Below are positions 1-64,000 of a stretch of 64,000 bases of DNA, piece by piece. The stretch spans positions 1 through 64,000 of the forward strand of contig NZ_AQGQ01000001.1 in the NCBI RefSeq assembly GCF_000388115.1. The letters run 5' to 3'. Source of the DNA: Aeromonas molluscorum 848 (GTDB lineage Bacteria > Pseudomonadota > Gammaproteobacteria > Enterobacterales > Aeromonadaceae). A program made the translations under genes and the position numbers. The number at the start of each line of letters is the position of its first letter. Position 1 is the first letter of the stretch. The notes beneath the pieces were generated by a model that saw nothing but the letters and a program-made list of their open reading frames with translations, ran no database searches and was not told the DNA's origin.

Positions 1-714
1 GTTGCGGGTCAACTCGGCCAGCCGTTCGTTGCTGCCCAGATGGGGATCGACCCTGTGGTAGTCCTGGGTATCGTACTTGTGATTGCTCGGCGAGGCGAAA
101 ATGGGGTTGAGGTAGAGCGCCGTCACCCCGAGGGACTGCAAATAGTGGAGCTTGCCGTCTATCCCCGCCAGATCGCCGCCATAGAACTCGCTGCTGGCGG
201 TGCCTTCCCCCTGCTGGCTGACCGGCTCGCCCCAGGCCTTGCTGATCACCGCCTTGCCGCCGTACTCGTATTCGTGATGGCGCACGCTCAGGGAGGGATC
301 GCCGTTACAGAAACGGTCGGGGAATATCTGGTAGAACACCTGATCCTGCACCCAGCTGGGGGGCTGGTGGCGGACGTTGAAGCGAAAGTGCTGCTCGCGG
401 GGCGGCACGGCGGGGCTGATGCCGGCACCGTGCAGCCACCATTGGCCCTCGTCGGTCAGGCACTTGAAGCAGTAGAGCTGCAGATCCTGGCTCTGGGCCA
501 GGGGCAGTCTGACCTGCCATATCTTCAGCCTGTCCCGGGTCGCGACCGGCGTCATGGCCAGCAGGTACTCCTCGTTGTCCGGCTCGTGGCGCAGCCAGAT
601 TTCGCGAATGGGGGCAGCCTGCTCGCAGAACAGGGTCAGCAGCAGGGAGTCGGACCCTTCCTGAAACCAGGGGGCCGCCTGAGGGTGAAACAGAAACGGG
701 ATATCTTGGGTCAT
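1..714 (-). CDS. malZ: Maltodextrin glucosidase MalZ (N-terminal 238 codons; 3' end outside window)
   Basis: Family GH13 alpha-glucosidase that removes glucose from the reducing end of short maltodextrins in the cytoplasm. The reading frame is open from an ATG at 714 down to base 1, so the gene leaves the window at the left edge. The N-terminal beta-sandwich region is followed, from about residue 120, by the GH13 entry segment DQVFYQIFPDRF and then FYGGDLAGIDGKLHYLQSLG and ALYLNPIF, which follow E. coli MalZ closely. The catalytic acids lie beyond the edge and cannot be checked. The start lies 4 bases after the stop of the upstream HDOD gene, so the two are probably co-transcribed. Confidence 0.88.
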   Translation of the reverse strand, partial: MTQDIPFLFHPQAAPWFQEGSDSLLLTLFCEQAAPIREIWLRHEPDNEEYLLAMTPVATRDRLKIWQVRLPLAQSQDLQLYCFKCLTDEGQWWLHGAGISPAVPPREQHFRFNVRHQPPSWVQDQVFYQIFPDRFCNGDPSLSVRHHEYEYGGKAVISKAWGEPVSQQGEGTASSEFYGGDLAGIDGKLHYLQSLGVTALYLNPIFASPSNHKYDTQDYHRVDPHLGSNERLAELTRN

Positions 715-718
715 AGGC

Positions 719-1549
719 TCATTGGGTCAGGAGTTCGGCGAGGGCATTGCCCTGTTCGTGGAGCGTCTCGAGCTGCGTCGCCAGTTGGCTGACGTCCAGC
801 CCGAGGGGCTTGGCCAACTGGGTCGGGAAGCGGGCTATGATGGTCTGGGCCGGAACGCCGGCATGCCAGGCAAAGGAGATGAACACCGCCAGCCGGATCA
901 GCAGGGCGTCACGACTGACGGGCTGATGGGCAAGGGGGTCGAGTTGCTGGTCGATGGCGACCACGAAGGCGGGTGCAAGTTGCCAGCGCCGGGCCAGTTC
1001 GGCGCCGAGCTGGGCATAATCGTAACCCAGCATCTCGCGCTGGGCTTCGACCCGGCTACTGCCCTGCTGCACCGCCAGATGGATAAGCTCGGCCTCTTCG
1101 GGCAGGGCACTCTGGATCAGCAGCTCACCAATGTTGTGGATGAGGGCGCAGGTGAAGGCGGTCTCGGGATCCATCTCTTTGGCTTGCTGGGCCAGGATGC
1201 GGGCTATGGTGGCGACCTGGAAGGTCTCGGTCCAGAAGCGGTGCTTGTCGAAGCTGGGGGGGGCTTTGAAGCTGCCAATGATGCTGGATGCAACCACCAG
1301 AGCGCGCAGGCGGTTGAAGCCGAGCCGGATCACCGCCTGCTCGATGGAGGTGACCTCTTTGCCCCGGCACAGGGCGGCGGAGTTCGCAAGGCGAAGTACC
1401 TTGACGCTGATCACCTGATCCATGGTGATCTTGGCGGCTATCTTGTCGATCTGGGCATTTTCATCGCCGAAGCTCTGCATCAGCTCGTGAAGCAGCTGGG
1501 GTATGGTGGGCAGTTGCTTAATCTTGTCAAACAGGTGATCCATCGACAT
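719..1549 (-). CDS. HDOD domain protein
   Basis: A 276-residue protein consisting almost wholly of an HDOD domain, a catalytically inactive relative of HD phosphohydrolases found in signalling proteins. The segment LPTIPQLLHELMQSFGDENA and the later TMDQVISVKVLRLANSAAL are typical of the N-terminal part; the usual HIGELL-like element appears as HNIGELL. The start at 1549 (MSMDHLF) is chosen over an upstream ATG at 1573 because GGAGG lies 8 bases before it. The gene is followed after 4 bases by malZ. There is no attached GGDEF, EAL or kinase domain. The signalling partner cannot be told from the sequence. Confidence 0.8.
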   Translation of the reverse strand: MSMDHLFDKIKQLPTIPQLLHELMQSFGDENAQIDKIAAKITMDQVISVKVLRLANSAALCRGKEVTSIEQAVIRLGFNRLRALVVASSIIGSFKAPPSFDKHRFWTETFQVATIARILAQQAKEMDPETAFTCALIHNIGELLIQSALPEEAELIHLAVQQGSSRVEAQREMLGYDYAQLGAELARRWQLAPAFVVAIDQQLDPLAHQPVSRDALLIRLAVFISFAWHAGVPAQTIIARFPTQLAKPLGLDVSQLATQLETLHEQGNALAELLTQ

Positions 1550-1691
1550 GGGGGCCGCCTCCGTTGCGTGCACTGCCCATATTGTGCCACATACTAGGAC
1601 CTTGTTCCTGATGCGCAGTCCATTATTACGCGACGGCGATACCCTGGCCTTGTGTCCGTTCAGGGCGCCGCTGTGGTGGCGAAGGCCGCGC

Positions 1692-2111
1692 TCAGTAGAC
1701 CCAGTCCCGCAACTTGTATTCCAGTCGGTGCCGTTTTCCCTGCAGGATCAGCCGCTGGGTGTCGCCTTCCAGGGTGGCCCCCTGTTGCAGGGTGTCGAGC
1801 ACCGCCTGCTCTATGGTGTCGAGGGGCGCCAGGCAGGCCATGCTGGTGCTGCCCAGATTGTTGACCTTCAGTCGATCACCCTTGAGGCGGCCCTGGCCGA
1901 AATAGCGGTTGCAACCGGCGATGCCGTTGACGGTGAAGTGTTCGCCTATCTCGAGATCCGGTCTGTTTCGGGCGGGTACTGTGATGGGCTGGTCATCCAG
2001 TTTGTCCAGCACCCAGTGGTGGTGCATGAGATCCTGGCGGCTCAACTGGGGGGCCGAACTGCAACCGCCAAGCAGTAGCAGGGCGAGCACCAGCAGCAAA
2101 AATCTGTACAT
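1692..2111 (-). CDS. META domain lipoprotein (HslJ-like)
   Basis: A 139-residue predicted outer-membrane or periplasmic lipoprotein. The N-terminus is a type II signal peptide with lipobox LLGGC (Cys16). The remainder is one META domain, recognised by WVLDKLDDQPI at the start, the NGIAGCNRYFGQG core and a C-terminal segment ending in a hydrophobic strand. E. coli HslJ, which contributes to novobiocin resistance and heat-shock tolerance, has the same organisation, but the function of META domains is not settled. It stands alone between the HDOD gene and yegD. Confidence 0.75.
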   Translation of the reverse strand: MYRFLLLVLALLLLGGCSSAPQLSRQDLMHHHWVLDKLDDQPITVPARNRPDLEIGEHFTVNGIAGCNRYFGQGRLKGDRLKVNNLGSTSMACLAPLDTIEQAVLDTLQQGATLEGDTQRLILQGKRHRLEYKLRDWVY

Positions 2112-2274
2112 GGGAGGGCTCCGGTAGTGAGTGCCCTAAGGATAGCGTCAGCGAGCGGGTGGGGGCAGGGGCACAGGGCGGGCCCCCGACCGCTTCTGTC
2201 GCCCCGAGACGCCGCAAGCACCTCTCATGACGGGATTGGTGTCGATAGCAGCCCAGCCAGGCGCCACTGGCTGG

Positions 2275-2320
2275 AAAAAGAGGCGGTGACCCCGGGGTCG
2301 CCGCCTCTTCTTGCTTTTTT
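2275..2320. terminator. Bidirectional rho-independent terminator between yegD and the META gene
   Basis: Nearly perfect inverted repeat: arms 2278-2293 and 2294-2309 differ by one base that still allows a G-U pair. A T-tract follows on the plus strand (2315-2320) and a shorter one on the minus strand (2275-2279). The minus-strand reading ends the yegD transcript. Confidence 0.65.
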
Positions 2321-2347
2321 GCCGCTGCGGGCCTGAGCGCAGTTGGG

Positions 2348-3709
2348 TCAGGAACCAAACAGGCGCTCGGCGTAACGGGCCAGGCCGGATGCGACCGAGC
2401 CGAAGTCATCGCCGCCATCTACCGGAATAGCGGGCAGTTTGGCGTTGATATAGGCCTTGATGAGGGGGGAGCGGGCGCTGCCTCCGGTGACGAAGACGCG
2501 ATCCGGCACTATCCCGGCGGCGGCAATGGCTTCGTCCATCAGCTCCCCTATCTTCTCCAGCAGAGGAGTCGCGGCCGTTGCCAGCTGATCCCGGGTCAGA
2601 TCGGCGTGCAAATCCCGCTCCAGCTCGGTCAGCGGCTGCTGGCAGCTCTCCTGGTCGGAGAGGCTGATCTTGCCCTGCTCGGCGCGCCAGACCAGCTGGT
2701 GGCTGAGTTTATGGGCCCGCAGCCTGACAAGGCGTGCCAGCTTGCTGCCGGGCTTGCTGTCGAGCTGCAACTCTTGCAGGGATCTTGCCGTTTCCAGGCT
2801 GTAGAAGCGGCTCTGGGCGCTGACATCATTGATGGCGGCGGCATCCCAGAAGAGGGGATGGGGCAGCGGTTTGCCGGTCTTGAGGGTTTCGTGCATGCCG
2901 AGCAGCGGCATCATGCCCTCGACCGTGAGGCGGATATCGAAGTCGTTGCCGCCGATGCGCTGGCCACTGTGGCCGAGCAGATCGCTGCTGCGGTCCAGCC
3001 TGTCTCGATAGCCGGGGCCCATGCGCAGCATGGAACAGTCGGTGGTACCACCACCGATATCCACCACCAGTACCACGGCATCCTCGCTGAGGCGTGCCTC
3101 GAATTCGAAGCCGGCGGCCACGGGTTCATAGAGGAATTCCACCTGCTCGAAGCCAGCCAGTCTGGCGGCCTCGCTCAGGATGGCGATGGCCTGGCGGTTG
3201 CTCTCCTCCCCTGCCAGTCCCTGGAAGTTGACCGGGCGACCTATCACGGCGCTGCGCACCGGCTGGCCGAGCTGCTGCTCCGCCTCTTGCCGCACGTGCA
3301 GCATCATGGCGCAGACGATGTCTTCAAACAGAGCTATCTGAGGCGGTTTGAGGCCGTAGGCACCGAGGAAGGACTTGGGCGACTTGATGTAGTAACCCTC
3401 ATCCGGGGCTTCCAGATAGCGCTCCAGGGCTGCACCACCGAAGCTGAGTTCGTCAATCAGCCCCTCGTCCCGCATCTGGCGGCGTACCGACTGGGCACGC
3501 TGCACAACTGGGCCGCGCAGCTTGAGGTAGCTCTGTTGCTGCGTCGGGGAGAGCCCTTCGGCGAGTAGACCGGCGATGGCATCCCTGTGCGGAGCGTGCA
3601 GGGTAGAGGGCAGGTAGTGGGAGGTGCCGAGGGACAACAGTCTGGGGCTGCCTTGCTCCATTACGGCGACGGCGCAGTTGGATGTGCCGTAATCGAATCC
3701 GATAATCAT
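2348..3709 (-). CDS. yegD: Hsp70-family chaperone YegD
   Basis: A 453-residue Hsp70-like protein lacking the substrate-binding domain of DnaK, of nearly the same length as E. coli YegD (450). Visible nucleotide-binding motifs are the phosphate-1 loop GFDYGTSNCAVAVM at the N-terminus, the phosphate-2 loop VVDIGGGTTDCSML near residue 215 and the adenosine motif VFVTGGSARSPLI near residue 410. The segment SPKSFLGAYGLKPPQIALFED is characteristic of YegD. It is probably a cytoplasmic ATP-dependent chaperone with unknown clients. It appears to be a single-gene unit with its own terminator. Confidence 0.92.
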   Translation of the reverse strand: MIIGFDYGTSNCAVAVMEQGSPRLLSLGTSHYLPSTLHAPHRDAIAGLLAEGLSPTQQQSYLKLRGPVVQRAQSVRRQMRDEGLIDELSFGGAALERYLEAPDEGYYIKSPKSFLGAYGLKPPQIALFEDIVCAMMLHVRQEAEQQLGQPVRSAVIGRPVNFQGLAGEESNRQAIAILSEAARLAGFEQVEFLYEPVAAGFEFEARLSEDAVVLVVDIGGGTTDCSMLRMGPGYRDRLDRSSDLLGHSGQRIGGNDFDIRLTVEGMMPLLGMHETLKTGKPLPHPLFWDAAAINDVSAQSRFYSLETARSLQELQLDSKPGSKLARLVRLRAHKLSHQLVWRAEQGKISLSDQESCQQPLTELERDLHADLTRDQLATAATPLLEKIGELMDEAIAAAGIVPDRVFVTGGSARSPLIKAYINAKLPAIPVDGGDDFGSVASGLARYAERLFGS

Positions 3710-3756
3710 GGGCGGCGGGCTCCTGTGTAAAAAGGGGCCGGACAGCCTAACGAATT

Positions 3757-3780
3757 GCGCCGACTCTCACAAGTCGGCGC
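3757..3780 (-). terminator. Hairpin after ldhA, possible terminator
   Basis: Perfect 9-bp stem (3757-3765 with 3772-3780) and a 6-base loop, 46 bases after the ldhA stop. The T-tract on the minus strand is poor, so termination is uncertain. Confidence 0.4.
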
Positions 3781-3826
3781 TGGATATTAGAAAGGGCGGG
3801 GCTAGCCTGCCAGAGGCGAGCCTGGT

Positions 3827-4819
3827 TCAGGCATCGACCTCGTTGGGACAACTGCCGCTCTGCTCGATAGCCTGGAGATTGCCGAGCGTGGTGTCGGCGA
3901 TGGCATGCAGGGCTTCACGGGTCAGGAAGGCCTGGTGGCCGGTGAAGAGCACGTTGTGGCAGGCGGAGAGGCGGCGGAACACATCATCGGTGATCACCTC
4001 GTTGGATTTGTCTTCGAAGAAGAGATCCTCTTCTTCTTCATAGACATCCAGACCCAGGGCGCCGATGCGAGAGGTCTTGAGGGCCTCGATGGCGGCATTG
4101 GCGTCGAGCAGGCCGCCCCGGCTGGTGTTGATGATCATCACCCCGTCCTTCATTTTGGCGAAGGCCTCCTTGTTCAGCAGGTGGTAGTTATCCTTGAACA
4201 GCGGACAGTGCAGACTGATGACGTCGGACTGGCGCAGCAGGGTGTCGATGTCCACGTACTCGGCCCCCAGATCGATGGCGGCCTGATTCGGATAAGGGTC
4301 GCTCACCAGCAGGCGCATGCCGAAGCCCTTGAGGATGCGCAGGGTGGCGATGCCGATCTTGCCGGTGCCGACTATGCCCGCGGTACGGCCGTGCATGTTG
4401 AAGCCAACCAGCCCTTCCAGGGAGAAGTTGGCATCGCGGGTACGCTGGTAGGCCTTATGGATGCGGCGGTTGAGGGTCATCATCAGACCGACGGCGTGCT
4501 CGGCAACCGCCTCGGGGGAGTAGGCGGGTACCCGCACCACTTTCAGGCCAAGCTCCTTGGCGGCGACCAGGTCGACGTTGTTGTAACCGGCGCAGCGCAG
4601 GGCGATCACCTTGGTGCCATATTGGGCCAGTTCGGTCAGCACTTCCCGGTCGGCGTCATCGTTGACGAACAGGCAGACCACGGGGAAGCCATGGGCGAGG
4701 CGCGCCGTCTTGGCTTCCAGCCGCACATCGAAATATTCCAGTTCGAAGCCGTACTGGTCGTTGGCCTGGTGAAAGTGTTCCTTGTCGTAACTCTTGGTAC
4801 TGAACAGGGCGACGCGCAT
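3827..4819 (-). CDS. ldhA: Fermentative D-lactate dehydrogenase
   Basis: NAD-dependent cytoplasmic enzyme reducing pyruvate to D-lactate in mixed-acid fermentation. At 330 residues it matches E. coli LdhA (329). The Rossmann motif GIVGTGKIG lies near residue 150. The catalytic Arg is in NTSRGGLLD, the Glu in the DVYEEEEDLF region and the His in FTGHQAF, the standard triad of D-2-hydroxyacid dehydrogenases. A GGAG ribosome site stands 9 bases before the ATG. It is a single-gene unit between yegD and an SDR gene. Confidence 0.95.
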   Translation of the reverse strand: MRVALFSTKSYDKEHFHQANDQYGFELEYFDVRLEAKTARLAHGFPVVCLFVNDDADREVLTELAQYGTKVIALRCAGYNNVDLVAAKELGLKVVRVPAYSPEAVAEHAVGLMMTLNRRIHKAYQRTRDANFSLEGLVGFNMHGRTAGIVGTGKIGIATLRILKGFGMRLLVSDPYPNQAAIDLGAEYVDIDTLLRQSDVISLHCPLFKDNYHLLNKEAFAKMKDGVMIINTSRGGLLDANAAIEALKTSRIGALGLDVYEEEEDLFFEDKSNEVITDDVFRRLSACHNVLFTGHQAFLTREALHAIADTTLGNLQAIEQSGSCPNEVDA

Positions 4820-4985
4820 CGTTGAATCTCCAACTTGGGTTATGTGGTTAATTTACAACAAGGATGCGGGCGCAGCACCTGAAACCGGCGCCAACTTGCC
4901 TCGTTCGTGAGCGGCTGACCGTCATGGCGATGAAAACTAACCAGACAATCTCGCAGGTGTTGCGCCGGGCGGCAACACGCCGGAC

Positions 4986-5666
4986 TTACTCCACCTCCAC
5001 CGGTGGGCGGAAAGTCATCTCGTGCATCACCACATCGTCTGGCAGGTTGAGCAGTTGGACCAGGGTGCGCGCCACGCTGGCGGGCTGCATGTATTGCGGC
5101 CTGGCCTGGGCACGAAAGCCGGTATCTGTGCCACCCGGGTAGAGAGTCGTGACCTTGATGCCATAGGGCTGGGCCTCCTTCATCATCACCTGACTCAAAC
5201 CGGCAAAGCCTTGCTTCATGGCGGTATAGACCCCCATGGTTTCGCTGCTGCGCTTGGCAACCGTGCTCACCACGTTGATCAGGTAGCCCTGGCCACGAGG
5301 CTGCATCGACTTGAGCGCCTCCCGTGCCAGCAGGTAGGGGGCGCGCAGATTGATGGCGTATTGCAGGTCGAACTCCTCCAGAGTGGTGTCAACCAGGGGG
5401 GCCTTGCGGGTATTCATGCCGGCGTTGTTGATCAGCACATCTATGGGGCCAAGGGCCTGTTCGGCGCTGGCGTAGAGGGCGAGCAGGGCGGCGGGGTCGG
5501 CCAGATCCGCGGTCTCCCCCAGGCAGCCAGTCTCTTGCTTGAGGCGGGTGAGGGCCTCCTGATTGCGTCCGGTGGCAAAGACCCGGTAACCCTGCCGGGT
5601 CAGTTCTTCCACCAGGGCATAGCCTATGCCGCTGGTGGCGCCTGTCACCAAGATGGTCTGGTACAT
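4986..5666 (-). CDS. Short-chain dehydrogenase/reductase
   Basis: A 226-residue classical SDR oxidoreductase. The cofactor loop TGATSGIG is at residues 8-15, the NNAG motif near residue 83 and the catalytic YxxxK as YTAMK near residue 145, with the Ser about 13 residues before it in the VVSTVAK segment. The start at 5666 is chosen because GGAG stands 6 bases upstream; two earlier in-frame ATGs (5678 and 5705) have no ribosome site. The substrate cannot be predicted. It lies 69 bases after creA on the same strand and could share its transcript. Confidence 0.8.
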   Translation of the reverse strand: MYQTILVTGATSGIGYALVEELTRQGYRVFATGRNQEALTRLKQETGCLGETADLADPAALLALYASAEQALGPIDVLINNAGMNTRKAPLVDTTLEEFDLQYAINLRAPYLLAREALKSMQPRGQGYLINVVSTVAKRSSETMGVYTAMKQGFAGLSQVMMKEAQPYGIKVTTLYPGGTDTGFRAQARPQYMQPASVARTLVQLLNLPDDVVMHEMTFRPPVEVE

Positions 5667-5734
5667 CTGCAACTCCATATTCTGTTTAACAATCAGGTTT
5701 GGCATCGGGGAGTTCCCTGTGGCAAGGCAGTACC

Positions 5735-6196
5735 TTATCCCCAGGGCATGATGGGTACGGCGCTGACCGCGCTCTTGTAGGAGCCGTCGATCAGCTTGGT
5801 GCTGTAGGTGAGATAGACCAGGCTGCCCCGCTTCTTGTCAAAGAAACGCACCACTTTCTGCTCCTTGAACACCAGGGACGTGTTGACGTCGAATACCTCC
5901 TCCCCCTGTTTGAGCTTGTCCGGCACGGCAATGGAACCGGTCTGATGGCAAGAGAGCGAGGCGTGGGAGGGATCCTCAGCCAGACCCAGTCCTCCCTTGA
6001 CACCGCCTGTCTTGGGACGAGCCAGGTAACAGGTGACGCCGGCGATATCCGAGTCATCGAAGGCCTCGATCACTATCTTGTGATTGGGCCCGAGCAGCTT
6101 GAAGGCGGTGCTCACCTCACCGACGGTATCTGCCTTGCCATGGGCCAAGGCGGGCAGCAGCAGGGCGGTAGCCAGCAGAGTGTTCAGGAAACGCAT
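5735..6196 (-). CDS. creA: CreA family periplasmic protein
   Basis: A 153-residue protein with an N-terminal signal peptide (MRFLNTLLATALLLPALAHG) and the CreA domain, recognised by GEVSTAFKLLGPNHKIVIEA, the DDSDIAGVTCYLARPKTGG block and LSCHQTGSI. E. coli CreA has 157 residues and the same motifs. Its biochemical role is unknown. It is not next to creBCD here, as it would be in E. coli. GGAG lies 7 bases before the start. Confidence 0.88.
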   Translation of the reverse strand: MRFLNTLLATALLLPALAHGKADTVGEVSTAFKLLGPNHKIVIEAFDDSDIAGVTCYLARPKTGGVKGGLGLAEDPSHASLSCHQTGSIAVPDKLKQGEEVFDVNTSLVFKEQKVVRFFDKKRGSLVYLTYSTKLIDGSYKSAVSAVPIMPWG

Positions 6197-6215
6197 GTAT
6201 TTCTCCAGAGCGGCA

Positions 6216-6657
6216 TCAATAGCGGAGGTGCAGCCGTCGATAGAGACTCGCCAGCAGCCAGGCGGGCCCGATCAGCAGGTACTGCAAGTCGGTGAAAAAG
6301 GCGGGGTGCTTGCCCTCGAGGCGATGGCCGACAAATTGGGCCAGCCAGCACAGCACAAATCCCCCTAGTGCCCAGGGCCAGAGCGGTGCAGGGCCCGGTT
6401 GGCAGAGCCAGAGGCCGAGGGCGGTTAGCAGTGTCATGCCGAGAAAGAGTGGCAACAAGAGGCGCAGGCAGCAGAGCAGCACCGGGATGGCGACCAGCAT
6501 GACCCAATCGAGGGGGGCTGGCCGAGGGCCTCTTGGCAGCGACCAGAGTAGCGCCAGGCAGCACAGATAGATGCACTGCCAGCTTGTGAATAGCGACATT
6601 GATCGGCTGGGTGTGGCGCTTGGCGTATTCGGCAAACCAGGTTTCCATCGATTTCAT
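6216..6657 (-). pseudogene. DUF962/Mpo1-like membrane protein, frameshifted
   Basis: The N-terminal part (MKSMETWFAEYAKRHTQP.. from 6657, with AAGGAG 8 bases upstream) is the normal start of the DUF962 family, small membrane proteins related to yeast Mpo1, a dioxygenase of fatty-acid alpha-oxidation. After NVAIHKLAV (about base 6575) the family sequence continues in another frame as IYLCCLALLWSLP.. through hydrophobic segments to WLAQFVGHRLEGKHPAFF and a stop at 6216. The first frame runs on as low-complexity nonsense to 6184. A small indel near 6573-6580 restores one frame of about 146 residues. Either the gene is broken or the base calls are wrong at this point. Confidence 0.65.
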
Positions 6658-6721
6658 GAGCGCGGCTCCTTGCCGGTCGTCCGTTGCCCGTCCCGATACT
6701 GGACGTTTGCTGATGACGTCG

Positions 6722-7585
6722 TTATTGGCCCTGGACCGGGGGATAGTCCCAATACTGGGCAGGTATGCTGCGCAGCAAGGGGGTCATGTCCGGGTTGGCC
6801 AGCTTGATGGTAGTGCGATTGGCCAGATTGGCGCTGGCCAGGGCGGTGCGAATGGCCGGGTTCTCCCGGAAAAAGCGCATGAAGCTGCCATCGGCGTAGG
6901 CGGATTCCAGCCCCCGGGTCAGGGCCTTGGCCAGCTTGGGGTATTGGGGGCTGACAAAGAAGAACTCGGCGAAGGGGTAGCGGATCAACAGGTGTTGCTC
7001 TACCACCAGATTTGGATATTGGCTCGTTAGCTCTCGCTGTTCGGCGAAAATCTCCACCAGGTTGCGCGGGAAGAAGTCGAGCCGGCCCCCGTCATTCATC
7101 AGGCGAAATAGATTGGTGAAACGGGTCATGTAAGTGGGAATGCCAGCGGCCTGATAGATCTTGTTGTCGGCCCAGCCGATGCCTTGGGCCGCACGCATTT
7201 TCTTGAGCTGCTCGAGAGTCTCTATCTGGCTGAACTTCTCCTGATCCTTCTCGTGGATGAAGGAGAGCCTCAGCCCTTCCAGGCCACGAAACAGCGGCAC
7301 GGGCACCGCCAGCAGAGCAGACTCCAGGGCGCTCGAGGTACCCATCCAGAACACATTGATGGTCTTGCCGGTTTTGAGCTGCTGTTGCAGGGTGAACTGG
7401 TTCAGATCGACATCGACCTGCTCAATCTTGAATGCTTGCCCCGAGTGGCGCAGGGCCATATCCAGCAGCTTGAGCTGATAGTCACCATCGAGGTGGTTGA
7501 TGGGGCGCTTGGGGATCTTGACCACGAGATCTTGCGCCTGGGCCAGCAAGGGCAGGCACAGACACAGGGTGATGAGCCATTTCAC
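6722..7585 (-). CDS. Periplasmic solute-binding protein family 3-like protein
   Basis: A 287-residue exported protein. The signal peptide MKWLITLCLCLPLLAQAQ is followed by a mature part resembling the family 3 (amino-acid type) binding fold, with LLDMALRHSGQ, the MRAAQGIGWADNKIYQAAGIP segment and the DGGRLDFFPRNLVEI segment. The start is GTG at 7585, supported by AGGAG 8 bases upstream. No transporter permease or ATPase gene is adjacent, so it may be an orphan binding protein or a sensor rather than a component of an ABC importer. The ligand is unknown. Confidence 0.65.
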   Translation of the reverse strand: MKWLITLCLCLPLLAQAQDLVVKIPKRPINHLDGDYQLKLLDMALRHSGQAFKIEQVDVDLNQFTLQQQLKTGKTINVFWMGTSSALESALLAVPVPLFRGLEGLRLSFIHEKDQEKFSQIETLEQLKKMRAAQGIGWADNKIYQAAGIPTYMTRFTNLFRLMNDGGRLDFFPRNLVEIFAEQRELTSQYPNLVVEQHLLIRYPFAEFFFVSPQYPKLAKALTRGLESAYADGSFMRFFRENPAIRTALASANLANRTTIKLANPDMTPLLRSIPAQYWDYPPVQGQ

Positions 7586-7734
7586 GGTCTGCTCTCCTGA
7601 AGAGTCTGGGAAACTGTCCGGAGTCTAACAGAATAAAGGGCCATCGCCTCGTGTGGGGCGCTAACTGGCTGGTTGGCGATGGATGGGGACTGGCGACGGG
7701 CACCGGATGGCAGGGAAGGGAAGAGGGCAAACAA

Positions 7735-7763
7735 CCCGGCCCCGGTGCATGACCTGGGCCGGG
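7735..7763 (-). terminator. Terminator of the DksA-like gene
   Basis: 8-bp GC stem (7735-7742 with 7756-7763), followed on the minus strand by TTGTTTG. It lies directly after the stop of the DksA-like gene. Confidence 0.6.
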
Positions 7764-7769
7764 CATATA

Positions 7770-8156
7770 TCAAGCGACGCGGCGGAAGACGTGAGTGTCG
7801 TTGAATTCCTTGGTGCTCTGGCATTCGACGCAGTAACGGGATTCCGGGCGGGCTTGCAGGCGCTTGAGAGAGATCTCGTCGCCGCAGGACTCGCAGTAGC
7901 CGAAGTCGCCCTCGTTGATGCGACGGATGGCTGCCCTCAACTTGCGCAGGTGCAGCTTGTCGTGCTCGATACGGTTGAGCTCCAGGCGGCGGGCCTCTTC
8001 GATGCTGGCCCGGTCAATTTCATCAGCCATCTCGTTGGTATCGGTGGCGATGGCCTGGCTGGCCTGGGAGTTGAGGCGCTCTTCGAGTTCTGCAATTTGC
8101 GCCTCCATCTGTCCCTTGTAGTAGGCCAGTTGGTCTTTTGTCATGAAATCACACAT
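7770..8156 (-). CDS. DksA/TraR family C4 zinc-finger protein
   Basis: A 128-residue member of the DksA family, shorter than the usual 151-residue housekeeping DksA. The N-terminal coiled coil carries ADEIDRASIEEA at its tip, which keeps the Asp of the DksA active tip. The C-terminal zinc finger has four cysteines as CESC and CVEC. Such proteins enter the secondary channel of RNA polymerase and alter initiation. Because of its length it is more likely a DksA paralogue than the main DksA. Two ATGs, at 8156 and 8144, are possible starts and neither has a strong ribosome site. Confidence 0.8.
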   Translation of the reverse strand: MCDFMTKDQLAYYKGQMEAQIAELEERLNSQASQAIATDTNEMADEIDRASIEEARRLELNRIEHDKLHLRKLRAAIRRINEGDFGYCESCGDEISLKRLQARPESRYCVECQSTKEFNDTHVFRRVA

Positions 8157-8505
8157 AAGGTTTACCAGTCAGTTACTAACCCAATTTTCCGTAGTTATGG
8201 GGGCGGTCTGCGCGCAGTCCAAGCCCTGTGTCCTCGATTTACCACTGTTGTCGATGAAAAGCGTGTAAATCAGGGCGGGCCTTGTACCAAAAAAACGGCA
8301 GCAAGCAAAGCCCGGTGAACGAGGAGTGTGCGCCTTTGCAAATAATCGGTGGCGAGAAGACGGGTTCTGACTGAGCACGAGGCGTTGCGACGATCCTTGT
8401 CGGTGCAGGTTGGAGCCTGGGATTTGACTGGCATGAGTGTTTAGTATTTCGTATCGACATGGTCATTATCTAGACCGTTATTTATTGTTTTTTAAACAGA
8501 GCTGC

Positions 8506-8535
8506 TTGACAGACGCCATAACGGCGGGCTTTTAT
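8506..8535 (+). promoter_or_regulatory. Predicted sigma-70 promoter of the polyamine operon
   Basis: A consensus -35 TTGACA (8506-8511), an 18-base spacer and a -10 TTTTAT (8530-8535, 4 of 6 matches). The spacer contains an imperfect dyad around CGCC..GGCG. Transcription would start near 8542, about 80 bases before the preferred start codon. Confidence 0.45.
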
Positions 8536-8560
8536 GGAGTCGGAGATTACATATCTGCAA

Positions 8561-8590
8561 CAGGGGTGTTCCATATATTAGACACCCCTG
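8561..8590 (+). repeat. 9-bp inverted repeat before the first polyamine gene
   Basis: CAGGGGTGT (8561-8569) and its exact complement ACACCCCTG (8582-8590) are separated by 12 bases. It lies downstream of the predicted promoter and immediately before the translation start region, so it could be a repressor operator or an mRNA hairpin. It has no T-tract and is not a terminator. Confidence 0.55.
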
Positions 8591-8620
8591 CCAATGGCAA
8601 CCGTCAAGTCGGGGTTTAAC

Positions 8621-9952
8621 ATGGACAGTATCAAGGGTTGGATGGATGCCAACCGAATCACGGAAGTGGAATGTCTGATACCGGATTTCACCGGCAACGC
8701 CCGGGGGAAGATAATTCCGGCCAGCAAGTTTCTGCGTGAGGGTGGCATGCGCCTGCCCGAAGTTATTTTCATCCAGACAGTGACCGGGGACTACCCGGAT
8801 GATGACAGCATGATAGACCCGCTGGAGCGGGACATGCACCTCTTCCCCGACCCCAACACCATACGTTTCGTGCCCTGGGCGCTGGAGCCCACCGCGCAGG
8901 TGATCCACGACTGTTTCGACACCAGCGGCAACCTGATCGACATAGCGCCACGTTCGGTATTGCGCCGGGTGCTCTCCTGCTTCGACAAGCAGGGCTGGAA
9001 ACCCGTGGTTGCACCCGAACTGGAGTTCTATCTGGTCAAGCGCAACGAAGATCCTGACTATCCCCTGGTGCCCCCCATTGGCCGCAATGGCCGTCCGGAG
9101 ACAGCCCGCCAGTCATTCAGTATCGATGCGGTCAACGAATTCGATCCCATCTTCGAGGACATGTACGACTACTGCGAGGCGCAGAATCTGGAGGTGGATA
9201 CCCTGGTTCACGAGTCCGGTGCCGCCCAGATGGAGATCAACTTCCTCCATGGGGATGCCATCGAGCTGGCCGATCAGGTGTTCCTGTTCAAACGCACCAT
9301 GCGTGAGGCCGCGCACCGCCACGGCATCTACGCCACCTTTATGGCCAAGCCCATGAGCGACGAGCCGGGTTCGGCCATGCATATCCACCAGAGTCTGGTT
9401 GATAGCGAGGGGCGCAACCTGTTTGGCACCGAGAATGGCGGCAACACCGAACTCTTCCTGCATTTCATCGCCGGCTTGCAGAAATACACGCCGGCCGTGA
9501 CGGCGCTGCTGGCACCGAACGTCAACTCCTACCGCCGCCTGACGTTCGGTGAGAGTGCGCCACGCAACGTGCAATGGGGGGTGGAGAACCGCACCTGCGG
9601 ACTGCGGGTTCCTTACTCGGACGCCAATGCGCGTCGGGTCGAGAACCGCTTCGCCGGTGCCGATGCCAACCCTTATCTGGCTCTGGCTGCCACCCTGGCC
9701 TGCGGTTTTCTCGGCATGCAGGAGAAGCTCATGCCCCTGCCCGAGATGAAGACCAGCGCCTATGACTTGCCCTATAGCCTGCCGCGCACTCTGGAGGAGG
9801 CCCTGAGCCACCTGGAACATTGCGATCCCATCAAGGAGATGCTGGGTGAGCGCTTCGTCGAGGCCTTCGTTGCGGTCAAGCGCAAGGAATACGAGACCTA
9901 CTTCGGGGTGATCAGTCGCTGGGAGCGTGAATTCCTGCTGTTGAACGTCTAA
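8621..9952 (+). CDS. puuA: Gamma-glutamyl-polyamine synthetase (glutamine synthetase family)
   Basis: A 443-residue glutamine-synthetase-fold ligase that probably joins glutamate to putrescine or another polyamine at the expense of ATP. Recognisable glutamine synthetase motifs are APELEFYLV, QMEINFLHGDAIELADQVF, the GSAMHIHQSL histidine motif, NSYRRL and the ENRTCGLRVPYS segment. The start at 8621 (MDSIKGW) has a weak GGGG site 6 bases upstream; an in-frame ATG at 8594 has none. It heads an operon with an aminotransferase and a polyamine ABC importer, the same order as spuB-spuC-spuDEFGH of Pseudomonas, which supports the polyamine substrate. Confidence 0.83.
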   Translation: MDSIKGWMDANRITEVECLIPDFTGNARGKIIPASKFLREGGMRLPEVIFIQTVTGDYPDDDSMIDPLERDMHLFPDPNTIRFVPWALEPTAQVIHDCFDTSGNLIDIAPRSVLRRVLSCFDKQGWKPVVAPELEFYLVKRNEDPDYPLVPPIGRNGRPETARQSFSIDAVNEFDPIFEDMYDYCEAQNLEVDTLVHESGAAQMEINFLHGDAIELADQVFLFKRTMREAAHRHGIYATFMAKPMSDEPGSAMHIHQSLVDSEGRNLFGTENGGNTELFLHFIAGLQKYTPAVTALLAPNVNSYRRLTFGESAPRNVQWGVENRTCGLRVPYSDANARRVENRFAGADANPYLALAATLACGFLGMQEKLMPLPEMKTSAYDLPYSLPRTLEEALSHLEHCDPIKEMLGERFVEAFVAVKRKEYETYFGVISRWEREFLLLNV

Positions 9953-10018
9953 CCCCACACATCAGGGGAGGCCGACAGGGTCTCCCCCGCTCATATCGAA
10001 GGAACCGAGGAGCAATTC

Positions 10019-11377
10019 ATGTCGAATACCAAAGAGTGGCAGCAACAAGACGCCAGCCACCATCTGCACCCCTTTACCCATTTTCAGGCCCTGAACCAGA
10101 AAGGCAGCCGCATCATCACCGGGGCGCAAGGGGTCTATCTCGAAGACTCCGAAGGGCACAAGATCCTCGATGGCATGGCGGGTCTCTGGTGCGTCAACAT
10201 GGGTTATGGCCGCCAGGAACTGGTGGACGCGGCCACCAAGCAGATGCAGCAGTTGCCTTATTACAACCTCTTCTTCCAGACCAGCCACCCGCCTGCGGTG
10301 CAGCTTGCCACCCTGCTGGCCGAGGTGACGCCGGCCCACCTCAATCGCGTCTTCTTCACCGGGTCTGGTTCCGAGTGCAACGATACTGTGCTGCGCATGG
10401 TGCGTCACTATTGGGCGAGCCTGGGGCAACCGGACAAGCAGGTGATCATCAGTCGCCATAACGCCTACCACGGATCCACTGTGGCCGGTGCCAGCCTGGG
10501 CGGCATGTCTGGCATGCACGCCCAGGGCGGTCTGCCGATCCCGGGCATAGTGCATATCGATCAGCCCTATCACTTCGGTGAAGGCCAGGGCATGAGCCCC
10601 CATGACTTTGGGCTGGCACGGGCTCGCCAACTGGAAGAGAAGATCCTGGCGCTGGGGGTGGACAAGGTGGCGGCCTTCATCGGCGAGCCCATTCAGGGCG
10701 CCGGGGGCGTCATCATTCCACCGGACAGCTACTGGCCCGAGATCCAGCGTATCTGTGACAAATACGGCATCTTGCTCATCGCCGACGAGGTGATTTGCGG
10801 CTTTGGCCGGACCGGCCACTGGTTTGCCAGTGAGGGATTTGGCATCAAGCCCGACCTGATGTGTCTGGCCAAGGGGATCACTTCGGGCTACCTGCCCATG
10901 GGGGCCGTCATGGTCGGCGACAGGGTCGCCAAGGTATTGATCGAGCAGGGCGGCGAGTTCAATCACGGTTTCACCTACTCGGGTCATCCGGTTGCCTGCG
11001 CCGTGGCCATTGCCAATATCCAGCTTATGCAAAGTGAAAGCATAGTTAAGCGGGTGCATGATAGTATCGGCCCCTATTTGCAGCGTCGCTGGAGCGAACT
11101 GGCTGATCATCCCATCGTTGGGGAAACCCGGGGCAAGGGTTTGGTGGCCGCGCTGGAAATAGTGCAGGACAAGGGGACAAATGCTCGCTTCCCGGCCTCG
11201 GCCAATGCGGGTATGACCTGTAGAGAGTTCTGCTTTAACAATGGCTTGGTGATGAGGGCTGTCGGCGATACCATGATCATATCGCCCCCCTTGGTGATCA
11301 CCGAGGAACAGGTTGATGAATTGGTCGATTTGGCCAGGCGCAGTTTAGATCTGACGGCAGAGAGGCTGGCAGGTTAA
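10019..11377 (+). CDS. spuC: Putrescine/polyamine:pyruvate aminotransferase
   Basis: A 452-residue class III pyridoxal-phosphate aminotransferase. The Asp that contacts the cofactor ring is in LLIADEVICGFGRTG, and the Schiff-base Lys is in CLAKGITSGYLPMGA. The N-terminal segment DGMAGLWCVNMGYGRQEL and HNAYHGST are typical of the omega-transaminases that act on putrescine, cadaverine or spermidine with pyruvate as acceptor. GAGGAG lies 6 bases before the ATG. It follows the ligase gene by 66 bases and precedes two polyamine-binding proteins. Confidence 0.87.
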   Translation: MSNTKEWQQQDASHHLHPFTHFQALNQKGSRIITGAQGVYLEDSEGHKILDGMAGLWCVNMGYGRQELVDAATKQMQQLPYYNLFFQTSHPPAVQLATLLAEVTPAHLNRVFFTGSGSECNDTVLRMVRHYWASLGQPDKQVIISRHNAYHGSTVAGASLGGMSGMHAQGGLPIPGIVHIDQPYHFGEGQGMSPHDFGLARARQLEEKILALGVDKVAAFIGEPIQGAGGVIIPPDSYWPEIQRICDKYGILLIADEVICGFGRTGHWFASEGFGIKPDLMCLAKGITSGYLPMGAVMVGDRVAKVLIEQGGEFNHGFTYSGHPVACAVAIANIQLMQSESIVKRVHDSIGPYLQRRWSELADHPIVGETRGKGLVAALEIVQDKGTNARFPASANAGMTCREFCFNNGLVMRAVGDTMIISPPLVITEEQVDELVDLARRSLDLTAERLAG

Positions 11378-11418
11378 TCGAGCCCTGGCCCGATTGCCGT
11401 GCGCATACATTTGCTTAG

Positions 11419-12528
<1,110 letters not shown>

Positions 12529-12537
12529 CCGCAATAC

Positions 12538-12567
12538 CCCTCCCGGTCTGCCGTTTGGCCGGGAGGG
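12538..12567 (+). repeat. Intercistronic hairpin between the two polyamine-binding protein genes
   Basis: CCCTCCCGG (12538-12546) pairs with CCGGGAGGG (12559-12567) across a 12-base loop, 9 bases after the stop codon. No T-tract follows, so it is more likely an mRNA stability or processing element than a terminator. Confidence 0.55.
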
Positions 12568-12635
12568 TACCCACCCAGGTGGGCAGACGACCGTATGGAT
12601 GCGGAACCTCTCTTCCAAGGACATAAAGGAGTTAA

Positions 12636-13724
<1,089 letters not shown>

Positions 13725-13727
13725 CCT

Positions 13728-13756
13728 TGGCGCCCGCTTGGGCGCCAGTTGTTTTT
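13728..13756 (+). terminator. Terminator-like hairpin between binding protein and transporter genes
   Basis: Stem TGGCGCCC/GGGCGCCA (13728-13735 with 13740-13747), tetraloop GCTT, then GTTGTTTTT. It begins 4 bases after the stop of the second binding protein. It probably acts as a leaky terminator that keeps expression of the binding proteins above that of the membrane components. Confidence 0.7.
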
Positions 13757-13802
13757 ATGGATTGACCCTCTGGTCACTATTTCAAGTCGGGAGTGAGTGG
13801 TA

Positions 13803-14957
13803 ATGGCAATAGCCTCCAGCGCCTATAAGAAAGCCCTCGAGGGCAGCCAGCAACCCAAAGAGGTGCTGGTAAAAATAGACAGGATCAGCAAGCAGTTCGA
13901 TGAGACCCTGGCGGTCGACAATGTCTCGCTGACCATCAACAAGGGCGAGATCTTTGCCCTGCTCGGCGGTTCCGGCTCGGGGAAATCCACCCTGTTGCGG
14001 ATGCTGGCAGGCTTCGAGCGCCCAACTGAGGGGCGGCTCTTCCTCGATGGGGTCGACATCACCGACATGCCGCCCTACGAGCGTCCGATCAATATGATGT
14101 TCCAGTCCTACGCCCTGTTCCCGCACATGTCGGTGGCCCAGAACATCGCCTTCGGCCTCAAGCAGGACGGTCTGGCCAAGGCCGAGATTGACGCCCGGGT
14201 CGAGGAGATGCTCAAGCTGGTGCAGATGAGCCAGTATGCCAAGCGCAAACCCCATCAGCTCTCGGGCGGCCAGCGCCAGCGGGTCGCCCTGGCCCGCTCT
14301 CTGGCAAAACGCCCCAAGCTGCTGCTGCTCGATGAGCCTATGGGGGCACTGGACAAGAAGTTACGCTCTCAAATGCAGCTCGAGCTGGTGGAGATCATCG
14401 AACGGGTGGGGGTGACCTGCGTCATGGTGACCCATGATCAGGAAGAGGCCATGACCATGGCCGAGCGCATCGCCATCATGCACCTGGGCTGCATCGAGCA
14501 GATTGGCAGCCCGAAAGACATCTACGAGACCCCGGTCAGTCGGCAGGTGTGTGAGTTCATCGGCAACGTCAATCTGTTTGATGGCTTGCTGGTGGCGGAT
14601 GAGCAGGATCATGCCATCATCGCCTGTGTGGATCTGGAGCAACCCATCTATGTGGGTCACGGCATCAGCTCTCGCGCCGAGAACAAGAAAGTCTCCTACG
14701 CTCTGCGCCCCGAGAAGCTGCTGATGAGCACTCAGAAGCCAAGCGAGCTCGAGCATCCCGACTTCAACTGGACCAAGGGAGAGGTCTACGATATCGCCTA
14801 TCTGGGCGGTCATTCCGTTTATCACATCCAGCTGCCCTCGGGCAAAATTGTGCAGGCCTTCATCGCCAATGCCGAACGTCACGGCAAGCGGCCAACCTGG
14901 GATGACCAGGTGTTCCTCTACTGGGAAGATGACAGCGGCGTGGTATTGCAATCATGA
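13803..14957 (+). CDS. potG: Polyamine ABC transporter ATPase (PotG/SpuF)
   Basis: A 384-residue ATPase that powers polyamine import. The Walker A motif GGSGSGKST is at residues 55-63. The signature motif is HQLSGGQRQRVALARSL, and Walker B is LLLLDEPMGALD. A C-terminal TOBE-like domain follows residue 240. The ATG at 13803 is preferred (GGGAG 9 bases upstream) over a GTG at 13797, which would lie only 3 bases from the site. The stop overlaps the next start as ATGA. Confidence 0.92.
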   Translation: MAIASSAYKKALEGSQQPKEVLVKIDRISKQFDETLAVDNVSLTINKGEIFALLGGSGSGKSTLLRMLAGFERPTEGRLFLDGVDITDMPPYERPINMMFQSYALFPHMSVAQNIAFGLKQDGLAKAEIDARVEEMLKLVQMSQYAKRKPHQLSGGQRQRVALARSLAKRPKLLLLDEPMGALDKKLRSQMQLELVEIIERVGVTCVMVTHDQEEAMTMAERIAIMHLGCIEQIGSPKDIYETPVSRQVCEFIGNVNLFDGLLVADEQDHAIIACVDLEQPIYVGHGISSRAENKKVSYALRPEKLLMSTQKPSELEHPDFNWTKGEVYDIAYLGGHSVYHIQLPSGKIVQAFIANAERHGKRPTWDDQVFLYWEDDSGVVLQS

Positions 14958-15859
14958 CCCCACTGAGACGACTCAAGCGGTTAGGGGGCCGCCAGCTGGT
15001 GATCGGCATCCCCTTCTTCTGGCTGTTTCTCTTCTTCCTGCTGCCCTTCATCATAGTGGTGAAGATAAGCTTCGCCGAAGCGGACGTGGCCATACCTCCT
15101 TACACAGACGTGGTGAGCTGGGCCGATGATCAGCTCACCATCTTGCTGAATCTGGGCAACTATGTGCTGCTCGGCGATGATGATCTCTATCTGGCGGCCT
15201 ATCTGGGATCGCTCAAGATGGCGTTCTTCAGCACCCTCATCTGCTTGCTGGTTGGCTACCCCATGGCGTATGCCATCGCCCGGGCCAGCAAGGAGAATCA
15301 GACGGTACTGCTGCTGTTGATCATGATGCCGACCTGGACTGCCATCCTGATCCGGGTTTATGCCTGGATGGGTATTCTTAGCAACAATGGCCTGCTCAAC
15401 GGTTTCTTGATGAACATGGGGCTCATCAGTGAACCCATCCAGATCCTCAATACCAACCTGGCGGTTTATATCGGCGTGGTTTACTCCTATCTGCCCTTCA
15501 TGATCCTGCCGCTCTACGCCAACCTGGTGAAGCACGACATGAGTCTGCTGGAAGCCGCTGCCGACCTGGGTTCGAGCGACGTCAACAGCTTCTGGAAGAT
15601 CACTGTACCGCTCTCCAAGAACGGCATCATTGCCGGCTGCATGCTGGTGTTCATTCCAGTGGTGGGCGAATTTGTCATCCCCGAACTGCTCGGCGGTCCC
15701 GAGACCCTGATGATCGGCAAGGTGATGTGGCAGGAGTTCTTCAACAACCGTGACTGGCCCGTAGCCTCGGCCCTGGCCGTAGTCATGCTGGTAGTACTGA
15801 TCATTCCTATCATTCTGTTCAACCGTAACCAGGCCAAAGAGCTGGAGGGCAAGGCATGA
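14954..15859 (+). CDS. potH: Polyamine ABC transporter permease (PotH/SpuG)
   Basis: A 301-residue inner-membrane permease with about six hydrophobic segments; the first spans roughly residues 15-37 (IGIPFFWLFLFFLLPFIIVV). The EAA loop that docks with the ATPase is visible as LLEAAADLGSSDVNSFWKITVPL. The gene overlaps both neighbours by 4 bases (ATGA), which indicates translational coupling within the operon. Confidence 0.92.
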   Translation: MTPLRRLKRLGGRQLVIGIPFFWLFLFFLLPFIIVVKISFAEADVAIPPYTDVVSWADDQLTILLNLGNYVLLGDDDLYLAAYLGSLKMAFFSTLICLLVGYPMAYAIARASKENQTVLLLLIMMPTWTAILIRVYAWMGILSNNGLLNGFLMNMGLISEPIQILNTNLAVYIGVVYSYLPFMILPLYANLVKHDMSLLEAAADLGSSDVNSFWKITVPLSKNGIIAGCMLVFIPVVGEFVIPELLGGPETLMIGKVMWQEFFNNRDWPVASALAVVMLVVLIIPIILFNRNQAKELEGKA

Positions 15860-16698
15860 AGCGCATCAATTTTCCCAGCCTGATGCTGGTGCTCGGCTTG
15901 CTGTTTATCTACCTGCCCATGCTCATCATGGTGATCTACTCCTTCAACGCCTCCAAGTTGGTGACTGTCTGGGGAGGCTGGTCCCTGAAGTGGTATTTTG
16001 GGCTGCTCGAGAATACCCAGCTGATGACGGCCGTGATGCGCTCTCTGGAGATCGCCTTCTACACCGCCATCGCCGCGGTGGCATTGGGTACCCTGGCCGC
16101 CTTCGTGCTGACCCGCATTGCCAACTTCAAGGGGCGTACGCTATTTGGCGGCATGGTTACGGCCCCCCTGGTCATGCCTGAAGTGATCACCGGTCTGTCG
16201 TTGTTGTTGCTGTTCGTGGCCATGGCCCAGCTGGTTGGCTGGCCTGCCGAACGCGGCATGATGACCATCTGGATCGCTCACACCACCTTCTGTACCGCTT
16301 ATGTGGCTGTGGTGGTGTCGGCGCGGTTGCGGGAGTTGGATCTCTCCATCGAGGAGGCGGCCATGGATCTGGGTGCCAAACCCTGGAAGGTGTTCTTTCT
16401 GATCACCATCCCCATGATTGCTCCTTCGCTGGCCGCTGGTGGCATGATGTCGTTCGCCCTGTCGCTGGATGACTTGGTGCTCGCCAGCTTCGTCTCCGGG
16501 CCTGGCTCCACCACGCTGCCGATGGAGGTATTCTCTGCGGTGCGCCTGGGGGTCAAGCCGGAGATCAACGCGGTGGCGAGCCTGATATTGCTCTCCGTCT
16601 CCATCTTCACCTTCACCAGCTGGTTCGTGATGGCCCGGGCCGAGAAGCGGCGCCGGGCGGAAATCTCCCAGATGCTGCAGATGCAGTCGGTGACCTGA
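15856..16698 (+). CDS. potI: Polyamine ABC transporter permease (PotI/SpuH)
   Basis: A 280-residue second permease subunit. Hydrophobic segments begin with LMLVLGLLFIYLPMLIMVIYSF. The EAA motif reads IEEAAMDLGAKPWKVFFLITIPM. The conserved LDDLVLASFVSGPG segment is typical of PotI and PotC. It is the last clear member of the polyamine operon; yiiM follows after 43 bases, with a hairpin between them. Confidence 0.92.
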   Translation: MKRINFPSLMLVLGLLFIYLPMLIMVIYSFNASKLVTVWGGWSLKWYFGLLENTQLMTAVMRSLEIAFYTAIAAVALGTLAAFVLTRIANFKGRTLFGGMVTAPLVMPEVITGLSLLLLFVAMAQLVGWPAERGMMTIWIAHTTFCTAYVAVVVSARLRELDLSIEEAAMDLGAKPWKVFFLITIPMIAPSLAAGGMMSFALSLDDLVLASFVSGPGSTTLPMEVFSAVRLGVKPEINAVASLILLSVSIFTFTSWFVMARAEKRRRAEISQMLQMQSVT

Positions 16699-16708
16699 GT
16701 CTGATAAG

Positions 16709-16749
16709 ATCCGCATTCTCTCGTCAATCAGGAGGATGAGAATGCGGAT
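16709..16749 (+). promoter_or_regulatory. 12-bp hairpin enclosing the yiiM ribosome-binding site
   Basis: ATCCGCATTCTC (16709-16720) and its exact complement GAGAATGCGGAT (16738-16749) flank a 17-base loop. The loop holds the AGGAGG site (16730-16735) and the 3' arm contains the start codon (16742). Folding would bury the start codon, so it may restrain translation of yiiM or separate it from the operon. Confidence 0.6.
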
Positions 16750-17449
16750 TTCCCTCTTCAGTGGTCATGGTGCCGAGCTGGCTCCCGGTCTTGTCAGCGC
16801 AATCCACAAGTCAGCGGTGACGGACGACGTTTTTTGCTCCTTTCTGGGGCTGAGCGGCGACGAGCAGACCGATACTCGCCATCACGGCGGCATCGAGCGC
16901 GCCCTGCACTACTACCCCGCCGAACATTATTCCTGGTGGCAGACCTGGCAACAGGCCATGGCGCTTTCCGAGCCCAATACTCCCTGGCAACCGGCTGCCT
17001 TCGGTGAAAATATCTCCGGGGTTGGTTTGACCGAAACCGATGCCTGCATCGGTGATGTCTATCGGCTCGGTGAGACTCTCATTCAGATCAGCCAGCCGCG
17101 ATCTCCCTGCTTCAAGCTCAACCTGCGCTTTGGTTATGCCCAGCTCTCCCAGGTGATGCAGCTCAGTGGCCGCTGTGGCTGGCTGCTGCGGGTGTTGGAG
17201 GAGGGAGTGATAGCGCCGGATGCCGAGTTGATCCTGGTCGATCGCCCCTATCCTGCCTTAAGCGTGAAGCGCTGCGCCGACATACTGTTCAATCAGGTGC
17301 GCAATGAAGATGATCTGCTGCTGCTCACCGAGACTCCGGCACTGTCTCCCGGTTGGCGGCAGCATGCGGCCCATTGGTTGGAGCATGGCACTGTCGCCGA
17401 CTGGCGCCGTCGTCTACTGGGGCCGGAAGCGTTTCGCCCTGTGATATGA
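16742..17449 (+). CDS. yiiM: MOSC domain protein YiiM (6-N-hydroxylaminopurine reductase type)
   Basis: A 235-residue protein with an N-terminal MOSC domain, a molybdenum-cofactor binding fold. Diagnostic segments are GDEQTDTRHHGGIERALHYYP, FGENISGVGLTE and ISQPRSPCFKLNLRFG, whose Cys corresponds to the Mo ligand position of YiiM. E. coli YiiM helps detoxify N-hydroxylated bases such as 6-N-hydroxylaminopurine. The ATG at 16742 lies 6 bases from AGGAGG; an ATG at 16736 touches the site and is not used. Confidence 0.87.
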   Translation: MRISLFSGHGAELAPGLVSAIHKSAVTDDVFCSFLGLSGDEQTDTRHHGGIERALHYYPAEHYSWWQTWQQAMALSEPNTPWQPAAFGENISGVGLTETDACIGDVYRLGETLIQISQPRSPCFKLNLRFGYAQLSQVMQLSGRCGWLLRVLEEGVIAPDAELILVDRPYPALSVKRCADILFNQVRNEDDLLLLTETPALSPGWRQHAAHWLEHGTVADWRRRLLGPEAFRPVI

Positions 17450-17571
17450 GCATTACTGGGATGACTCGGCTGACCGAGATGCGCCTGTTTGGACGGGGTG
17501 ATGACGCACAACGCCCATCGTGCAATCATTGAGCTAACCATGGCTTTTTTGTACGTTAACTGAAAAAAGAC

Positions 17572-17600
17572 TTGTGCCTAGTGCGGGCTTTAGGTAAATT
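17572..17600 (+). promoter_or_regulatory. Promoter of tRNA-Pro
   Basis: -35 TTGTGC (17572-17577), a 17-base spacer and -10 TAAATT (17595-17600). A GC-rich discriminator CTCGCCCCGC follows, as is usual for growth-rate- and ppGpp-controlled stable-RNA promoters. Confidence 0.55.
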
Positions 17601-17616
17601 CTCGCCCCGCAGACAT

Positions 17617-17693
<77 letters not shown>

Positions 17694-17700
17694 TATTTAG

Positions 17701-17728
17701 AAAAGGCCGCTCAATAGAGCGGCCTTTT
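17701..17728 (+). terminator. Terminator of tRNA-Pro
   Basis: Stem AAAAGGCCGCTC / GAGCGGCCTTTT with loop AATA, 7 bases after the tRNA end. Confidence 0.9.
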
Positions 17729-17812
17729 CGCATTCTGTCATTCGGCAATGTTCCACTTGGCCCTCGGTATTGCACTCGCAACCCTGGCTCTCCCTTCATC
17801 TTTGCCTCGCGT

Positions 17813-17845
17813 GAAGAAAAAGTAGGGCCACCGCTCGGTGGCCCT
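17813..17845 (-). terminator. Terminator of the AbiTii-like gene
   Basis: Stem AGGGCCACCG/CGGTGGCCCT (17824-17833 with 17836-17845), followed on the minus strand by ACTTTTTCTT. It lies about 95 bases after the stop of the minus-strand gene. Confidence 0.7.
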
Positions 17846-17941
17846 GGGTGAGACCTGTGGTAGATCCCGTGATCTTTCAGATTTTAACTCGCTCACTATG
17901 GGTCTTGTCTATGGTGCCCTCCTTGCGCGCCAGGCGCTCAC

Positions 17942-18469
17942 TCAGATATGCCAATGGCTGTGCTGCAACGCCTTGAAGCTGTGTTGTGGTTGCAGAGCCG
18001 CGTGCTTGGGATACTCACTGATGAAGTGTTCAATGCCTTCCATCAGTCGCATCCGCAACGAAGAAACGGGCTCGTGCCAGGCTTGCAGACAGAGGTGACC
18101 GGGGATCAACAAGGCTTGGTATTGCTTCTTGAGATCGACGGGCCAAGGCTCTATACCGGAACTGGGATGCAGTAAATAGTGGGCGGCAGGGGCGCGGGCA
18201 TAAATGAACTGAACATTGGCCAAATCGCGTTGGCATAGCGTTTGACTGCCGATATGGCAAGTCAGATAGCGTCCTGTGTTCAGATCCAGAAAGTGACCAC
18301 GTTGCCGACAGGGGACGATGCGGTACCAGGGCAGTTGAGCATCCGGGGCATAGCCCTGAAGCTCCTGTTCAAGCCAGTGGCGACACTCGGGTGTCTGCAC
18401 CTCATTGCACATGGACTCAAGTTGCTGCAACAAGACACTGGGTGATGCAACTGCCAGACTCGCACTCAT
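17942..18469 (-). CDS. Uncharacterised protein with AbiTii-like N-terminal domain
   Basis: A 175-residue protein. Residues 10-65 (LLQQLESMCNEV.., then CRHWLEQELQGY and LPWYRIVP) fit the AbiTii domain, a small helical domain named after a lactococcal phage abortive-infection protein and often fused to other modules. The C-terminal half (KKQYQALLIPG, RLMEGIEHFISEYP) is not recognised. The start at 18469 has GGGAG 6 bases upstream; an open frame extends to 18580 but runs through AT-rich promoter-like DNA. No toxin or nuclease motif is visible. The upstream 120 bases are markedly more AT-rich than the surrounding genes. Confidence 0.55.
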   Translation of the reverse strand: MSASLAVASPSVLLQQLESMCNEVQTPECRHWLEQELQGYAPDAQLPWYRIVPCRQRGHFLDLNTGRYLTCHIGSQTLCQRDLANVQFIYARAPAAHYLLHPSSGIEPWPVDLKKQYQALLIPGHLCLQAWHEPVSSLRMRLMEGIEHFISEYPKHAALQPQHSFKALQHSHWHI

Positions 18470-18589
18470 CTCCTTCTCCCTTTTGCATGACAATCCCGAC
18501 TTCCAGTATGGACCCGATGATGACGAGAGGGAGGGGAATCTAATGATTAAAAATGGATTAGCATCGCTGTTTTTATGCAATCAAGGCGT

Positions 18590-19054
18590 TTAGCCAACCA
18601 GATAAGTGCCGGTGCCGAAGGCGATATGAGTCCCCTCTTCATTGTGCAGCTCCATGCGGGCAACGGCTACCTTGCTGCCGGATCGGATGATGTGGGCGGT
18701 GGCGATAAACTCGGTGCCCCGGCCAGGGCGCAGATAGTCCACCCGCAGGTCTATGGTGCCGAGGCGGGAGAAGCGCTCCTTCAGATAGCTGGGGGAGAAC
18801 TCCTCCAGTTCATCGAGGCAGGAAGCGGCCACTATCATGCCCCCTGCCACATCAAGCAGGCTGGCGGTGACGCCGCCGTGCAAGATGTTGTGGAAGGGGT
18901 TGCCGACCAGTTTCTCCTCCATGCTGATACGCAACTCGACCCGTTCGAAGTCGTAGTGGGTCACCCGGATGCCCAGCAGCTGGTTGAATGGCATCTGCTG
19001 GGCAAACAGTTTGGCAATGCCACCGAGCGCCATCTTTTTCATCATCTCTTTCAT
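18590..19054 (-). CDS. yigI: Hotdog-fold acyl-CoA thioesterase YigI
   Basis: A 154-residue single hotdog domain of the PaaI type. The active-site region is NPFHNILHGGVTASLLDVAGG, followed by DLRVDYLRPGRGTEFIATAHI, the long central strand. YigI of E. coli hydrolyses medium- and long-chain acyl-CoA and is also found near recQ, as here, where recQ is divergent 124 bases away. Conserved neighbourhood and sequence agree. Confidence 0.85.
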   Translation of the reverse strand: MKEMMKKMALGGIAKLFAQQMPFNQLLGIRVTHYDFERVELRISMEEKLVGNPFHNILHGGVTASLLDVAGGMIVAASCLDELEEFSPSYLKERFSRLGTIDLRVDYLRPGRGTEFIATAHIIRSGSKVAVARMELHNEEGTHIAFGTGTYLVG

Positions 19055-19178
19055 CGATCAATCCCTGAGCAAGCCGAGTAAAAACTCCAGCCAGTCTGCA
19101 ACAAGGAATTAACATCCGCAATGGCAGGTTTATTGTGGGGGCCCGCTGCTTTAGAATGGCGGCCCCAGAGGAGAGACC

Positions 19179-21014
19179 ATGACCGCCATCGCCGATACCT
19201 TGCCCGATTCTCCGCCAGAGACTCCCCTCAGCCTGTTGCAGGCGGTATTCGGCTACCAGCAATTTCGGCCGGGCCAGCTGGAGATCATCGAGCAAATCAT
19301 CGCGGGACGGGACGGTCTGGTGCTCAAGCCGACCGGCGGTGGCAAATCCCTCTGCTACCAGATCCCGGCGTTGCTGCGTCCAGGTCTGGGAGTGGTCGTC
19401 TCTCCCCTTATCTCCCTGATGAAGGATCAGGTCGATAGCCTGCGAGCGAACGGAGTCGCCGCGGCCTACATCAACTCGGCCCTGAGTCGAGAGGAGCTGA
19501 TCCAGCATTTTGCCGCCATGCGCCGGGGCGAGATCAAGATAGTCTACGTCTCCCCCGAGCGGTTGCTGCAGCACGAATTCATGGACCGTCTGGCACAGCA
19601 GCCCCTCGGGCTGTTCGCCATCGACGAGGCGCATTGCGTCTCCCAGTGGGGTCACGATTTTCGCCCTGAGTATGCGGCCCTCGGCCGTCTTAAGCAGTGG
19701 TTCCCTCAGGTTCCCGTCGTGGCGCTCACCGCCACCGCCGATGAGGCGACCCGGCGCGACATATTGCACCGCCTCGAGTTGCAGGACCCCTTCGTCCACA
19801 CCGCCAGCTTCGATCGCCCCAACATCCGTTACAGCCTGGTGGAGAAATACAAGGCGGCAGAGCAGCTGCTGCGCTACGTGCAGGGTCAGAAGGGCAACTG
19901 CGGCATCGTCTATTGCTCCAGTCGCAACCGGGTGGAGGAGGTGGCCGAACGCCTGGTTCGCCATGGCAGCAAGGCGGCGCCTTATCATGCGGGGTTGCCT
20001 CTGGAACAGCGCCAGCGCACCCAGGAAAATTTCCTCAAGGATGACATCGAGATAGTGGTGGCGACGGTGGCGTTCGGCATGGGCATCGACAAGCCGAATG
20101 TGCGCTTCGTGGTGCACTACGATGTGCCCAAGAACATCGAATCCTACTACCAGGAGACGGGCCGGGCTGGGCGCGATGGTACGCCGGCCGAAGCTTTGCT
20201 GCTCTATGACCCCGCCGACATTGGCCGGGTGCGTCGTCTGCTCGACAACATCGAGAACCCCCAGCAGTTGCAGGTGGAGCAATACAAGCTCAACGTGATG
20301 GCGGCTTTTGCCGAAGCCCAGACCTGCCGTCGTCAGGTGCTGCTCAACTATTTCAGCGAGTACAACGACAAGCCGTGCGGCAACTGCGACATCTGCCTGG
20401 ATCCTCCCCAGAGCTACGACGGCAGCGAGGATGCCCAAAAAGCGCTCTCCTGCGTCTGGCGGGTGGGGCAGGCGTTCGGTGTGGGCTACGTGGTCGAGGT
20501 GCTCAGAGGGTCGCTCAACCAGCGCATCAAGGACCATGGCCATGACAAGCTGTCGACTTATGGCATCGGCAGGGATCAGAGCCACGAATATTGGATGAGC
20601 GTTATCCGCCAGCTGATCCACAAGGGGCTGCTGACTCAGAACATCACCCGCAACCTGGTGTTGCAGCTGACCGAGGCTGCTCGCCCCGTACTGCGCGGCG
20701 ACGTCAAGCTGGCGCTGGCGGTGCCCCGCTTGCAGCCAATCTCCAGCCGCAAGGAGAAGCGCAATGGTCTGCTCGACAACGCCAACTATGACAAGCGGTT
20801 GTTCAAGGAGTTGCGTGGCCTGCGCAAGCAGATCGCCGAGCAGGAGGAGGTGCCGCCCTATGTGGTGTTCAACGATGCCACGCTGGTGGAAATGGCCCAG
20901 CTGATGCCGATGACCGAGGCTGAACTGCTGGCGGTCAATGGCGTCGGTCAGCGCAAGCTGGAGCGCTTCGGCGAGGCCTTTATGGACCTCATCATCGACT
21001 ATTGCCGGCGATAG
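19179..21014 (+). CDS. recQ: ATP-dependent DNA helicase RecQ
   Basis: A 611-residue superfamily 2 3'-5' helicase acting in RecF-pathway recombination and fork repair. Visible are the RecQ motif 0 [14 protein letters not shown], Walker A as [12 protein letters not shown], motif II DEAH in [18 protein letters not shown], motif [12 protein letters not shown], the four zinc-binding Cys ([10 protein letters not shown] to CGNCDIC) and a C-terminal HRDC domain around residues 530-608. GAGGAG lies 5 bases before the ATG. Length and domains match E. coli RecQ (609). Confidence 0.96.
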
Positions 21015-21031
21015 GGGCTGGGCGTCGCAGG

Positions 21032-21334
21032 TTATCTCAAGCTGGAGTAGTAGGCTGCCAGGTTCTCCATGTCGGCCTCGGTGAGCGGTACCATGAAGGG
21101 GGCCATCAGCGGCTCCTGACGGCTGCCATCCTTGAAGGCTTTCAGCTGCTTCAGCAAGTAGGCGGGCTGCTGGCCAGCCAGATGGGGATAGTTGGGGAGC
21201 ATCGCCTTGCCGGCCACCCCATGACAGGCGGCGCACACCACCGCCTTCGCCTGGCCCGCCTCGATATCGGCAGCCTTGGCCTGATGTCCCCACGCTGCAA
21301 CCAGCAGCGGCAGGAGATATATCCATTTGTGCAT
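21032..21334 (-). CDS. Small periplasmic c-type cytochrome
   Basis: A 100-residue exported monohaem cytochrome. The signal peptide MHKWIYLLPLLVAAWGHQAKA is followed by the haem-binding motif CAACH and a C-terminal LMAPFMVPLTEADMENLAAYYSSL, whose Met is the likely sixth ligand. This pattern is that of single-domain cytochromes related to c4 and c553. The start at 21334 has AAGGA 7 bases upstream. It is convergent with recQ (18 bases between stops) and its redox partners are unknown. Confidence 0.85.
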   Translation of the reverse strand: MHKWIYLLPLLVAAWGHQAKAADIEAGQAKAVVCAACHGVAGKAMLPNYPHLAGQQPAYLLKQLKAFKDGSRQEPLMAPFMVPLTEADMENLAAYYSSLR

Positions 21335-21438
21335 CTTCTTTTCCTTGAATGAAATTGGGCCATCGCCCGTTGGCCGGATTGGGCTGGCGGCGGTATAACA
21401 GAGTGACACGAGCATACGCAGGGACGAATCGCACCACC

Positions 21439-22866
21439 ATGAAGCTGATCAATACTTTCGCCGCCGAATTGCCCTGGGCCTGTGAACCGGTGGCGCCCCA
21501 GCCCCTGGCCAACGCGCGCCTGCTACACCTCAATCGCCCCCTGCTCGCCGAACTGGGCTTGGCCGGAGTGACGGATGCCGATTGGCTCGCTTGCTGCGGC
21601 GAGGCCAACCCCTTGCCAGGCATGGAGCCCGTGGCTCAGGTCTATGCGGGCCATCAGTTCGGCGGCTACAGCCCGCGTCTGGGCGATGGTCGTGCCCTGT
21701 TGCTCGGCCAGCAGCGGACTCCCGGGGGCGGGCTCTGGGATCTGCATCTGAAGGGGGCGGGCAAGACGCCCTTCTCCCGCTTTGGTGATGGCCGTGCCGT
21801 GCTGCGATCCAGTATCCGCGAGTACCTGGCCTCCGAGGCGCTGCATGCCCTCGACATTCCTACCACCCGCGCCCTGGTGCTGGTTGGCAGTGACGAGCCT
21901 GTCTATCGTGAGACGGTGGAGACGGGAGCAACCGTCTTGCGCACCGCTCCAAGCCATATCCGCTTCGGTCAGTTCGAATACTTCGCCTGGAGCGGTCAGG
22001 GGGCGCGGATCCCGGCCCTCATCGATTATCTGCTGCGCCATCATTTCCCCGAATTGGAGAGCGGCGCCGAGCTGTTTGCGGAGGTGGTGCGTCGTACCGC
22101 CCGTCTGATCGCCAAGTGGCAAGCGGTTGGCTTTACCCATGGCGTGATGAACACGGACAACATGTCCATCCTGGGGCTGACCCTGGACTATGGCCCCTAT
22201 GGTTTCATCGATGGCTACGAGCCCGACTTTGTCTGCAATCATACCGACAGTGGCGGCCGTTATGCCTTGAGCCAGCAGCCTGCCGTGGGTTACTGGAACC
22301 TGCAGAAGCTGGCCCAGGCCCTGGCGGATCATGTGGACGGCGAGGCCCTGGCCGCGGCACTGGGTCAGTACGAACATCATCTGATGCTGCACTACTCCGA
22401 GCGGATGCGCGGCAAGCTGGGGCTGACGCAGTGGGAGGAGGATGATCCCAGCCTGTTCCGCCAGATGTTCCAGCAGCTGGCGGCGGACAGGGTTGATTAC
22501 CACCTCTTCCTGCGCCGCCTGGCCTTGCTCGAGCCGAGCGGTCCTTGGCCCGCTCCCCTGCTGGCCCTCCTGCCCGATGCCGGATCCTGGCAAGGGTGGT
22601 TGACCAGCTATCGTGAACGTCTCGCCCGGGAGGGGGAGGATAGTGGGTCGCGCCGTGCTCGCATGAACCAGCTCAATCCCAAATACGTGCTGCGCAATGC
22701 CCTGGCCCAACAGGTGATAGATGCGGCCGAGCGCGGTGACATGGCGCCCTTCGAGCGACTTTATGCTGCGTTGCAGCATCCCTATGCCGAGCAGAGCGAA
22801 TTCGAGGATCTCGCCACGCCGCACCCCAGCTGGTATCAGGGGGAGGCGCTCTCATGCAGCAGCTAA
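21439..22866 (+). CDS. selO: Protein adenylyltransferase SelO
   Basis: A 475-residue pseudokinase-fold enzyme (SelO, formerly YdiU/UPF0061) that transfers AMP to Ser, Thr or Tyr of target proteins, mainly in redox stress. Motifs include QVYAGHQFGGYSPRLGDGRA, LKGAGKTPFSRFGDGRAVLR, THGVMNTDNMSILGLTLDYG and GFIDGYEPDFVCNHTD. The C-terminus is SCSS, so the site that is selenocysteine in animal SelO is cysteine here. The start at 21439 (MKLINTFAAEL) fits the family; its ribosome site is weak. Confidence 0.93.
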   Translation: MKLINTFAAELPWACEPVAPQPLANARLLHLNRPLLAELGLAGVTDADWLACCGEANPLPGMEPVAQVYAGHQFGGYSPRLGDGRALLLGQQRTPGGGLWDLHLKGAGKTPFSRFGDGRAVLRSSIREYLASEALHALDIPTTRALVLVGSDEPVYRETVETGATVLRTAPSHIRFGQFEYFAWSGQGARIPALIDYLLRHHFPELESGAELFAEVVRRTARLIAKWQAVGFTHGVMNTDNMSILGLTLDYGPYGFIDGYEPDFVCNHTDSGGRYALSQQPAVGYWNLQKLAQALADHVDGEALAAALGQYEHHLMLHYSERMRGKLGLTQWEEDDPSLFRQMFQQLAADRVDYHLFLRRLALLEPSGPWPAPLLALLPDAGSWQGWLTSYRERLAREGEDSGSRRARMNQLNPKYVLRNALAQQVIDAAERGDMAPFERLYAALQHPYAEQSEFEDLATPHPSWYQGEALSCSS

Positions 22867-22921
22867 ATCCGGGCCAGAACAGACCCCTGGATCGGGTAGG
22901 CGTATATGGCTGGGAATGTCT

Positions 22922-23215
22922 ATGTCATTGAACTGGCAGTTGATTGGAATGGATGAGGCGAGCGGCACCTTGTTGCTGGCCCACCACAATCTCGATTGGG
23001 ACAACTTCCCGGCCCTGGCTGCCGGTCTGCTGGATGAGTGGGAATTGGAGCTGCTCTTGCAAGATAGCGGCGCTGATCGTCACAGTTGGCAACTTGGCTT
23101 TGAAGGTACGCGTATCTGGCTGCATTTTGAGCATTACAGTGGCTGCTGGCTCAGCGCCGATGACGAGGAGGGGCGTGCAACGCTGCGCTGGCTGAGTCAA
23201 CGGTACAAGGATTGA
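22922..23215 (+). CDS. DUF3630 family protein
   Basis: A 97-residue acidic protein (MSLNWQLIGMDEASGTL..) with no signal peptide or membrane segment. The core WDNFPALAAGLLDEWELELLLQ, followed by strands WQLGFEGTRIWLHFEHYSGCWL, resembles the DUF3630 family of small gammaproteobacterial proteins. The ATG at 22922 lies 6 bases from GGGA; another ATG at 22916 is possible. It follows selO by 55 bases on the same strand. No function can be assigned. Confidence 0.65.
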   Translation: MSLNWQLIGMDEASGTLLLAHHNLDWDNFPALAAGLLDEWELELLLQDSGADRHSWQLGFEGTRIWLHFEHYSGCWLSADDEEGRATLRWLSQRYKD

Positions 23216-23281
23216 ACTATGGCGCGGGGGGCGTATAATGCCGCCCCTCGATAACTGCCGTATTAGCGCCATGGTGGTGCT

Positions 23282-23312
23282 ATGGGTTCCCTAACCCCAT
23301 TAACCAAAAAGG
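23282..23312 (+). promoter_or_regulatory. preQ1-I riboswitch controlling yhhQ
   Basis: P1 stem ATGGG (23282-23286) pairs with CCCAT (23296-23300). The P1 loop TTCCCTAAC contains CCT (23290-23292), which can pair with AGG at 23310-23312 to form the pseudoknot, and the joining strand TAACCAAAA is A-rich. Layout and sequence follow the Thermoanaerobacter preQ1-I aptamer. The AGG is also the Shine-Dalgarno of yhhQ, 7 bases before its ATG, so bound preQ1 should block translation. Confidence 0.85.
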
Positions 23313-23319
23313 TCACAAT

Positions 23320-23994
23320 ATGAACCTGACCCCTGCTCAGCACCAGACGGCGCTGACGCGACTCGCGTTGTTCCACATACTGATCATCGCCAGCAGCAAC
23401 TACCTGGTGCAACTGCCGATCACCATTTTCGGTTTTCACACCACCTGGGGAGCGTTCAGCTTCCCGTTCATCTTCCTGGCCACGGATCTCACTGTACGGA
23501 TCTTCGGCGCCGGTCTGGCGCGCAAGATCATACAGAGGGTGATGATGCCGGCATTGCTGGTCTCCTATGTGCTGTCCGTGCTCTTCTTCGAGGGCAGTTA
23601 TCAGGGCATAGCCAATCTGGCGACCTTCAATCTGTTCGTGGCCAGGATTGCCTTGGCCAGCTTCATGGCCTATCTGATCGGCCAGTTCATGGACGTGATA
23701 GTGTTCAACCGGCTGCGGCTGCTCAAAGCCTGGTGGGTCGCACCGGCGGCATCGACCCTGATCGGCAATCTGGTCGATACCCTTGCCTTCTTCAGCATCG
23801 CCTTCTGGCGCAGTGACGATCCCTTCATGGCGGAGCACTGGGTCGAGATAGCGACCGTGGACTATGTATTCAAGCTACTGATAAGCCTTGGTTTGTTCGT
23901 ACCGCTCTACGGCGTGTTGCTGCGCTATCTTAGCCGCAAACTGGTGGGGGATCCCAATCCTGCTGCCCTGCAGGGTGAGGCGCGCAATGCCTGA
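23320..23994 (+). CDS. yhhQ: Queuosine precursor transporter YhhQ
   Basis: A 224-residue inner-membrane protein of the COG1738/YhhQ family that imports the deazaguanine precursors preQ0 and preQ1 for tRNA queuosine synthesis. About six membrane segments are visible, beginning with FHILIIASSNYLVQLP. Characteristic segments are TTWGAFSFPFIFLATDLTVRIFG and IGNLVDTLAFFSIAFW. Its leader contains a preQ1-I riboswitch that overlaps the ribosome site, independent support for the substrate. Confidence 0.92.
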   Translation: MNLTPAQHQTALTRLALFHILIIASSNYLVQLPITIFGFHTTWGAFSFPFIFLATDLTVRIFGAGLARKIIQRVMMPALLVSYVLSVLFFEGSYQGIANLATFNLFVARIALASFMAYLIGQFMDVIVFNRLRLLKAWWVAPAASTLIGNLVDTLAFFSIAFWRSDDPFMAEHWVEIATVDYVFKLLISLGLFVPLYGVLLRYLSRKLVGDPNPAALQGEARNA

Positions 23995-24022
23995 TACCCA
24001 GGCTTGTCAGCAGATATGCCGC

Positions 24023-24052
24023 ATTGGCCACCTCAGGGTGGTCAATTTTTTT
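24023..24052 (+). terminator. Terminator of yhhQ
   Basis: Stem ATTGGCCACC/GGTGGTCAAT with one mismatch, loop TCAG, then seven T. Confidence 0.85.
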
Positions 24053-24083
24053 GCACATTTTTGGCAATATCGAGAAATAAGAG

Positions 24084-24112
24084 TTGCCAATTCAAATGAG
24101 AATGATTATTGT
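24084..24112 (+). promoter_or_regulatory. Promoter of ryhB with overlapping Fur box
   Basis: -35 TTGCCA (24084-24089), a 17-base spacer and -10 TATTGT (24107-24112). The 7-1-7 Fur site TGAGAATGATTATTG (24097-24111) matches the TGATAAT-N-ATTATCA consensus at most positions and covers the spacer and -10 box. Iron-loaded Fur should block transcription. Confidence 0.82.
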
Positions 24113-24118
24113 TAACTT

Positions 24119-24228
24119 GCGTTCCGGGATAGACCCCATCAGTTCCAACATGGTGACTTCTTGTGAAAGCACGACATTGCTCACATTGCTTCCAGTTATA
24201 GGGCCAGTTCTTCTGGCCCTCTTTTTTT
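24119..24228 (+). ncRNA. ryhB: RyhB small regulatory RNA
   Basis: Iron-starvation Hfq-dependent sRNA that down-regulates mRNAs of iron-rich proteins. The central block from 24164 to 24193 contains GAAAGCACGACATTGC followed by TCACATTGCTTCC, which is identical to the conserved core of E. coli RyhB. It ends in a terminator with stem AGGGCCAG/CTGGCCCT and loop TTCTT, then CTTTTTTT. A Fur box overlaps the promoter. Length of about 110 bases is estimated from the -10 box and terminator. No protein-coding frame of merit lies here. Confidence 0.94.
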
Positions 24229-24274
24229 GCCAGTTTTCCTGCACTTTCCAGGTCTTTACCCCGGCTTTCACCCA

Positions 24275-24302
24275 TAAAAAATGGGAGCCATGGGCTCCCA
24301 TT
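24275..24302 (-). terminator. Terminator of rraA
   Basis: Stem AATGGGAGCC/GGCTCCCATT around loop CAT, followed on the minus strand by TTTT; 19 bases after the rraA stop. Confidence 0.85.
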
Positions 24303-24320
24303 CTGCGAACGTGAATCCGC

Positions 24321-24806
24321 TTATTCGATATCCAGCGGTTCGGGGGAGAGAATGACCCCGGTGGTATCGGCGTAGAGGTGGTCATCCGGCAGGAAGGTCA
24401 CGCCGCCGAAGTTGACCGGCAGATCCGTTTCACCCACATCCTTGCTGTCGGCACCGACCGGTATGGCGGCCAGGGCTTGAATGCCGATATCCAGCTCTTC
24501 CAGCACGTCGACCTCACGCACGCAGCCGTAGCAGACGATGCCTTCCCACTCGTTTTCTGCCGCCGTGGTTGCTATGTCGCTGTCGATCAGCGCCCGACGC
24601 ATGGAGCCACCGCCATCGATCAGCAGCACGCGGCCGACGCCGTTTTCCTTGACCATCTCACGGATCAGACCGTTGGATTCGAAGCATTTGACTGTGGTGA
24701 TAACACCACCGAAGGAGGCGCGTCCGCCGAAGGAGCAGAGCATGGGTTCGAGTACATCGACCATGTCCTGATAGATGTCGCACAGTTCTGAAGTATTGTA
24801 TTCCAT
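24321..24806 (-). CDS. rraA: Regulator of RNase E activity RraA
   Basis: A 161-residue protein that binds RNase E and inhibits mRNA decay. The sequence [21 protein letters not shown], then [18 protein letters not shown] and [20 protein letters not shown], is nearly that of E. coli RraA (161 residues). RraA forms a trimer with a methyltransferase-like fold but no enzymatic role. It stands alone here, between ryhB and cysG, with terminators on both sides. Confidence 0.96.
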
Positions 24807-24937
24807 TGTGTCAGTCCACCGCTGGAAACAGGTGGATCCAGTATAGGGACTGGGCCCGGCATTTCAATGAATATTCCTTGAACAACAAGTGAATGGCGAC
24901 TTTTATCACGACATCCATGGGGCGATATTCAGCATAA

Positions 24938-24963
24938 AACGCGGCCACTCTGGCCGCGTTTTT
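24938..24963. terminator. Terminator of cysG, possibly bidirectional
   Basis: Stem AACGCGGCC/GGCCGCGTT (24938-24946, 24952-24960), loop ACTCT. T-rich on both sides (TTT after 24960; TTTTATG on the minus strand). Confidence 0.75.
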
Positions 24964-24990
24964 CCTGATCCAAACTGAGGCTATCCACCT

Positions 24991-26391
24991 TCAGGCCGAA
25001 ACCCTCTCTCCGGGGGCGTGCTGCCCGAACCAGGCGAGCTTGTCGGCCAGCGTTACTACGGTTCCCACCATGATGAGAGCGGGACTATCTACCCCGACAG
25101 CTAGCTCCGGCAACTGGTCGAGGGTGCCGCGGATGACCCGCTGATTCGGCTGGGTGCCGCGCTCGATCAGCGCCACCGGGGTGTCGCCCTCCTTGCCGTG
25201 GGCCAGCAGTTGCTCGCGGATTACGGCGCAGGAGGAAAGCCCCATATAGAACACCAGTGTCTGCCTGTCTTTGGCCAGCAGGGGCCAGTCGAGATCCTGG
25301 GCACCGCCCTTGCCGTGGGCGGTGACGAAGCGCACGCTCTGGGCGTGATCGCGATGGGTGAGAGGAATGCCCGCATAGGCCGCGCAGCCGCTCGCCGCCG
25401 TGATCCCCGGTACCACCTGGAAGCCCACGCCGCTACCGACCAGGGTCTCCAGCTCCTCGCCGCCACGGCCGAAGATGAAGGGGTCGCCCCCTTTCAGCCG
25501 CACCACCCGCAGCCCCTTCTTCGCCTCCTCCAGCAAGAGTTGGTTGATGCCCTCCTGGGGCACGCAGTGGTTGCCCGCCTGCTTGCCGACGAAGATGCGT
25601 TTGGCATCGCGCCGCACCAGCGCCATCACCTCGTCCGACACCAGCCGGTCATGGACCACCAGGTCCGCCTGCTGCATCTGACGCAAGGCGTGCAGGGTGA
25701 GCAGACCGGGATCCCCCGGGCCGGCTCCCACCAGTACCACCTCGCCAGCGCTCTGGCTTTCATCGGCAAACAGGTTGTCGGCCAGCTGGTGGGCAGAGGC
25801 TCTATCCCCCCGAGCCAGCGCCTGACCGAGCCGATCCGCCCCGAGCAGCCGCTCCCAGAAGCGGCGTCGCTCCCCCATGGTGGCGAAGCGGGCCTTGACC
25901 CGATCCCGCAGGCTGCCGGCAAAGGCCGCCACGGCCCCCAGGTGCTGGGGCAGCAGGGCTTCGAGCTTCTCCCGCAGCAGCCGGGCCAGTACCGGGGCCT
26001 TGCCGCCGGAGGAGATGGCCACCATCAGCGGCGAGCGGTCGATGATGGACGGCATGATGAAGCTGGAGCGCTTGGGGTCATCCACCACGTTGGCGAAGAT
26101 CCGCGCCTGATTGGCGCTCTGGTAGACCAGGGCGTTCACCTCGCGCCGATCGGTGGCGGCCACCACCAGCCACTTGCCCGCCAGTTGCTGAGGCGCGAAT
26201 TCACCGGCCAACCACTCGATGCTGCCGTTGGCAGCCAGTTCCGCCAGCTCGGGGTCTAGCTCGGGAGAGACCACTGTCAGCCGGGCACCGGCATCCAGCA
26301 GCAGGCGCGCCTTGCGCGCCGCTACCTCGCCGCCGCCGACCAGCAGCACGGGTTTGTTGTCGAGTCGGCAAAAGATGGGCAAGTAATCCAT
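24991..26391 (-). CDS. cysG: Siroheme synthase CysG
   Basis: A 466-residue trifunctional enzyme converting uroporphyrinogen III to sirohaem. The N-terminal dehydrogenase/ferrochelatase module begins with [29 protein letters not shown]. The C-terminal SUMT methyltransferase, from about residue 216, carries [36 protein letters not shown] and [28 protein letters not shown] lies 4 bases before the ATG. It follows nirC by 12 bases, so it supplies sirohaem to the nitrite reductase made from the same operon. Confidence 0.95.
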
Positions 26392-26403
26392 GGGGCCTCC
26401 TGA

Positions 26404-27216
26404 TCAGGCGGTTTGGGTCTGGCTGGCAGTGGTGGTGGTCTCGCTCACCGCGACCGGGCGCTCAGCCTTGGGGGTGGCATACCAGTAGCCGAGGCCCATG
26501 AAGAGGGCGCCGGAGACGGTGTTGCCCAGGGTCACCCACAGCAGGTTGTGGCCGATGCCGCCCAGGGTGTAGGCCTCGGAATGGGCACCGAACCAGGAGA
26601 GGGCGAACAGGGTCATGTTGGCGACCGAGTGCTCGTAGCCGGAGGCGATGAAGGCCAGCAGACACCACCAGATGGCGATGAACTTGGCGGCGCCCTCGGT
26701 ACGCAGCGCCATCCAGATGGCGAGGCAGACCAGCCAGTTGCAGAGGATCCCCTTCATGAACAGGGTCAGCGCCGGTGCCTGGGTCTTGGCCAGCGCCACC
26801 TTGTGGGCCAGGCTGCCCGCGTCCGGCAGCAGGCTGCCGCCGTAGGAGTAGATGAGCGCCACCACAACGGAGCCAATCAGGTTGCCCGCCCAGGTCTGGG
26901 GCAGGATGCGCAGCAGGTCGGCCATGGCGATCTTGCCGGTCTTCACCCCGAAGGTGAGGAACATGGTGTGGCCGGTGAACAGCTCGGAGCCGGCGATGAT
27001 GACCAGAGTCAGGGCTATGCCGAAGGTGGCCCCCATCACCAGCGGACGGATGCTCGGATCCACCAGGTTGCCCAGGGTGAAGATAAGGATGATGCCAAGG
27101 CCCACATAGGCCCCCGCCATGGCGGAGCTGAGCCAGAAGCCGAGCTTGTCGCTGCGCTCGAAGCGGTTGATACGGGCCGCGTTGGCGGCGCACTTGTTGA
27201 TGGTGTCGGTATACAT
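26404..27216 (-). CDS. nirC: Nitrite transporter NirC
   Basis: A 270-residue inner-membrane channel of the formate/nitrite transporter family. Six hydrophobic segments are visible, with the FNT signatures GAYVGLGIILIFTLGN and AGSELFTGHTMFLTFG near residue 90 and CNWLVCLAIWMAL near residue 165. The start at 27216 (MYTDTINKCA) has AAGGA about 8 bases upstream. An in-frame ATG at 27231 contains that site and is not used. Position after nirD supports nitrite over formate. Confidence 0.93.
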   Translation of the reverse strand: MYTDTINKCAANAARINRFERSDKLGFWLSSAMAGAYVGLGIILIFTLGNLVDPSIRPLVMGATFGIALTLVIIAGSELFTGHTMFLTFGVKTGKIAMADLLRILPQTWAGNLIGSVVVALIYSYGGSLLPDAGSLAHKVALAKTQAPALTLFMKGILCNWLVCLAIWMALRTEGAAKFIAIWWCLLAFIASGYEHSVANMTLFALSWFGAHSEAYTLGGIGHNLLWVTLGNTVSGALFMGLGYWYATPKAERPVAVSETTTTASQTQTA

Positions 27217-27272
27217 CTTTGTTTCCTTCAAGAGGGCCGCCCGCGGGCAGCCCGAAAGAGAGTGAATCGGCT

Positions 27273-27593
27273 TTAGACGGCGACCCAGACCTGCTGGTCG
27301 CGCACTTCAACGGGATAGCTCCGTACCGACATGGCGGCATTTTCGAGGCAGTGGCCGTCGCTCAGGCGAAAGTGCTGCTTCTTGAGCGGGCTGGCGACCC
27401 AGAGCTCACCCTCGTGTTCACCTACGATGCCGCGCGACAGCACGTTGGCGGCGAAGAAGGGATCCCGGTTGTCGATGGCGAACACCTCGGCGGCCGCGCT
27501 AGGGCGGAACAGGGCGATCTGGCGACCTTCCAGCAGGGCACAGACGCCGGTTCCCGGCAGGATGTCGTTGAGTTGGCAGGCAAGTTTCATCAT
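27273..27593 (-). CDS. nirD: Nitrite reductase small subunit NirD
   Basis: A 106-residue Rieske-like small subunit of the cytoplasmic NADH-dependent nitrite reductase. Sequence blocks NDILPGTGVCALLEGRQIALF, DPFFAANVLSRGIVGEH and LWVASPLKKQHFRLSDG match E. coli NirD. As usual in NirD, the Cys/His ligands of a true Rieske cluster are not present. Its start overlaps the nirB stop by 4 bases (ATGA). Confidence 0.95.
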   Translation of the reverse strand: MMKLACQLNDILPGTGVCALLEGRQIALFRPSAAAEVFAIDNRDPFFAANVLSRGIVGEHEGELWVASPLKKQHFRLSDGHCLENAAMSVRSYPVEVRDQQVWVAV

Positions 27594-30136
27594 TTTGTTT
27601 CCACCTCGATCTGATAGACGGGGATGCGCTCGGCCGGGGTGGCGGGTCTGTGCTGGTCGCGTTCGCTGACGAACTGGACGTCCGGGTCGCGCTTGTCGCT
27701 GTTGATGAAGTGGCTGAAGCGTTTGAGCGCTTCCTCTTCATTGAGGGTGCGGGACCATTCGCACTCGTAGCTGTCGATCAGGGTCTGGATATCGCGCTCC
27801 AGGGTCTCGGCCAGCCCCAGCTTGTCGTCGACGATCACCTCGCGCAGGTAGTCGACACCCCCTTCCAGATTGCCGAGCCAGACCGAGGTGCGCTGCAGTT
27901 TGTCGGCGCTGGTGACGTAGAACATCATAAAGCGGTCGATCAGCTTGATCAGGGTTTCGCGGTCGAGGTCGGAGGCCAGCAGATCGGCGTGGCGCGGTTT
28001 CATGCCACCGTTGCCGCCCACATAGAGGTTCCAGCCCGCGTCGGTGGCTATGATGCCGACGTCCTTGCCCTGGGCTTCCGCACATTCACGGGTACAGCCG
28101 GAGACGCCGAACTTCATCTTGTGGGGGGTGCGAATGCCCTTGTAGCGGTTCTCGAGGAAGACCCCGAGGCCGACGCTGTCCTGCACGCCGAAGCGGCACC
28201 AGGTGCTGCCGACACAGGTCTTGGCCATGCGCAGCGCCTTGGCGTAGGCCTGACCGGTCTCGAAGCCCGCCGCCAGCAGCTTGCGCCAGATGGCGGGCAG
28301 ATCATCCTTCTGGGCCCCGAACAGGCCGATGCGCTGGGCACCGGTGATCTTGGTGTAGAGCTGGTAGTCGCGGGCCACTTCGGCCACCGCCAGCAGCCCT
28401 TCCGGGGTCACCTCGCCGCCGGCCATGCGCGGGATGACGGAGTAGCTGCCGTCCTTTTGCATGTTGCCGAGGAAGATGTCGTTGGTGTCCTGCAACTGGG
28501 TATTGAGCGGGCTCAGCACATAGTCGTTCCAGCAGGAGGCGAGGATGGAGCCGACGGTCGGTTTGCACACCTCGCAGCCATGGCCGTGACCGTGCTTGGC
28601 CAGCAGCTCGTCGAAGCTCTTGATCCCCTCCACCTTGACCAGGTGGAACAGCTCCTGACGGGAGTAGGGGAAGTGGCCACAGAGGTGGTTGTTGACCTCG
28701 ATGCCCTGCTTCACCAGCTCGGCGTTGAGCACCTGGCTGATGAGCGGCACGCAGCCGCCGCAGCCGGTGCCGGCCTTGGTGTGCTGCTTGATGGCGGCCA
28801 GGGTGGTGTGACCCTCGGCCACCGCCTTGGCGATGTCACCCTTGGAGACGTCGAAGCAGGAGCAGATCTGGGCGCTCTCAGGCAGGGCATCCACCCCCAG
28901 CGTCGGCTTGGCCCCGGCGTAGGCTGGCAGGATCAGGGTGTCCGGGTGGCTCGGCAGCGGCAGGGCATTGAGCATCATCTGCAGCAGGTTGCCGTAATCT
29001 TCCACGTCACCCACCAGCACGGCGCCGAGCAATCGGCTGTTGTCTTCGCTCACCACGATCTTCTTGTAGACGCCGGCCTGATCGTCCTGAAACACATAGC
29101 TGTGGCTGCCCGGGGTGCGGCCGTGAGCATCACCGATGGAGCCGACGGAGACGCCGAGCAGCTTGAGCTTGGCGCTCATGTCTGCCCCCTCGAAACGGCT
29201 GTCGCCGCCGAGCAGGTGGTCGACGGTGATCTGGGCCATCTTGTAGCCCGGCGCTACCAGCCCGAAGAAGCGGCCCTGCCAGGCGGCGCACTCGCCGATG
29301 GCGTAGATGTCGGGGTCGGAGGTGAGGCTGTGATCGTCGATGACGATGCCGCCGCGCTCGGCGATGGCGAGATCACCGTAACGGCCGAGGGTATCTTGCG
29401 GGCGAATGCCGGTGGAGAAGACCACCACGTCTACTTCCAGCTGGCTGCCGTCGGCAAAGACGAGGCGGTGTTTCGCCTGCTCGCCGCCATGCATCAGGAT
29501 CTCGCTGGTGCTCTTACTGGTGTGTACCTGCACCCCCATGGATTCAATCTTGCGGCGCAGCAGCTGGCCGCCCTGACCGTCGAGCTGCTCGGCCATCAGC
29601 ACCGGAGCAAACTCCACCACGTGGGTCTCGAGACCCAGCGCCTTGAGGGCGCCGGCGGCTTCGAGGCCAAGCAGACCGCCCCCGATCACCACCCCGCTCT
29701 TGCCACTCTTGGCGGCGCTGCGGATGGCTTTCAGATCCTCGATGGTGCGATAGACGAAGCACTCGTGGTGCTGGCTGCCCTGGATGGGCGGCACCCAGGG
29801 GTAGGAGCCGGTGGCCAGCACCAGCTTATCGTACTCGACCACAGTGCCCTTGTTGGAGTGCACTTCGCGGTTGGCCCTGTCGATTTTTTTCACCGCTTCG
29901 CCGAGCAGCAGGCGGATGCCGTGCTTGTCGTAGAAGCCGGGTTTGACGAGGGAGAGATCTTCGCTGGTGTGATGGGAGAAGTAGGAGGAGAGATGGACAC
30001 GATCGTAGGCGGGACGCGGTTCTGCACCGAAGACGGTGATCTCGAACCGGTCCGGATCGGATCGCTCGATCAACTCTTCGATGAAGCGGTGCCCCACCAT
30101 GCCGTTGCCGATGACGGCCAGCCTGACTTTGCTCAT
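27590..30136 (-). CDS. nirB: NADH-dependent nitrite reductase large subunit NirB
   Basis: Reduces nitrite to ammonium in the cytoplasm with NADH. The 848-residue protein has an N-terminal FAD/NAD domain (MSKVRLAVIGNGMVGHRF, then GVVIGGGLLGLEAAGALKAL), a BFD-like [2Fe-2S] segment (ICSCFDVSKG.., GTGCGGCVP) and a sirohaem/[4Fe-4S] domain with CVGSTWCRFG, CTRECAEAQGKDVG and GGNGGMKPRHADL. The start at 30136 has GAGG about 6 bases upstream and gives the E. coli length (847). An in-frame ATG at 30169 is not supported. Confidence 0.96.
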   Translation of the reverse strand: MSKVRLAVIGNGMVGHRFIEELIERSDPDRFEITVFGAEPRPAYDRVHLSSYFSHHTSEDLSLVKPGFYDKHGIRLLLGEAVKKIDRANREVHSNKGTVVEYDKLVLATGSYPWVPPIQGSQHHECFVYRTIEDLKAIRSAAKSGKSGVVIGGGLLGLEAAGALKALGLETHVVEFAPVLMAEQLDGQGGQLLRRKIESMGVQVHTSKSTSEILMHGGEQAKHRLVFADGSQLEVDVVVFSTGIRPQDTLGRYGDLAIAERGGIVIDDHSLTSDPDIYAIGECAAWQGRFFGLVAPGYKMAQITVDHLLGGDSRFEGADMSAKLKLLGVSVGSIGDAHGRTPGSHSYVFQDDQAGVYKKIVVSEDNSRLLGAVLVGDVEDYGNLLQMMLNALPLPSHPDTLILPAYAGAKPTLGVDALPESAQICSCFDVSKGDIAKAVAEGHTTLAAIKQHTKAGTGCGGCVPLISQVLNAELVKQGIEVNNHLCGHFPYSRQELFHLVKVEGIKSFDELLAKHGHGHGCEVCKPTVGSILASCWNDYVLSPLNTQLQDTNDIFLGNMQKDGSYSVIPRMAGGEVTPEGLLAVAEVARDYQLYTKITGAQRIGLFGAQKDDLPAIWRKLLAAGFETGQAYAKALRMAKTCVGSTWCRFGVQDSVGLGVFLENRYKGIRTPHKMKFGVSGCTRECAEAQGKDVGIIATDAGWNLYVGGNGGMKPRHADLLASDLDRETLIKLIDRFMMFYVTSADKLQRTSVWLGNLEGGVDYLREVIVDDKLGLAETLERDIQTLIDSYECEWSRTLNEEEALKRFSHFINSDKRDPDVQFVSERDQHRPATPAERIPVYQIEVETK

Positions 30137-30206
30137 GATTGCCTCTGATTTGGAGTAATAAAACATCATTCTGAAGCTAGGCTACCCAGTCGGCGGGGGC
30201 GGTCGA

Positions 30207-30249
30207 TTGATGCAAATCAAGTGTCTATTTATATATCTCCTTAGGGGTA
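30207..30249 (-). promoter_or_regulatory. nirB promoter: FNR site and NarL/NarP 7-2-7 site
   Basis: TTGATGCAAATCAA (30207-30220) is a perfect FNR consensus centred at 30213.5. A 7-2-7 element lies at 30234-30249, centred at 30241.5; one heptamer reads TACCCCT on the minus strand, fitting the NarL consensus, and the other is degenerate. The 28-base distance equals that between the -41.5 FNR and -69.5 NarL/NarP sites of E. coli nirB, and places transcription start near 30172. Confidence 0.8.
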
Positions 30250-30379
30250 ATTCGAGGGAATTCAAACTTATACATAAATGGGTATACCAGTTGACGGTTT
30301 CCGTGCCCGGCGCGGCCGCTGGCTCCGGTCGAGTTCCGGCATGGGGGCAAGAGGCCGACCCCTGGCAGGGGCCGGGTCA

Positions 30380-31468
30380 TCAGGCAATATGGCGGCGGAA
30401 CATGGCCAGCGCCAGGGAGAGGGTGACACCGGCGATGGCGAGCAGCGGCCAGAGCAGGGGCCAGGCCGCCGACCAGCCGAGATCCTTGAGGAAGACCCCC
30501 TTGAGCAGCAGGATGAAATGGCTTAGGGGGTCGATGGCCGCCAGCCACTGGAACAACAGCGGCATGTTCTCGATGGGGGAGACATAGCCCGAGAGGATCA
30601 CCGCCGGCACCATGAAGGAGAAGACCCCGAGAAACGCCTGCTGCTGGGTCGAGCAGAGGGACGAGACGAAGAGCCCTATCCCCGCCAGCGCCAGGCCGTA
30701 GCAGACCATGCCCGCCATCAGCAGCGTGGTGCTGCCGCCAAACGGTACCTGATAGAGGAAGCGGGCCGCCAACGCGACTATGGTGCCCTGGCCCACCGCC
30801 ACCAGAATGCCTGGCACTGCCTTGCCCGCCATGATCCAGCCCGCTGTGAGGGGGGAGACCAGCAGCTGATCGAAGGTGCCCTCTTCCCGCTCCCGCGCCA
30901 CCGACAGGGCGGTGACGATGAGGCAGCCTATGGTGGTGATGATGGCCACCAGAGAGGGCAGTATGTGCCAGCTGAACTCGATGTTGGGGTTGTAGAGGTG
31001 GCGCACCGTGAGCTCCGGCAGCCCCTTGCCCTCGCTCTGCCAGCGGGCGATCACCTGATTGATGTAGCCTGCCGCCACCTGCCCCCCGTTGGAGCGGCGC
31101 CCGTCGATGATGAGCTGCAGTTTGGCCTGTTCGCCCCTGGCCAGGCGGCGGGAGAAATCCTGCGGGATGATGAGGCCGATCAGGGCCTGCTGCCCAGTGA
31201 TGGCATCTGTCATCCCAGCTTCGCCCGCCACCGGCATCACAGTGGTGAAGGCGGGCATGTGGGTGAGGCGCTCGATGAGCTCCCGGCTCTGCGCCCCCCC
31301 ATCCTGGTCGTAGATGGCCAGGGTGTTGCCGGTCACCTCCAGGGTGGCGGCGAAGGGGAAGAGGGCCGTTTGCAGCAGCACCGGCATGATGAGCAGGAAG
31401 CGTCCCTGGGTATTGCCCATCAGGGCCTGTAACTCTTTTCGGATCAGCCACCAGAGTCGGATCAGCAT
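30380..31468 (-). CDS. ybhR: ABC efflux permease YbhR
   Basis: A 362-residue ABC-2 type permease. An N-terminal membrane segment (LLIMPVLLQTALFPFAATLEV) precedes a periplasmic loop of about 140 residues. Five to six C-terminal membrane segments follow, including VAIITTIGCLIVTALSVAREREEGTFDQLLVSPL, the ABC-2 signature. It forms the exporter with YbhS, YbhF and the adaptor YbhG. It is the last gene of the cecR-ybhGFSR operon and follows ybhS by 4 bases. Confidence 0.88.
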   Translation of the reverse strand: MLIRLWWLIRKELQALMGNTQGRFLLIMPVLLQTALFPFAATLEVTGNTLAIYDQDGGAQSRELIERLTHMPAFTTVMPVAGEAGMTDAITGQQALIGLIIPQDFSRRLARGEQAKLQLIIDGRRSNGGQVAAGYINQVIARWQSEGKGLPELTVRHLYNPNIEFSWHILPSLVAIITTIGCLIVTALSVAREREEGTFDQLLVSPLTAGWIMAGKAVPGILVAVGQGTIVALAARFLYQVPFGGSTTLLMAGMVCYGLALAGIGLFVSSLCSTQQQAFLGVFSFMVPAVILSGYVSPIENMPLLFQWLAAIDPLSHFILLLKGVFLKDLGWSAAWPLLWPLLAIAGVTLSLALAMFRRHIA

Positions 31469-31472
31469 GGGG

Positions 31473-32582
31473 TCACTCCAGGGTGCGCCGCGTCTTGCGG
31501 GCGGTGAGGGCCAGCCAGAAGGCGGCCAGCAGCAACAGGCAGACGCCGTTGACCAGCAGGATGGAGAGCACGTTGCCCGCCTGGTAGAGGGTCTGCAACG
31601 AGCTCGCGAAGTAGCGGGCCGGGATCAGGTGGGTGATGGCTCGCAGCAGCGGCGGCATGCTGGCGATTTCGAACACGAAACCCGAGAGCATCATGGCCGG
31701 CAAAAACGCCGCCGTCAGTGCGGCCTGGGCGGCGTTGAACTGGCTGCGCATCACTGTGGAGAGAAAGAGCCCGAGCCCGAGGGCGCTGCCGAGAAACAGG
31801 GTGGTGAGCACGAACAGGGCGATCAGCGAGCCGCGCCAGGGCACCCCCATCACCGCCACCGAGAAGAGCAGGCAGATGAGCATGGCGGCGATGCCGAGCC
31901 CGTAGTAGGGCAGCAGCTTGGAGAGCAGCAGCTCTGTCTTGGTCACCGGGGTGGCGAGCAGGGCCTCCATGGTGCCGCGCTCCCACTCCCGGGCCACCAC
32001 CAGGGAGGTGAGCAGGGCGCCTATGATGGTCATCACCACGGCGATGGAACCGGGCACCAGGAAGTTGCGGCTCACCAGCGCCGGGTTGAACCAGGCGCGG
32101 CTCTCCACCGCCACCGGCAGGGAGACTCCCTCCCTGACGAGCCACCCCTGCCAGATCCCCTGCACGTAGTTGGTGACGAAGTTCGCCGTGTTGGGTTCGG
32201 AGCCGTCGGTGAGCAGCAAGACCCTGGGGGTGCTGCCGCCCTGGCCCGCCATGGCACGGGAGAACCCCTCGTCGATCACCAGCAGGCCGCGGATCTCGCC
32301 GCGCGCCAGGCTGCCGAGCAGCACCTCCTTGCTCGGACCGTCCTGCACCTCAAGGGCGTTCGAGCCGCGCAGGGCCTGTTCGAGGCGGATAGCCGGTGCG
32401 CCGCCGTCGGTACGCCAGATGCCGAGGCGCAGATGGTCCACATCCAGATTGATGGCGTAACCCATCACCACCAGCAGCACCACCGGCATGATGAAGGCGA
32501 TGAGGATGCTGCTCGGATCACGGACGATTTGCAGCGTCTCCTTGCGGCAGAGGGCCATCAGTCGCCGACGGTTGATGCTCAT
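31473..32582 (-). CDS. ybhS: ABC efflux permease YbhS
   Basis: A 369-residue ABC-2 permease paralogous to YbhR. The start MSINRRRLMALCRKETLQIVRD leads into the first membrane segment (ILIAFIMPVVLLVVMGYAINL). A large periplasmic loop is followed by VVMTIIGALLTSLVVAREWERGTMEALLATPV and further segments. The ATG at 32582 overlaps the ybhF stop (ATGA). The frame is open for another 620 bases upstream, but only as the antisense-like companion of ybhF. Confidence 0.9.
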   Translation of the reverse strand: MSINRRRLMALCRKETLQIVRDPSSILIAFIMPVVLLVVMGYAINLDVDHLRLGIWRTDGGAPAIRLEQALRGSNALEVQDGPSKEVLLGSLARGEIRGLLVIDEGFSRAMAGQGGSTPRVLLLTDGSEPNTANFVTNYVQGIWQGWLVREGVSLPVAVESRAWFNPALVSRNFLVPGSIAVVMTIIGALLTSLVVAREWERGTMEALLATPVTKTELLLSKLLPYYGLGIAAMLICLLFSVAVMGVPWRGSLIALFVLTTLFLGSALGLGLFLSTVMRSQFNAAQAALTAAFLPAMMLSGFVFEIASMPPLLRAITHLIPARYFASSLQTLYQAGNVLSILLVNGVCLLLLAAFWLALTARKTRRTLE

Positions 32583-34333
32583 GCGTCCTCCTCGCTGGCC
32601 CGCTCGACCAGGGTGATAAAGGCCTCTTCCATGGTCGGCAAGGAGCCAGTTGGCAAAGAGGTCGCCGCCTCTTTGGCGGCCAGCCCCTTGAGATCGTCCG
32701 GGGTGCCGAGCGCCAGCAGCTTGCCGCGATAGATGAGGGCGATGCGGTCGCAATACTCCGCCTCGTCCATAAAGTGGGTGGTGACCAGCACGGTGACGCC
32801 GTGGTCGGCCAGCGCGTTGATGTGCGACCAGAACTCGCGCCGGGTTACCGGATCGACCCCGGAGGTGGGCTCGTCGAGAAACAGCAGCGGCGGCTCGTGC
32901 AGCAGGGCGCAGGCGAGCGATAAGCGCTGGCGCAGGCCGAGCGGCAGGGATTCCGCCTTCTGATCGAGCCAGGGGGCGAGGGCAAAGGCAGTCACCATGG
33001 CATCGATCCGCGTCTGCTGGTGGCGGCCGAACAGGCCGTAGATACCGGCGAAGAAGGAGAGGTTCTGGGCCACGGTGAGCTGCTTGTAGAGGGAGAACTT
33101 CTGCGCCATGTAGCCGAGGCGCTGGCGTGCCGCCGAGGGGCTGTGGGCCAGATCGATGCCGGTTACCAGCGCCTGTCCCTCGCTCGGGCGCAGCAGGCCG
33201 CACTCCATCTTGAAGGTGGTGGACTTGCCCGCCCCGTTGGGGCCGAGCAGCCCGAAGATCTCGCCGCGGCGCACCGCAAAGCTGACATCATCGGTGGCGG
33301 CAAAATCGCCGAAGCGCTTGGTGAGGTGGCGCGCCTCGATCACCGCCTCGGGGGAGACCCCCTGCGGCAGTTCGGCTTCCCGCATCCCGGCTGCCAGACT
33401 CGACTCCCCGCCGGGGCCGCCGCCGAGCAGGTCGATAAAGGCATCCTCCAGCCGGGGCTGGGCCGGTTGAAAGGCGCCGTTGGCGAGATGCAGCTCCGGG
33501 AGCGGTGGGGGCGTCATGCCCGGGTGCAGCAGCAGGCGAACCCGCTCCCCCGCCACCGCGCCATCCATCACCGCCGGGTGAGCCAGTGCCCGGCGCAGCA
33601 GGGCGCGCCGCTCGCGGCCATCCAGTTGCCCCGCCTCCAGCAGCCAGCAGCGGCTGGCCATGGCCCCCATCAGATCGGCTGGCGTACCGCTGGTGCGCAC
33701 CTCGCCATCTGCCATCAGCAGCACGTGGTCGCACAGCTCCGCCTCATCGAGATAGGCGGTACTCCAGAGCACCGTCATTCCCCCCTTGGCCAGCTCGCGC
33801 ACCATCTGCCAGAGGGCGCGGCGGGAGATGGGATCGACCCCGACCCCCGGTTCGTCGAGTAGCAGCACATCCGGGGTGCCGAGAAGGGCGCAGGCCAGCC
33901 CGAGTTTCTGCTTCATCCCGCCAGATAGCTTGCCCGCCGGTCGTGCGGTGAAGCGGGCGAGATCGGTGAAGGCGAGCAGCCGCGCGAAGGTGGGCGTGCG
34001 TTCGGGCTCCAGTACGCCGCGCAAGTCAGCGTAGAGGGTGAGGTTCTCCAGCACGCTGAGATCCTCGTAGAGGCCAAACTGCTGGGGCATGTAGCCGAGG
34101 CGCTGACGCAACAGATCCCCCTCGCTCATCGGATCCAGCCCCAGCACCCGGATGGTGCCCGCTTCCGGGATCAGCAGACCGGCCAGCAGGCGCAGTAAAG
34201 TGCTCTTGCCCGCGCCGTCGGGGCCCACCAGTCCGGTGATGCCGCCAGCAGGAATGGTGGCCGAGATGGCATTGAGGGCGACCCGCTCGCCAAAGCGTTT
34301 GGTGAGCCCCTCGAGGGAGATGGCGCAGCTCAT
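32579..34333 (-). CDS. ybhF: Dual ABC ATPase YbhF
   Basis: A 584-residue protein with two ATP-binding cassettes in tandem, like E. coli YbhF (578). Cassette 1 has Walker A GPDGAGKST (residues 37-45), signature LSGGMKQKLGLACAL and LLLDEPGVGVDP. Cassette 2 has GPNGAGKST, a degenerate signature LPLGLRQRLSLACALL and LFLDEPTSGVDP. It energises efflux by YbhR and YbhS. The start at 34333 overlaps the ybhG stop by ATGA; the longer open frame to 34924 is antisense noise within ybhG. Confidence 0.92.
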   Translation of the reverse strand: MSCAISLEGLTKRFGERVALNAISATIPAGGITGLVGPDGAGKSTLLRLLAGLLIPEAGTIRVLGLDPMSEGDLLRQRLGYMPQQFGLYEDLSVLENLTLYADLRGVLEPERTPTFARLLAFTDLARFTARPAGKLSGGMKQKLGLACALLGTPDVLLLDEPGVGVDPISRRALWQMVRELAKGGMTVLWSTAYLDEAELCDHVLLMADGEVRTSGTPADLMGAMASRCWLLEAGQLDGRERRALLRRALAHPAVMDGAVAGERVRLLLHPGMTPPPLPELHLANGAFQPAQPRLEDAFIDLLGGGPGGESSLAAGMREAELPQGVSPEAVIEARHLTKRFGDFAATDDVSFAVRRGEIFGLLGPNGAGKSTTFKMECGLLRPSEGQALVTGIDLAHSPSAARQRLGYMAQKFSLYKQLTVAQNLSFFAGIYGLFGRHQQTRIDAMVTAFALAPWLDQKAESLPLGLRQRLSLACALLHEPPLLFLDEPTSGVDPVTRREFWSHINALADHGVTVLVTTHFMDEAEYCDRIALIYRGKLLALGTPDDLKGLAAKEAATSLPTGSLPTMEEAFITLVERASEEDA

Positions 34334-35298
34334 GGCGCCAGCCTGACGGTGACCGGCATCCCTTGGCGCAGGGCCGGGTCGGGATCCTGCACCACTATGC
34401 GCAGCCGGTATACGAGGTGAGTGCGCAGGTCCGGCGTCTCCACCGATTTCGGGGTGAACTCGGCGGTGGGCGAGACAAATCCCACTACTCCGTGATAAGG
34501 CTGATCCGGCCGCGAGTCGGTGGTGAGAGTTACTTTGGCGCCGCTCGGGAAGTGGCCGAGCCAGGGCTCCTCCACATAGGCGCGCACCCAGACCGGCGCG
34601 GTCAGGGAGAGGTTGAAGGCGGTCGCTCCGCTCTGCACCATGCTGCCGTTCTCGATGGCGCGGCTGATGATGATGCCGTCGCTGGGGGCGGTCAGGTTGG
34701 CATCTGCCAGCGCCAGTTCGGCACTGGCCAGCGCCGCTTTGGCTCCTTCCTGCTGGGCATCGGACTGGGCAATCTCTTCCGGGCGGTAGCCGGTTTCGAG
34801 CTGGGCGAGCTGTTCGCGTGCCGAGCGTACCTGCGCCTGGGTCTGATCCCGCTGGGAGCGGGCGCTGTCGAGCTGGCCACGGGAGATGGCGCCGGTCGCC
34901 GCCAGCGCACTCTGGCGACGCCACTGCTGCTCTGCCTCGAGGGCGGCCGCCTCGGCGGCGGCCAGCTCGGCCCGTGCCCTGTCGGTCTCTTCCCTGCGAT
35001 ACCCCTTGTGCATCATGGCGTTGGCCGCTTCAATCGCGGCCAGATTGGCGCGGGCGTTGTCGCGCTGGTGGGCGAGGGGCACGGGATCGAGACGGGCCAG
35101 CGGCTGACCCGCCTTGATGGCGTCCCCCTCATCGACCAGCACCTCGCTGACCCTGCCGCCGACCCTGAATGCCAGGTTCACATCGCGGATGTCGACGTTG
35201 CCGTAGAGGATGGAGCCGTCGGCCGGGCGGCCCTGCCACCAGAGGTAGCCACTGAGCAGGGTCAGCAGCACGGCCAGAATGGCGATGCGTTGTTTCAT
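34330..35298 (-). CDS. ybhG: HlyD-type membrane fusion protein YbhG
   Basis: A 322-residue periplasmic adaptor. One N-terminal membrane anchor (IAILAVLLTLLSGYLWW) is followed by a lipoyl half-motif (VGGRVSEVLVDEGDAIKAGQPLARLD), a long Ala/Glu/Gln-rich coiled-coil hairpin (residues 85-195) and a beta-barrel part (LTAPSDGIIISRAIENGSMV). It links the ABC exporter to the outer membrane, probably through a TolC-type channel encoded elsewhere. The start at 35298 has GGAG 7 bases upstream and overlaps cecR by 4 bases. Confidence 0.9.
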   Translation of the reverse strand: MKQRIAILAVLLTLLSGYLWWQGRPADGSILYGNVDIRDVNLAFRVGGRVSEVLVDEGDAIKAGQPLARLDPVPLAHQRDNARANLAAIEAANAMMHKGYRREETDRARAELAAAEAAALEAEQQWRRQSALAATGAISRGQLDSARSQRDQTQAQVRSAREQLAQLETGYRPEEIAQSDAQQEGAKAALASAELALADANLTAPSDGIIISRAIENGSMVQSGATAFNLSLTAPVWVRAYVEEPWLGHFPSGAKVTLTTDSRPDQPYHGVVGFVSPTAEFTPKSVETPDLRTHLVYRLRIVVQDPDPALRQGMPVTVRLAP

Positions 35299-35927
35299 GC
35301 GGGATCTCCTTCGGAGCGGCGCAGGCCGCGCAGGGCCCATACCAGGCGTTGCCGGGCGGCCTCGGGATTGTCTATCTGGGACAAAAACGGCGCCGCCTCC
35401 GGAGGCAGCCAGCCGAGCTGGCGACCGCCACCGGCGATCACCAGGGGCAGACCGACGGAGCCCATGATGAAGATCATCAGCTGCAACGGGTTGCCCGCCA
35501 CCAGGGATCCCTCCACCTGCGCCTTCTGAACCTGCTCGAGCAGCAACAGGGGGTGGCGGCGCGGCAGGCTCAGCAGAAAGCGCTGGGCCGCGCTCTCGCC
35601 GGACAGGGCATCGCCAAACAGGTGATTGATGAAGCTGCGCTGGCGCGCTACCAGGGCGATCACCGCCACCATGGTGGCCTCGAAGGTCGCCAGGGCAGAG
35701 GGGTAGGTGCCGCGGGCAGCCACCGCCTTGAGCTCATCAAAGAGGGGGGCGTACCAGAGCTCCACCAGCTCGTCGATGAAGGCGTCGCGGTTGCCAAAGT
35801 GATAGACGAAGGTGCCGAGATTGACCTCGGCCGCCGCCGCCAGCTCGCGCACCGTGAGGCCGCGCAGCCCCTTGTCGGTGGCGATCGCAAGGCCCGTATC
35901 GAGCAGTTTTTGACGAGTGGGGTGCAT
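35295..35927 (-). CDS. cecR: TetR-family repressor CecR
   Basis: A 210-residue regulator with an N-terminal TetR helix-turn-helix (RQKLLDTGLAIATDKGLRGLTVRELAAAAEVNLGTFVYHFGNRDAF). The ligand domain follows. In E. coli cecR (ybiH) heads the same operon, cecR-ybhGFSR, and affects sensitivity to cefoperazone and chloramphenicol; the identical order here supports the assignment. A palindrome 36 bases upstream of the start is the likely autoregulatory operator. Confidence 0.88.
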   Translation of the reverse strand: MHPTRQKLLDTGLAIATDKGLRGLTVRELAAAAEVNLGTFVYHFGNRDAFIDELVELWYAPLFDELKAVAARGTYPSALATFEATMVAVIALVARQRSFINHLFGDALSGESAAQRFLLSLPRRHPLLLLEQVQKAQVEGSLVAGNPLQLMIFIMGSVGLPLVIAGGGRQLGWLPPEAAPFLSQIDNPEAARQRLVWALRGLRRSEGDPA

Positions 35928-35963
35928 CTAGCAGCGCTCCTGTTGCACAGATTTTGATCTGAA

Positions 35964-35979
35964 TTATACGCATGTATAA
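35964..35979. promoter_or_regulatory. Candidate CecR operator
   Basis: TTATAC-GCAT-GTATAA, a 6-4-6 inverted repeat in AT-rich DNA upstream of cecR. It also offers TATA-like -10 sequences, so a bound repressor would cover the promoter. Confidence 0.55.
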
Positions 35980-36143
35980 ACTCGAGGGAAGGGGGCGGAC
36001 CGATCTTTTCTTGAACAAGGGTGAGCGGCTCTGTGTGACGGAGGGAAAAGGCGGGCGTAGAGAGTCGGAGCCCTCGGGATCCCGGGCAGCCGCGCCGTGC
36101 TCCCCGGGCGGCCAGGAGGTGGATTTGCCTGCCGCCGGGGGGA

Positions 36144-37064
36144 TCAGCTGTCCCTGATGTCCCCTCCATAGGGGGCCTGGGCGCAGGTCTCGCGGATGAG
36201 GGCGCGCAGCCAGCGGTGGGCCGGATCGGCGTCCAGTCGTGGATGCCAGAGCAGGGCCAGGGTGATCCCGGGCAAGGGGAAGGGCAGGGGCAGGGTCACC
36301 AGATCGGCGTGCAGGGCGGCGCAGTGCAGGGCGGGGACGGTCGCCACCAGATCGCTGCCTCGCACCAGCGCTAGCGCAGTGGCAAAGCCCGGCACCAGGG
36401 TGGCGATGGTTCGCTCGAGCTTCAGGGCTGCGAGCGCCTCGTCGATGGGGCCCTGCTCCAAGCTACGCCGCGACACCATGATGTGGCGGGCGGCAGCATA
36501 ACGGGCGGCGGTCAGAGGGCCTTCGCACAGGGGGTGGCCCGGTCGCACCACGGCGACGAAGCTGTCCTGGAACAGCGCCTGGGTATGCAGCTCGGGCGCC
36601 GTATGGGTGCCGATCACGCCGGTTTCAAAATCCAGCTCGCCGCCGCGCAGAAGGTGGCTCTCCTTGTCGGGCTTGGCCATGAAATGCAGCCGTACCCCGG
36701 GTGCCTCGGCGGCGAGCCGGGTCAGCAGGGCCGTACCGACCGCCTCCACGAAACCGTCGCTGGATCTCAGCCGAAAGGTGCGCACCAGGTGGGCCGGGTC
36801 TATCTCCTGCTGGGGGCGCAGCACGGCCTCGGCCTCCTGCACCAGCTGGCTGACCCGCTCGCGCAGGGCCAGCGCACGCGGTGTGGGCACCAGCCCCCGG
36901 CCTGCGCGCACCAGCAGTGGATCCCCGGTCGTGTCACGCAGACGGGCCAGGGCCCGGCTCATGGCAGAGGGGCTGAGGCGCAGCCGCCTAGCGGCCCTGG
37001 CCACGCTGCCCTCATCGAGCAGCGCATCCAGGGTCAGCAGCAGATTGAAATCGGGAGTGCTCAT
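36144..37064 (-). CDS. LysR-family transcriptional regulator
   Basis: A 306-residue LTTR. The N-terminal winged helix is MSTPDFNLLLTLDALLDEGSVARAARRLRLSPSAMSRALARLRD, with a substrate-binding domain after about residue 90. The start at 37064 has GAGG 8 bases upstream; an extension to 37151 has no such support. It is divergent from an MFS exporter gene (188 bases between starts), the usual arrangement in which the LysR protein controls the exporter. The effector is unknown. Confidence 0.87.
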   Translation of the reverse strand: MSTPDFNLLLTLDALLDEGSVARAARRLRLSPSAMSRALARLRDTTGDPLLVRAGRGLVPTPRALALRERVSQLVQEAEAVLRPQQEIDPAHLVRTFRLRSSDGFVEAVGTALLTRLAAEAPGVRLHFMAKPDKESHLLRGGELDFETGVIGTHTAPELHTQALFQDSFVAVVRPGHPLCEGPLTAARYAAARHIMVSRRSLEQGPIDEALAALKLERTIATLVPGFATALALVRGSDLVATVPALHCAALHADLVTLPLPFPLPGITLALLWHPRLDADPAHRWLRALIRETCAQAPYGGDIRDS

Positions 37065-37252
37065 GGTGGTGCCCTCATCGGCCGGGTATGCGGAGTGACC
37101 AACTGATGGTGGTCTGATGCGTTCAGCATACGCGAGAATCCGGTTCTTCATATGGCGTACCGTGCAGCTATAAGTTGCAAGCCGTGCGTCTTCCGCCGCT
37201 TCATCCCTCCGGCTAGCCTTGTCGGCATCATAGTTCGCCGGAGGTCATGCCC

Positions 37253-38646
37253 ATGTCACATTCCATCACAATCCCGACACCTTTTGCCCGCCGTGCAGGC
37301 TTGCTGGCGCTCGGTCTTGCCACCCTGTTGCCCATGCTGGCGGGGAGCATGGCCAACATGGCACTGCCTGCGTTGGGACAGGTGTTTGCCGTCCCCTTTG
37401 CCAGCGTGCAGTGGGTGCTGGTGGCCTATCTGCTGGGGATCACCTGTCTGACGGTGGTGGCCGGCCGGCTTGGCGATGGAGTTGGCCGGCGGCGCTTGCT
37501 GCTCTGGGGAGTGGCGCTGTTTGCGCTGGCATCTCTGCTGTGCGCCCTGGCACCCACCATAGGTTGGTTGATTGCGGCGCGCGTCCTGCAGGGCTCCGGG
37601 GCTGCCTGCATGCTCTCCCTGGCGCTGGCCATGGTGGGGCAGTTGGTGCCGCCAGCACGGCGTGGCTGGGGCATGGGATTGCTTGGCACTCTGTCGGCCT
37701 GTGGCACTGCCCTCGGCCCCTCCTTCGGCGGCCTGCTGATCGACGGGTTTGGCTGGCAGGCCCCCTTCCTGCTGCTGGTGCCCGTTAGCCTGCTGGCACT
37801 GGGCGCCGGCATGGTCGGCCTGCCCCCGGATGGCGCTTTGCCACAGAGGAAGAGGATCAATCTGGCGAGCCTGTCGATGCTGGTGGTGGCGCTGCTCTGC
37901 TACGGGCTGGCGCTGACCTCGGGGGGCGCTCTGGCGCTGAAGTTGGGGGTGGGAGCACTGCTTGTCACTGCTTTGTTCATTCGCCGCGAGCGCCTCGAAT
38001 CCTCTCCTTTGTTGCCACTGGTGCTGCTGGCCGAACCCCGACTCAGGGGCGGCTTGCTCGCCAGTGCCCTGGTGGCCAGCGTCATGGTGGTGACCCTGCT
38101 GATCGGCCCCTTCTACCTGCATGGCATGTTCGAGCTCGACATGGCGACCATCGGGCTCATGATCTCGGGGGGGCCCCTGCTTGCCGCCTTGACGGGGATG
38201 CCTGCCGGCTGGTGGACAGGTTTGGTTCGCGCCGGATCGTGCGGCTGGGGTTGATGGTCATGACGATCGCAGCCCTTGGGCTGGCTAGCCTGACGGCTGG
38301 CTATTATGGTCCGCTCGGCTATCTGCTACCCATACTGCTGCTGACGGCCGGTTATGCATTGTTCCAGACCGCCAACAACAGCGCCGTGGTCGGTGGGGCG
38401 AGTGAGCAGGCACGGGGCGCCGTGGCGGGCTTGTTGACCCTGTCGCGCAATCTGGGCCAGCTGGCGGGGGCGGCCGGGCTCGGTGGCCTGTTTGCCACCC
38501 TGGTGGGGACGCACAATCTGAGCATGGCCATGCCGACCGATCTGGTGTTCGGTACTCAGCTTACCTTTGCCCTGACCGGTCTGCTCATAGGGTTGGCGCT
38601 ATGGCTGGTGGGGCGCAGGGAGGAGGAGGCACTGATAGTGGTTTGA
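37253..38646 (+). pseudogene. MFS drug-exporter-like protein (DHA2 type), frameshifted
   Basis: Two overlapping frames make one transporter of about 465 residues. Frame 1 (37253 to about 38208) has motif A as GRLGDGVGRRRLLLWG and about ten membrane segments, then ends in nonsense at 38254 after LLAALTGMPAG. The second frame resumes at 38212 with VDRFGSRRIVRLGLMVM, the second copy of motif A, and continues through the last membrane segments to 38646. The junction reads GCCGGCTGG; adding one CCGG gives PAGRLVDRFG in frame. GGAGG lies 8 bases before 37253. Probably inactive unless the shift is a base-calling error. Confidence 0.75.
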
Positions 38647-38664
38647 ATGAAGGTGCATGGGACA

Positions 38665-38694
38665 GAAAAAAGACGCCTCCATGGTGGAGGCGTC
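38665..38694 (-). terminator. Terminator of hslVU
   Basis: Stem GACGCCTCC/GGAGGCGTC (38672-38680, 38686-38694), followed on the minus strand by six T. Confidence 0.88.
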
Positions 38695-38714
38695 AGTGCA
38701 GTGCCGAGACTCGC

Positions 38715-40043
38715 TTACAGGATGTAGCGGCTCAGATCCTCATCTTCGATCAGGGCTCCGAGGTGGGCGTTGACGTAGTCGGCATTGATGACGAAGGTCT
38801 CGCCGGATTTCTCGGAGGCATCATAAGAGATGTCTTCCATCAATCGCTCCATCACGGTATGCAGACGGCGGGCACCGATGTTTTCGGTACGCTCGTTGAC
38901 CTGCCAGGCGGCCTCGGCCAGACGGCGGATGCCATCTTGAGTGAACTCTATCTTGACCCCTTCGGTGGCCATCAGTGCCTGGTACTGATCGGTCAGGGAG
39001 GCGTTCGGTTCGGTCAGGATGCGCTCGAAATCGCCAGTGGTCAGTGCGGTCAACTCGACCCGAATTGGCAGGCGGCCCTGCAGTTCGGGGATGAGATCCG
39101 ACGGGCGAGCCACCTGGAAGGCGCCGGAGGCAACGAACAGGATGTGGTCGGTTTTCACCATGCCGTGCTTGGTATTGACGGTACAGCCTTCGACCAGGGG
39201 CAGCAGGTCACGCTGTACTCCCTCGCGGGAGACATCTGGGCCGGAGCTTTCGCCACGTTTGCAGATCTTGTCTATTTCGTCGAGGAAGACGATACCGTTG
39301 TTCTCGACGGCATGGATGGCTTTTTGCTTCAGCTCTTCCGGATTGACCAGGCGAGCGGCCTCCTCTTCGATCAGCGCCTTCATGGCCTCTTTGACCTTGA
39401 GCTTGCGCTTCTTCTTCTGACCCTGCCCCAGGTTCTGGAACAGCCCCTGCAGCTGGTTGGTCATCTCCTCCATGCCGGGCGGGGCCATGATCTCGACGCC
39501 CATCTGCTGCGTGGCCAGATCCAGCTCAATCTCTTTCTCGTCCAGCTGACCTTCCCGCAGTTTCTTGCGGAAGATCTGGCGGCTGTTTGAGTTGTCCGCC
39601 TTCTCCTCTTCGCCCCAGGTGTTGCGCGGGTTGGGCAGCAGGGCATCGAGAATGCGCTCTTCGGCGGCCTCCTCGGCGCGGTATTTGTTCTTCTCCATCT
39701 CGGATTCACGGATGAGCTTGATGGCCACATCGGTGAGATCGCGGATAATGCTGTCCACTTCCTTGCCAACATAGCCGACTTCGGTGAACTTGGTCGCTTC
39801 CACCTTGATGAAGGGGGCATTGGCCAGCTTGGCGAGGCGACGGGCTATTTCGGTTTTGCCGACCCCGGTCGGCCCTATCATCAGGATGTTTTTCGGGGTC
39901 ACTTCATGGCGCATCTCTTCGCTGAGCTGCATACGGCGCCAGCGGTTGCGCAGGGCGACGGCGACGGCACGCTTGGCATCGGCCTGGCCGATGATGTGTC
40001 TGTCCAGCTCGTGGACGATTTCTCTGGGGGTCATCTCGGACAT
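38715..40043 (-). CDS. hslU: ATP-dependent protease ATPase subunit HslU
   Basis: A 442-residue AAA+ unfoldase, almost exactly E. coli HslU length (443). The N-terminus [28 protein letters not shown] is followed by Walker [10 protein letters not shown], the pore motif [10 protein letters not shown] (Tyr-Val-Gly), the I-domain (about 110-240), Walker B as [11 protein letters not shown] and sensor/box VII region. The C-terminal DLSRYIL docks into HslV. It forms the heat-shock-induced HslVU protease with the gene just upstream (67-base gap). Confidence 0.97.
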
Positions 40044-40110
40044 GATGGCATTCCTGTATCAGGGGCGGGCAGGCCCACCCCTTGCAAAATGGGGGCTTGG
40101 TTTGGCGGCC

Positions 40111-40644
40111 TTACTTGGCCGCGTAGTCCAGCACTTCTATGGTGTGGTTGCCGTTGGTGAAGACGCAGATGTCGCCCGCTATCTTGAGGGATTTCTCGAC
40201 GATGGATTTGGCATCCAGATCGGTATTTTCCAGCAGGGCGGTGGCGGCAGACTGGGCGAAGTTTCCGCCAGAGCCGATGGCGATGAGGTCATGTTCTGGC
40301 TGCACCACATCACCGTTGCCGGTGATGATGAAAGATTTGTGCTCATCGGCGACCGCCAGCAGGGCTTCGAGGCGGCGCAGGGCGCGGTCGGTGCGCCAAT
40401 CTTTGGCCAGCGCCACGGCGGCGCGCTCCAGATTGCCCTGATGCGCCTGCAGTTTGGCTTCAAAGCGCTCAAGCAGAGTGAAGGCATCGGCGGTACCGCC
40501 AGCGAAACCCGCCAGCACCTTGCCGTTATAGAGACGATGGACCTTGCGGGCGTTGCCCTTCATGACGGTGTTGCCCAGGGATACCTGGCCATCCCCTCCG
40601 ATCACGACTTGGCCGTTGCGGCGGACTGAAACTATGGTCGTCAC
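40111..40644 (-). CDS. hslV: ATP-dependent protease peptidase subunit HslV
   Basis: A 177-residue proteasome-like peptidase. Removal of Met exposes the catalytic Thr of [22 protein letters not shown]. The segments [30 protein letters not shown] and [19 protein letters not shown] are family hallmarks. It is preceded by a consensus sigma-32 promoter, and hslU follows in the same operon, as in E. coli. Confidence 0.97.
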
Positions 40645-40696
40645 TTTACTTACCTCGCTTGAGCCGCTTCACGGCCATGACTGTGCATGAAAACAG

Positions 40697-40724
40697 AGAT
40701 GGGGTTGCCGTTCCGGCTTTTCAA
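40697..40724 (-). promoter_or_regulatory. Sigma-32 (heat-shock) promoter of hslVU
   Basis: On the minus strand: -35 TTGAAA (40719-40724), a 14-base spacer and -10 CCCCATCT (40697-40704). This equals the sigma-32 consensus. Transcription would start near 40690, 46 bases before the hslV ATG. Confidence 0.88.
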
Positions 40725-40819
40725 CCCTGACTTGGCTTCGAGAGTGGGCCGTGAATTGGCAGGGGGTTCGGCTGTATATCGTTGAGGCGGGCTATCCGGG
40801 CAGGGAGCGCCAGGCAAAA

Positions 40820-40856
40820 AAAATGCGGCACCATGTTGCCACGGTGCCGCATTTTT
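40820..40856 (-). terminator. Terminator of ftsN
   Basis: Stem AAAATGCGGCACC/GGTGCCGCATTTT (40820-40832, 40843-40855) with a 10-base loop. T-rich on the minus strand (TTTTTTTT through 40816). Confidence 0.88.
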
Positions 40857-40868
40857 CATTGTGGGTCG

Positions 40869-41681
40869 TCAGCCCTTCTTGGGGATGCAGCCACTGATGC
40901 CAGCACCTTGCAGCTTGCGGTTGGCCGCATCGGCCGCCGCTTTGCCGTTGAAGGGGCCCACCATCACCTTGTAGATGGCGCCATTGGCGGTATTGATGTT
41001 CTGCAAGCTGGCACTCAGGCCCGCGGAGAAGGCAATACGCGCCTTGAGCGACTCGGCAGAATCCTGCGAACGCAGGGCCGCACACTGCATCATGTAGCGG
41101 CCCGCATCGGTGGAAGCCGTCTGGGCCGCTTTTGCTTTCTGAGCCTGATCCTGCGCCAGCTCGGCACGCAGCTCACGCTCCATGCGATCCCGCTCGGCCT
41201 TGCGATCAATGGCCTGCTCCTGGGCACTGGCCACGGGGGCGCCGATCGGCTTGGGCTGATAAGGCTGCACCTGGCCGATGGGGGTGCCCGGCTGGGGGAT
41301 CTTGGTTTCCACCGGCTTGGGCAGCTTCTCGGGCTGCAGGGTCAAGGTCGCCGCTGGCGGCGGGGGCAGCACCCCGGGCTGGGGTGGCGGTTCCACTATG
41401 TCGACCTGCTTGTTCTCAAGCCGTTCGATATAGCTCCATTTCTCCTGAGGCAGGTCATGGCCCTTGGGTTTGGGTTTGTTGGCGCGCACCTGCTCCTCTA
41501 TGGTCGGGCCATCGGCGGCCTTGCCATTGATGAGGTAGAGGAAGGCTCCAAAACCGGCAACCAGCACCCCCGCCAGCAGGACGGGGATCAGCGGAAAGCG
41601 GCGGCGAGGTGGCGCCTTTTTGGCGTTACGACCACCGGCTCGTCTCCTCGAGCCACTCCCGACATAATCCCTTGTTGCCAT
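40869..41681 (-). CDS. ftsN: Cell division protein FtsN
   Basis: A 270-residue bitopic protein that triggers septal peptidoglycan synthesis. The cytoplasmic N-terminus MATRDYVGSGSRRRAG is typical of FtsN, followed by one membrane segment (FPLIPVLLAGVLVAGFGAFLYLI, about 29-51), a Pro/Gln-rich periplasmic linker and a C-terminal SPOR domain (from YMMQCAALRSQDSAESLKARIAF) that binds denuded glycan. It lies between argS and hslVU, near the enterobacterial ftsN-hslVU arrangement. Confidence 0.94.
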   Translation of the reverse strand: MATRDYVGSGSRRRAGGRNAKKAPPRRRFPLIPVLLAGVLVAGFGAFLYLINGKAADGPTIEEQVRANKPKPKGHDLPQEKWSYIERLENKQVDIVEPPPQPGVLPPPPAATLTLQPEKLPKPVETKIPQPGTPIGQVQPYQPKPIGAPVASAQEQAIDRKAERDRMERELRAELAQDQAQKAKAAQTASTDAGRYMMQCAALRSQDSAESLKARIAFSAGLSASLQNINTANGAIYKVMVGPFNGKAAADAANRKLQGAGISGCIPKKG

Positions 41682-41684
41682 GAA

Positions 41685-43430
41685 TTACATGCGCTCCAGG
41701 GTATGAATACCCAGTACGCCCAGACCCAGTTTGAGTACCTTGGCGGTGGCGGCGCACAGCAGCAGTCGGCTCTGGCGAACGTCGGGATCGACGCCATCCT
41801 TGTTGATCGGGCAGGCTTCGTAGAAGGTCATGAAGTTGCCGGACAGCTCATAGAGGTAGGTACAGAGCAGGTGCGGCATACCGCGTTCGGCCACGCCGTT
41901 GACCGCATCAGAGAACTGGATCAGCTTCTGGGCCAGGGTCAGCTCGGCATCTTCATTGAGTGCGACCTTGCCACTGAGGCTGTCGGCTTCGACCCCGGCC
42001 TTGCGGAAGATGGACTGGATGCGGGTGTAGGCATATTGCAGATAGGGTGCGGTGTTGCCTTCAAACGACAGCATCATGTCCCAGTCGAAGATGTAGTCCG
42101 TGGTGCGGTTCTTGGAGAGATCCGCATACTTGACCGCGCCCATGGCGATGGCGTTGACCACGTTGGCCTTCTCTTCGGCAGAGAGGTCGCTGTTGCGGCT
42201 CTCCAGCAGGGCGGCGGCGCGCTCTTCCGCTTCATTGAGCAGGTCAACCAGCTTGACGGTACCACCGGAGCGGGTCTTGTAGGGACGGCCATCCTTGCCC
42301 AGCATCATGCCGAAGGCGTGGTGCTCGAGGGGCACGGCCTGTGGCACATAGCCCGCCTTGCGGGTGATGGTCCAGGCCTGCATCAGATGCTGGTGCTGAC
42401 GGGAGTCGATGAAATACATGACACGATCTGCGCCCAGGGTTTCATAACGGTATTTGGCGCAGGCGATGTCGGTGGTGGTGTAGAGGAAGCCGCCATCGCT
42501 TTTCTGGATGATGACGCCCATGGGCTCGCCATCCTTGTTCTTGAATTCGTCCAGGAAGACAACGGTGGCGCCTTCGCTCTCGACCGCCAGCCCTTTGGCT
42601 TTCAGGTCGGTGACGATTTGGGGCAGCATGTCGTTGTACATGGACTCGCCCATGATGTCCTTGTTGGTCAGGGAGACATTCAGGCGGTCGTAGTTGATCT
42701 GGTTCTGTTCCATGGTCATGTCGACCAGCTTCTTCCACATGGTGCGGCAGTACTCATCGCCACCTTGCAGCTTGACCACGTAGTTGCGAGCGCGCTCGGC
42801 GAAGGCTTCGTCTTCGTCGTAGCAACGCTTGGCCTGGGTGTAGAAGGCTTCCAGATCCTTGAGCGCCATGTCGCTGGCGTGCTCGTTGGCCATCTTCTCC
42901 AGATAGGCGATCAGCATGCCGAACTGGGTACCCCAGTCACCGATGTGGTTGGCGCGGATCACCTTGTGGCCCAGGAACTCCAGGGCACGAGCCGCCACAT
43001 CACCGAGCACGGTACTGCGGATGTGGTGCACCGCCATCTCTTTGGCTACGTTGGGGGCGGAGTAATCCACCACCACGGTTTGCGGGGTCGGCAACTTCAC
43101 GTTGGCGTTGGCGCTGGCCACCATGGCGTCGACCTGACCGGTCAGCCACTGCTGATTGAAGAAGAAGTTGATGAAGCCGGGACCGGCAATCTCGACCTTG
43201 GCGATCAGATCAGAGGCAGGCAGGTGCTCAATGATGGCGGCCGCCAGCTCGCGCGGGTTCTTGCCAGCCGGTTTGGCGAGCAGCATGGCCAGGTTGGTGG
43301 CCAGGTCACCATGAGCCTTATCCTTGCATCGATCTACCAGCACTCGGGCTTCCAGCTCCGCTGGCAGCAGGCCTGCGGATTTGAGGTTGGCTACCGTCTG
43401 TTCAAGTAGATGATGAATATGCTCTTTCAT
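41685..43430 (-). CDS. argS: Arginyl-tRNA synthetase
   Basis: A 581-residue class I synthetase charging tRNA-Arg. The N-terminal additional domain ([20 protein letters not shown]) is followed by the catalytic domain with [20 protein letters not shown], whose HHIRS corresponds to the HIGH motif, and [15 protein letters not shown]. The C-terminal anticodon-binding domain ends in [17 protein letters not shown]. It shows the usual degeneration of the KMSKS motif. The stop is 3 bases before ftsN. Confidence 0.96.
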
Positions 43431-43744
43431 GACTGACCACCGAGGTTATGCGTCGAAATATGACTGATATATAAGGGCGTGAATTTTACCCGCATCGGGC
43501 CGAGAAAACTATAGGGATGACCCTCCACAGCTGAGGCGGCGGATATTTCACTGCTTGGTGCGCAGCTTGGCAGGATATTGCGTTGTTGTCTGCGACTTAT
43601 CCATTTCTACTGCATATCGAAGCGGCTTGTCCAGGCTATTTTCCCCTAATAGTGATAGGGGTTTTTATTCCTACTCGGTCTGAATGATCTGGCGAGTTTT
43701 CGGTGTCGTATCAGGAGAAGGCACACGAAACGGGATATTTAAGT
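43431..43744. other. Intergenic region between argS and the Lon N-domain gene
   Basis: 314 bases without a credible gene, holding the promoters of the two divergent genes. A short stem CCCCTA/TAGGGG with T-rich flank on the plus strand lies at 43645-43667. It is weak and no transcript that it would end is evident. Confidence 0.45.
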
Positions 43745-44311
43745 ATGAAACTGGCACTCTTTCCCCTCTCCGCTCATTTGCTGCCCGGTGGCGTCATGCC
43801 GCTGCGCATCTTCGAGCCTAGATACCAGCGGATGATCGCCGAGGCGGGCGACGCTGGCTTCGGGCTCTGCATGTGGGATGCCCGCCAGGGGGATGAATTG
43901 CGCAACATGTATCCTATCGCCACTCGGGTGCGGATCATCGATTTTGACAGGCTACCGGATGGCCTGCTGGGCATCACAGTGCAAGGAGTGGAGCGATTGC
44001 GTATCCAGCATCTCTGGCAGGAGCCGGATGGCTTGCGGGTCGGTGAGGTGGAGCCGCTGCCGCTCTGGCAGTGTGGCCGTCTGCCACGGGATCAGCGCAA
44101 TCTGGCCCAGGCCCTGCGTGAGGTGTTCAGTGACTACCCCGAATATGCCGCTCTCTATCGTGAACCCGACTGGGACGATGCCTGCTGGGTCGCCCAGCGC
44201 TGGATAGAAGTACTGCCGATTCCCCCCGAACAGAAGCAGTGGCTGATGGCCTGTGAAGACTACAACCCCGCCCTCAATCTGCTGAGCAATCTGCTGGTCG
44301 CCAGTCACTGA
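43745..44311 (+). CDS. Lon N-terminal (substrate-binding) domain protein
   Basis: A 188-residue stand-alone LON-SB domain without the AAA+ or protease parts of Lon. It opens with LALFPLSAHLLPGGVMPLRIFEPRYQRMIAEA, the characteristic strand and loop of the domain, followed by RVRIIDFDRLPDGLLGITVQG. The start at 43745 gives the normal N-terminus for the family; an in-frame GTG at 43703 lacks a ribosome site. The function of such proteins in gammaproteobacteria is not known. Confidence 0.82.
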   Translation: MKLALFPLSAHLLPGGVMPLRIFEPRYQRMIAEAGDAGFGLCMWDARQGDELRNMYPIATRVRIIDFDRLPDGLLGITVQGVERLRIQHLWQEPDGLRVGEVEPLPLWQCGRLPRDQRNLAQALREVFSDYPEYAALYREPDWDDACWVAQRWIEVLPIPPEQKQWLMACEDYNPALNLLSNLLVASH

Positions 44312-44393
44312 TCGAGGCGTTCACCCGTCACCTCCCGCTATTTCTCGGGCTGAGGGCGAATGTCTCCCTTGCCCAGAAAGAGTACGGCGGCGC

Positions 44394-44423
44394 TGATCCA
44401 GGAGCAGTGCCTGACCGTATTGA
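44394..44423 (+). promoter_or_regulatory. Candidate autoregulated ECF promoter
   Basis: TGATCC (44394-44399), exactly 18 bases, then TATTGA (44418-44423). TGATCC with an 18-base spacer is what I recall for the Rhodobacter sphaeroides RpoE/ChrR system. It lies 30 bases before the sigma gene. Confidence 0.5.
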
Positions 44424-44453
44424 TCTGCACGGTAGCAATCAAGGTAAGGTGCC

Positions 44454-45080
44454 ATGGCATATACTGGCCAGTCACAACTGACTCACAGCAGGATCTCGCC
44501 CCAGATGGACACAGTCATAGGTGTTCCCGACCTTAAAACCCAGCTGATAAGGGTCGCCGAGTCTGCCGACAAGGTGGCCTTTGCCGCGCTGTTTCGTCAC
44601 TTCGCGCCGCGCATTCGCAACTACGGGATGCGCCATCTTGGCAGTGAAGCCAATGCGATGGAGCTGGTCCAGGAGACCATGCTGCTGGTCTGGCAGAAGG
44701 CACGGCTCTACCACCCGGAGAAGGGGGCACCCAGCACCTGGATCTACACAGTGATGCGTAACCAGTGCTTCGACATGTTGCGCCGCCGCCGTGCCAGTCG
44801 TGAAGATCTGTGCGCCGAAGAGATCTGGCCCCTGCTGGAGTTTGGGGCCGATTTGCCCCAGGGGCCCGGTGGCGAGGATGCCGTGCTGACTCGTCAGATG
44901 GCTCATTACGTCAGTGTGTTACCTGAGCCTCAGCAGCAAGTGGTGCGTGGCATCTACCTGCAAGAGCTCTCCCAGCAGGAGCTGGCCGAGCGGCTTGGCG
45001 TACCGTTAGGCACCATCAAGTCCCGGCTACGGCTGGCCCTGCAAAAGCTCAAAGAGCAGGTGGAACGCCATGATGCATAG
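44454..45080 (+). CDS. ECF sigma factor of the RpoE/ChrR (ECF11) type
   Basis: A 208-residue RNA polymerase sigma factor. Region 2 is AALFRHFAPRIRNYGMRHLGSEANAMELVQETMLLVWQKA, with the -10 recognition helix near TWIYTVMRNQCFDMLRRRR. Region 4 is LPEPQQQVVRGIYLQELSQQELAERLGVPLGTIKSRLRLAL. An in-frame ATG at 44505 is an alternative start; the first ATG has AAGG nearby. A ChrR-like anti-sigma gene follows after 86 bases. By analogy with Rhodobacter, it should direct the response to singlet oxygen or organic hydroperoxides. Confidence 0.87.
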   Translation: MAYTGQSQLTHSRISPQMDTVIGVPDLKTQLIRVAESADKVAFAALFRHFAPRIRNYGMRHLGSEANAMELVQETMLLVWQKARLYHPEKGAPSTWIYTVMRNQCFDMLRRRRASREDLCAEEIWPLLEFGADLPQGPGGEDAVLTRQMAHYVSVLPEPQQQVVRGIYLQELSQQELAERLGVPLGTIKSRLRLALQKLKEQVERHDA

Positions 45081-45166
45081 CCTCGTCATGACAAGGGTCA
45101 TCCCTTTGCTGGGGAGGGCTCAGGAGGCCGCCTCGTTTCGACCGCACATATTTATGGAGCTGTATC

Positions 45167-45820
45167 ATGATTAAATCCCATCCGACCGAGCAGATGCTGC
45201 GTGCCTTCGCGGCCAACGAGCTCCCCCTGCCCCTGGCGGTCGGGGTATCGGCCCATTGCGAGCTCTGCCCCGAATGTGCCGCCCGGGTGACGATGTGGGA
45301 GGCACAACTTGCCGAGGCACTCGAGGCCGCCCCCCTGCCGGATCAGGCTGAGCCCGGGCTCGATGCCATGCTGGCCATGATAGTGCAGCAACCCTTGCCC
45401 GAACTTGTCGCCGTGCCTCAACCGAGCCCCCAGCTCGAGGTGGCCGGTCAGCACTATCGTCTGCCGAGAGTGCTGGCCCGTTACCAGTCGCCCAAGTGGC
45501 GGCACTTTGGACCCGTGCGCCAACATAGCCTGCCACTCGGCGAGCTGGGGGTGCGTGCCAGCCTGCTACATATAGATGCGGGTGGCGCCATTCCCGAGCA
45601 TACCCATCAGGGTTATGAGTTGACCTTGCTGTTGGCGGGCAGCATGCAGGATGGTGAGCAGCACTACGGGGCCGGTGATTTCATCTGGCGCGATAGCCGC
45701 CATGCCCACAGTCCGCAAACGATCGATGGCTGCCTCTGCTACACGGTGCAGGATGCCCCTATCCAGTTCACCAAAGGATTGTCGCGGCTGCTCAACGGTA
45801 TCTCTGGGCATCTCTATTGA
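45167..45820 (+). CDS. chrR: ChrR-type zinc anti-sigma factor with cupin domain
   Basis: A 217-residue cytoplasmic anti-sigma factor. The N-terminal zinc-binding part has HCELCPEC with an upstream His (HPTEQMLRAFAAN), fitting the ZAS motif that holds the sigma factor. The C-terminal cupin has GAIPEHTHQGYELTLLLAGSMQDG and GDFIWRDSRHAHSP, with metal-binding His and Glu residues. In Rhodobacter the cupin is needed to release sigma in response to singlet oxygen. GGAG lies 7 bases before the ATG. Confidence 0.87.
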   Translation: MIKSHPTEQMLRAFAANELPLPLAVGVSAHCELCPECAARVTMWEAQLAEALEAAPLPDQAEPGLDAMLAMIVQQPLPELVAVPQPSPQLEVAGQHYRLPRVLARYQSPKWRHFGPVRQHSLPLGELGVRASLLHIDAGGAIPEHTHQGYELTLLLAGSMQDGEQHYGAGDFIWRDSRHAHSPQTIDGCLCYTVQDAPIQFTKGLSRLLNGISGHLY

Positions 45821-45861
45821 GGGGGTTAGGCTCGGCAAGGGCACCCCGCAATTAATGGATC

Positions 45862-45888
45862 AAAAAAGGGACCCTCGGGTCCCTTTTC
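45862..45888. terminator. Bidirectional terminator between chrR and uppP
   Basis: Stem AAAAGGGACCC/GGGTCCCTTTT with a 2- to 3-base loop. A and T runs flank it on both sides, so it can end both convergent transcripts. Confidence 0.85.
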
Positions 45889-45916
45889 ATATTGCAGTCG
45901 ACGTCGTCACGGCGGA

Positions 45917-46732
45917 TTAATGTACGAACACCATATAGACGGCGAAGGCGATGACGAATCGATAGATGGCAAAAGGCACGAAATCGAGACGACGGATCAG
46001 CGCCAGGAAGGTGCGGATGGCGAACATGGCCACCACGAAGGCGGTGACAAAACCAACCGCAAACATGGGGAAGTCGGCCATGGAGAGGAAATCCCGGCTC
46101 TTGTAGAGATCCAGGCCACTCGCCGCGATCATCATGGGTACCGCCAGAATGAAGGAGAACTCGGCCGCCGCCTGACGACTGATACCCATCAGCATGCCGC
46201 CACTGATGGTGGCCCCCGAGCGGGAGAAACCGGGCCAGAGTGCCAGACATTGGAACAGACCTATGCCAAACGCCTGCTTGTAGCTGATGTCATCCAGGGT
46301 TTCGGAGCGTACCGCGGGGCGCTTCCATTCGGCTATCAACAGCAAGATGCCGCCGGCGACCAAGGCATACATCACCGTCTGGGGACCGAACAGGTTGGCC
46401 TTTATCCAGCTGTGAATGGCGAGGCCTATCACTACGGCGGGTAGCATGCCGAGGATGATGTGCACCAGGGAGAGGGTGGCGTGATCCTGGGATGGCTTCT
46501 GACCGAAATGTATGCCGATAAGGCCGAACAGGCGGCGCCAGAACACCACGACCACGGCCAGTATGGAGCCGAGCTGGATCACCACCTCGAAGGTGGCGGC
46601 CTTGGGACCTTCGAAGCCCAGCAGATGGCCGACGATGATCAGGTGACCTGTGGAGGAAACGGGCAGAAACTCGGTCAGGCCTTCCACTACGCCTAACACG
46701 AATGCGACAAACAGGGTGTAGTACTCTGTCAT
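45917..46732 (-). CDS. uppP: Undecaprenyl-diphosphatase UppP (BacA)
   Basis: A 271-residue inner-membrane phosphatase that recycles undecaprenyl pyrophosphate for peptidoglycan and other glycans and gives bacitracin resistance when abundant. The two catalytic signatures are present: [20 protein letters not shown] near residue 17 and [18 protein letters not shown] near residue 170. About eight hydrophobic segments follow the family pattern. The ATG at 46732 (MTEYYTLF) fits the family; upstream in-frame codons do not. Confidence 0.95.
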
Positions 46733-46764
46733 GGATCGGATCTCTTGGTTGTCTGGATATGATG

Positions 46765-46784
46765 CGCCCCCGCAAGCGGGGGCG
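46765..46784 (-). terminator. GC-rich hairpin after the aldo/keto reductase gene
   Basis: CGCCCCCGC (46765-46773) pairs with GCGGGGGCG (46776-46784). The T-tract is absent, so its role as a terminator is uncertain. Confidence 0.4.
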
Positions 46785-46847
46785 TGCCAATGATGGCGGA
46801 AAACCACGCAGGCAACCAGAGAATATTGCCGCAGCGGCGCCGTTGGC

Positions 46848-47843
46848 TCAATCGAGGGCAGCCAGGATCCGTTGCTGCCAGGCCACATCCAGAGCGGGTT
46901 GGGTCAGGGCCTGAACGGCGCTTGATATCTGCTCCGGCCTGCTGGCGCCGATGAGGGCACTGCTGACCACGGCATCGCGCAGCACCCATTGCAGCGCCAG
47001 CTGTGACAGGCTCTGTCCGCGCTCCTCTGCCAGGGCATGCAGGGCACGTATTTGGCCAAGCTTTTCCGCCGTGAGTTGATCTGGCTTGAGGAAGGGACTA
47101 GGGCTGGCGGCACGGGAATCGGTAGGAATGCCTGCCAGGTAGCGGTCGCTGAGCAACCCTCCCGCCAGAGGGGAGAAGGCGACGACGCCCATGCCTTGCT
47201 CGCGGCAGGCTGGCAGGGTCTGTTCTTCAATCTCTCGCTGGAACAGGGAGTATTTGAGCTGATTGACCAGACAGGGGGTTCCCAGCTCCCTCAATCTGAT
47301 GGCGGCCTGACAGGCCAGGTCGGCCGGGTAGTTGGAGAGACCGACATAGAGCGCCTTGCCCTGACGCACCATGAGCGCCAAGGCCTGACAGGTCTCTTCA
47401 AGGGGCGTGCGCGAGTCCGGCCTGTGGTGGTAGAAGATATCCACGTAGTCGAGGCCGAGTCGGCGCAGGCTCTGGTGCAGGCTGGCAAACAAGTACTTGG
47501 CACTGCCGCCATCGCCGTAGGGGCCATCCCACATCACATAGCCCGCCTTGGTGCTGATGATCAGTTCGTCGCGATGGGCGGCCAGATCTTGTCTGAGCAG
47601 GCGACCGAAGCTGGTCTCGGCACTGCCCGGCGGCGGCCCGTAGTTGTTGGCCAGATCGAAGTGAGTGATGCCAAGATCGAATGCCTGACGCACCATGGCG
47701 CTCATCCGCTCGGGAGCGGCCTCTGCTCCGAAGTTATGCCAGAGTCCAAGGGCGATGGCGGGCAGACGCAGGCCGTGGCGACCGACGGTGCGATAGGGTT
47801 GCTGCTGGTAGCGAGCCGAGTTGGCCTGATAGTGCTGATCCAT
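46848..47843 (-). CDS. Aldo/keto reductase YghZ-like (L-glyceraldehyde 3-phosphate reductase type)
   Basis: A 331-residue NADPH-dependent TIM-barrel oxidoreductase. Catalytic residues are visible: Asp and Tyr in [22 protein letters not shown], Lys in [19 protein letters not shown] and His in [12 protein letters not shown]. The loop [18 protein letters not shown] is characteristic of the YghZ subfamily, which removes L-glyceraldehyde 3-phosphate and methylglyoxal. It is a single gene between galM and uppP. Confidence 0.86.
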
Positions 47844-47945
47844 ACAAATTCCTTTTGATCATCAGTGTCATAGGTTTCAGCTGCCGGGCTGAGTCATTCA
47901 CGGCATGGGAGCCTCCCCTGACCATTCAGCATCATCCTCGTGATG

Positions 47946-48929
47946 TCATGCCCCAGTCTGGGTGAGGGGCTCGAAGCGGTAGCGGGTGAGGTGATGATAG
48001 CGCTGCCCCGGCAGTAGCCAAGGATCCCCCAACTCGGGTCTGTTCGGGCTGTCCGGCAGCTGCTGGGCCTCCAGGCAGAGGCCGTCGTAATCCTGGTGAG
48101 GCTGCCCGCCACGACCTGGCGTCTTGGCCAGCCAGTTGCCGGTGTAGAGCTGCAACGAAGGCTGGTTGGTATGGACCTCCATCGCCATTTGCCTGTCTCC
48201 CGAAACTACTCGTGCGGCCCACTCCGAGGGGGGGGGCTTGAGCAGGAAAGCGTGATCGTAGCCCTTGGCCTGACGTTGCTGGGGGTGGCTCAGCCACTCA
48301 TCCCCAAGGCGCCGCCCGCCGCGCAGATCGAAGGGCCCCTCGACCGCTTGCGGCGCCAGGGGCAAGCCGCTGGCATCTGTGGTCAGGAAGCGGTCCGCCT
48401 TCAGGGTGAGGTGGTGATCGCGGACATCACCGCCACCATCGAGGTTGAAGTAGGCGTGACTGGTCAGGCTGACCGGGGTCGGCGCATCCGTACTGGCCCA
48501 GCACTCCACCACCAGATCCCGCTGCTCTAGCCGGTATTCAAGCTCGAGCTTGAGGTTGCCGGGAAACCCCTGATCCCCGTCCGGGGAGAGCAGGCTGAGC
48601 CGCACCCGGCTGGCCTCCTGGGCGTCAATCTGCCACGTGCGGCGATGAACGCCATCCGCGCCTCCATGCAGGCAGTGGGGTGGCTGATTGGCATCCAGCG
48701 ACCAGCATTGGCCGTTTCGCTCAAGGGTTGCGCCGCCGATACGATTGGCAAAGCGTCCCGCCATCGCACCCAGCCACACCTGCTGGGTTGGATAGTCGGC
48801 GTCGGTACAGCCGAGCAGCAGCTCCCGCCTCTCGCCACCAACCGGCAGGCTCAGGGAGCTCAGCGTGGCCCCAAAATCGAGGCCGCGCAGCCGCAGCCCG
48901 TACTCATTCTCCAGTTCAAAAGGGGTCAT
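47946..48929 (-). CDS. galM: Aldose 1-epimerase (galactose mutarotase)
   Basis: A 327-residue enzyme interconverting alpha- and beta-galactose for galactokinase. Family elements include YGLRLRGLDFGATLSSLSLP, GRFANRIGGATL, the catalytic His region TSHAYFNLDGGGDVRDH and the C-terminal GLCLEAQQLPDSPNRPE, which carries the catalytic Glu. The start at 48929 is the family N-terminus, with a GGGGG-type site 9 bases upstream. It is the last gene of galETKM; the short product compared with E. coli (346) is within family range. Confidence 0.9.
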   Translation of the reverse strand: MTPFELENEYGLRLRGLDFGATLSSLSLPVGGERRELLLGCTDADYPTQQVWLGAMAGRFANRIGGATLERNGQCWSLDANQPPHCLHGGADGVHRRTWQIDAQEASRVRLSLLSPDGDQGFPGNLKLELEYRLEQRDLVVECWASTDAPTPVSLTSHAYFNLDGGGDVRDHHLTLKADRFLTTDASGLPLAPQAVEGPFDLRGGRRLGDEWLSHPQQRQAKGYDHAFLLKPPPSEWAARVVSGDRQMAMEVHTNQPSLQLYTGNWLAKTPGRGGQPHQDYDGLCLEAQQLPDSPNRPELGDPWLLPGQRYHHLTRYRFEPLTQTGA

Positions 48930-48951
48930 AGTCTGGCTGCCCCCGTGCAGG

Positions 48952-48977
48952 CAAGGCAGACAGCACTGTCTGCCTTG
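48952..48977 (-). repeat. 12-bp intercistronic hairpin between galK and galM
   Basis: CAAGGCAGACAG (48952-48963) and CTGTCTGCCTTG (48966-48977) are perfect complements separated by 2 bases. There is no T-tract. It may stabilise the galETK part of the mRNA or lower galM expression. Confidence 0.6.
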
Positions 48978-49032
48978 GCGCCGAATCGGGTCTGAGATCC
49001 GGCCTTGAGGGTGAGATTCATCAGTTGCCCCT

Positions 49033-50184
49033 TCATAGCCGACCTGCCCCGGCACTGGCACGGCAGACATAGCTATCGGCTTTCAGGCCGAAGCGGGCCT
49101 GATATTCCAGCTCAATGGCGGCGATCACCTCATTCAATCGCTCCGGCCGCAGCAGGGCGACCACGCACCCCCCGAAGCCACCTCCAGTCATACGCACTCC
49201 CCCTTCACTGCCAATCCTTGCCTTGATGATCTCCACCAAGCCATCGATGGGGGGCACGGTGATTTCAAAATCATCGCGCATGGCGGCGTGGGACTCTGCC
49301 ATCAGGGTGCCGAGCCTGGGGAGGTCGCCGTTGGCCAATGCCTCTGCGGCGGCCAGGGTGCGGCCATTCTCGCCGACGATGTGGCGGGCACGGCGATAGC
49401 AGGCCTCGTCCAGCCCGGCCTTGTTCGCCTCCAGGGTGGCGTCATCGAGGTCGCGCAGCGCCCTGACACCGTAGTGACGGGCCGCAGTCTCACACTGTTG
49501 GCGGCGCAGGTTGTACTCGCTGTCGACTAGGCCGCGGCGCACGTTGGAGTTGATGATGAGCACAGCGAGATCCATCGGCATGGGGATCAGGCGGCTCTCC
49601 AGGCTGCGGCAATCGAGTAGCAAGGCATGGTCCGGCTTGGCGCAGGCCGAAATCATCTGATCCATGATGCCGCAGTTGCAGCCGACAAACAGGTTCTCCG
49701 CCTGCTGACCGTTGAGGGCTATCTCGGCCTGGCTGATGTCGAGGTTCAGCGCCTCCTTGAAGGCCTGGCCTATTGCCACCTCCAGGGAGGCGGAGGAGGA
49801 GAGTCCGGCCCCTTGGGGCACATTGCCGGAGACCACCAGATCCAGGCCGCGCAAGGGTTGACCCCGCGCTTGCAGGTATTTCACCACGCCACGGATGTAG
49901 TCGCTCCAACGCTGGTCGGGATGGTGCTCGATGGGATCATCCAGGGAGAACTCGTCGCGCTCTTCCCCGTAGTCGGCGGCGATGACTCGCACTGTGGCAT
50001 CTTGGCGCAGGCCGATGGCGACGCAGGTTTCGTAATCGATGGCGCAAGGCAGCACGAAGCCGTCGTTATAGTCGGTATGCTCGCCGATGAGGTTGACCCG
50101 ACCCGGAGCGCGGATCATCAGGTCGGCGGCCCGGCCAAATGCCTTCTGGAAGAGGGTGCTGGCCCTGTGGCTGGGGTGATTCAT
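49033..50184 (-). CDS. galK: Galactokinase
   Basis: A 383-residue GHMP kinase forming galactose 1-phosphate. Motif 1 is [25 protein letters not shown], motif 2 is [21 protein letters not shown] and motif 3 is [16 protein letters not shown], in the correct order and spacing. Length equals E. coli GalK (382). The ATG at 50184 overlaps the galT stop (ATGA), so galT and galK are translationally coupled. Confidence 0.96.
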
Positions 50185-51227
50185 GGGGTGGATCCTCGCA
50201 TCTTGTAGTGGACGGGGCTTAGGGCGCGCAGGCGTTCGGCGGCCTGCTCCGGGGTAAGATCGCGCTGGGTTTCGGCCAGCATCTCGAAACCCACCATGAA
50301 CTTGCGCACAGTGGCAGATCGCAGCAGGGGCGGGTAGAAGTGGGCATGAAGCTGCCAGGCCTCGGGGCAAGTCGAGTGCGGCGGCGCGAAGTGCCAGCCC
50401 ATGGAGTAGGGAAAACTGCATTCGAACAGGTTGTCGTAGCGGCTGGTGAGCTCCTTGAGGGCCAGGGCCAAGTCCTGCTGCAAGGCGGGGGTGAGGCTCA
50501 GCAGGGAGGGCAGATGGCTCTTGGGCAGGAGAAGGGTCTCAAACGGCCAAGCGGCCCAGAAGGGCACCACCGCCAGCCAGTGCTCTGTCTCCACGACGAT
50601 GCGCGATCTGTCCGCCAGCTCCCGTTCCACATAATCGAGCAGCAGGGGGCGGCCGTGCTCGGCCAGCCAGCGCTGCTGGCGCTCCTGCTCTCTGGCTATC
50701 TCATTGGGAAGAAAGTTGCTGCCCCAGATCTGACCATGGGGGTGAGGATTCGAGCAGCCCATGACGGCGCCCTTGTTTTCGAATACTTGCACCCACTCCC
50801 ACTGCTGGGAGAGCTCGGCCACCTGGTCGCGCCAGGTCTGGATCACCGCCTCTATCTCGGGCAAGCGCAGCTCTGGCAGGGTCTTGCCGTGATCCGGCGA
50901 GAAGCAGATGACACGACTGGTGCCACGGGCGGCCTCCAGTTGCAGCAGCGGATCCTGATCCATCTGCGCTGCCGGGGTGTCTTGCATCAGGGCGGCAAAG
51001 TCGTTGGTGAAGACGAAGGTGTCGCTGTAGTCGGGGTTCTTGTCGCCACTGACCCGGGTATTACCGGCGCAGAGGAAGCAATCGGGATCATGGGCGTGGC
51101 TCGGCGCCTCGCTTATCTTCTCAATCTGGCCCTGCCAAGGGCGCTTGGCCCTGTGGGGGGAAACCAGCACATACTGGCCGGTCAAGGGATTGAAGCGGCG
51201 GTGGGGGTGATCCAGGGGATCGAACAT
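50181..51227 (-). CDS. galT: Galactose-1-phosphate uridylyltransferase
   Basis: A 348-residue enzyme exchanging UMP between UDP-glucose and galactose 1-phosphate. The active-site HPH with the nucleophilic His is in [17 protein letters not shown]. The start [33 protein letters not shown] is the standard N-terminus. Three start codons in a row are possible (GTG 51233, ATG 51230, ATG 51227); the last lies 7 bases from GAGG and is preferred. It follows galE by 83 bases. Confidence 0.95.
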
Positions 51228-51310
51228 CATCACACCTCGTGACTGTTTGTCATGAAAAGGGGGTTACAGCGCCGGCCTTGGCGAACGGGCCGCTGAGGCC
51301 AGATAGCGGT

Positions 51311-52324
51311 TCATTGGTCATAACCCTGGGGGTTGAGGGACTGCCAACGCCAGCTGTCGGCGCACATGGCGCCGAGATCGCGACTGGCGAACCACCCCAG
51401 ATCCTGTCTGGCCCGGGTGGGATCGGCCCAGCATTCGGCGATGTCTCCCGGGCGTCTTGGTTCCAACAAATAGGCGATAGGTCGGCCGCATGCCTGCTCG
51501 AATGCCCGAACCATTTGCAACACGCTCTGAGGCTGACCCGTTCCCAGGTTATAGGCATGGACTCCGGGGCGATCGACGCAGTGTTGCAGCGCCTTGACGT
51601 GCCCTTCGGCAAGATCCATTACATGGATATAGTCGCGAACACCTGTGCCATCCAGGGTGGGGTAATCGTTACCAAACACTGAAAGCTGTGGGCGCCGACC
51701 GATGGCAACCTGAGTCAAAAATGGCATGAGATTGTTGGGGATGCCCTGGGGATCCTCCCCCATAGTGCCGGATTCATGGGCACCAACCGGATTGAAGTAA
51801 CGCAGCAGTGTCATGCTCCAGTTGGGCTCGGCGACCTGCAGATCCTCGAGGATCTGTTCGATGATCAGCTTGGATCGGCCATAGGGATTGGTAGCCGAGC
51901 GGGGGAAGTCCTCGCGGATCGGCACGCTGGTCGGATCGCCATAGACGGTAGCCGAGGAGCTGAACACCAGGTTGTGAACGTGCGCCCGCGCCATGGCCTG
52001 CAGCAGATCCAGGGTACCGGCGACATTGTTCTGGTAATAGGCCAGCGGGATCCGGGTCGATTCTCCCACGGCCTTGAGCGCGGCAAAGTGGATGACGGCG
52101 CCAATCTCATGCTCGGTGAAGATGCGATCCAGCAGGGCGGCATCTCTGATATCCCCTTGATAAAAAACAGGCTTCTGACCAGAAATGGTGGCGATGCGAT
52201 CCAGCACGGCCAGCTTGCTGTTGCAGAGATTATCCAGGATCAGCGGTGTGATGCCTGCGGCCTGCAATGCGAGGCAGGTGTGGCTGCCTATGTAGCCGCA
52301 ACCGCCTGTGACCAATACCTTCAT
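51311..52324 (-). CDS. galE: UDP-glucose 4-epimerase
   Basis: A 337-residue NAD-dependent extended SDR that interconverts UDP-galactose and UDP-glucose. The NAD loop is VTGGCGYIGSHT (residues 5-16). The catalytic Ser is in VFSSSATVYG and the Tyr/Lys pair in NPYGRSKLIIEQ. The start at 52324 has GGAG 7 bases upstream. It is the first gene of galETKM; the GalR-type operator 84 bases upstream suggests galactose induction. Confidence 0.96.
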   Translation of the reverse strand: MKVLVTGGCGYIGSHTCLALQAAGITPLILDNLCNSKLAVLDRIATISGQKPVFYQGDIRDAALLDRIFTEHEIGAVIHFAALKAVGESTRIPLAYYQNNVAGTLDLLQAMARAHVHNLVFSSSATVYGDPTSVPIREDFPRSATNPYGRSKLIIEQILEDLQVAEPNWSMTLLRYFNPVGAHESGTMGEDPQGIPNNLMPFLTQVAIGRRPQLSVFGNDYPTLDGTGVRDYIHVMDLAEGHVKALQHCVDRPGVHAYNLGTGQPQSVLQMVRAFEQACGRPIAYLLEPRRPGDIAECWADPTRARQDLGWFASRDLGAMCADSWRWQSLNPQGYDQ

Positions 52325-52407
52325 TCCTTGTCTCCGGCAAAGGGGGGTGTGGATCAGGAGTCTAGCTGAGCCTCTGGCGAGCAAACTGTGAACTGGTTAA
52401 CAGAATC

Positions 52408-52423
52408 ATGTAAACGATTACAC
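52408..52423 (-). promoter_or_regulatory. GalR-type operator of galETKM
   Basis: On the minus strand the site reads GTGTAATCGTTTACAT, a palindrome with central CG as in GalR/GalS operators (GTGNAANCGNTTNCAC). The same 16-mer precedes lacZ. Confidence 0.85.
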
Positions 52424-52529
52424 TTGTTTGCACACTCCCGGTTGGATCCGTGGCCCTATTTCCCCTGTTATCCAAGGCGTTGCTGGTTATAATGGCCAGG
52501 TCGCGGTCAGTGAAAAGAGTGAAAACAGC

Positions 52530-53534
52530 ATGAGTACCATCAAGGATGTCGCCCGTCTTGCCAATGTCTCGGTGGCAACGGTTTCACGGGTGATGAACAA
52601 CTCTCCCAAGGCGAGTGCCACCTCGCGTGCCCTGGTCCAGCAAGCCATGACCGAGCTGGGTTACACCCCCAACGCCAACGCCCGGGCCCTCGTCAGCCGG
52701 ACCTGTGACACTATGGGCGTGGTGGTCAACGATGTGGCCGACCCTTTCTTCGGCGCCCTGATCAAGGGGGTGTCCGGGGTCGCTGTGGAGCGGGGCTTGC
52801 ACCTGTTGATGGGTAATGGTTTTCACAATGCGGAGCAGGAGCGGGGTGCCATCGAACTGCTGATCGGCAAACGCTGTGAGGCCCTGGTGGTACACAGCAA
52901 GGTGCTCAGTGACGAGGTGCTGATTGATTACGCCATGCGAGTACCGGGCATGGTATTGATTAACAGAGATATTCCAGCCTTGAAGGGGCGCTGTATCTCC
53001 CTCAACAACAGGTTGGGTGCCGCCACCGCCACGCGCCACCTGCTGGAGCTGGGTCATAGCCGTATTGGCTTCCTCGGCTCGGATCACGCCATCGAAGATG
53101 CCAGCTCCCGGCTGCAGGGCTATCGCGATGCCCTGAGCGATGCGGGAGTGGTGGCAGATGCCGAGTTGGTGGAGTGCGGTACCCCAAATGAAGAGGGGGG
53201 GGAGCGAGCCATGCTCAATCTGCTCGCCAAGGGGCTGACGGTGACCGCCCTGGTGGCTTACAACGATGCCATGGCCGCTGGAGCCATCTCTGTGCTGGCC
53301 GATAACGGCCTCAAGGTGCCGGAGGAGGTGTCCGTAGTCGGCTTTGACGACATCATCTACGCCAGATATCTGAGACCCAAACTCTCTACCATGCGCTATC
53401 CCATCGAGTTAATGGCGGCTCAGGCGGCCAAGTTGGCGTTGCAGTTGGCCGCAGGCGAAGGCGAGGCGCAGCAGAGTCGCATCTATACACCAACCCTGAT
53501 CAATCGTCACTCGGTCGCCCCCCTGCGCAGCTGA
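52530..53534 (+). CDS. galR: LacI/GalR-family repressor, probable galactose regulator
   Basis: A 334-residue repressor. The N-terminal helix-turn-helix and hinge read TIKDVARLANVSVATVSRVMNN and ANARALVSRTCDTMGVVV. The effector domain is of the periplasmic-binding type (FFGALIKGVSGVAVERGLHLL, RIGFLGSDHAIEDASSRLQGYRDAL) and resembles GalR and GalS. It is divergent from galE and upstream of lacZ. Three operators of GalR type in the locus point to control of galETKM, lacZ and mglBAC, with galactose as probable inducer. Whether it is GalR or GalS proper cannot be told. Confidence 0.87.
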   Translation: MSTIKDVARLANVSVATVSRVMNNSPKASATSRALVQQAMTELGYTPNANARALVSRTCDTMGVVVNDVADPFFGALIKGVSGVAVERGLHLLMGNGFHNAEQERGAIELLIGKRCEALVVHSKVLSDEVLIDYAMRVPGMVLINRDIPALKGRCISLNNRLGAATATRHLLELGHSRIGFLGSDHAIEDASSRLQGYRDALSDAGVVADAELVECGTPNEEGGERAMLNLLAKGLTVTALVAYNDAMAAGAISVLADNGLKVPEEVSVVGFDDIIYARYLRPKLSTMRYPIELMAAQAAKLALQLAAGEGEAQQSRIYTPTLINRHSVAPLRS

Positions 53535-53553
53535 ATCCTTATCTTGGCCTTGT

Positions 53554-53595
53554 CAGAAACAGCAGACCCGTCATCAGGCGAGTCTGCTGTTTCTG
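53554..53595 (+). terminator. 14-bp stem after galR
   Basis: CAGAAACAGCAGAC (53554-53567) and GTCTGCTGTTTCTG (53582-53595) are perfect complements around a 14-base loop, 20 bases after the galR stop. No T-tract follows, so it may be a rho-dependent or stabilising end. Confidence 0.5.
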
Positions 53596-53731
53596 GCATC
53601 GTCAGTCATGCCACCGGGTCGGGGGTTGAGGGATCTGCGGCCAGCTCCCCCGACCAACTGGATCATGAGTGTTGCTCGCATGATGACTATTGTGGCTCTC
53701 ATCCAGCATTATCCCGGCCTCACACATCGAA

Positions 53732-53747
53732 GTGTAATCGTTTACAT
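53732..53747 (+). promoter_or_regulatory. GalR-type operator of lacZ
   Basis: GTGTAATCGTTTACAT, identical to the operator before galE and in the same orientation relative to transcription, 80 bases before the lacZ ATG. Confidence 0.85.
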
Positions 53748-53812
53748 CTTTGTGAGGCAGATCGCCGTTTCCCCATAAAAACTTCACTACACTGCAGCTG
53801 TTTTCCGAATAA

Positions 53813-56890
<3,078 letters not shown>

Positions 56891-56960
56891 TTTCGGCGAC
56901 AGAACATGACATTCACCCCAAGGGTGGTCAGGGTCAAATAGGGCCATGCGCAATATAACC

Positions 56961-56982
56961 ATTTGTTTTATATCAAACAAAT
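56961..56982. promoter_or_regulatory. 8-6-8 palindrome upstream of mglB
   Basis: ATTTGTTT-TATATC-AAACAAAT, perfect arms with the 6-base spacing of CRP sites, but with TGTTT instead of TGTGA. It could be a weak CRP site or the target of another dimeric regulator. Confidence 0.4.
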
Positions 56983-56996
56983 CACTATGTAACAGA

Positions 56997-57012
56997 GTGT
57001 AAACGTTTTCAT
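56997..57012 (+). promoter_or_regulatory. GalR-type operator of mglBAC
   Basis: GTGTAAACGTTTTCAT, matching the galE and lacZ operators at 14 of 16 positions, 114 bases before the mglB ATG. Confidence 0.8.
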
Positions 57013-57125
57013 TTTGTCGTCAGGATCACAGATTAAATGACAACAACCTGATTACATTAGACTTACACCAGCTCGATTGGTGTACAGCTTTCCTACAAAA
57101 CAGATAGACACACCGGAGCATAACA

Positions 57126-58112
57126 ATGAGAAAAATCACGACAGTTGCCGCCGTGCTGATGAGCCTGATGGCAGGCGCAACCGCCCATGCTGAAACCCGT
57201 ATCGGGGTTACCGTCTACAAGTATGACGATAACTTCATGGCAGTTGTTCGCAAGGCGATCGAGAAGGAAGCGGCGGCGACCCCGAGTGTGGAACTGCTGA
57301 TGAATGACTCCCAGAATGACCAGTCCAAGCAGAACGACCAGATCGACGTGCTGCTGGCCAAGGGTGTCAAGGCATTGGCCATCAACCTGGTTGATCCGGC
57401 CGCCGCCCCTGTCGTGATTGAGAAGGCCCGTGGCGAAGATATCCCGGTTGTGTTCTACAACAAGGAACCCAGTGCTGCCGATCTGGCCAGCTATGACAAG
57501 GCCTACTACGTGGGCACCGACTCCAAGGAGTCAGGCATCATCCAGGGTCAGCTGATCGCCAAACACTGGAAAGCTCACCCTGAGTGGGACTTGAACAAAG
57601 ATGGCGTCATCCAGTTCGTGCTGCTCAAGGGCGAGCCGGGCCACCCGGATGCGGAAGCCCGTACTACCTACGTCATCAAGACCCTGAATGATGGCGGTCT
57701 CAAGACGGATCAACTGCACATGGATACCGGCATGTGGGATACCGCCATGGCGAAAGACAAGATGGATGCCTGGATCTCCGGCCCCAACGCCAACAAGATT
57801 GAAGTGGTCATCGCCAACAACGATGGCATGGCGATGGGTGCCGTCGAGTCGCTGAAGGCACAAGGCAAGTCAGCCATCCCGGTATTCGGTGTCGATGCGT
57901 TGCCCGAGGCGCTGGCCATGGTCAAGAGCGGTGCCATGGCGGGGACAGTGCTGAACGATGCGGCCAACCAGGCCAAGGCCACCTTCGAGCTGACCAAGAA
58001 CCTGGCTGAAGGCAAACCGGCCGGTGAAGGCACCAAGTGGAATATCGACAACAAGGTCGTCCGTGTTGCCTATGTGGGTGTGGATAAAGACAACCTGTCT
58101 CAATTCGAGTAA
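57126..58112 (+). CDS. mglB: Galactose/glucose-binding periplasmic protein MglB
   Basis: A 328-residue binding protein (E. coli 332) that delivers galactose, glucose or methyl-galactoside to MglAC and often to a chemoreceptor. The signal peptide is [22 protein letters not shown]. The mature chain starts [16 protein letters not shown], with the Ca-binding region near [26 protein letters not shown] and the hinge segment [23 protein letters not shown] lies 7 bases before the ATG. A terminator follows the stop. Confidence 0.96.
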
Positions 58113-58122
58113 TCCCTCCTCC

Positions 58123-58152
58123 AGGGCAAGGGAGATCCCCTTGCCCTTTTTT
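58123..58152 (+). terminator. Intercistronic terminator between mglB and mglA
   Basis: Perfect 10-bp stem AGGGCAAGGG/CCCTTGCCCT (58123-58132, 58138-58147), loop AGATC, then six T. It starts 11 bases after the mglB stop and probably lets only part of the transcription continue into mglAC. Confidence 0.85.
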
Positions 58153-58164
58153 CAACCAGATGTG

Positions 58165-59685
58165 ATGGCTGATATGACAACACAGCAACAATCAGAATGG
58201 CTGTTGGAGATGATTGACGTCAGTAAAAGCTTTCCCGGCGTCAAGGCACTCGATAATGTCAATTTACGGGTCCGTCCTCATTCTGTGCATGCGTTGATGG
58301 GCGAGAACGGGGCAGGTAAATCTACGCTGCTCAAATGCCTGTTCGGCATCTATGAGAAAGATCAGGGCAAGATCTTCTTCAAGGGACAAGAGATCAACTT
58401 CACCTCCTCCAAAGAGGCGTTGGAGAATGGCGTTTCCATGGTGCATCAGGAGCTGAACCTGGTATTGCAACGCACCGTGATGGACAACATGTGGCTCGGC
58501 CGCTACCCCACCAAGGGTTGGTTTGTCGACCATGGCAAGATGTATGAAGACACCAAGCACATCTTCGACGAGCTGGATATTGATATAGACCCACGGGTCA
58601 AGGTGGGCACGCTTTCCGTCTCCCAGATGCAGATGATCGAGATTGCCAAGGCATTCTCCTACGATGCCAAGATCGTCATCATGGATGAGCCGACCTCCTC
58701 CCTGACCGAGAAAGAGGTCAACCATCTCTTCAAGATCATCAACAAGTTGAAAGAGAAGGGCTGCGGCATCGTCTACATCTCTCACAAGATGGAGGAGATC
58801 TTCCAGCTATGTGACGAGATCACCATATTGCGGGATGGACAGTGGGTGGCGACCCAGCCGCTCAAGGGCATGACCATGGACCAGATCATCGGCATGATGG
58901 TTGGCCGTGAATTGACCCAGCGCTTCCCTGAAAAAACCAATCAGCCCAAAGAGGTGATCCTCGAGGTTGAACATCTGACGGCCAAGAACCAGCCCTCCAT
59001 TCAGGACGTGACCTTCAACCTGCATAAGGGGGAGATCCTCGGCATCGCCGGACTGGTGGGGGCCAAGCGCACCGACATCGTCGAGACTCTGTTCGGTATC
59101 CGCGATCACAGCGGGGGAGTGATCAAGATCCATGGCAAGGTCGTGGCCAATCACACCGCCCACGAGGCCATCTTGAATGGTTTTGCCCTGGTGACGGAGG
59201 AGCGCCGTTCCACCGGTATCTATTCGCGCCTCGACATCGCTTTCAACTCCCTGATCGCCAACATGGACAGCTACAAGGGATCCATGGGGCTGCTCAGCAA
59301 CACCAAGATGAAGAGCGATACCCAGTGGGTCATCGACTCCATGCGGGTCAAGACCCCGACCCAGCAGACACAGATCGGCTCCCTGTCCGGGGGCAATCAG
59401 CAGAAGGTCATTATCGGCCGCTGGCTGCTGACTCAGCCGGAAATCTTGATGCTGGATGAACCGACCCGAGGCATTGACGTGGGTGCCAAGTTCGAGATCT
59501 ACCAGCTCATCCTGGAGCTGGCCAAGAAGGACAAGGGCATCATCATCATCTCCTCAGAGATGCCTGAGCTGCTGGGGATCACGGACCGCATCATGGTCAT
59601 GAGCAATGGCCGGGTCGCCGGGATCGTCAATACCAAAGAAACTGACCAGAGCGAGATATTGCGCCTGGCATCTCTGTACCTCTAG
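58165..59685 (+). CDS. mglA: Galactose/methyl-galactoside ABC transporter ATPase MglA
   Basis: A 506-residue sugar ABC ATPase with two nucleotide-binding domains, the same length as E. coli MglA. The first cassette has [18 protein letters not shown], signature [18 protein letters not shown] and [15 protein letters not shown]. The second has a non-canonical Walker A ([12 protein letters not shown]) but an intact [16 protein letters not shown] signature and [12 protein letters not shown], as is normal in this family. The ATG at 58165 gives the family length; 58174 is an alternative. It is separated from mglB by a terminator. Confidence 0.96.
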
Positions 59686-59701
59686 AGATAGGAAGACATT
59701 T

Positions 59702-60712
59702 ATGGAGTCGGCTAAAAATTTCAATCTGATGCAGGCGCTCAAAGAGAACGGCATCTATGTGGTGTTGCTGGTGCTGCTCATGATCATCGTGATCAAGGAA
59801 CCATCCTTCCTGAGCCTCACCAACCTCAGCAACATCCTGACCCAATCCTCGGTGCGGGTCATCATAGCGCTGGGTGTGGCGGGCATCATCATTACCCAGG
59901 GCACCGATTTGTCGGCCGGTCGTCAGGTCGGTCTGGCGGCGCTTATCGCCGCCACCATGTTGCAGTCGCTGACCAACGTCAACAAGGTGTTCCCCGCCCT
60001 GGGGGAGGTGCCCATCCCCATGGTGATCCTGCTGGTGTGCGCCGTGGGTGCTCTGATAGGCCTGGTCAACGGCTTGATCGTTGCCTACCTGAACGTGACG
60101 CCCTTCATCACCACCTTGGGCACCATGATCATCGTTTATGGCATCAACTCGCTCTACTTTGATTCTGTGGGAGCCTCCCCAGTGGCAGGCTTTGACCCCC
60201 GCTTCTCCAGCTTTGCACAGGGATTTATCCGGATAGGCAGCTTCAAGCTCTCTTACCTAACCTTCTATGCGGCCATTGCCAGCGTCTTCGTCTGGGTACT
60301 GTGGAACAAGACCCGCTTTGGCAAGAACATCTTCGCCATCGGCGGCAACCCTGAAGCCGCTAAGGTCTCCGGCGTCAACGTGGCCGTCAACCTGGTCATG
60401 ATCTATGCCTTGGCCGGTGTCTTCTATGCCTTTGGCGGCATGCTGGAAGCGGGTCGAGTTGGCAGTGCGACCAACAACCTGGGCTTCATGTATGAACTTG
60501 ATGCCATTGCGGCCTGTGTGGTGGGCGGGGTGTCGTTTGCCGGTGGTGTGGGTACGGTCGCCGGGGTGATCACCGGGGTGCTCATCTTCACCCTGATCAA
60601 CTACGGCCTGACCTATATCGGCGTCAGCCCTTATTGGCAGTTCATCATCAAGGGCGGCATCATCATATTGGCGGTGGCGCTGGATTCGATGAAATACGCC
60701 AAGAAGAAGTAA
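59702..60712 (+). CDS. mglC: Galactose/methyl-galactoside ABC transporter permease MglC
   Basis: A 336-residue inner-membrane permease of the ribose/galactose type, identical in length to E. coli MglC. Eight to ten hydrophobic segments are visible. Family segments include ALGVAGIIITQGTDLSAGRQVGLAALIAA, NVTPFITTLGTMIIVYGINSL and the cytoplasmic loop IGGNPEAAKVSGVNV, which contacts the ATPase. It follows mglA by 16 bases. Confidence 0.96.
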   Translation: MESAKNFNLMQALKENGIYVVLLVLLMIIVIKEPSFLSLTNLSNILTQSSVRVIIALGVAGIIITQGTDLSAGRQVGLAALIAATMLQSLTNVNKVFPALGEVPIPMVILLVCAVGALIGLVNGLIVAYLNVTPFITTLGTMIIVYGINSLYFDSVGASPVAGFDPRFSSFAQGFIRIGSFKLSYLTFYAAIASVFVWVLWNKTRFGKNIFAIGGNPEAAKVSGVNVAVNLVMIYALAGVFYAFGGMLEAGRVGSATNNLGFMYELDAIAACVVGGVSFAGGVGTVAGVITGVLIFTLINYGLTYIGVSPYWQFIIKGGIIILAVALDSMKYAKKK

Positions 60713-60728
60713 GCACATTGGCAGTTAG

Positions 60729-60758
60729 AAAACGCAGGTTCGGCCTGCGTTTTCTTTT
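60729..60758 (+). terminator. Terminator of mglBAC
   Basis: Stem AAAACGCAGG/CCTGCGTTTT, loop TTCGG, then CTTTT, immediately before the chemoreceptor gene. Confidence 0.85.
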
Positions 60759-60767
60759 GGAGGTACC

Positions 60768-62501
60768 ATGGCTTTTAAGATCAAGATATATGCACTTCTG
60801 CTTCTGGCCATATTGATCACGGTCGCCACCTCCTGGGTGAGCGTCAATCACTTCATCAGCGGTTACATCCGTGACCAGGCAAGCCACAACATCGATGAGC
60901 AGATCACTCTGGTCAAAGAGAAGCTGGCGGGGGACATCAATCAGAAGATAGTGCTGGCTGCCAACCTCAACTTCGGGGTGACCAACGTCAAGAAAACCCT
61001 GGAGGAGACGGGATTCCTCAACATCGTCAAGGTGATTGGGGACATGGCCTTCGACAGCAATGGTGTCATCAAGGAGCCGGCCCGGGTCGAGGCGCTACGC
61101 CAGCTGATCCCCCAGGCTCGTAACCAGATCCAGGTCAGCGGCTTGCAACAGATAGAGGGCAAGCCAGCCATCTCCATCCTGGTACCGCGCGGCGATGATT
61201 CTGCCTACATTTATTACCTCGATATGAGCGAGTTCAGTGCCCTGCTGCAGAGAATGGGCGGCGAAGGCCGTCACTTCGAACTGGCCGATAGCCAGGGGCA
61301 ACTGCTCTATAGCGACAAACCGGATGGTGAGTCCCTCCCCAAGGTGCATGAACTGGACATTCGCGGTCAGCCGTGGCGACTGACCGGCTTCATCGACCAG
61401 ACCTATATCCAGACCATGACCCAGGCCATCAACGGCAAGATCACCCTGGCCCTGCTCGGGGTTGCCGTGGTGGTGATGGCGTTGGCCATGCTGGCGTTCA
61501 ATCTGGCCTATAGACCCATTATCTCCTTGAAAGGACTGGTACTGGCCCTCTCCGAGGGGAATGGCGATCTGACCCGGCGTTTACAGGTGGCCAGCCAAGA
61601 CGATCTCGGCCAGATATCGGCGGGCATCAATCGCTTCATCGCCCAGTTGCAGGAGATGATGCTGGAGGTGAGACAGGCAAGCGGTCAACTGCACCGCGAG
61701 ATAGGCGGCCTGACCGGGCAGACCCTGGCCGCGCAACGGCTGTTGGCGACCCATGTTAGCGAGACGGAGCAGGTTGTCACCGCAGTCAACGAGATGAGCG
61801 CCACCGCCGTCTCCGTTTCCCGCAGCGCCGCAGATACCGCCACCTTGACCCGCCAGAGCGAGCAACTGGCGATGGCTTCGCGGGAGGTGGTGGATACCGC
61901 TATGCGCAGCGTCATGGCTCTGGTAGATGAGGTGGAAGCGACATCGTGCTCGGTACAAGCGATGCAGCAAGAAGTACAGCAAATTGGTTCTGTCCTGGGG
62001 GTTATCGGCAGCATCGCCGAGCAGACCAACCTGCTGGCCCTCAATGCCGCCATCGAAGCGGCGCGTGCCGGCGAGCAAGGGCGCGGCTTTGCCGTGGTGG
62101 CAGACGAAGTTCGCTCGCTGGCGGCCCGAACCCAGCAGAGCACGGCGGAGATACAGGCCATGCTGGCCCGCTTGCAGCGCGGCAGTACTGGGGTGGTGGA
62201 GGCCATGTCCATGACAAGGCAACGTTGCCAGAGCGCGGCCGAGAACACGACTCGGGTAAACGAGTCTCTGGATACGATGATGGGCGAGGTGGTGGAGATC
62301 AATGGTCTAATCACTCATATCGCCACTGCCGCTGAGCAACAGAGTGCGGTCGCCGAGGAGATCAATCGCAACATGAGTGCCATCGCCGAAGTGATCCGTC
62401 AGCTCAAGGGCAATGGTGAGGCCACCGTCGCCAGTTCGGGGGCCATGAAGCAGACCTATGACAGGTTGGGCCAGATCGTGGCGCATTTTCGCCTGGCGTA
62501 G
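60768..62501 (+). CDS. Methyl-accepting chemotaxis protein
   Basis: A 577-residue chemoreceptor. Membrane segment 1 spans residues 6-28 and segment 2 about 224-248. The periplasmic part between them (about 195 residues) has a single-Cache-like look, with [12 protein letters not shown] and [24 protein letters not shown] domain follows (about 249-300), then a long coiled coil with the signalling tip [37 protein letters not shown]. No C-terminal receptor-methylase pentapeptide is present. It lies 55 bases after mglC behind a terminator, so it may sense sugars or MglB, but the ligand is unproven. GGAGG lies 4 bases before the ATG. Confidence 0.9.
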
Positions 62502-62591
62502 CCAGCAGAGTGGGTTTAATTACGCAGAGATGAGCGGGGCGGCGAAAGTCGCCTCTTGCTACGGGGTTGGGTATCTGTGGCGAAAACCCAT

Positions 62592-62863
62592 AAAGATGGG
62601 GGCGACATGCGTCGCCCCCGATAGTCTTATCGTTCATATCCGTGAACGAAGTTGCTCCCTGCAATCCCTGACTATACCTCTTCCTTTAGGTTTCCCCTTC
62701 CCAATCCTTTGGGGTGTCCTTTAGCCATCATGGCCTGACGAGTCATCCATTCCCGTCGCACTTTCTCCATCCTGGGAGGTGTCCTTTACCACATCCTGTG
62801 GTGAGTCCATTTGCCCAACCCTGGCAGCCAATCTTCCTGATTGACTTCGACTGCGTCCGTGCA
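62592..62863 (-). ncRNA. csrB: CsrB-like small RNA (CsrA-sequestering)
   Basis: Read on the minus strand, about 270 bases hold 17 GGA motifs, many as AGGA or GGGA. Several sit in hairpin loops: CCACA-GGA-TGTGG, CTCC-CAGGAT-GGAG, AATC-AGGAA-GATT and TCGTTCA-CGGAT-TGAACGA. The segments AAAGGACACCTCC and AGGGAGCAAC also occur in E. coli CsrB. It ends in a terminator, stem GGGGGCGAC/GTCGCCCCC at 62598-62619, then ATCTTTAT. A promoter TTGTTA (62892-62897), 16 bases, TATAGT (62870-62875) precedes it. Such RNAs titrate the translational regulator CsrA. Confidence 0.88.
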
Positions 62864-63417
62864 GGAGTAACTATAAGGATTTTCGACTGGCTAACAACGC
62901 GATCTTGAAAAACGTTTTACCCCCTTGCTTTTCTATTAAGTCAACTCTAGTTAATTGTTGTTTTAAATCAATTGCATATCGTTTTTTATTGCGGTTTATA
63001 AGATGTGTCAATCCGACTATGCCTGTCTGGTTTTTGGCTTATCGCTCACACCTTCAATGGCGAATATCTCACAAGAAGCTCAAACCAGTCTCAGTCGAAC
63101 TCATCCGAATGGATTAAGCCGCAGGCTCCGCGTCTGTTGGCACTGATCATGGCGGCGAGGGCCCCCGATGCAGCCCTGAATGTGGGGGAGAGGCTTGTCT
63201 CCCGGACACGAACTCAGCACTGTCAGGGCGGGGAGCTAGGCCAGCCCCAGACATTGCCTGCAAAAGTGGAGAAGCTGGCCAGCGCAGTCCCTTCTGTTAT
63301 CTGCCGCCATAGTGACAAGAGGAGAGGGGTTACAGACGGGAGGATGGTGACTGCCGGTCGGCAGGGCGAGCAAGCGTCAGTGAAGCGGGCATGGCTATAG
63401 GGAGATGGGGTAAAGAA
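62864..63417. other. Upstream region of the CsrB-like RNA, no gene seen
   Basis: About 550 bases with no convincing gene. The part next to the RNA is AT-rich and contains its promoter. Two TGTGAG half-sites on the minus strand (63045-63050 and 63068-63073) lie about 190 and 210 bases upstream of the RNA start, the distance at which UvrY/GacA acts on E. coli csrB, but the second half of the GacA palindrome is poor. A plus-strand frame of 131 codons at 63005-63400 has no ribosome site and no family look. Confidence 0.5.
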
Positions 63418-63443
63418 GCAAGGGAAGGCGGGCCTTCCCTTGC
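63418..63443 (-). terminator. Terminator of the small secreted protein gene
   Basis: Stem GCAAGGGAAGG/CCTTCCCTTGC (63418-63428, 63433-63443), followed on the minus strand by TTCTTTA; 9 bases after the stop codon. Confidence 0.8.
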
Positions 63444-63451
63444 ATTGCTGC

Positions 63452-63628
63452 TTAGTAGTGTTGCGTGCCGCCGCGCCAGATGCAGACGTATTCGGGTACC
63501 AGCATTTGCGGCATGTTGTCCACATGGCATACCACCATAGGTATGGCGGGGGCACCGTCTGCCTGAGCCAGGGTTGGCGTCATGGGCAGAACCAGTGCAG
63601 CAAGCAGAAGCAGGGGTTTGATGTTCAT
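63452..63628 (-). CDS. Small secreted protein, 58 residues, unknown function
   Basis: A short gene with a full set of signals: AAGGAG 6 bases before the ATG, a typical signal peptide (MNIKPLLLLAALVLPMTPTLAQA) and a terminator 9 bases after the stop. The mature peptide of about 35 residues (DGAPAIPMVVCHVDNMPQML, then VPEYVCIWRGGTQHY) has two Cys 14 residues apart that could form a disulfide in the periplasm. No family is recognised. A CRP-like palindrome lies 56-71 bases upstream. Confidence 0.75.
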   Translation of the reverse strand: MNIKPLLLLAALVLPMTPTLAQADGAPAIPMVVCHVDNMPQMLVPEYVCIWRGGTQHY

Positions 63629-63683
63629 GGAGCTCTCCTTGATGACATTTATGACGGAAGCGTTAACGTCATATGGATACCGT

Positions 63684-63699
63684 TGTGATCCGGATCACT
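63684..63699 (-). promoter_or_regulatory. CRP-like site upstream of the small secreted protein gene
   Basis: TGTGATCCGGATCACT is a symmetrical TGTGA-N6-TCAC(T) palindrome fitting the CRP consensus at 9 of 10 key positions. A matching -10 box is not obvious. Confidence 0.5.
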
Positions 63700-64000
63700 T
63701 TTCTAGTTAAGTTGAGCAAACCCCCACTGCAAGGATTTTTCATAAATTCAACTAATGAAAAAAGTTTCAAAACAGTGAAAGACGACGTCACTGGAGTGAC
63801 AAGCCGCAAGATGCGTTTTTATTGCATAGCCAGCCGGACAGGCCCATGGATCTTGGGGCTGACAGCCCTTTCCCCACTATCCTGAGTCACTTGTCTTGAT
63901 CCAGAACAATAAAATATCTATGCATGAAATCATGGCGGTATGACTTTTTATCGCGATGATGTTCCCTCAAGACGATGTGAAAAATGCAAACACTTGCATA
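63700..64000. other. Right-edge region, no gene seen
   Basis: 300 AT-rich bases with no convincing gene. An FNR-like sequence TTGATCCAGAACAA (63896-63909, 9 of 10 consensus positions) may belong to a gene beyond the edge. A plus-strand frame at 63673-63885 has no ribosome site. Confidence 0.4.

Follow-up and report, generated by a model that had tools for sequence, protein, structure and literature searches.

The leader of yhhQ in Aeromonas molluscorum 848 carries a preQ1-I-like element of 31 bases at positions 23282-23312 of the window (the whole stretch of 64,000 nucleotides that was analysed, from contig NZ_AQGQ01000001.1), and this element is almost certainly a type III preQ1-I riboswitch controlling yhhQ. 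The assignment draws on the anatomy, gene, conservation and P1 covariation analysed here, and on the E. coli member of the subtype for the probable ligand, fold and direction of control. The subtype, its gene context and its translational OFF behaviour in gammaproteobacteria are already published, as passages of PMC10622847 and PMC11625349 describe. The only unfamiliar part of the leader is an upstream hairpin, here named P0, which the published models lack as far as we have seen in the passages of these sources.

The element and its gene

The features of the leader, in window coordinates, are as follows.

23212-23239, + strand: sigma-70-like promoter, TTGAAC-16-TATAAT (consensus scan, 10/12)
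23264-23282, + strand: putative accessory 5' hairpin P0, 23264-23270 paired with 23276-23282 (covariation, fixed-register test)
23282-23286, + strand: 5' strand of P1, ATGGG (sequence; P1 covaries in other families)
23287-23295, + strand: pyrimidine-rich loop TTCCCTAAC (position-by-position comparison with passages of PMC10622847 and with the E. coli leader)
23290-23292, + strand: 5' strand of P2, CCT, the anti-Shine-Dalgarno (complementary to AGG at 23310-23312)
23296-23300, + strand: 3' strand of P1, CCCAT (sequence, covariation)
23301-23310, + strand: linker TAACC (23301-23305) and A tract, L3 (sequence)
23309-23312, + strand: AAGG, 3' strand of P2 and Shine-Dalgarno sequence (sequence; corresponds to A27-G30 of the E. 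coli aptamer)
23320-23994, + strand: yhhQ, queuosine precursor (preQ0/preQ1) transporter, 224 aa (NF008406, TIGR00697)

The boundaries of the element were read from the sequence. Its tail AAAAAGG occupies 23306-23312, and seven bases separate the final AGG from the ATG at 23320. The sequence-only reading had described a 31-base element with a P1 stem, a C-rich loop and an A-rich tail, whose last pseudoknot strand, AGG, is the ribosome site; its coordinates and parts are right on the sequence, the CCT of the loop being complementary to an AGG placed at that distance from the start codon. It had also put the element before a preQ0/preQ1 importer gene, and yhhQ is confirmed by NF008406 (an NCBIfam equivalog; 373.2 bits, cut-off 252) and TIGR00697 (200.1 bits, cut-off 50.95). 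The preQ1-I reading itself gains support, since anatomy, gene, conservation and covariation agree.

According to passages of PMC11625349, type III is found almost exclusively in Pseudomonadota and is marked by UU, AC and AAGG; the window element shows all three. The UU follows the P1 5' strand and the AC precedes the P1 3' strand, both within a short pyrimidine-rich loop; a tract of 4-5 A is followed by an AAGG/AGG that pairs with the loop (P2) and is also the Shine-Dalgarno sequence; and the element is located before yhhQ in a member of the Pseudomonadota.

The promoter hexamers recur among the genus leaders listed (with TTGCAC in three, L035-L037), and transcription would be expected to start near 23246. 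Tgt (607.9 bits) and QueF (413.2 bits) are both present in the genome with scores over cut-off, so preQ1 is probably made and used by the organism. QueC gave partial matches only in this draft genome, on different contigs, all below cut-off and one at a contig edge; the gene has presumably been split by the draft assembly. Downstream of yhhQ lies an RyhB-family small RNA (24165-24226; 69.1 bits, Rfam), with a terminator-like site at 24023-24046 between the two, and a CsrB-family RNA occupies 62588-62884 on the minus strand (91.8 bits, Rfam). Around the start codon, at 23311-23331, TGACC in yhhQ codons 3-4 offers a pairing partner for GGTCA in the Shine-Dalgarno region (-4.6 kcal/mol, z -1.48); this pairing would be a weak competitor of P2, and its TGACC end differs in some genus leaders (L013, L036, L037).

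The Rfam preQ1 model search that the sequence-only reading had proposed as a check failed to return the element: RF00522 was without a match in the window even at E 10, its gathering cut-off of 39 bits was not reached by the window element, and only chance Rfam matches fell at the leader. The same model at E 10 matched none of six yhhQ leaders (the window's own, that of E. coli and four others). Its silence on the E. coli leader, which is of the proven type, lowers the model's reach and not the element's identity; RF00522 (PreQ1) has the ligand class proposed for the window element in common with it, and the element lies outside the model's reach. Across the whole genome at E 10 the model gave a single match of 13.8 bits, located elsewhere, and the same loose search produced matches in each of the 14 control genomes, one of which had a match over cut-off. 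A custom covariance model was built from eight 31-base leaders outside Aeromonadaceae, these being the eight rows of that length among the 40 in alignment A1 (see below). With E-values that are to be taken as rough, it recovered the element in the window at 40.3 bits (E 9.8e-7), where the runner-up scored 9.9 bits, and in the 4.24 Mb genome as the sole strong match (E 6.5e-5), where the runner-up scored 17.3 bits. The genome contains a single instance of the consensus pattern and none of its backward control. Nearest-neighbour folding of the element was unremarkable (z -0.07), and energy folding of element and leader reached no significance against shuffles, as is expected of a pseudoknot with a 5-bp stem.

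Conservation of the element and pairing changes in P1 and P2

yhhQ is present in 36 of the 37 genus genomes, the window's own included, and the one genome without it is 80% complete. All 36 genus leaders carry an identical 31-mer; an element invariant within the genus yields no covariation there. In the rest of the family the element was found in each of the 34 leaders fetched, G038, whose matches are all distant, and G060, which has a fragment, having been left out of that search. The order search gave a match in 74 of 119 genomes, with six genomes that have only distant matches (24-34% identity) left out. Among the close matches outside the family, 55 of 61 leaders fit the regular expression for the element and three more carry variants; L039-L041 were left out as repeats of genus leaders. 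Six of the 251 sequences failed the expression: among the failing leaders, L120 and L127 carry variant elements, L066 has the stem-loop followed by a far longer tail, and the 331 bases taken for L111, L133 and L136 contain no element. Scanning the species collection with a strict pattern gave at least 120 stretches, and among the matches listed yhhQ lies directly downstream in 116 of 120. Three of the four stretches without yhhQ among these matches end 23, 62 or 168 bases after the element. L246, also among the matches listed, fits the strict pattern and continues for 676 bases downstream without yhhQ.

Alignment A1 holds 40 distinct other-family leaders, from which duplicates and the long-linker leaders L110 and L112 were left out; it was used for P1 only, because MAFFT left-justified the A tract. 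In these leaders 92.5% of the P1 cells are paired and 33 are double-change cells, and the 15 unpaired cells of 200 all fall in the outer two pairs. In the slid controls, paired cells peaked at 68.0% (slide -1) and double-change cells at 10 (slide +3). None of 500 shuffles reached the P1 covariation score; two of the five shuffle measures were weaker, being reached by 11/500 and 341/500. Since most of the inner pairs are set in advance by the regular expression with which the leaders were chosen, the free evidence comes from the outer two pairs, plus one change in the third. Covariation of P1, taken as a criterion for type III, was accordingly found in the outer pairs only, across the 40 distinct leaders from other families of the order.

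Two of the P2 pairs are invariant in 54 other-family leaders, L051 (with a 10-base loop) having been dropped from the anchored counts. The third pair, formed by the first base of CCT, is C-G in 44 of these leaders, U-A in seven, U-G in two and A-G in one, where only AGG and AGA tails had been admitted; no C-A occurs at this pair although the expression admitted it. The seven U-A leaders (L068, L069, L070, L099, L100, L102 and L107) have the loop TTCTCT and the P2 strand AGA, with an AGG 0-3 bases downstream of that strand. They belong to two families (six leaders and one) and possibly represent few events. The double change in the AGA leaders suggests that P2 pairing is maintained even when the paired strand is other than the Shine-Dalgarno core.

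A hairpin abutting P1

P0 adjoins P1 directly, and A23282 could belong to either helix. In 15 distinct genus sequences all 105 P0 cells are paired and nine are double-change cells, with A-U replaced by G-C and U-A by G-C or C-G. The slid controls contain at most one double-change cell, and the slide of -3 still pairs 85.7% of the cells. The covariation score and the percentage paired were each reached by none of 500 shuffles; the number of pairs with double changes was reached by 204/500 and that of pair types by 353/500. The hairpin upstream in the window is stable (-10.5 kcal/mol for 23246-23283), and P0 folded alone ends 0-1 base from P1 in 15/15 genus leaders and in 29/35 others.

The occurrence of P0 was scored by a fixed-register test, which replaced a constrained fold that had mixed in alternative pairings. 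An abutting P0 is present by this test in all 20 distinct genus leaders (4.5% of shuffles), in three of 29 leaders from the rest of the family (6.4% of shuffles) and in none of 54 from the rest of the order (2.1% of shuffles). In the species collection, among the matches listed, 22 of 98 distinct non-genus leaders have it, against 7.2% of shuffles; the 17 of those 22 with a listed title are 16 from Pseudomonas/Halopseudomonas and one from an unclassified gammaproteobacterial MAG. Not all Pseudomonas leaders pass the test; L168 and L190 are examples that do not. Selection on the P0 loop only (C, then A(A)TNN and C/T/G, then GG or GA) picked out 41 of 194 loci, which gave 34 distinct non-genus leaders. 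Of the 204 cells in the six flanking pairs of these leaders, 181 are paired, 40 of them with double changes; the controls have 73/170 (slide -1) and 84/204 (slide +1) cells paired, and no slide exceeds 16 double changes. The innermost pair and the loop, being part of the selection, prove nothing.

Being a near-palindrome just downstream of the promoter, P0 might instead be a DNA operator for a transcription factor and not an RNA hairpin. We regard this as unlikely, because loop length differs by one base between species and the arms change in a compensating manner, G-U pairs included; a one-base change of the loop together with stem covariation fits an RNA hairpin better than an operator in DNA.

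As an RNA hairpin, P0 would most likely either hold P1 in place or insulate it, or else shield the message at its 5' end. That P0 and P1 are kept end to end suggests coaxial stacking on P1, and a role as a 5' protective hairpin is just as plausible. We tentatively propose that the yhhQ leaders of Aeromonas and of the Pseudomonas type may form an extended type III preQ1-I riboswitch, in which P0 would tune folding, affinity or message stability. The P0 of such a possible extended form would be a covarying hairpin that stacks at a distance of 0-1 base from P1 and often has a C-G pair closing its loop, A(A)UNNY. Should P0 belong to the switch, these leaders provide a very small aptamer in a naturally occurring version with two helices, in which the effect of stacking on P1 could be measured. 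No P0-like hairpin is described in the passages of PMC10622847 and PMC11625349 or was met in the literature search, a comparison made outside McCown 2014, where type III is defined.

Proposed switch and known preQ1-I riboswitches

By analogy with the E. coli riboswitch, we infer that the element would act as a compact translational OFF switch for yhhQ in Aeromonas, in both ligand binding and regulation. When preQ1 is plentiful, it would bind between P1 and P2 by pairing with C23295, one ligand to each RNA as in type III, and the H-type pseudoknot would close. AAGG at 23309-23312 would then be buried against U23288 and 23290-23292, which would keep ribosomes from initiating on yhhQ. With little preQ1 available, P2 would open and the importer YhhQ would be made.

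YhhQ salvages both precursors with an apparent preference for preQ0, according to passages of PMC10622847, which might suggest that the riboswitch senses preQ0 rather than preQ1. This is very improbable: the same passages report that the E. coli type III aptamer is about 138-fold weaker for preQ0 than for preQ1, and the window keeps the pocket bases of that aptamer. Still harder to credit is a strong ribosome-binding site whose hairpin is incidental and which does not respond to a ligand, for although AGG is a Shine-Dalgarno sequence and thermodynamic folding is unremarkable, the loop TTCCCTAAC, needless for such a site, is invariant in 36/36 genus leaders, P1 covaries in other families, and seven leaders keep the P2 pairing with AGA and have AGG 0-3 bases further on.

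A preQ1-sensing type III element here would confirm a published riboswitch subtype in another genus, before its usual gene. Since the standard RNA-family model misses the subtype in the six leaders tried, such yhhQ leaders can stay unannotated. The literature search found no paper joining preQ1-I, riboswitch and Aeromonas; of two that mention preQ1, riboswitch and Aeromonas, PMC12548931 deals in its passages with matters other than this element, and PMC9605947 is on Bacillus subtilis cells.

Among known systems, the Tte type II preQ1-I riboswitch resembles the window element in its H-type pseudoknot, its AC before the P1 3' strand and a similar pocket, as described in passages of PMC10622847 and PMC11625349; it differs in a larger, purine-containing loop and in burying less of the Shine-Dalgarno sequence. 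The closest comparison is with the type III preQ1-I riboswitch of the E. coli yhhQ leader, which has been crystallised and tested in cells, repressing a reporter 6.1-fold with preQ1 (passages of PMC10622847). Its P2 pairs are U11-A28, C10-G29 and C9-G30, preQ1 joins U7 and A27 in a triple, the specificity base of the crystal construct is C14, and AAGG serves as the Shine-Dalgarno sequence (same passages). The E. coli leader (L264), whose RefSeq record has no RNA feature in the stretch, reads TTGGGTTCCCTCACCCCAATGGTTAATCAAAAAGG, including the linker GGUUAAUC named in PMC10622847. The window matches it at all loop and tail bases for which the passages of that paper give a contact with preQ1 or the Shine-Dalgarno sequence, with C23295 corresponding to C14 and U23288 to U7. 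Common to both are yhhQ, the loop TTCCCTNAC, the A tract, the AAGG Shine-Dalgarno sequence in P2 and a 5-bp P1. P1 is ATGGG/CCCAT in the window and TTGGG/CCCAA in E. coli, and loop base 12, which can be any of A, C, G or T in the relatives, is A in the window and C in E. coli. At the place of P0 the E. coli leader forms no more than a weak hairpin of 5 bp (-2.5 kcal/mol) at one base from P1, which lay outside the fixed-register test. The linker is TAACC in the window in place of GGUUAAUC; its five bases equal the linker length of the E. coli 33-mer variant, which according to passages of PMC10622847 binds preQ1 at 30.2 nM, against 57.9 nM for the wild type.
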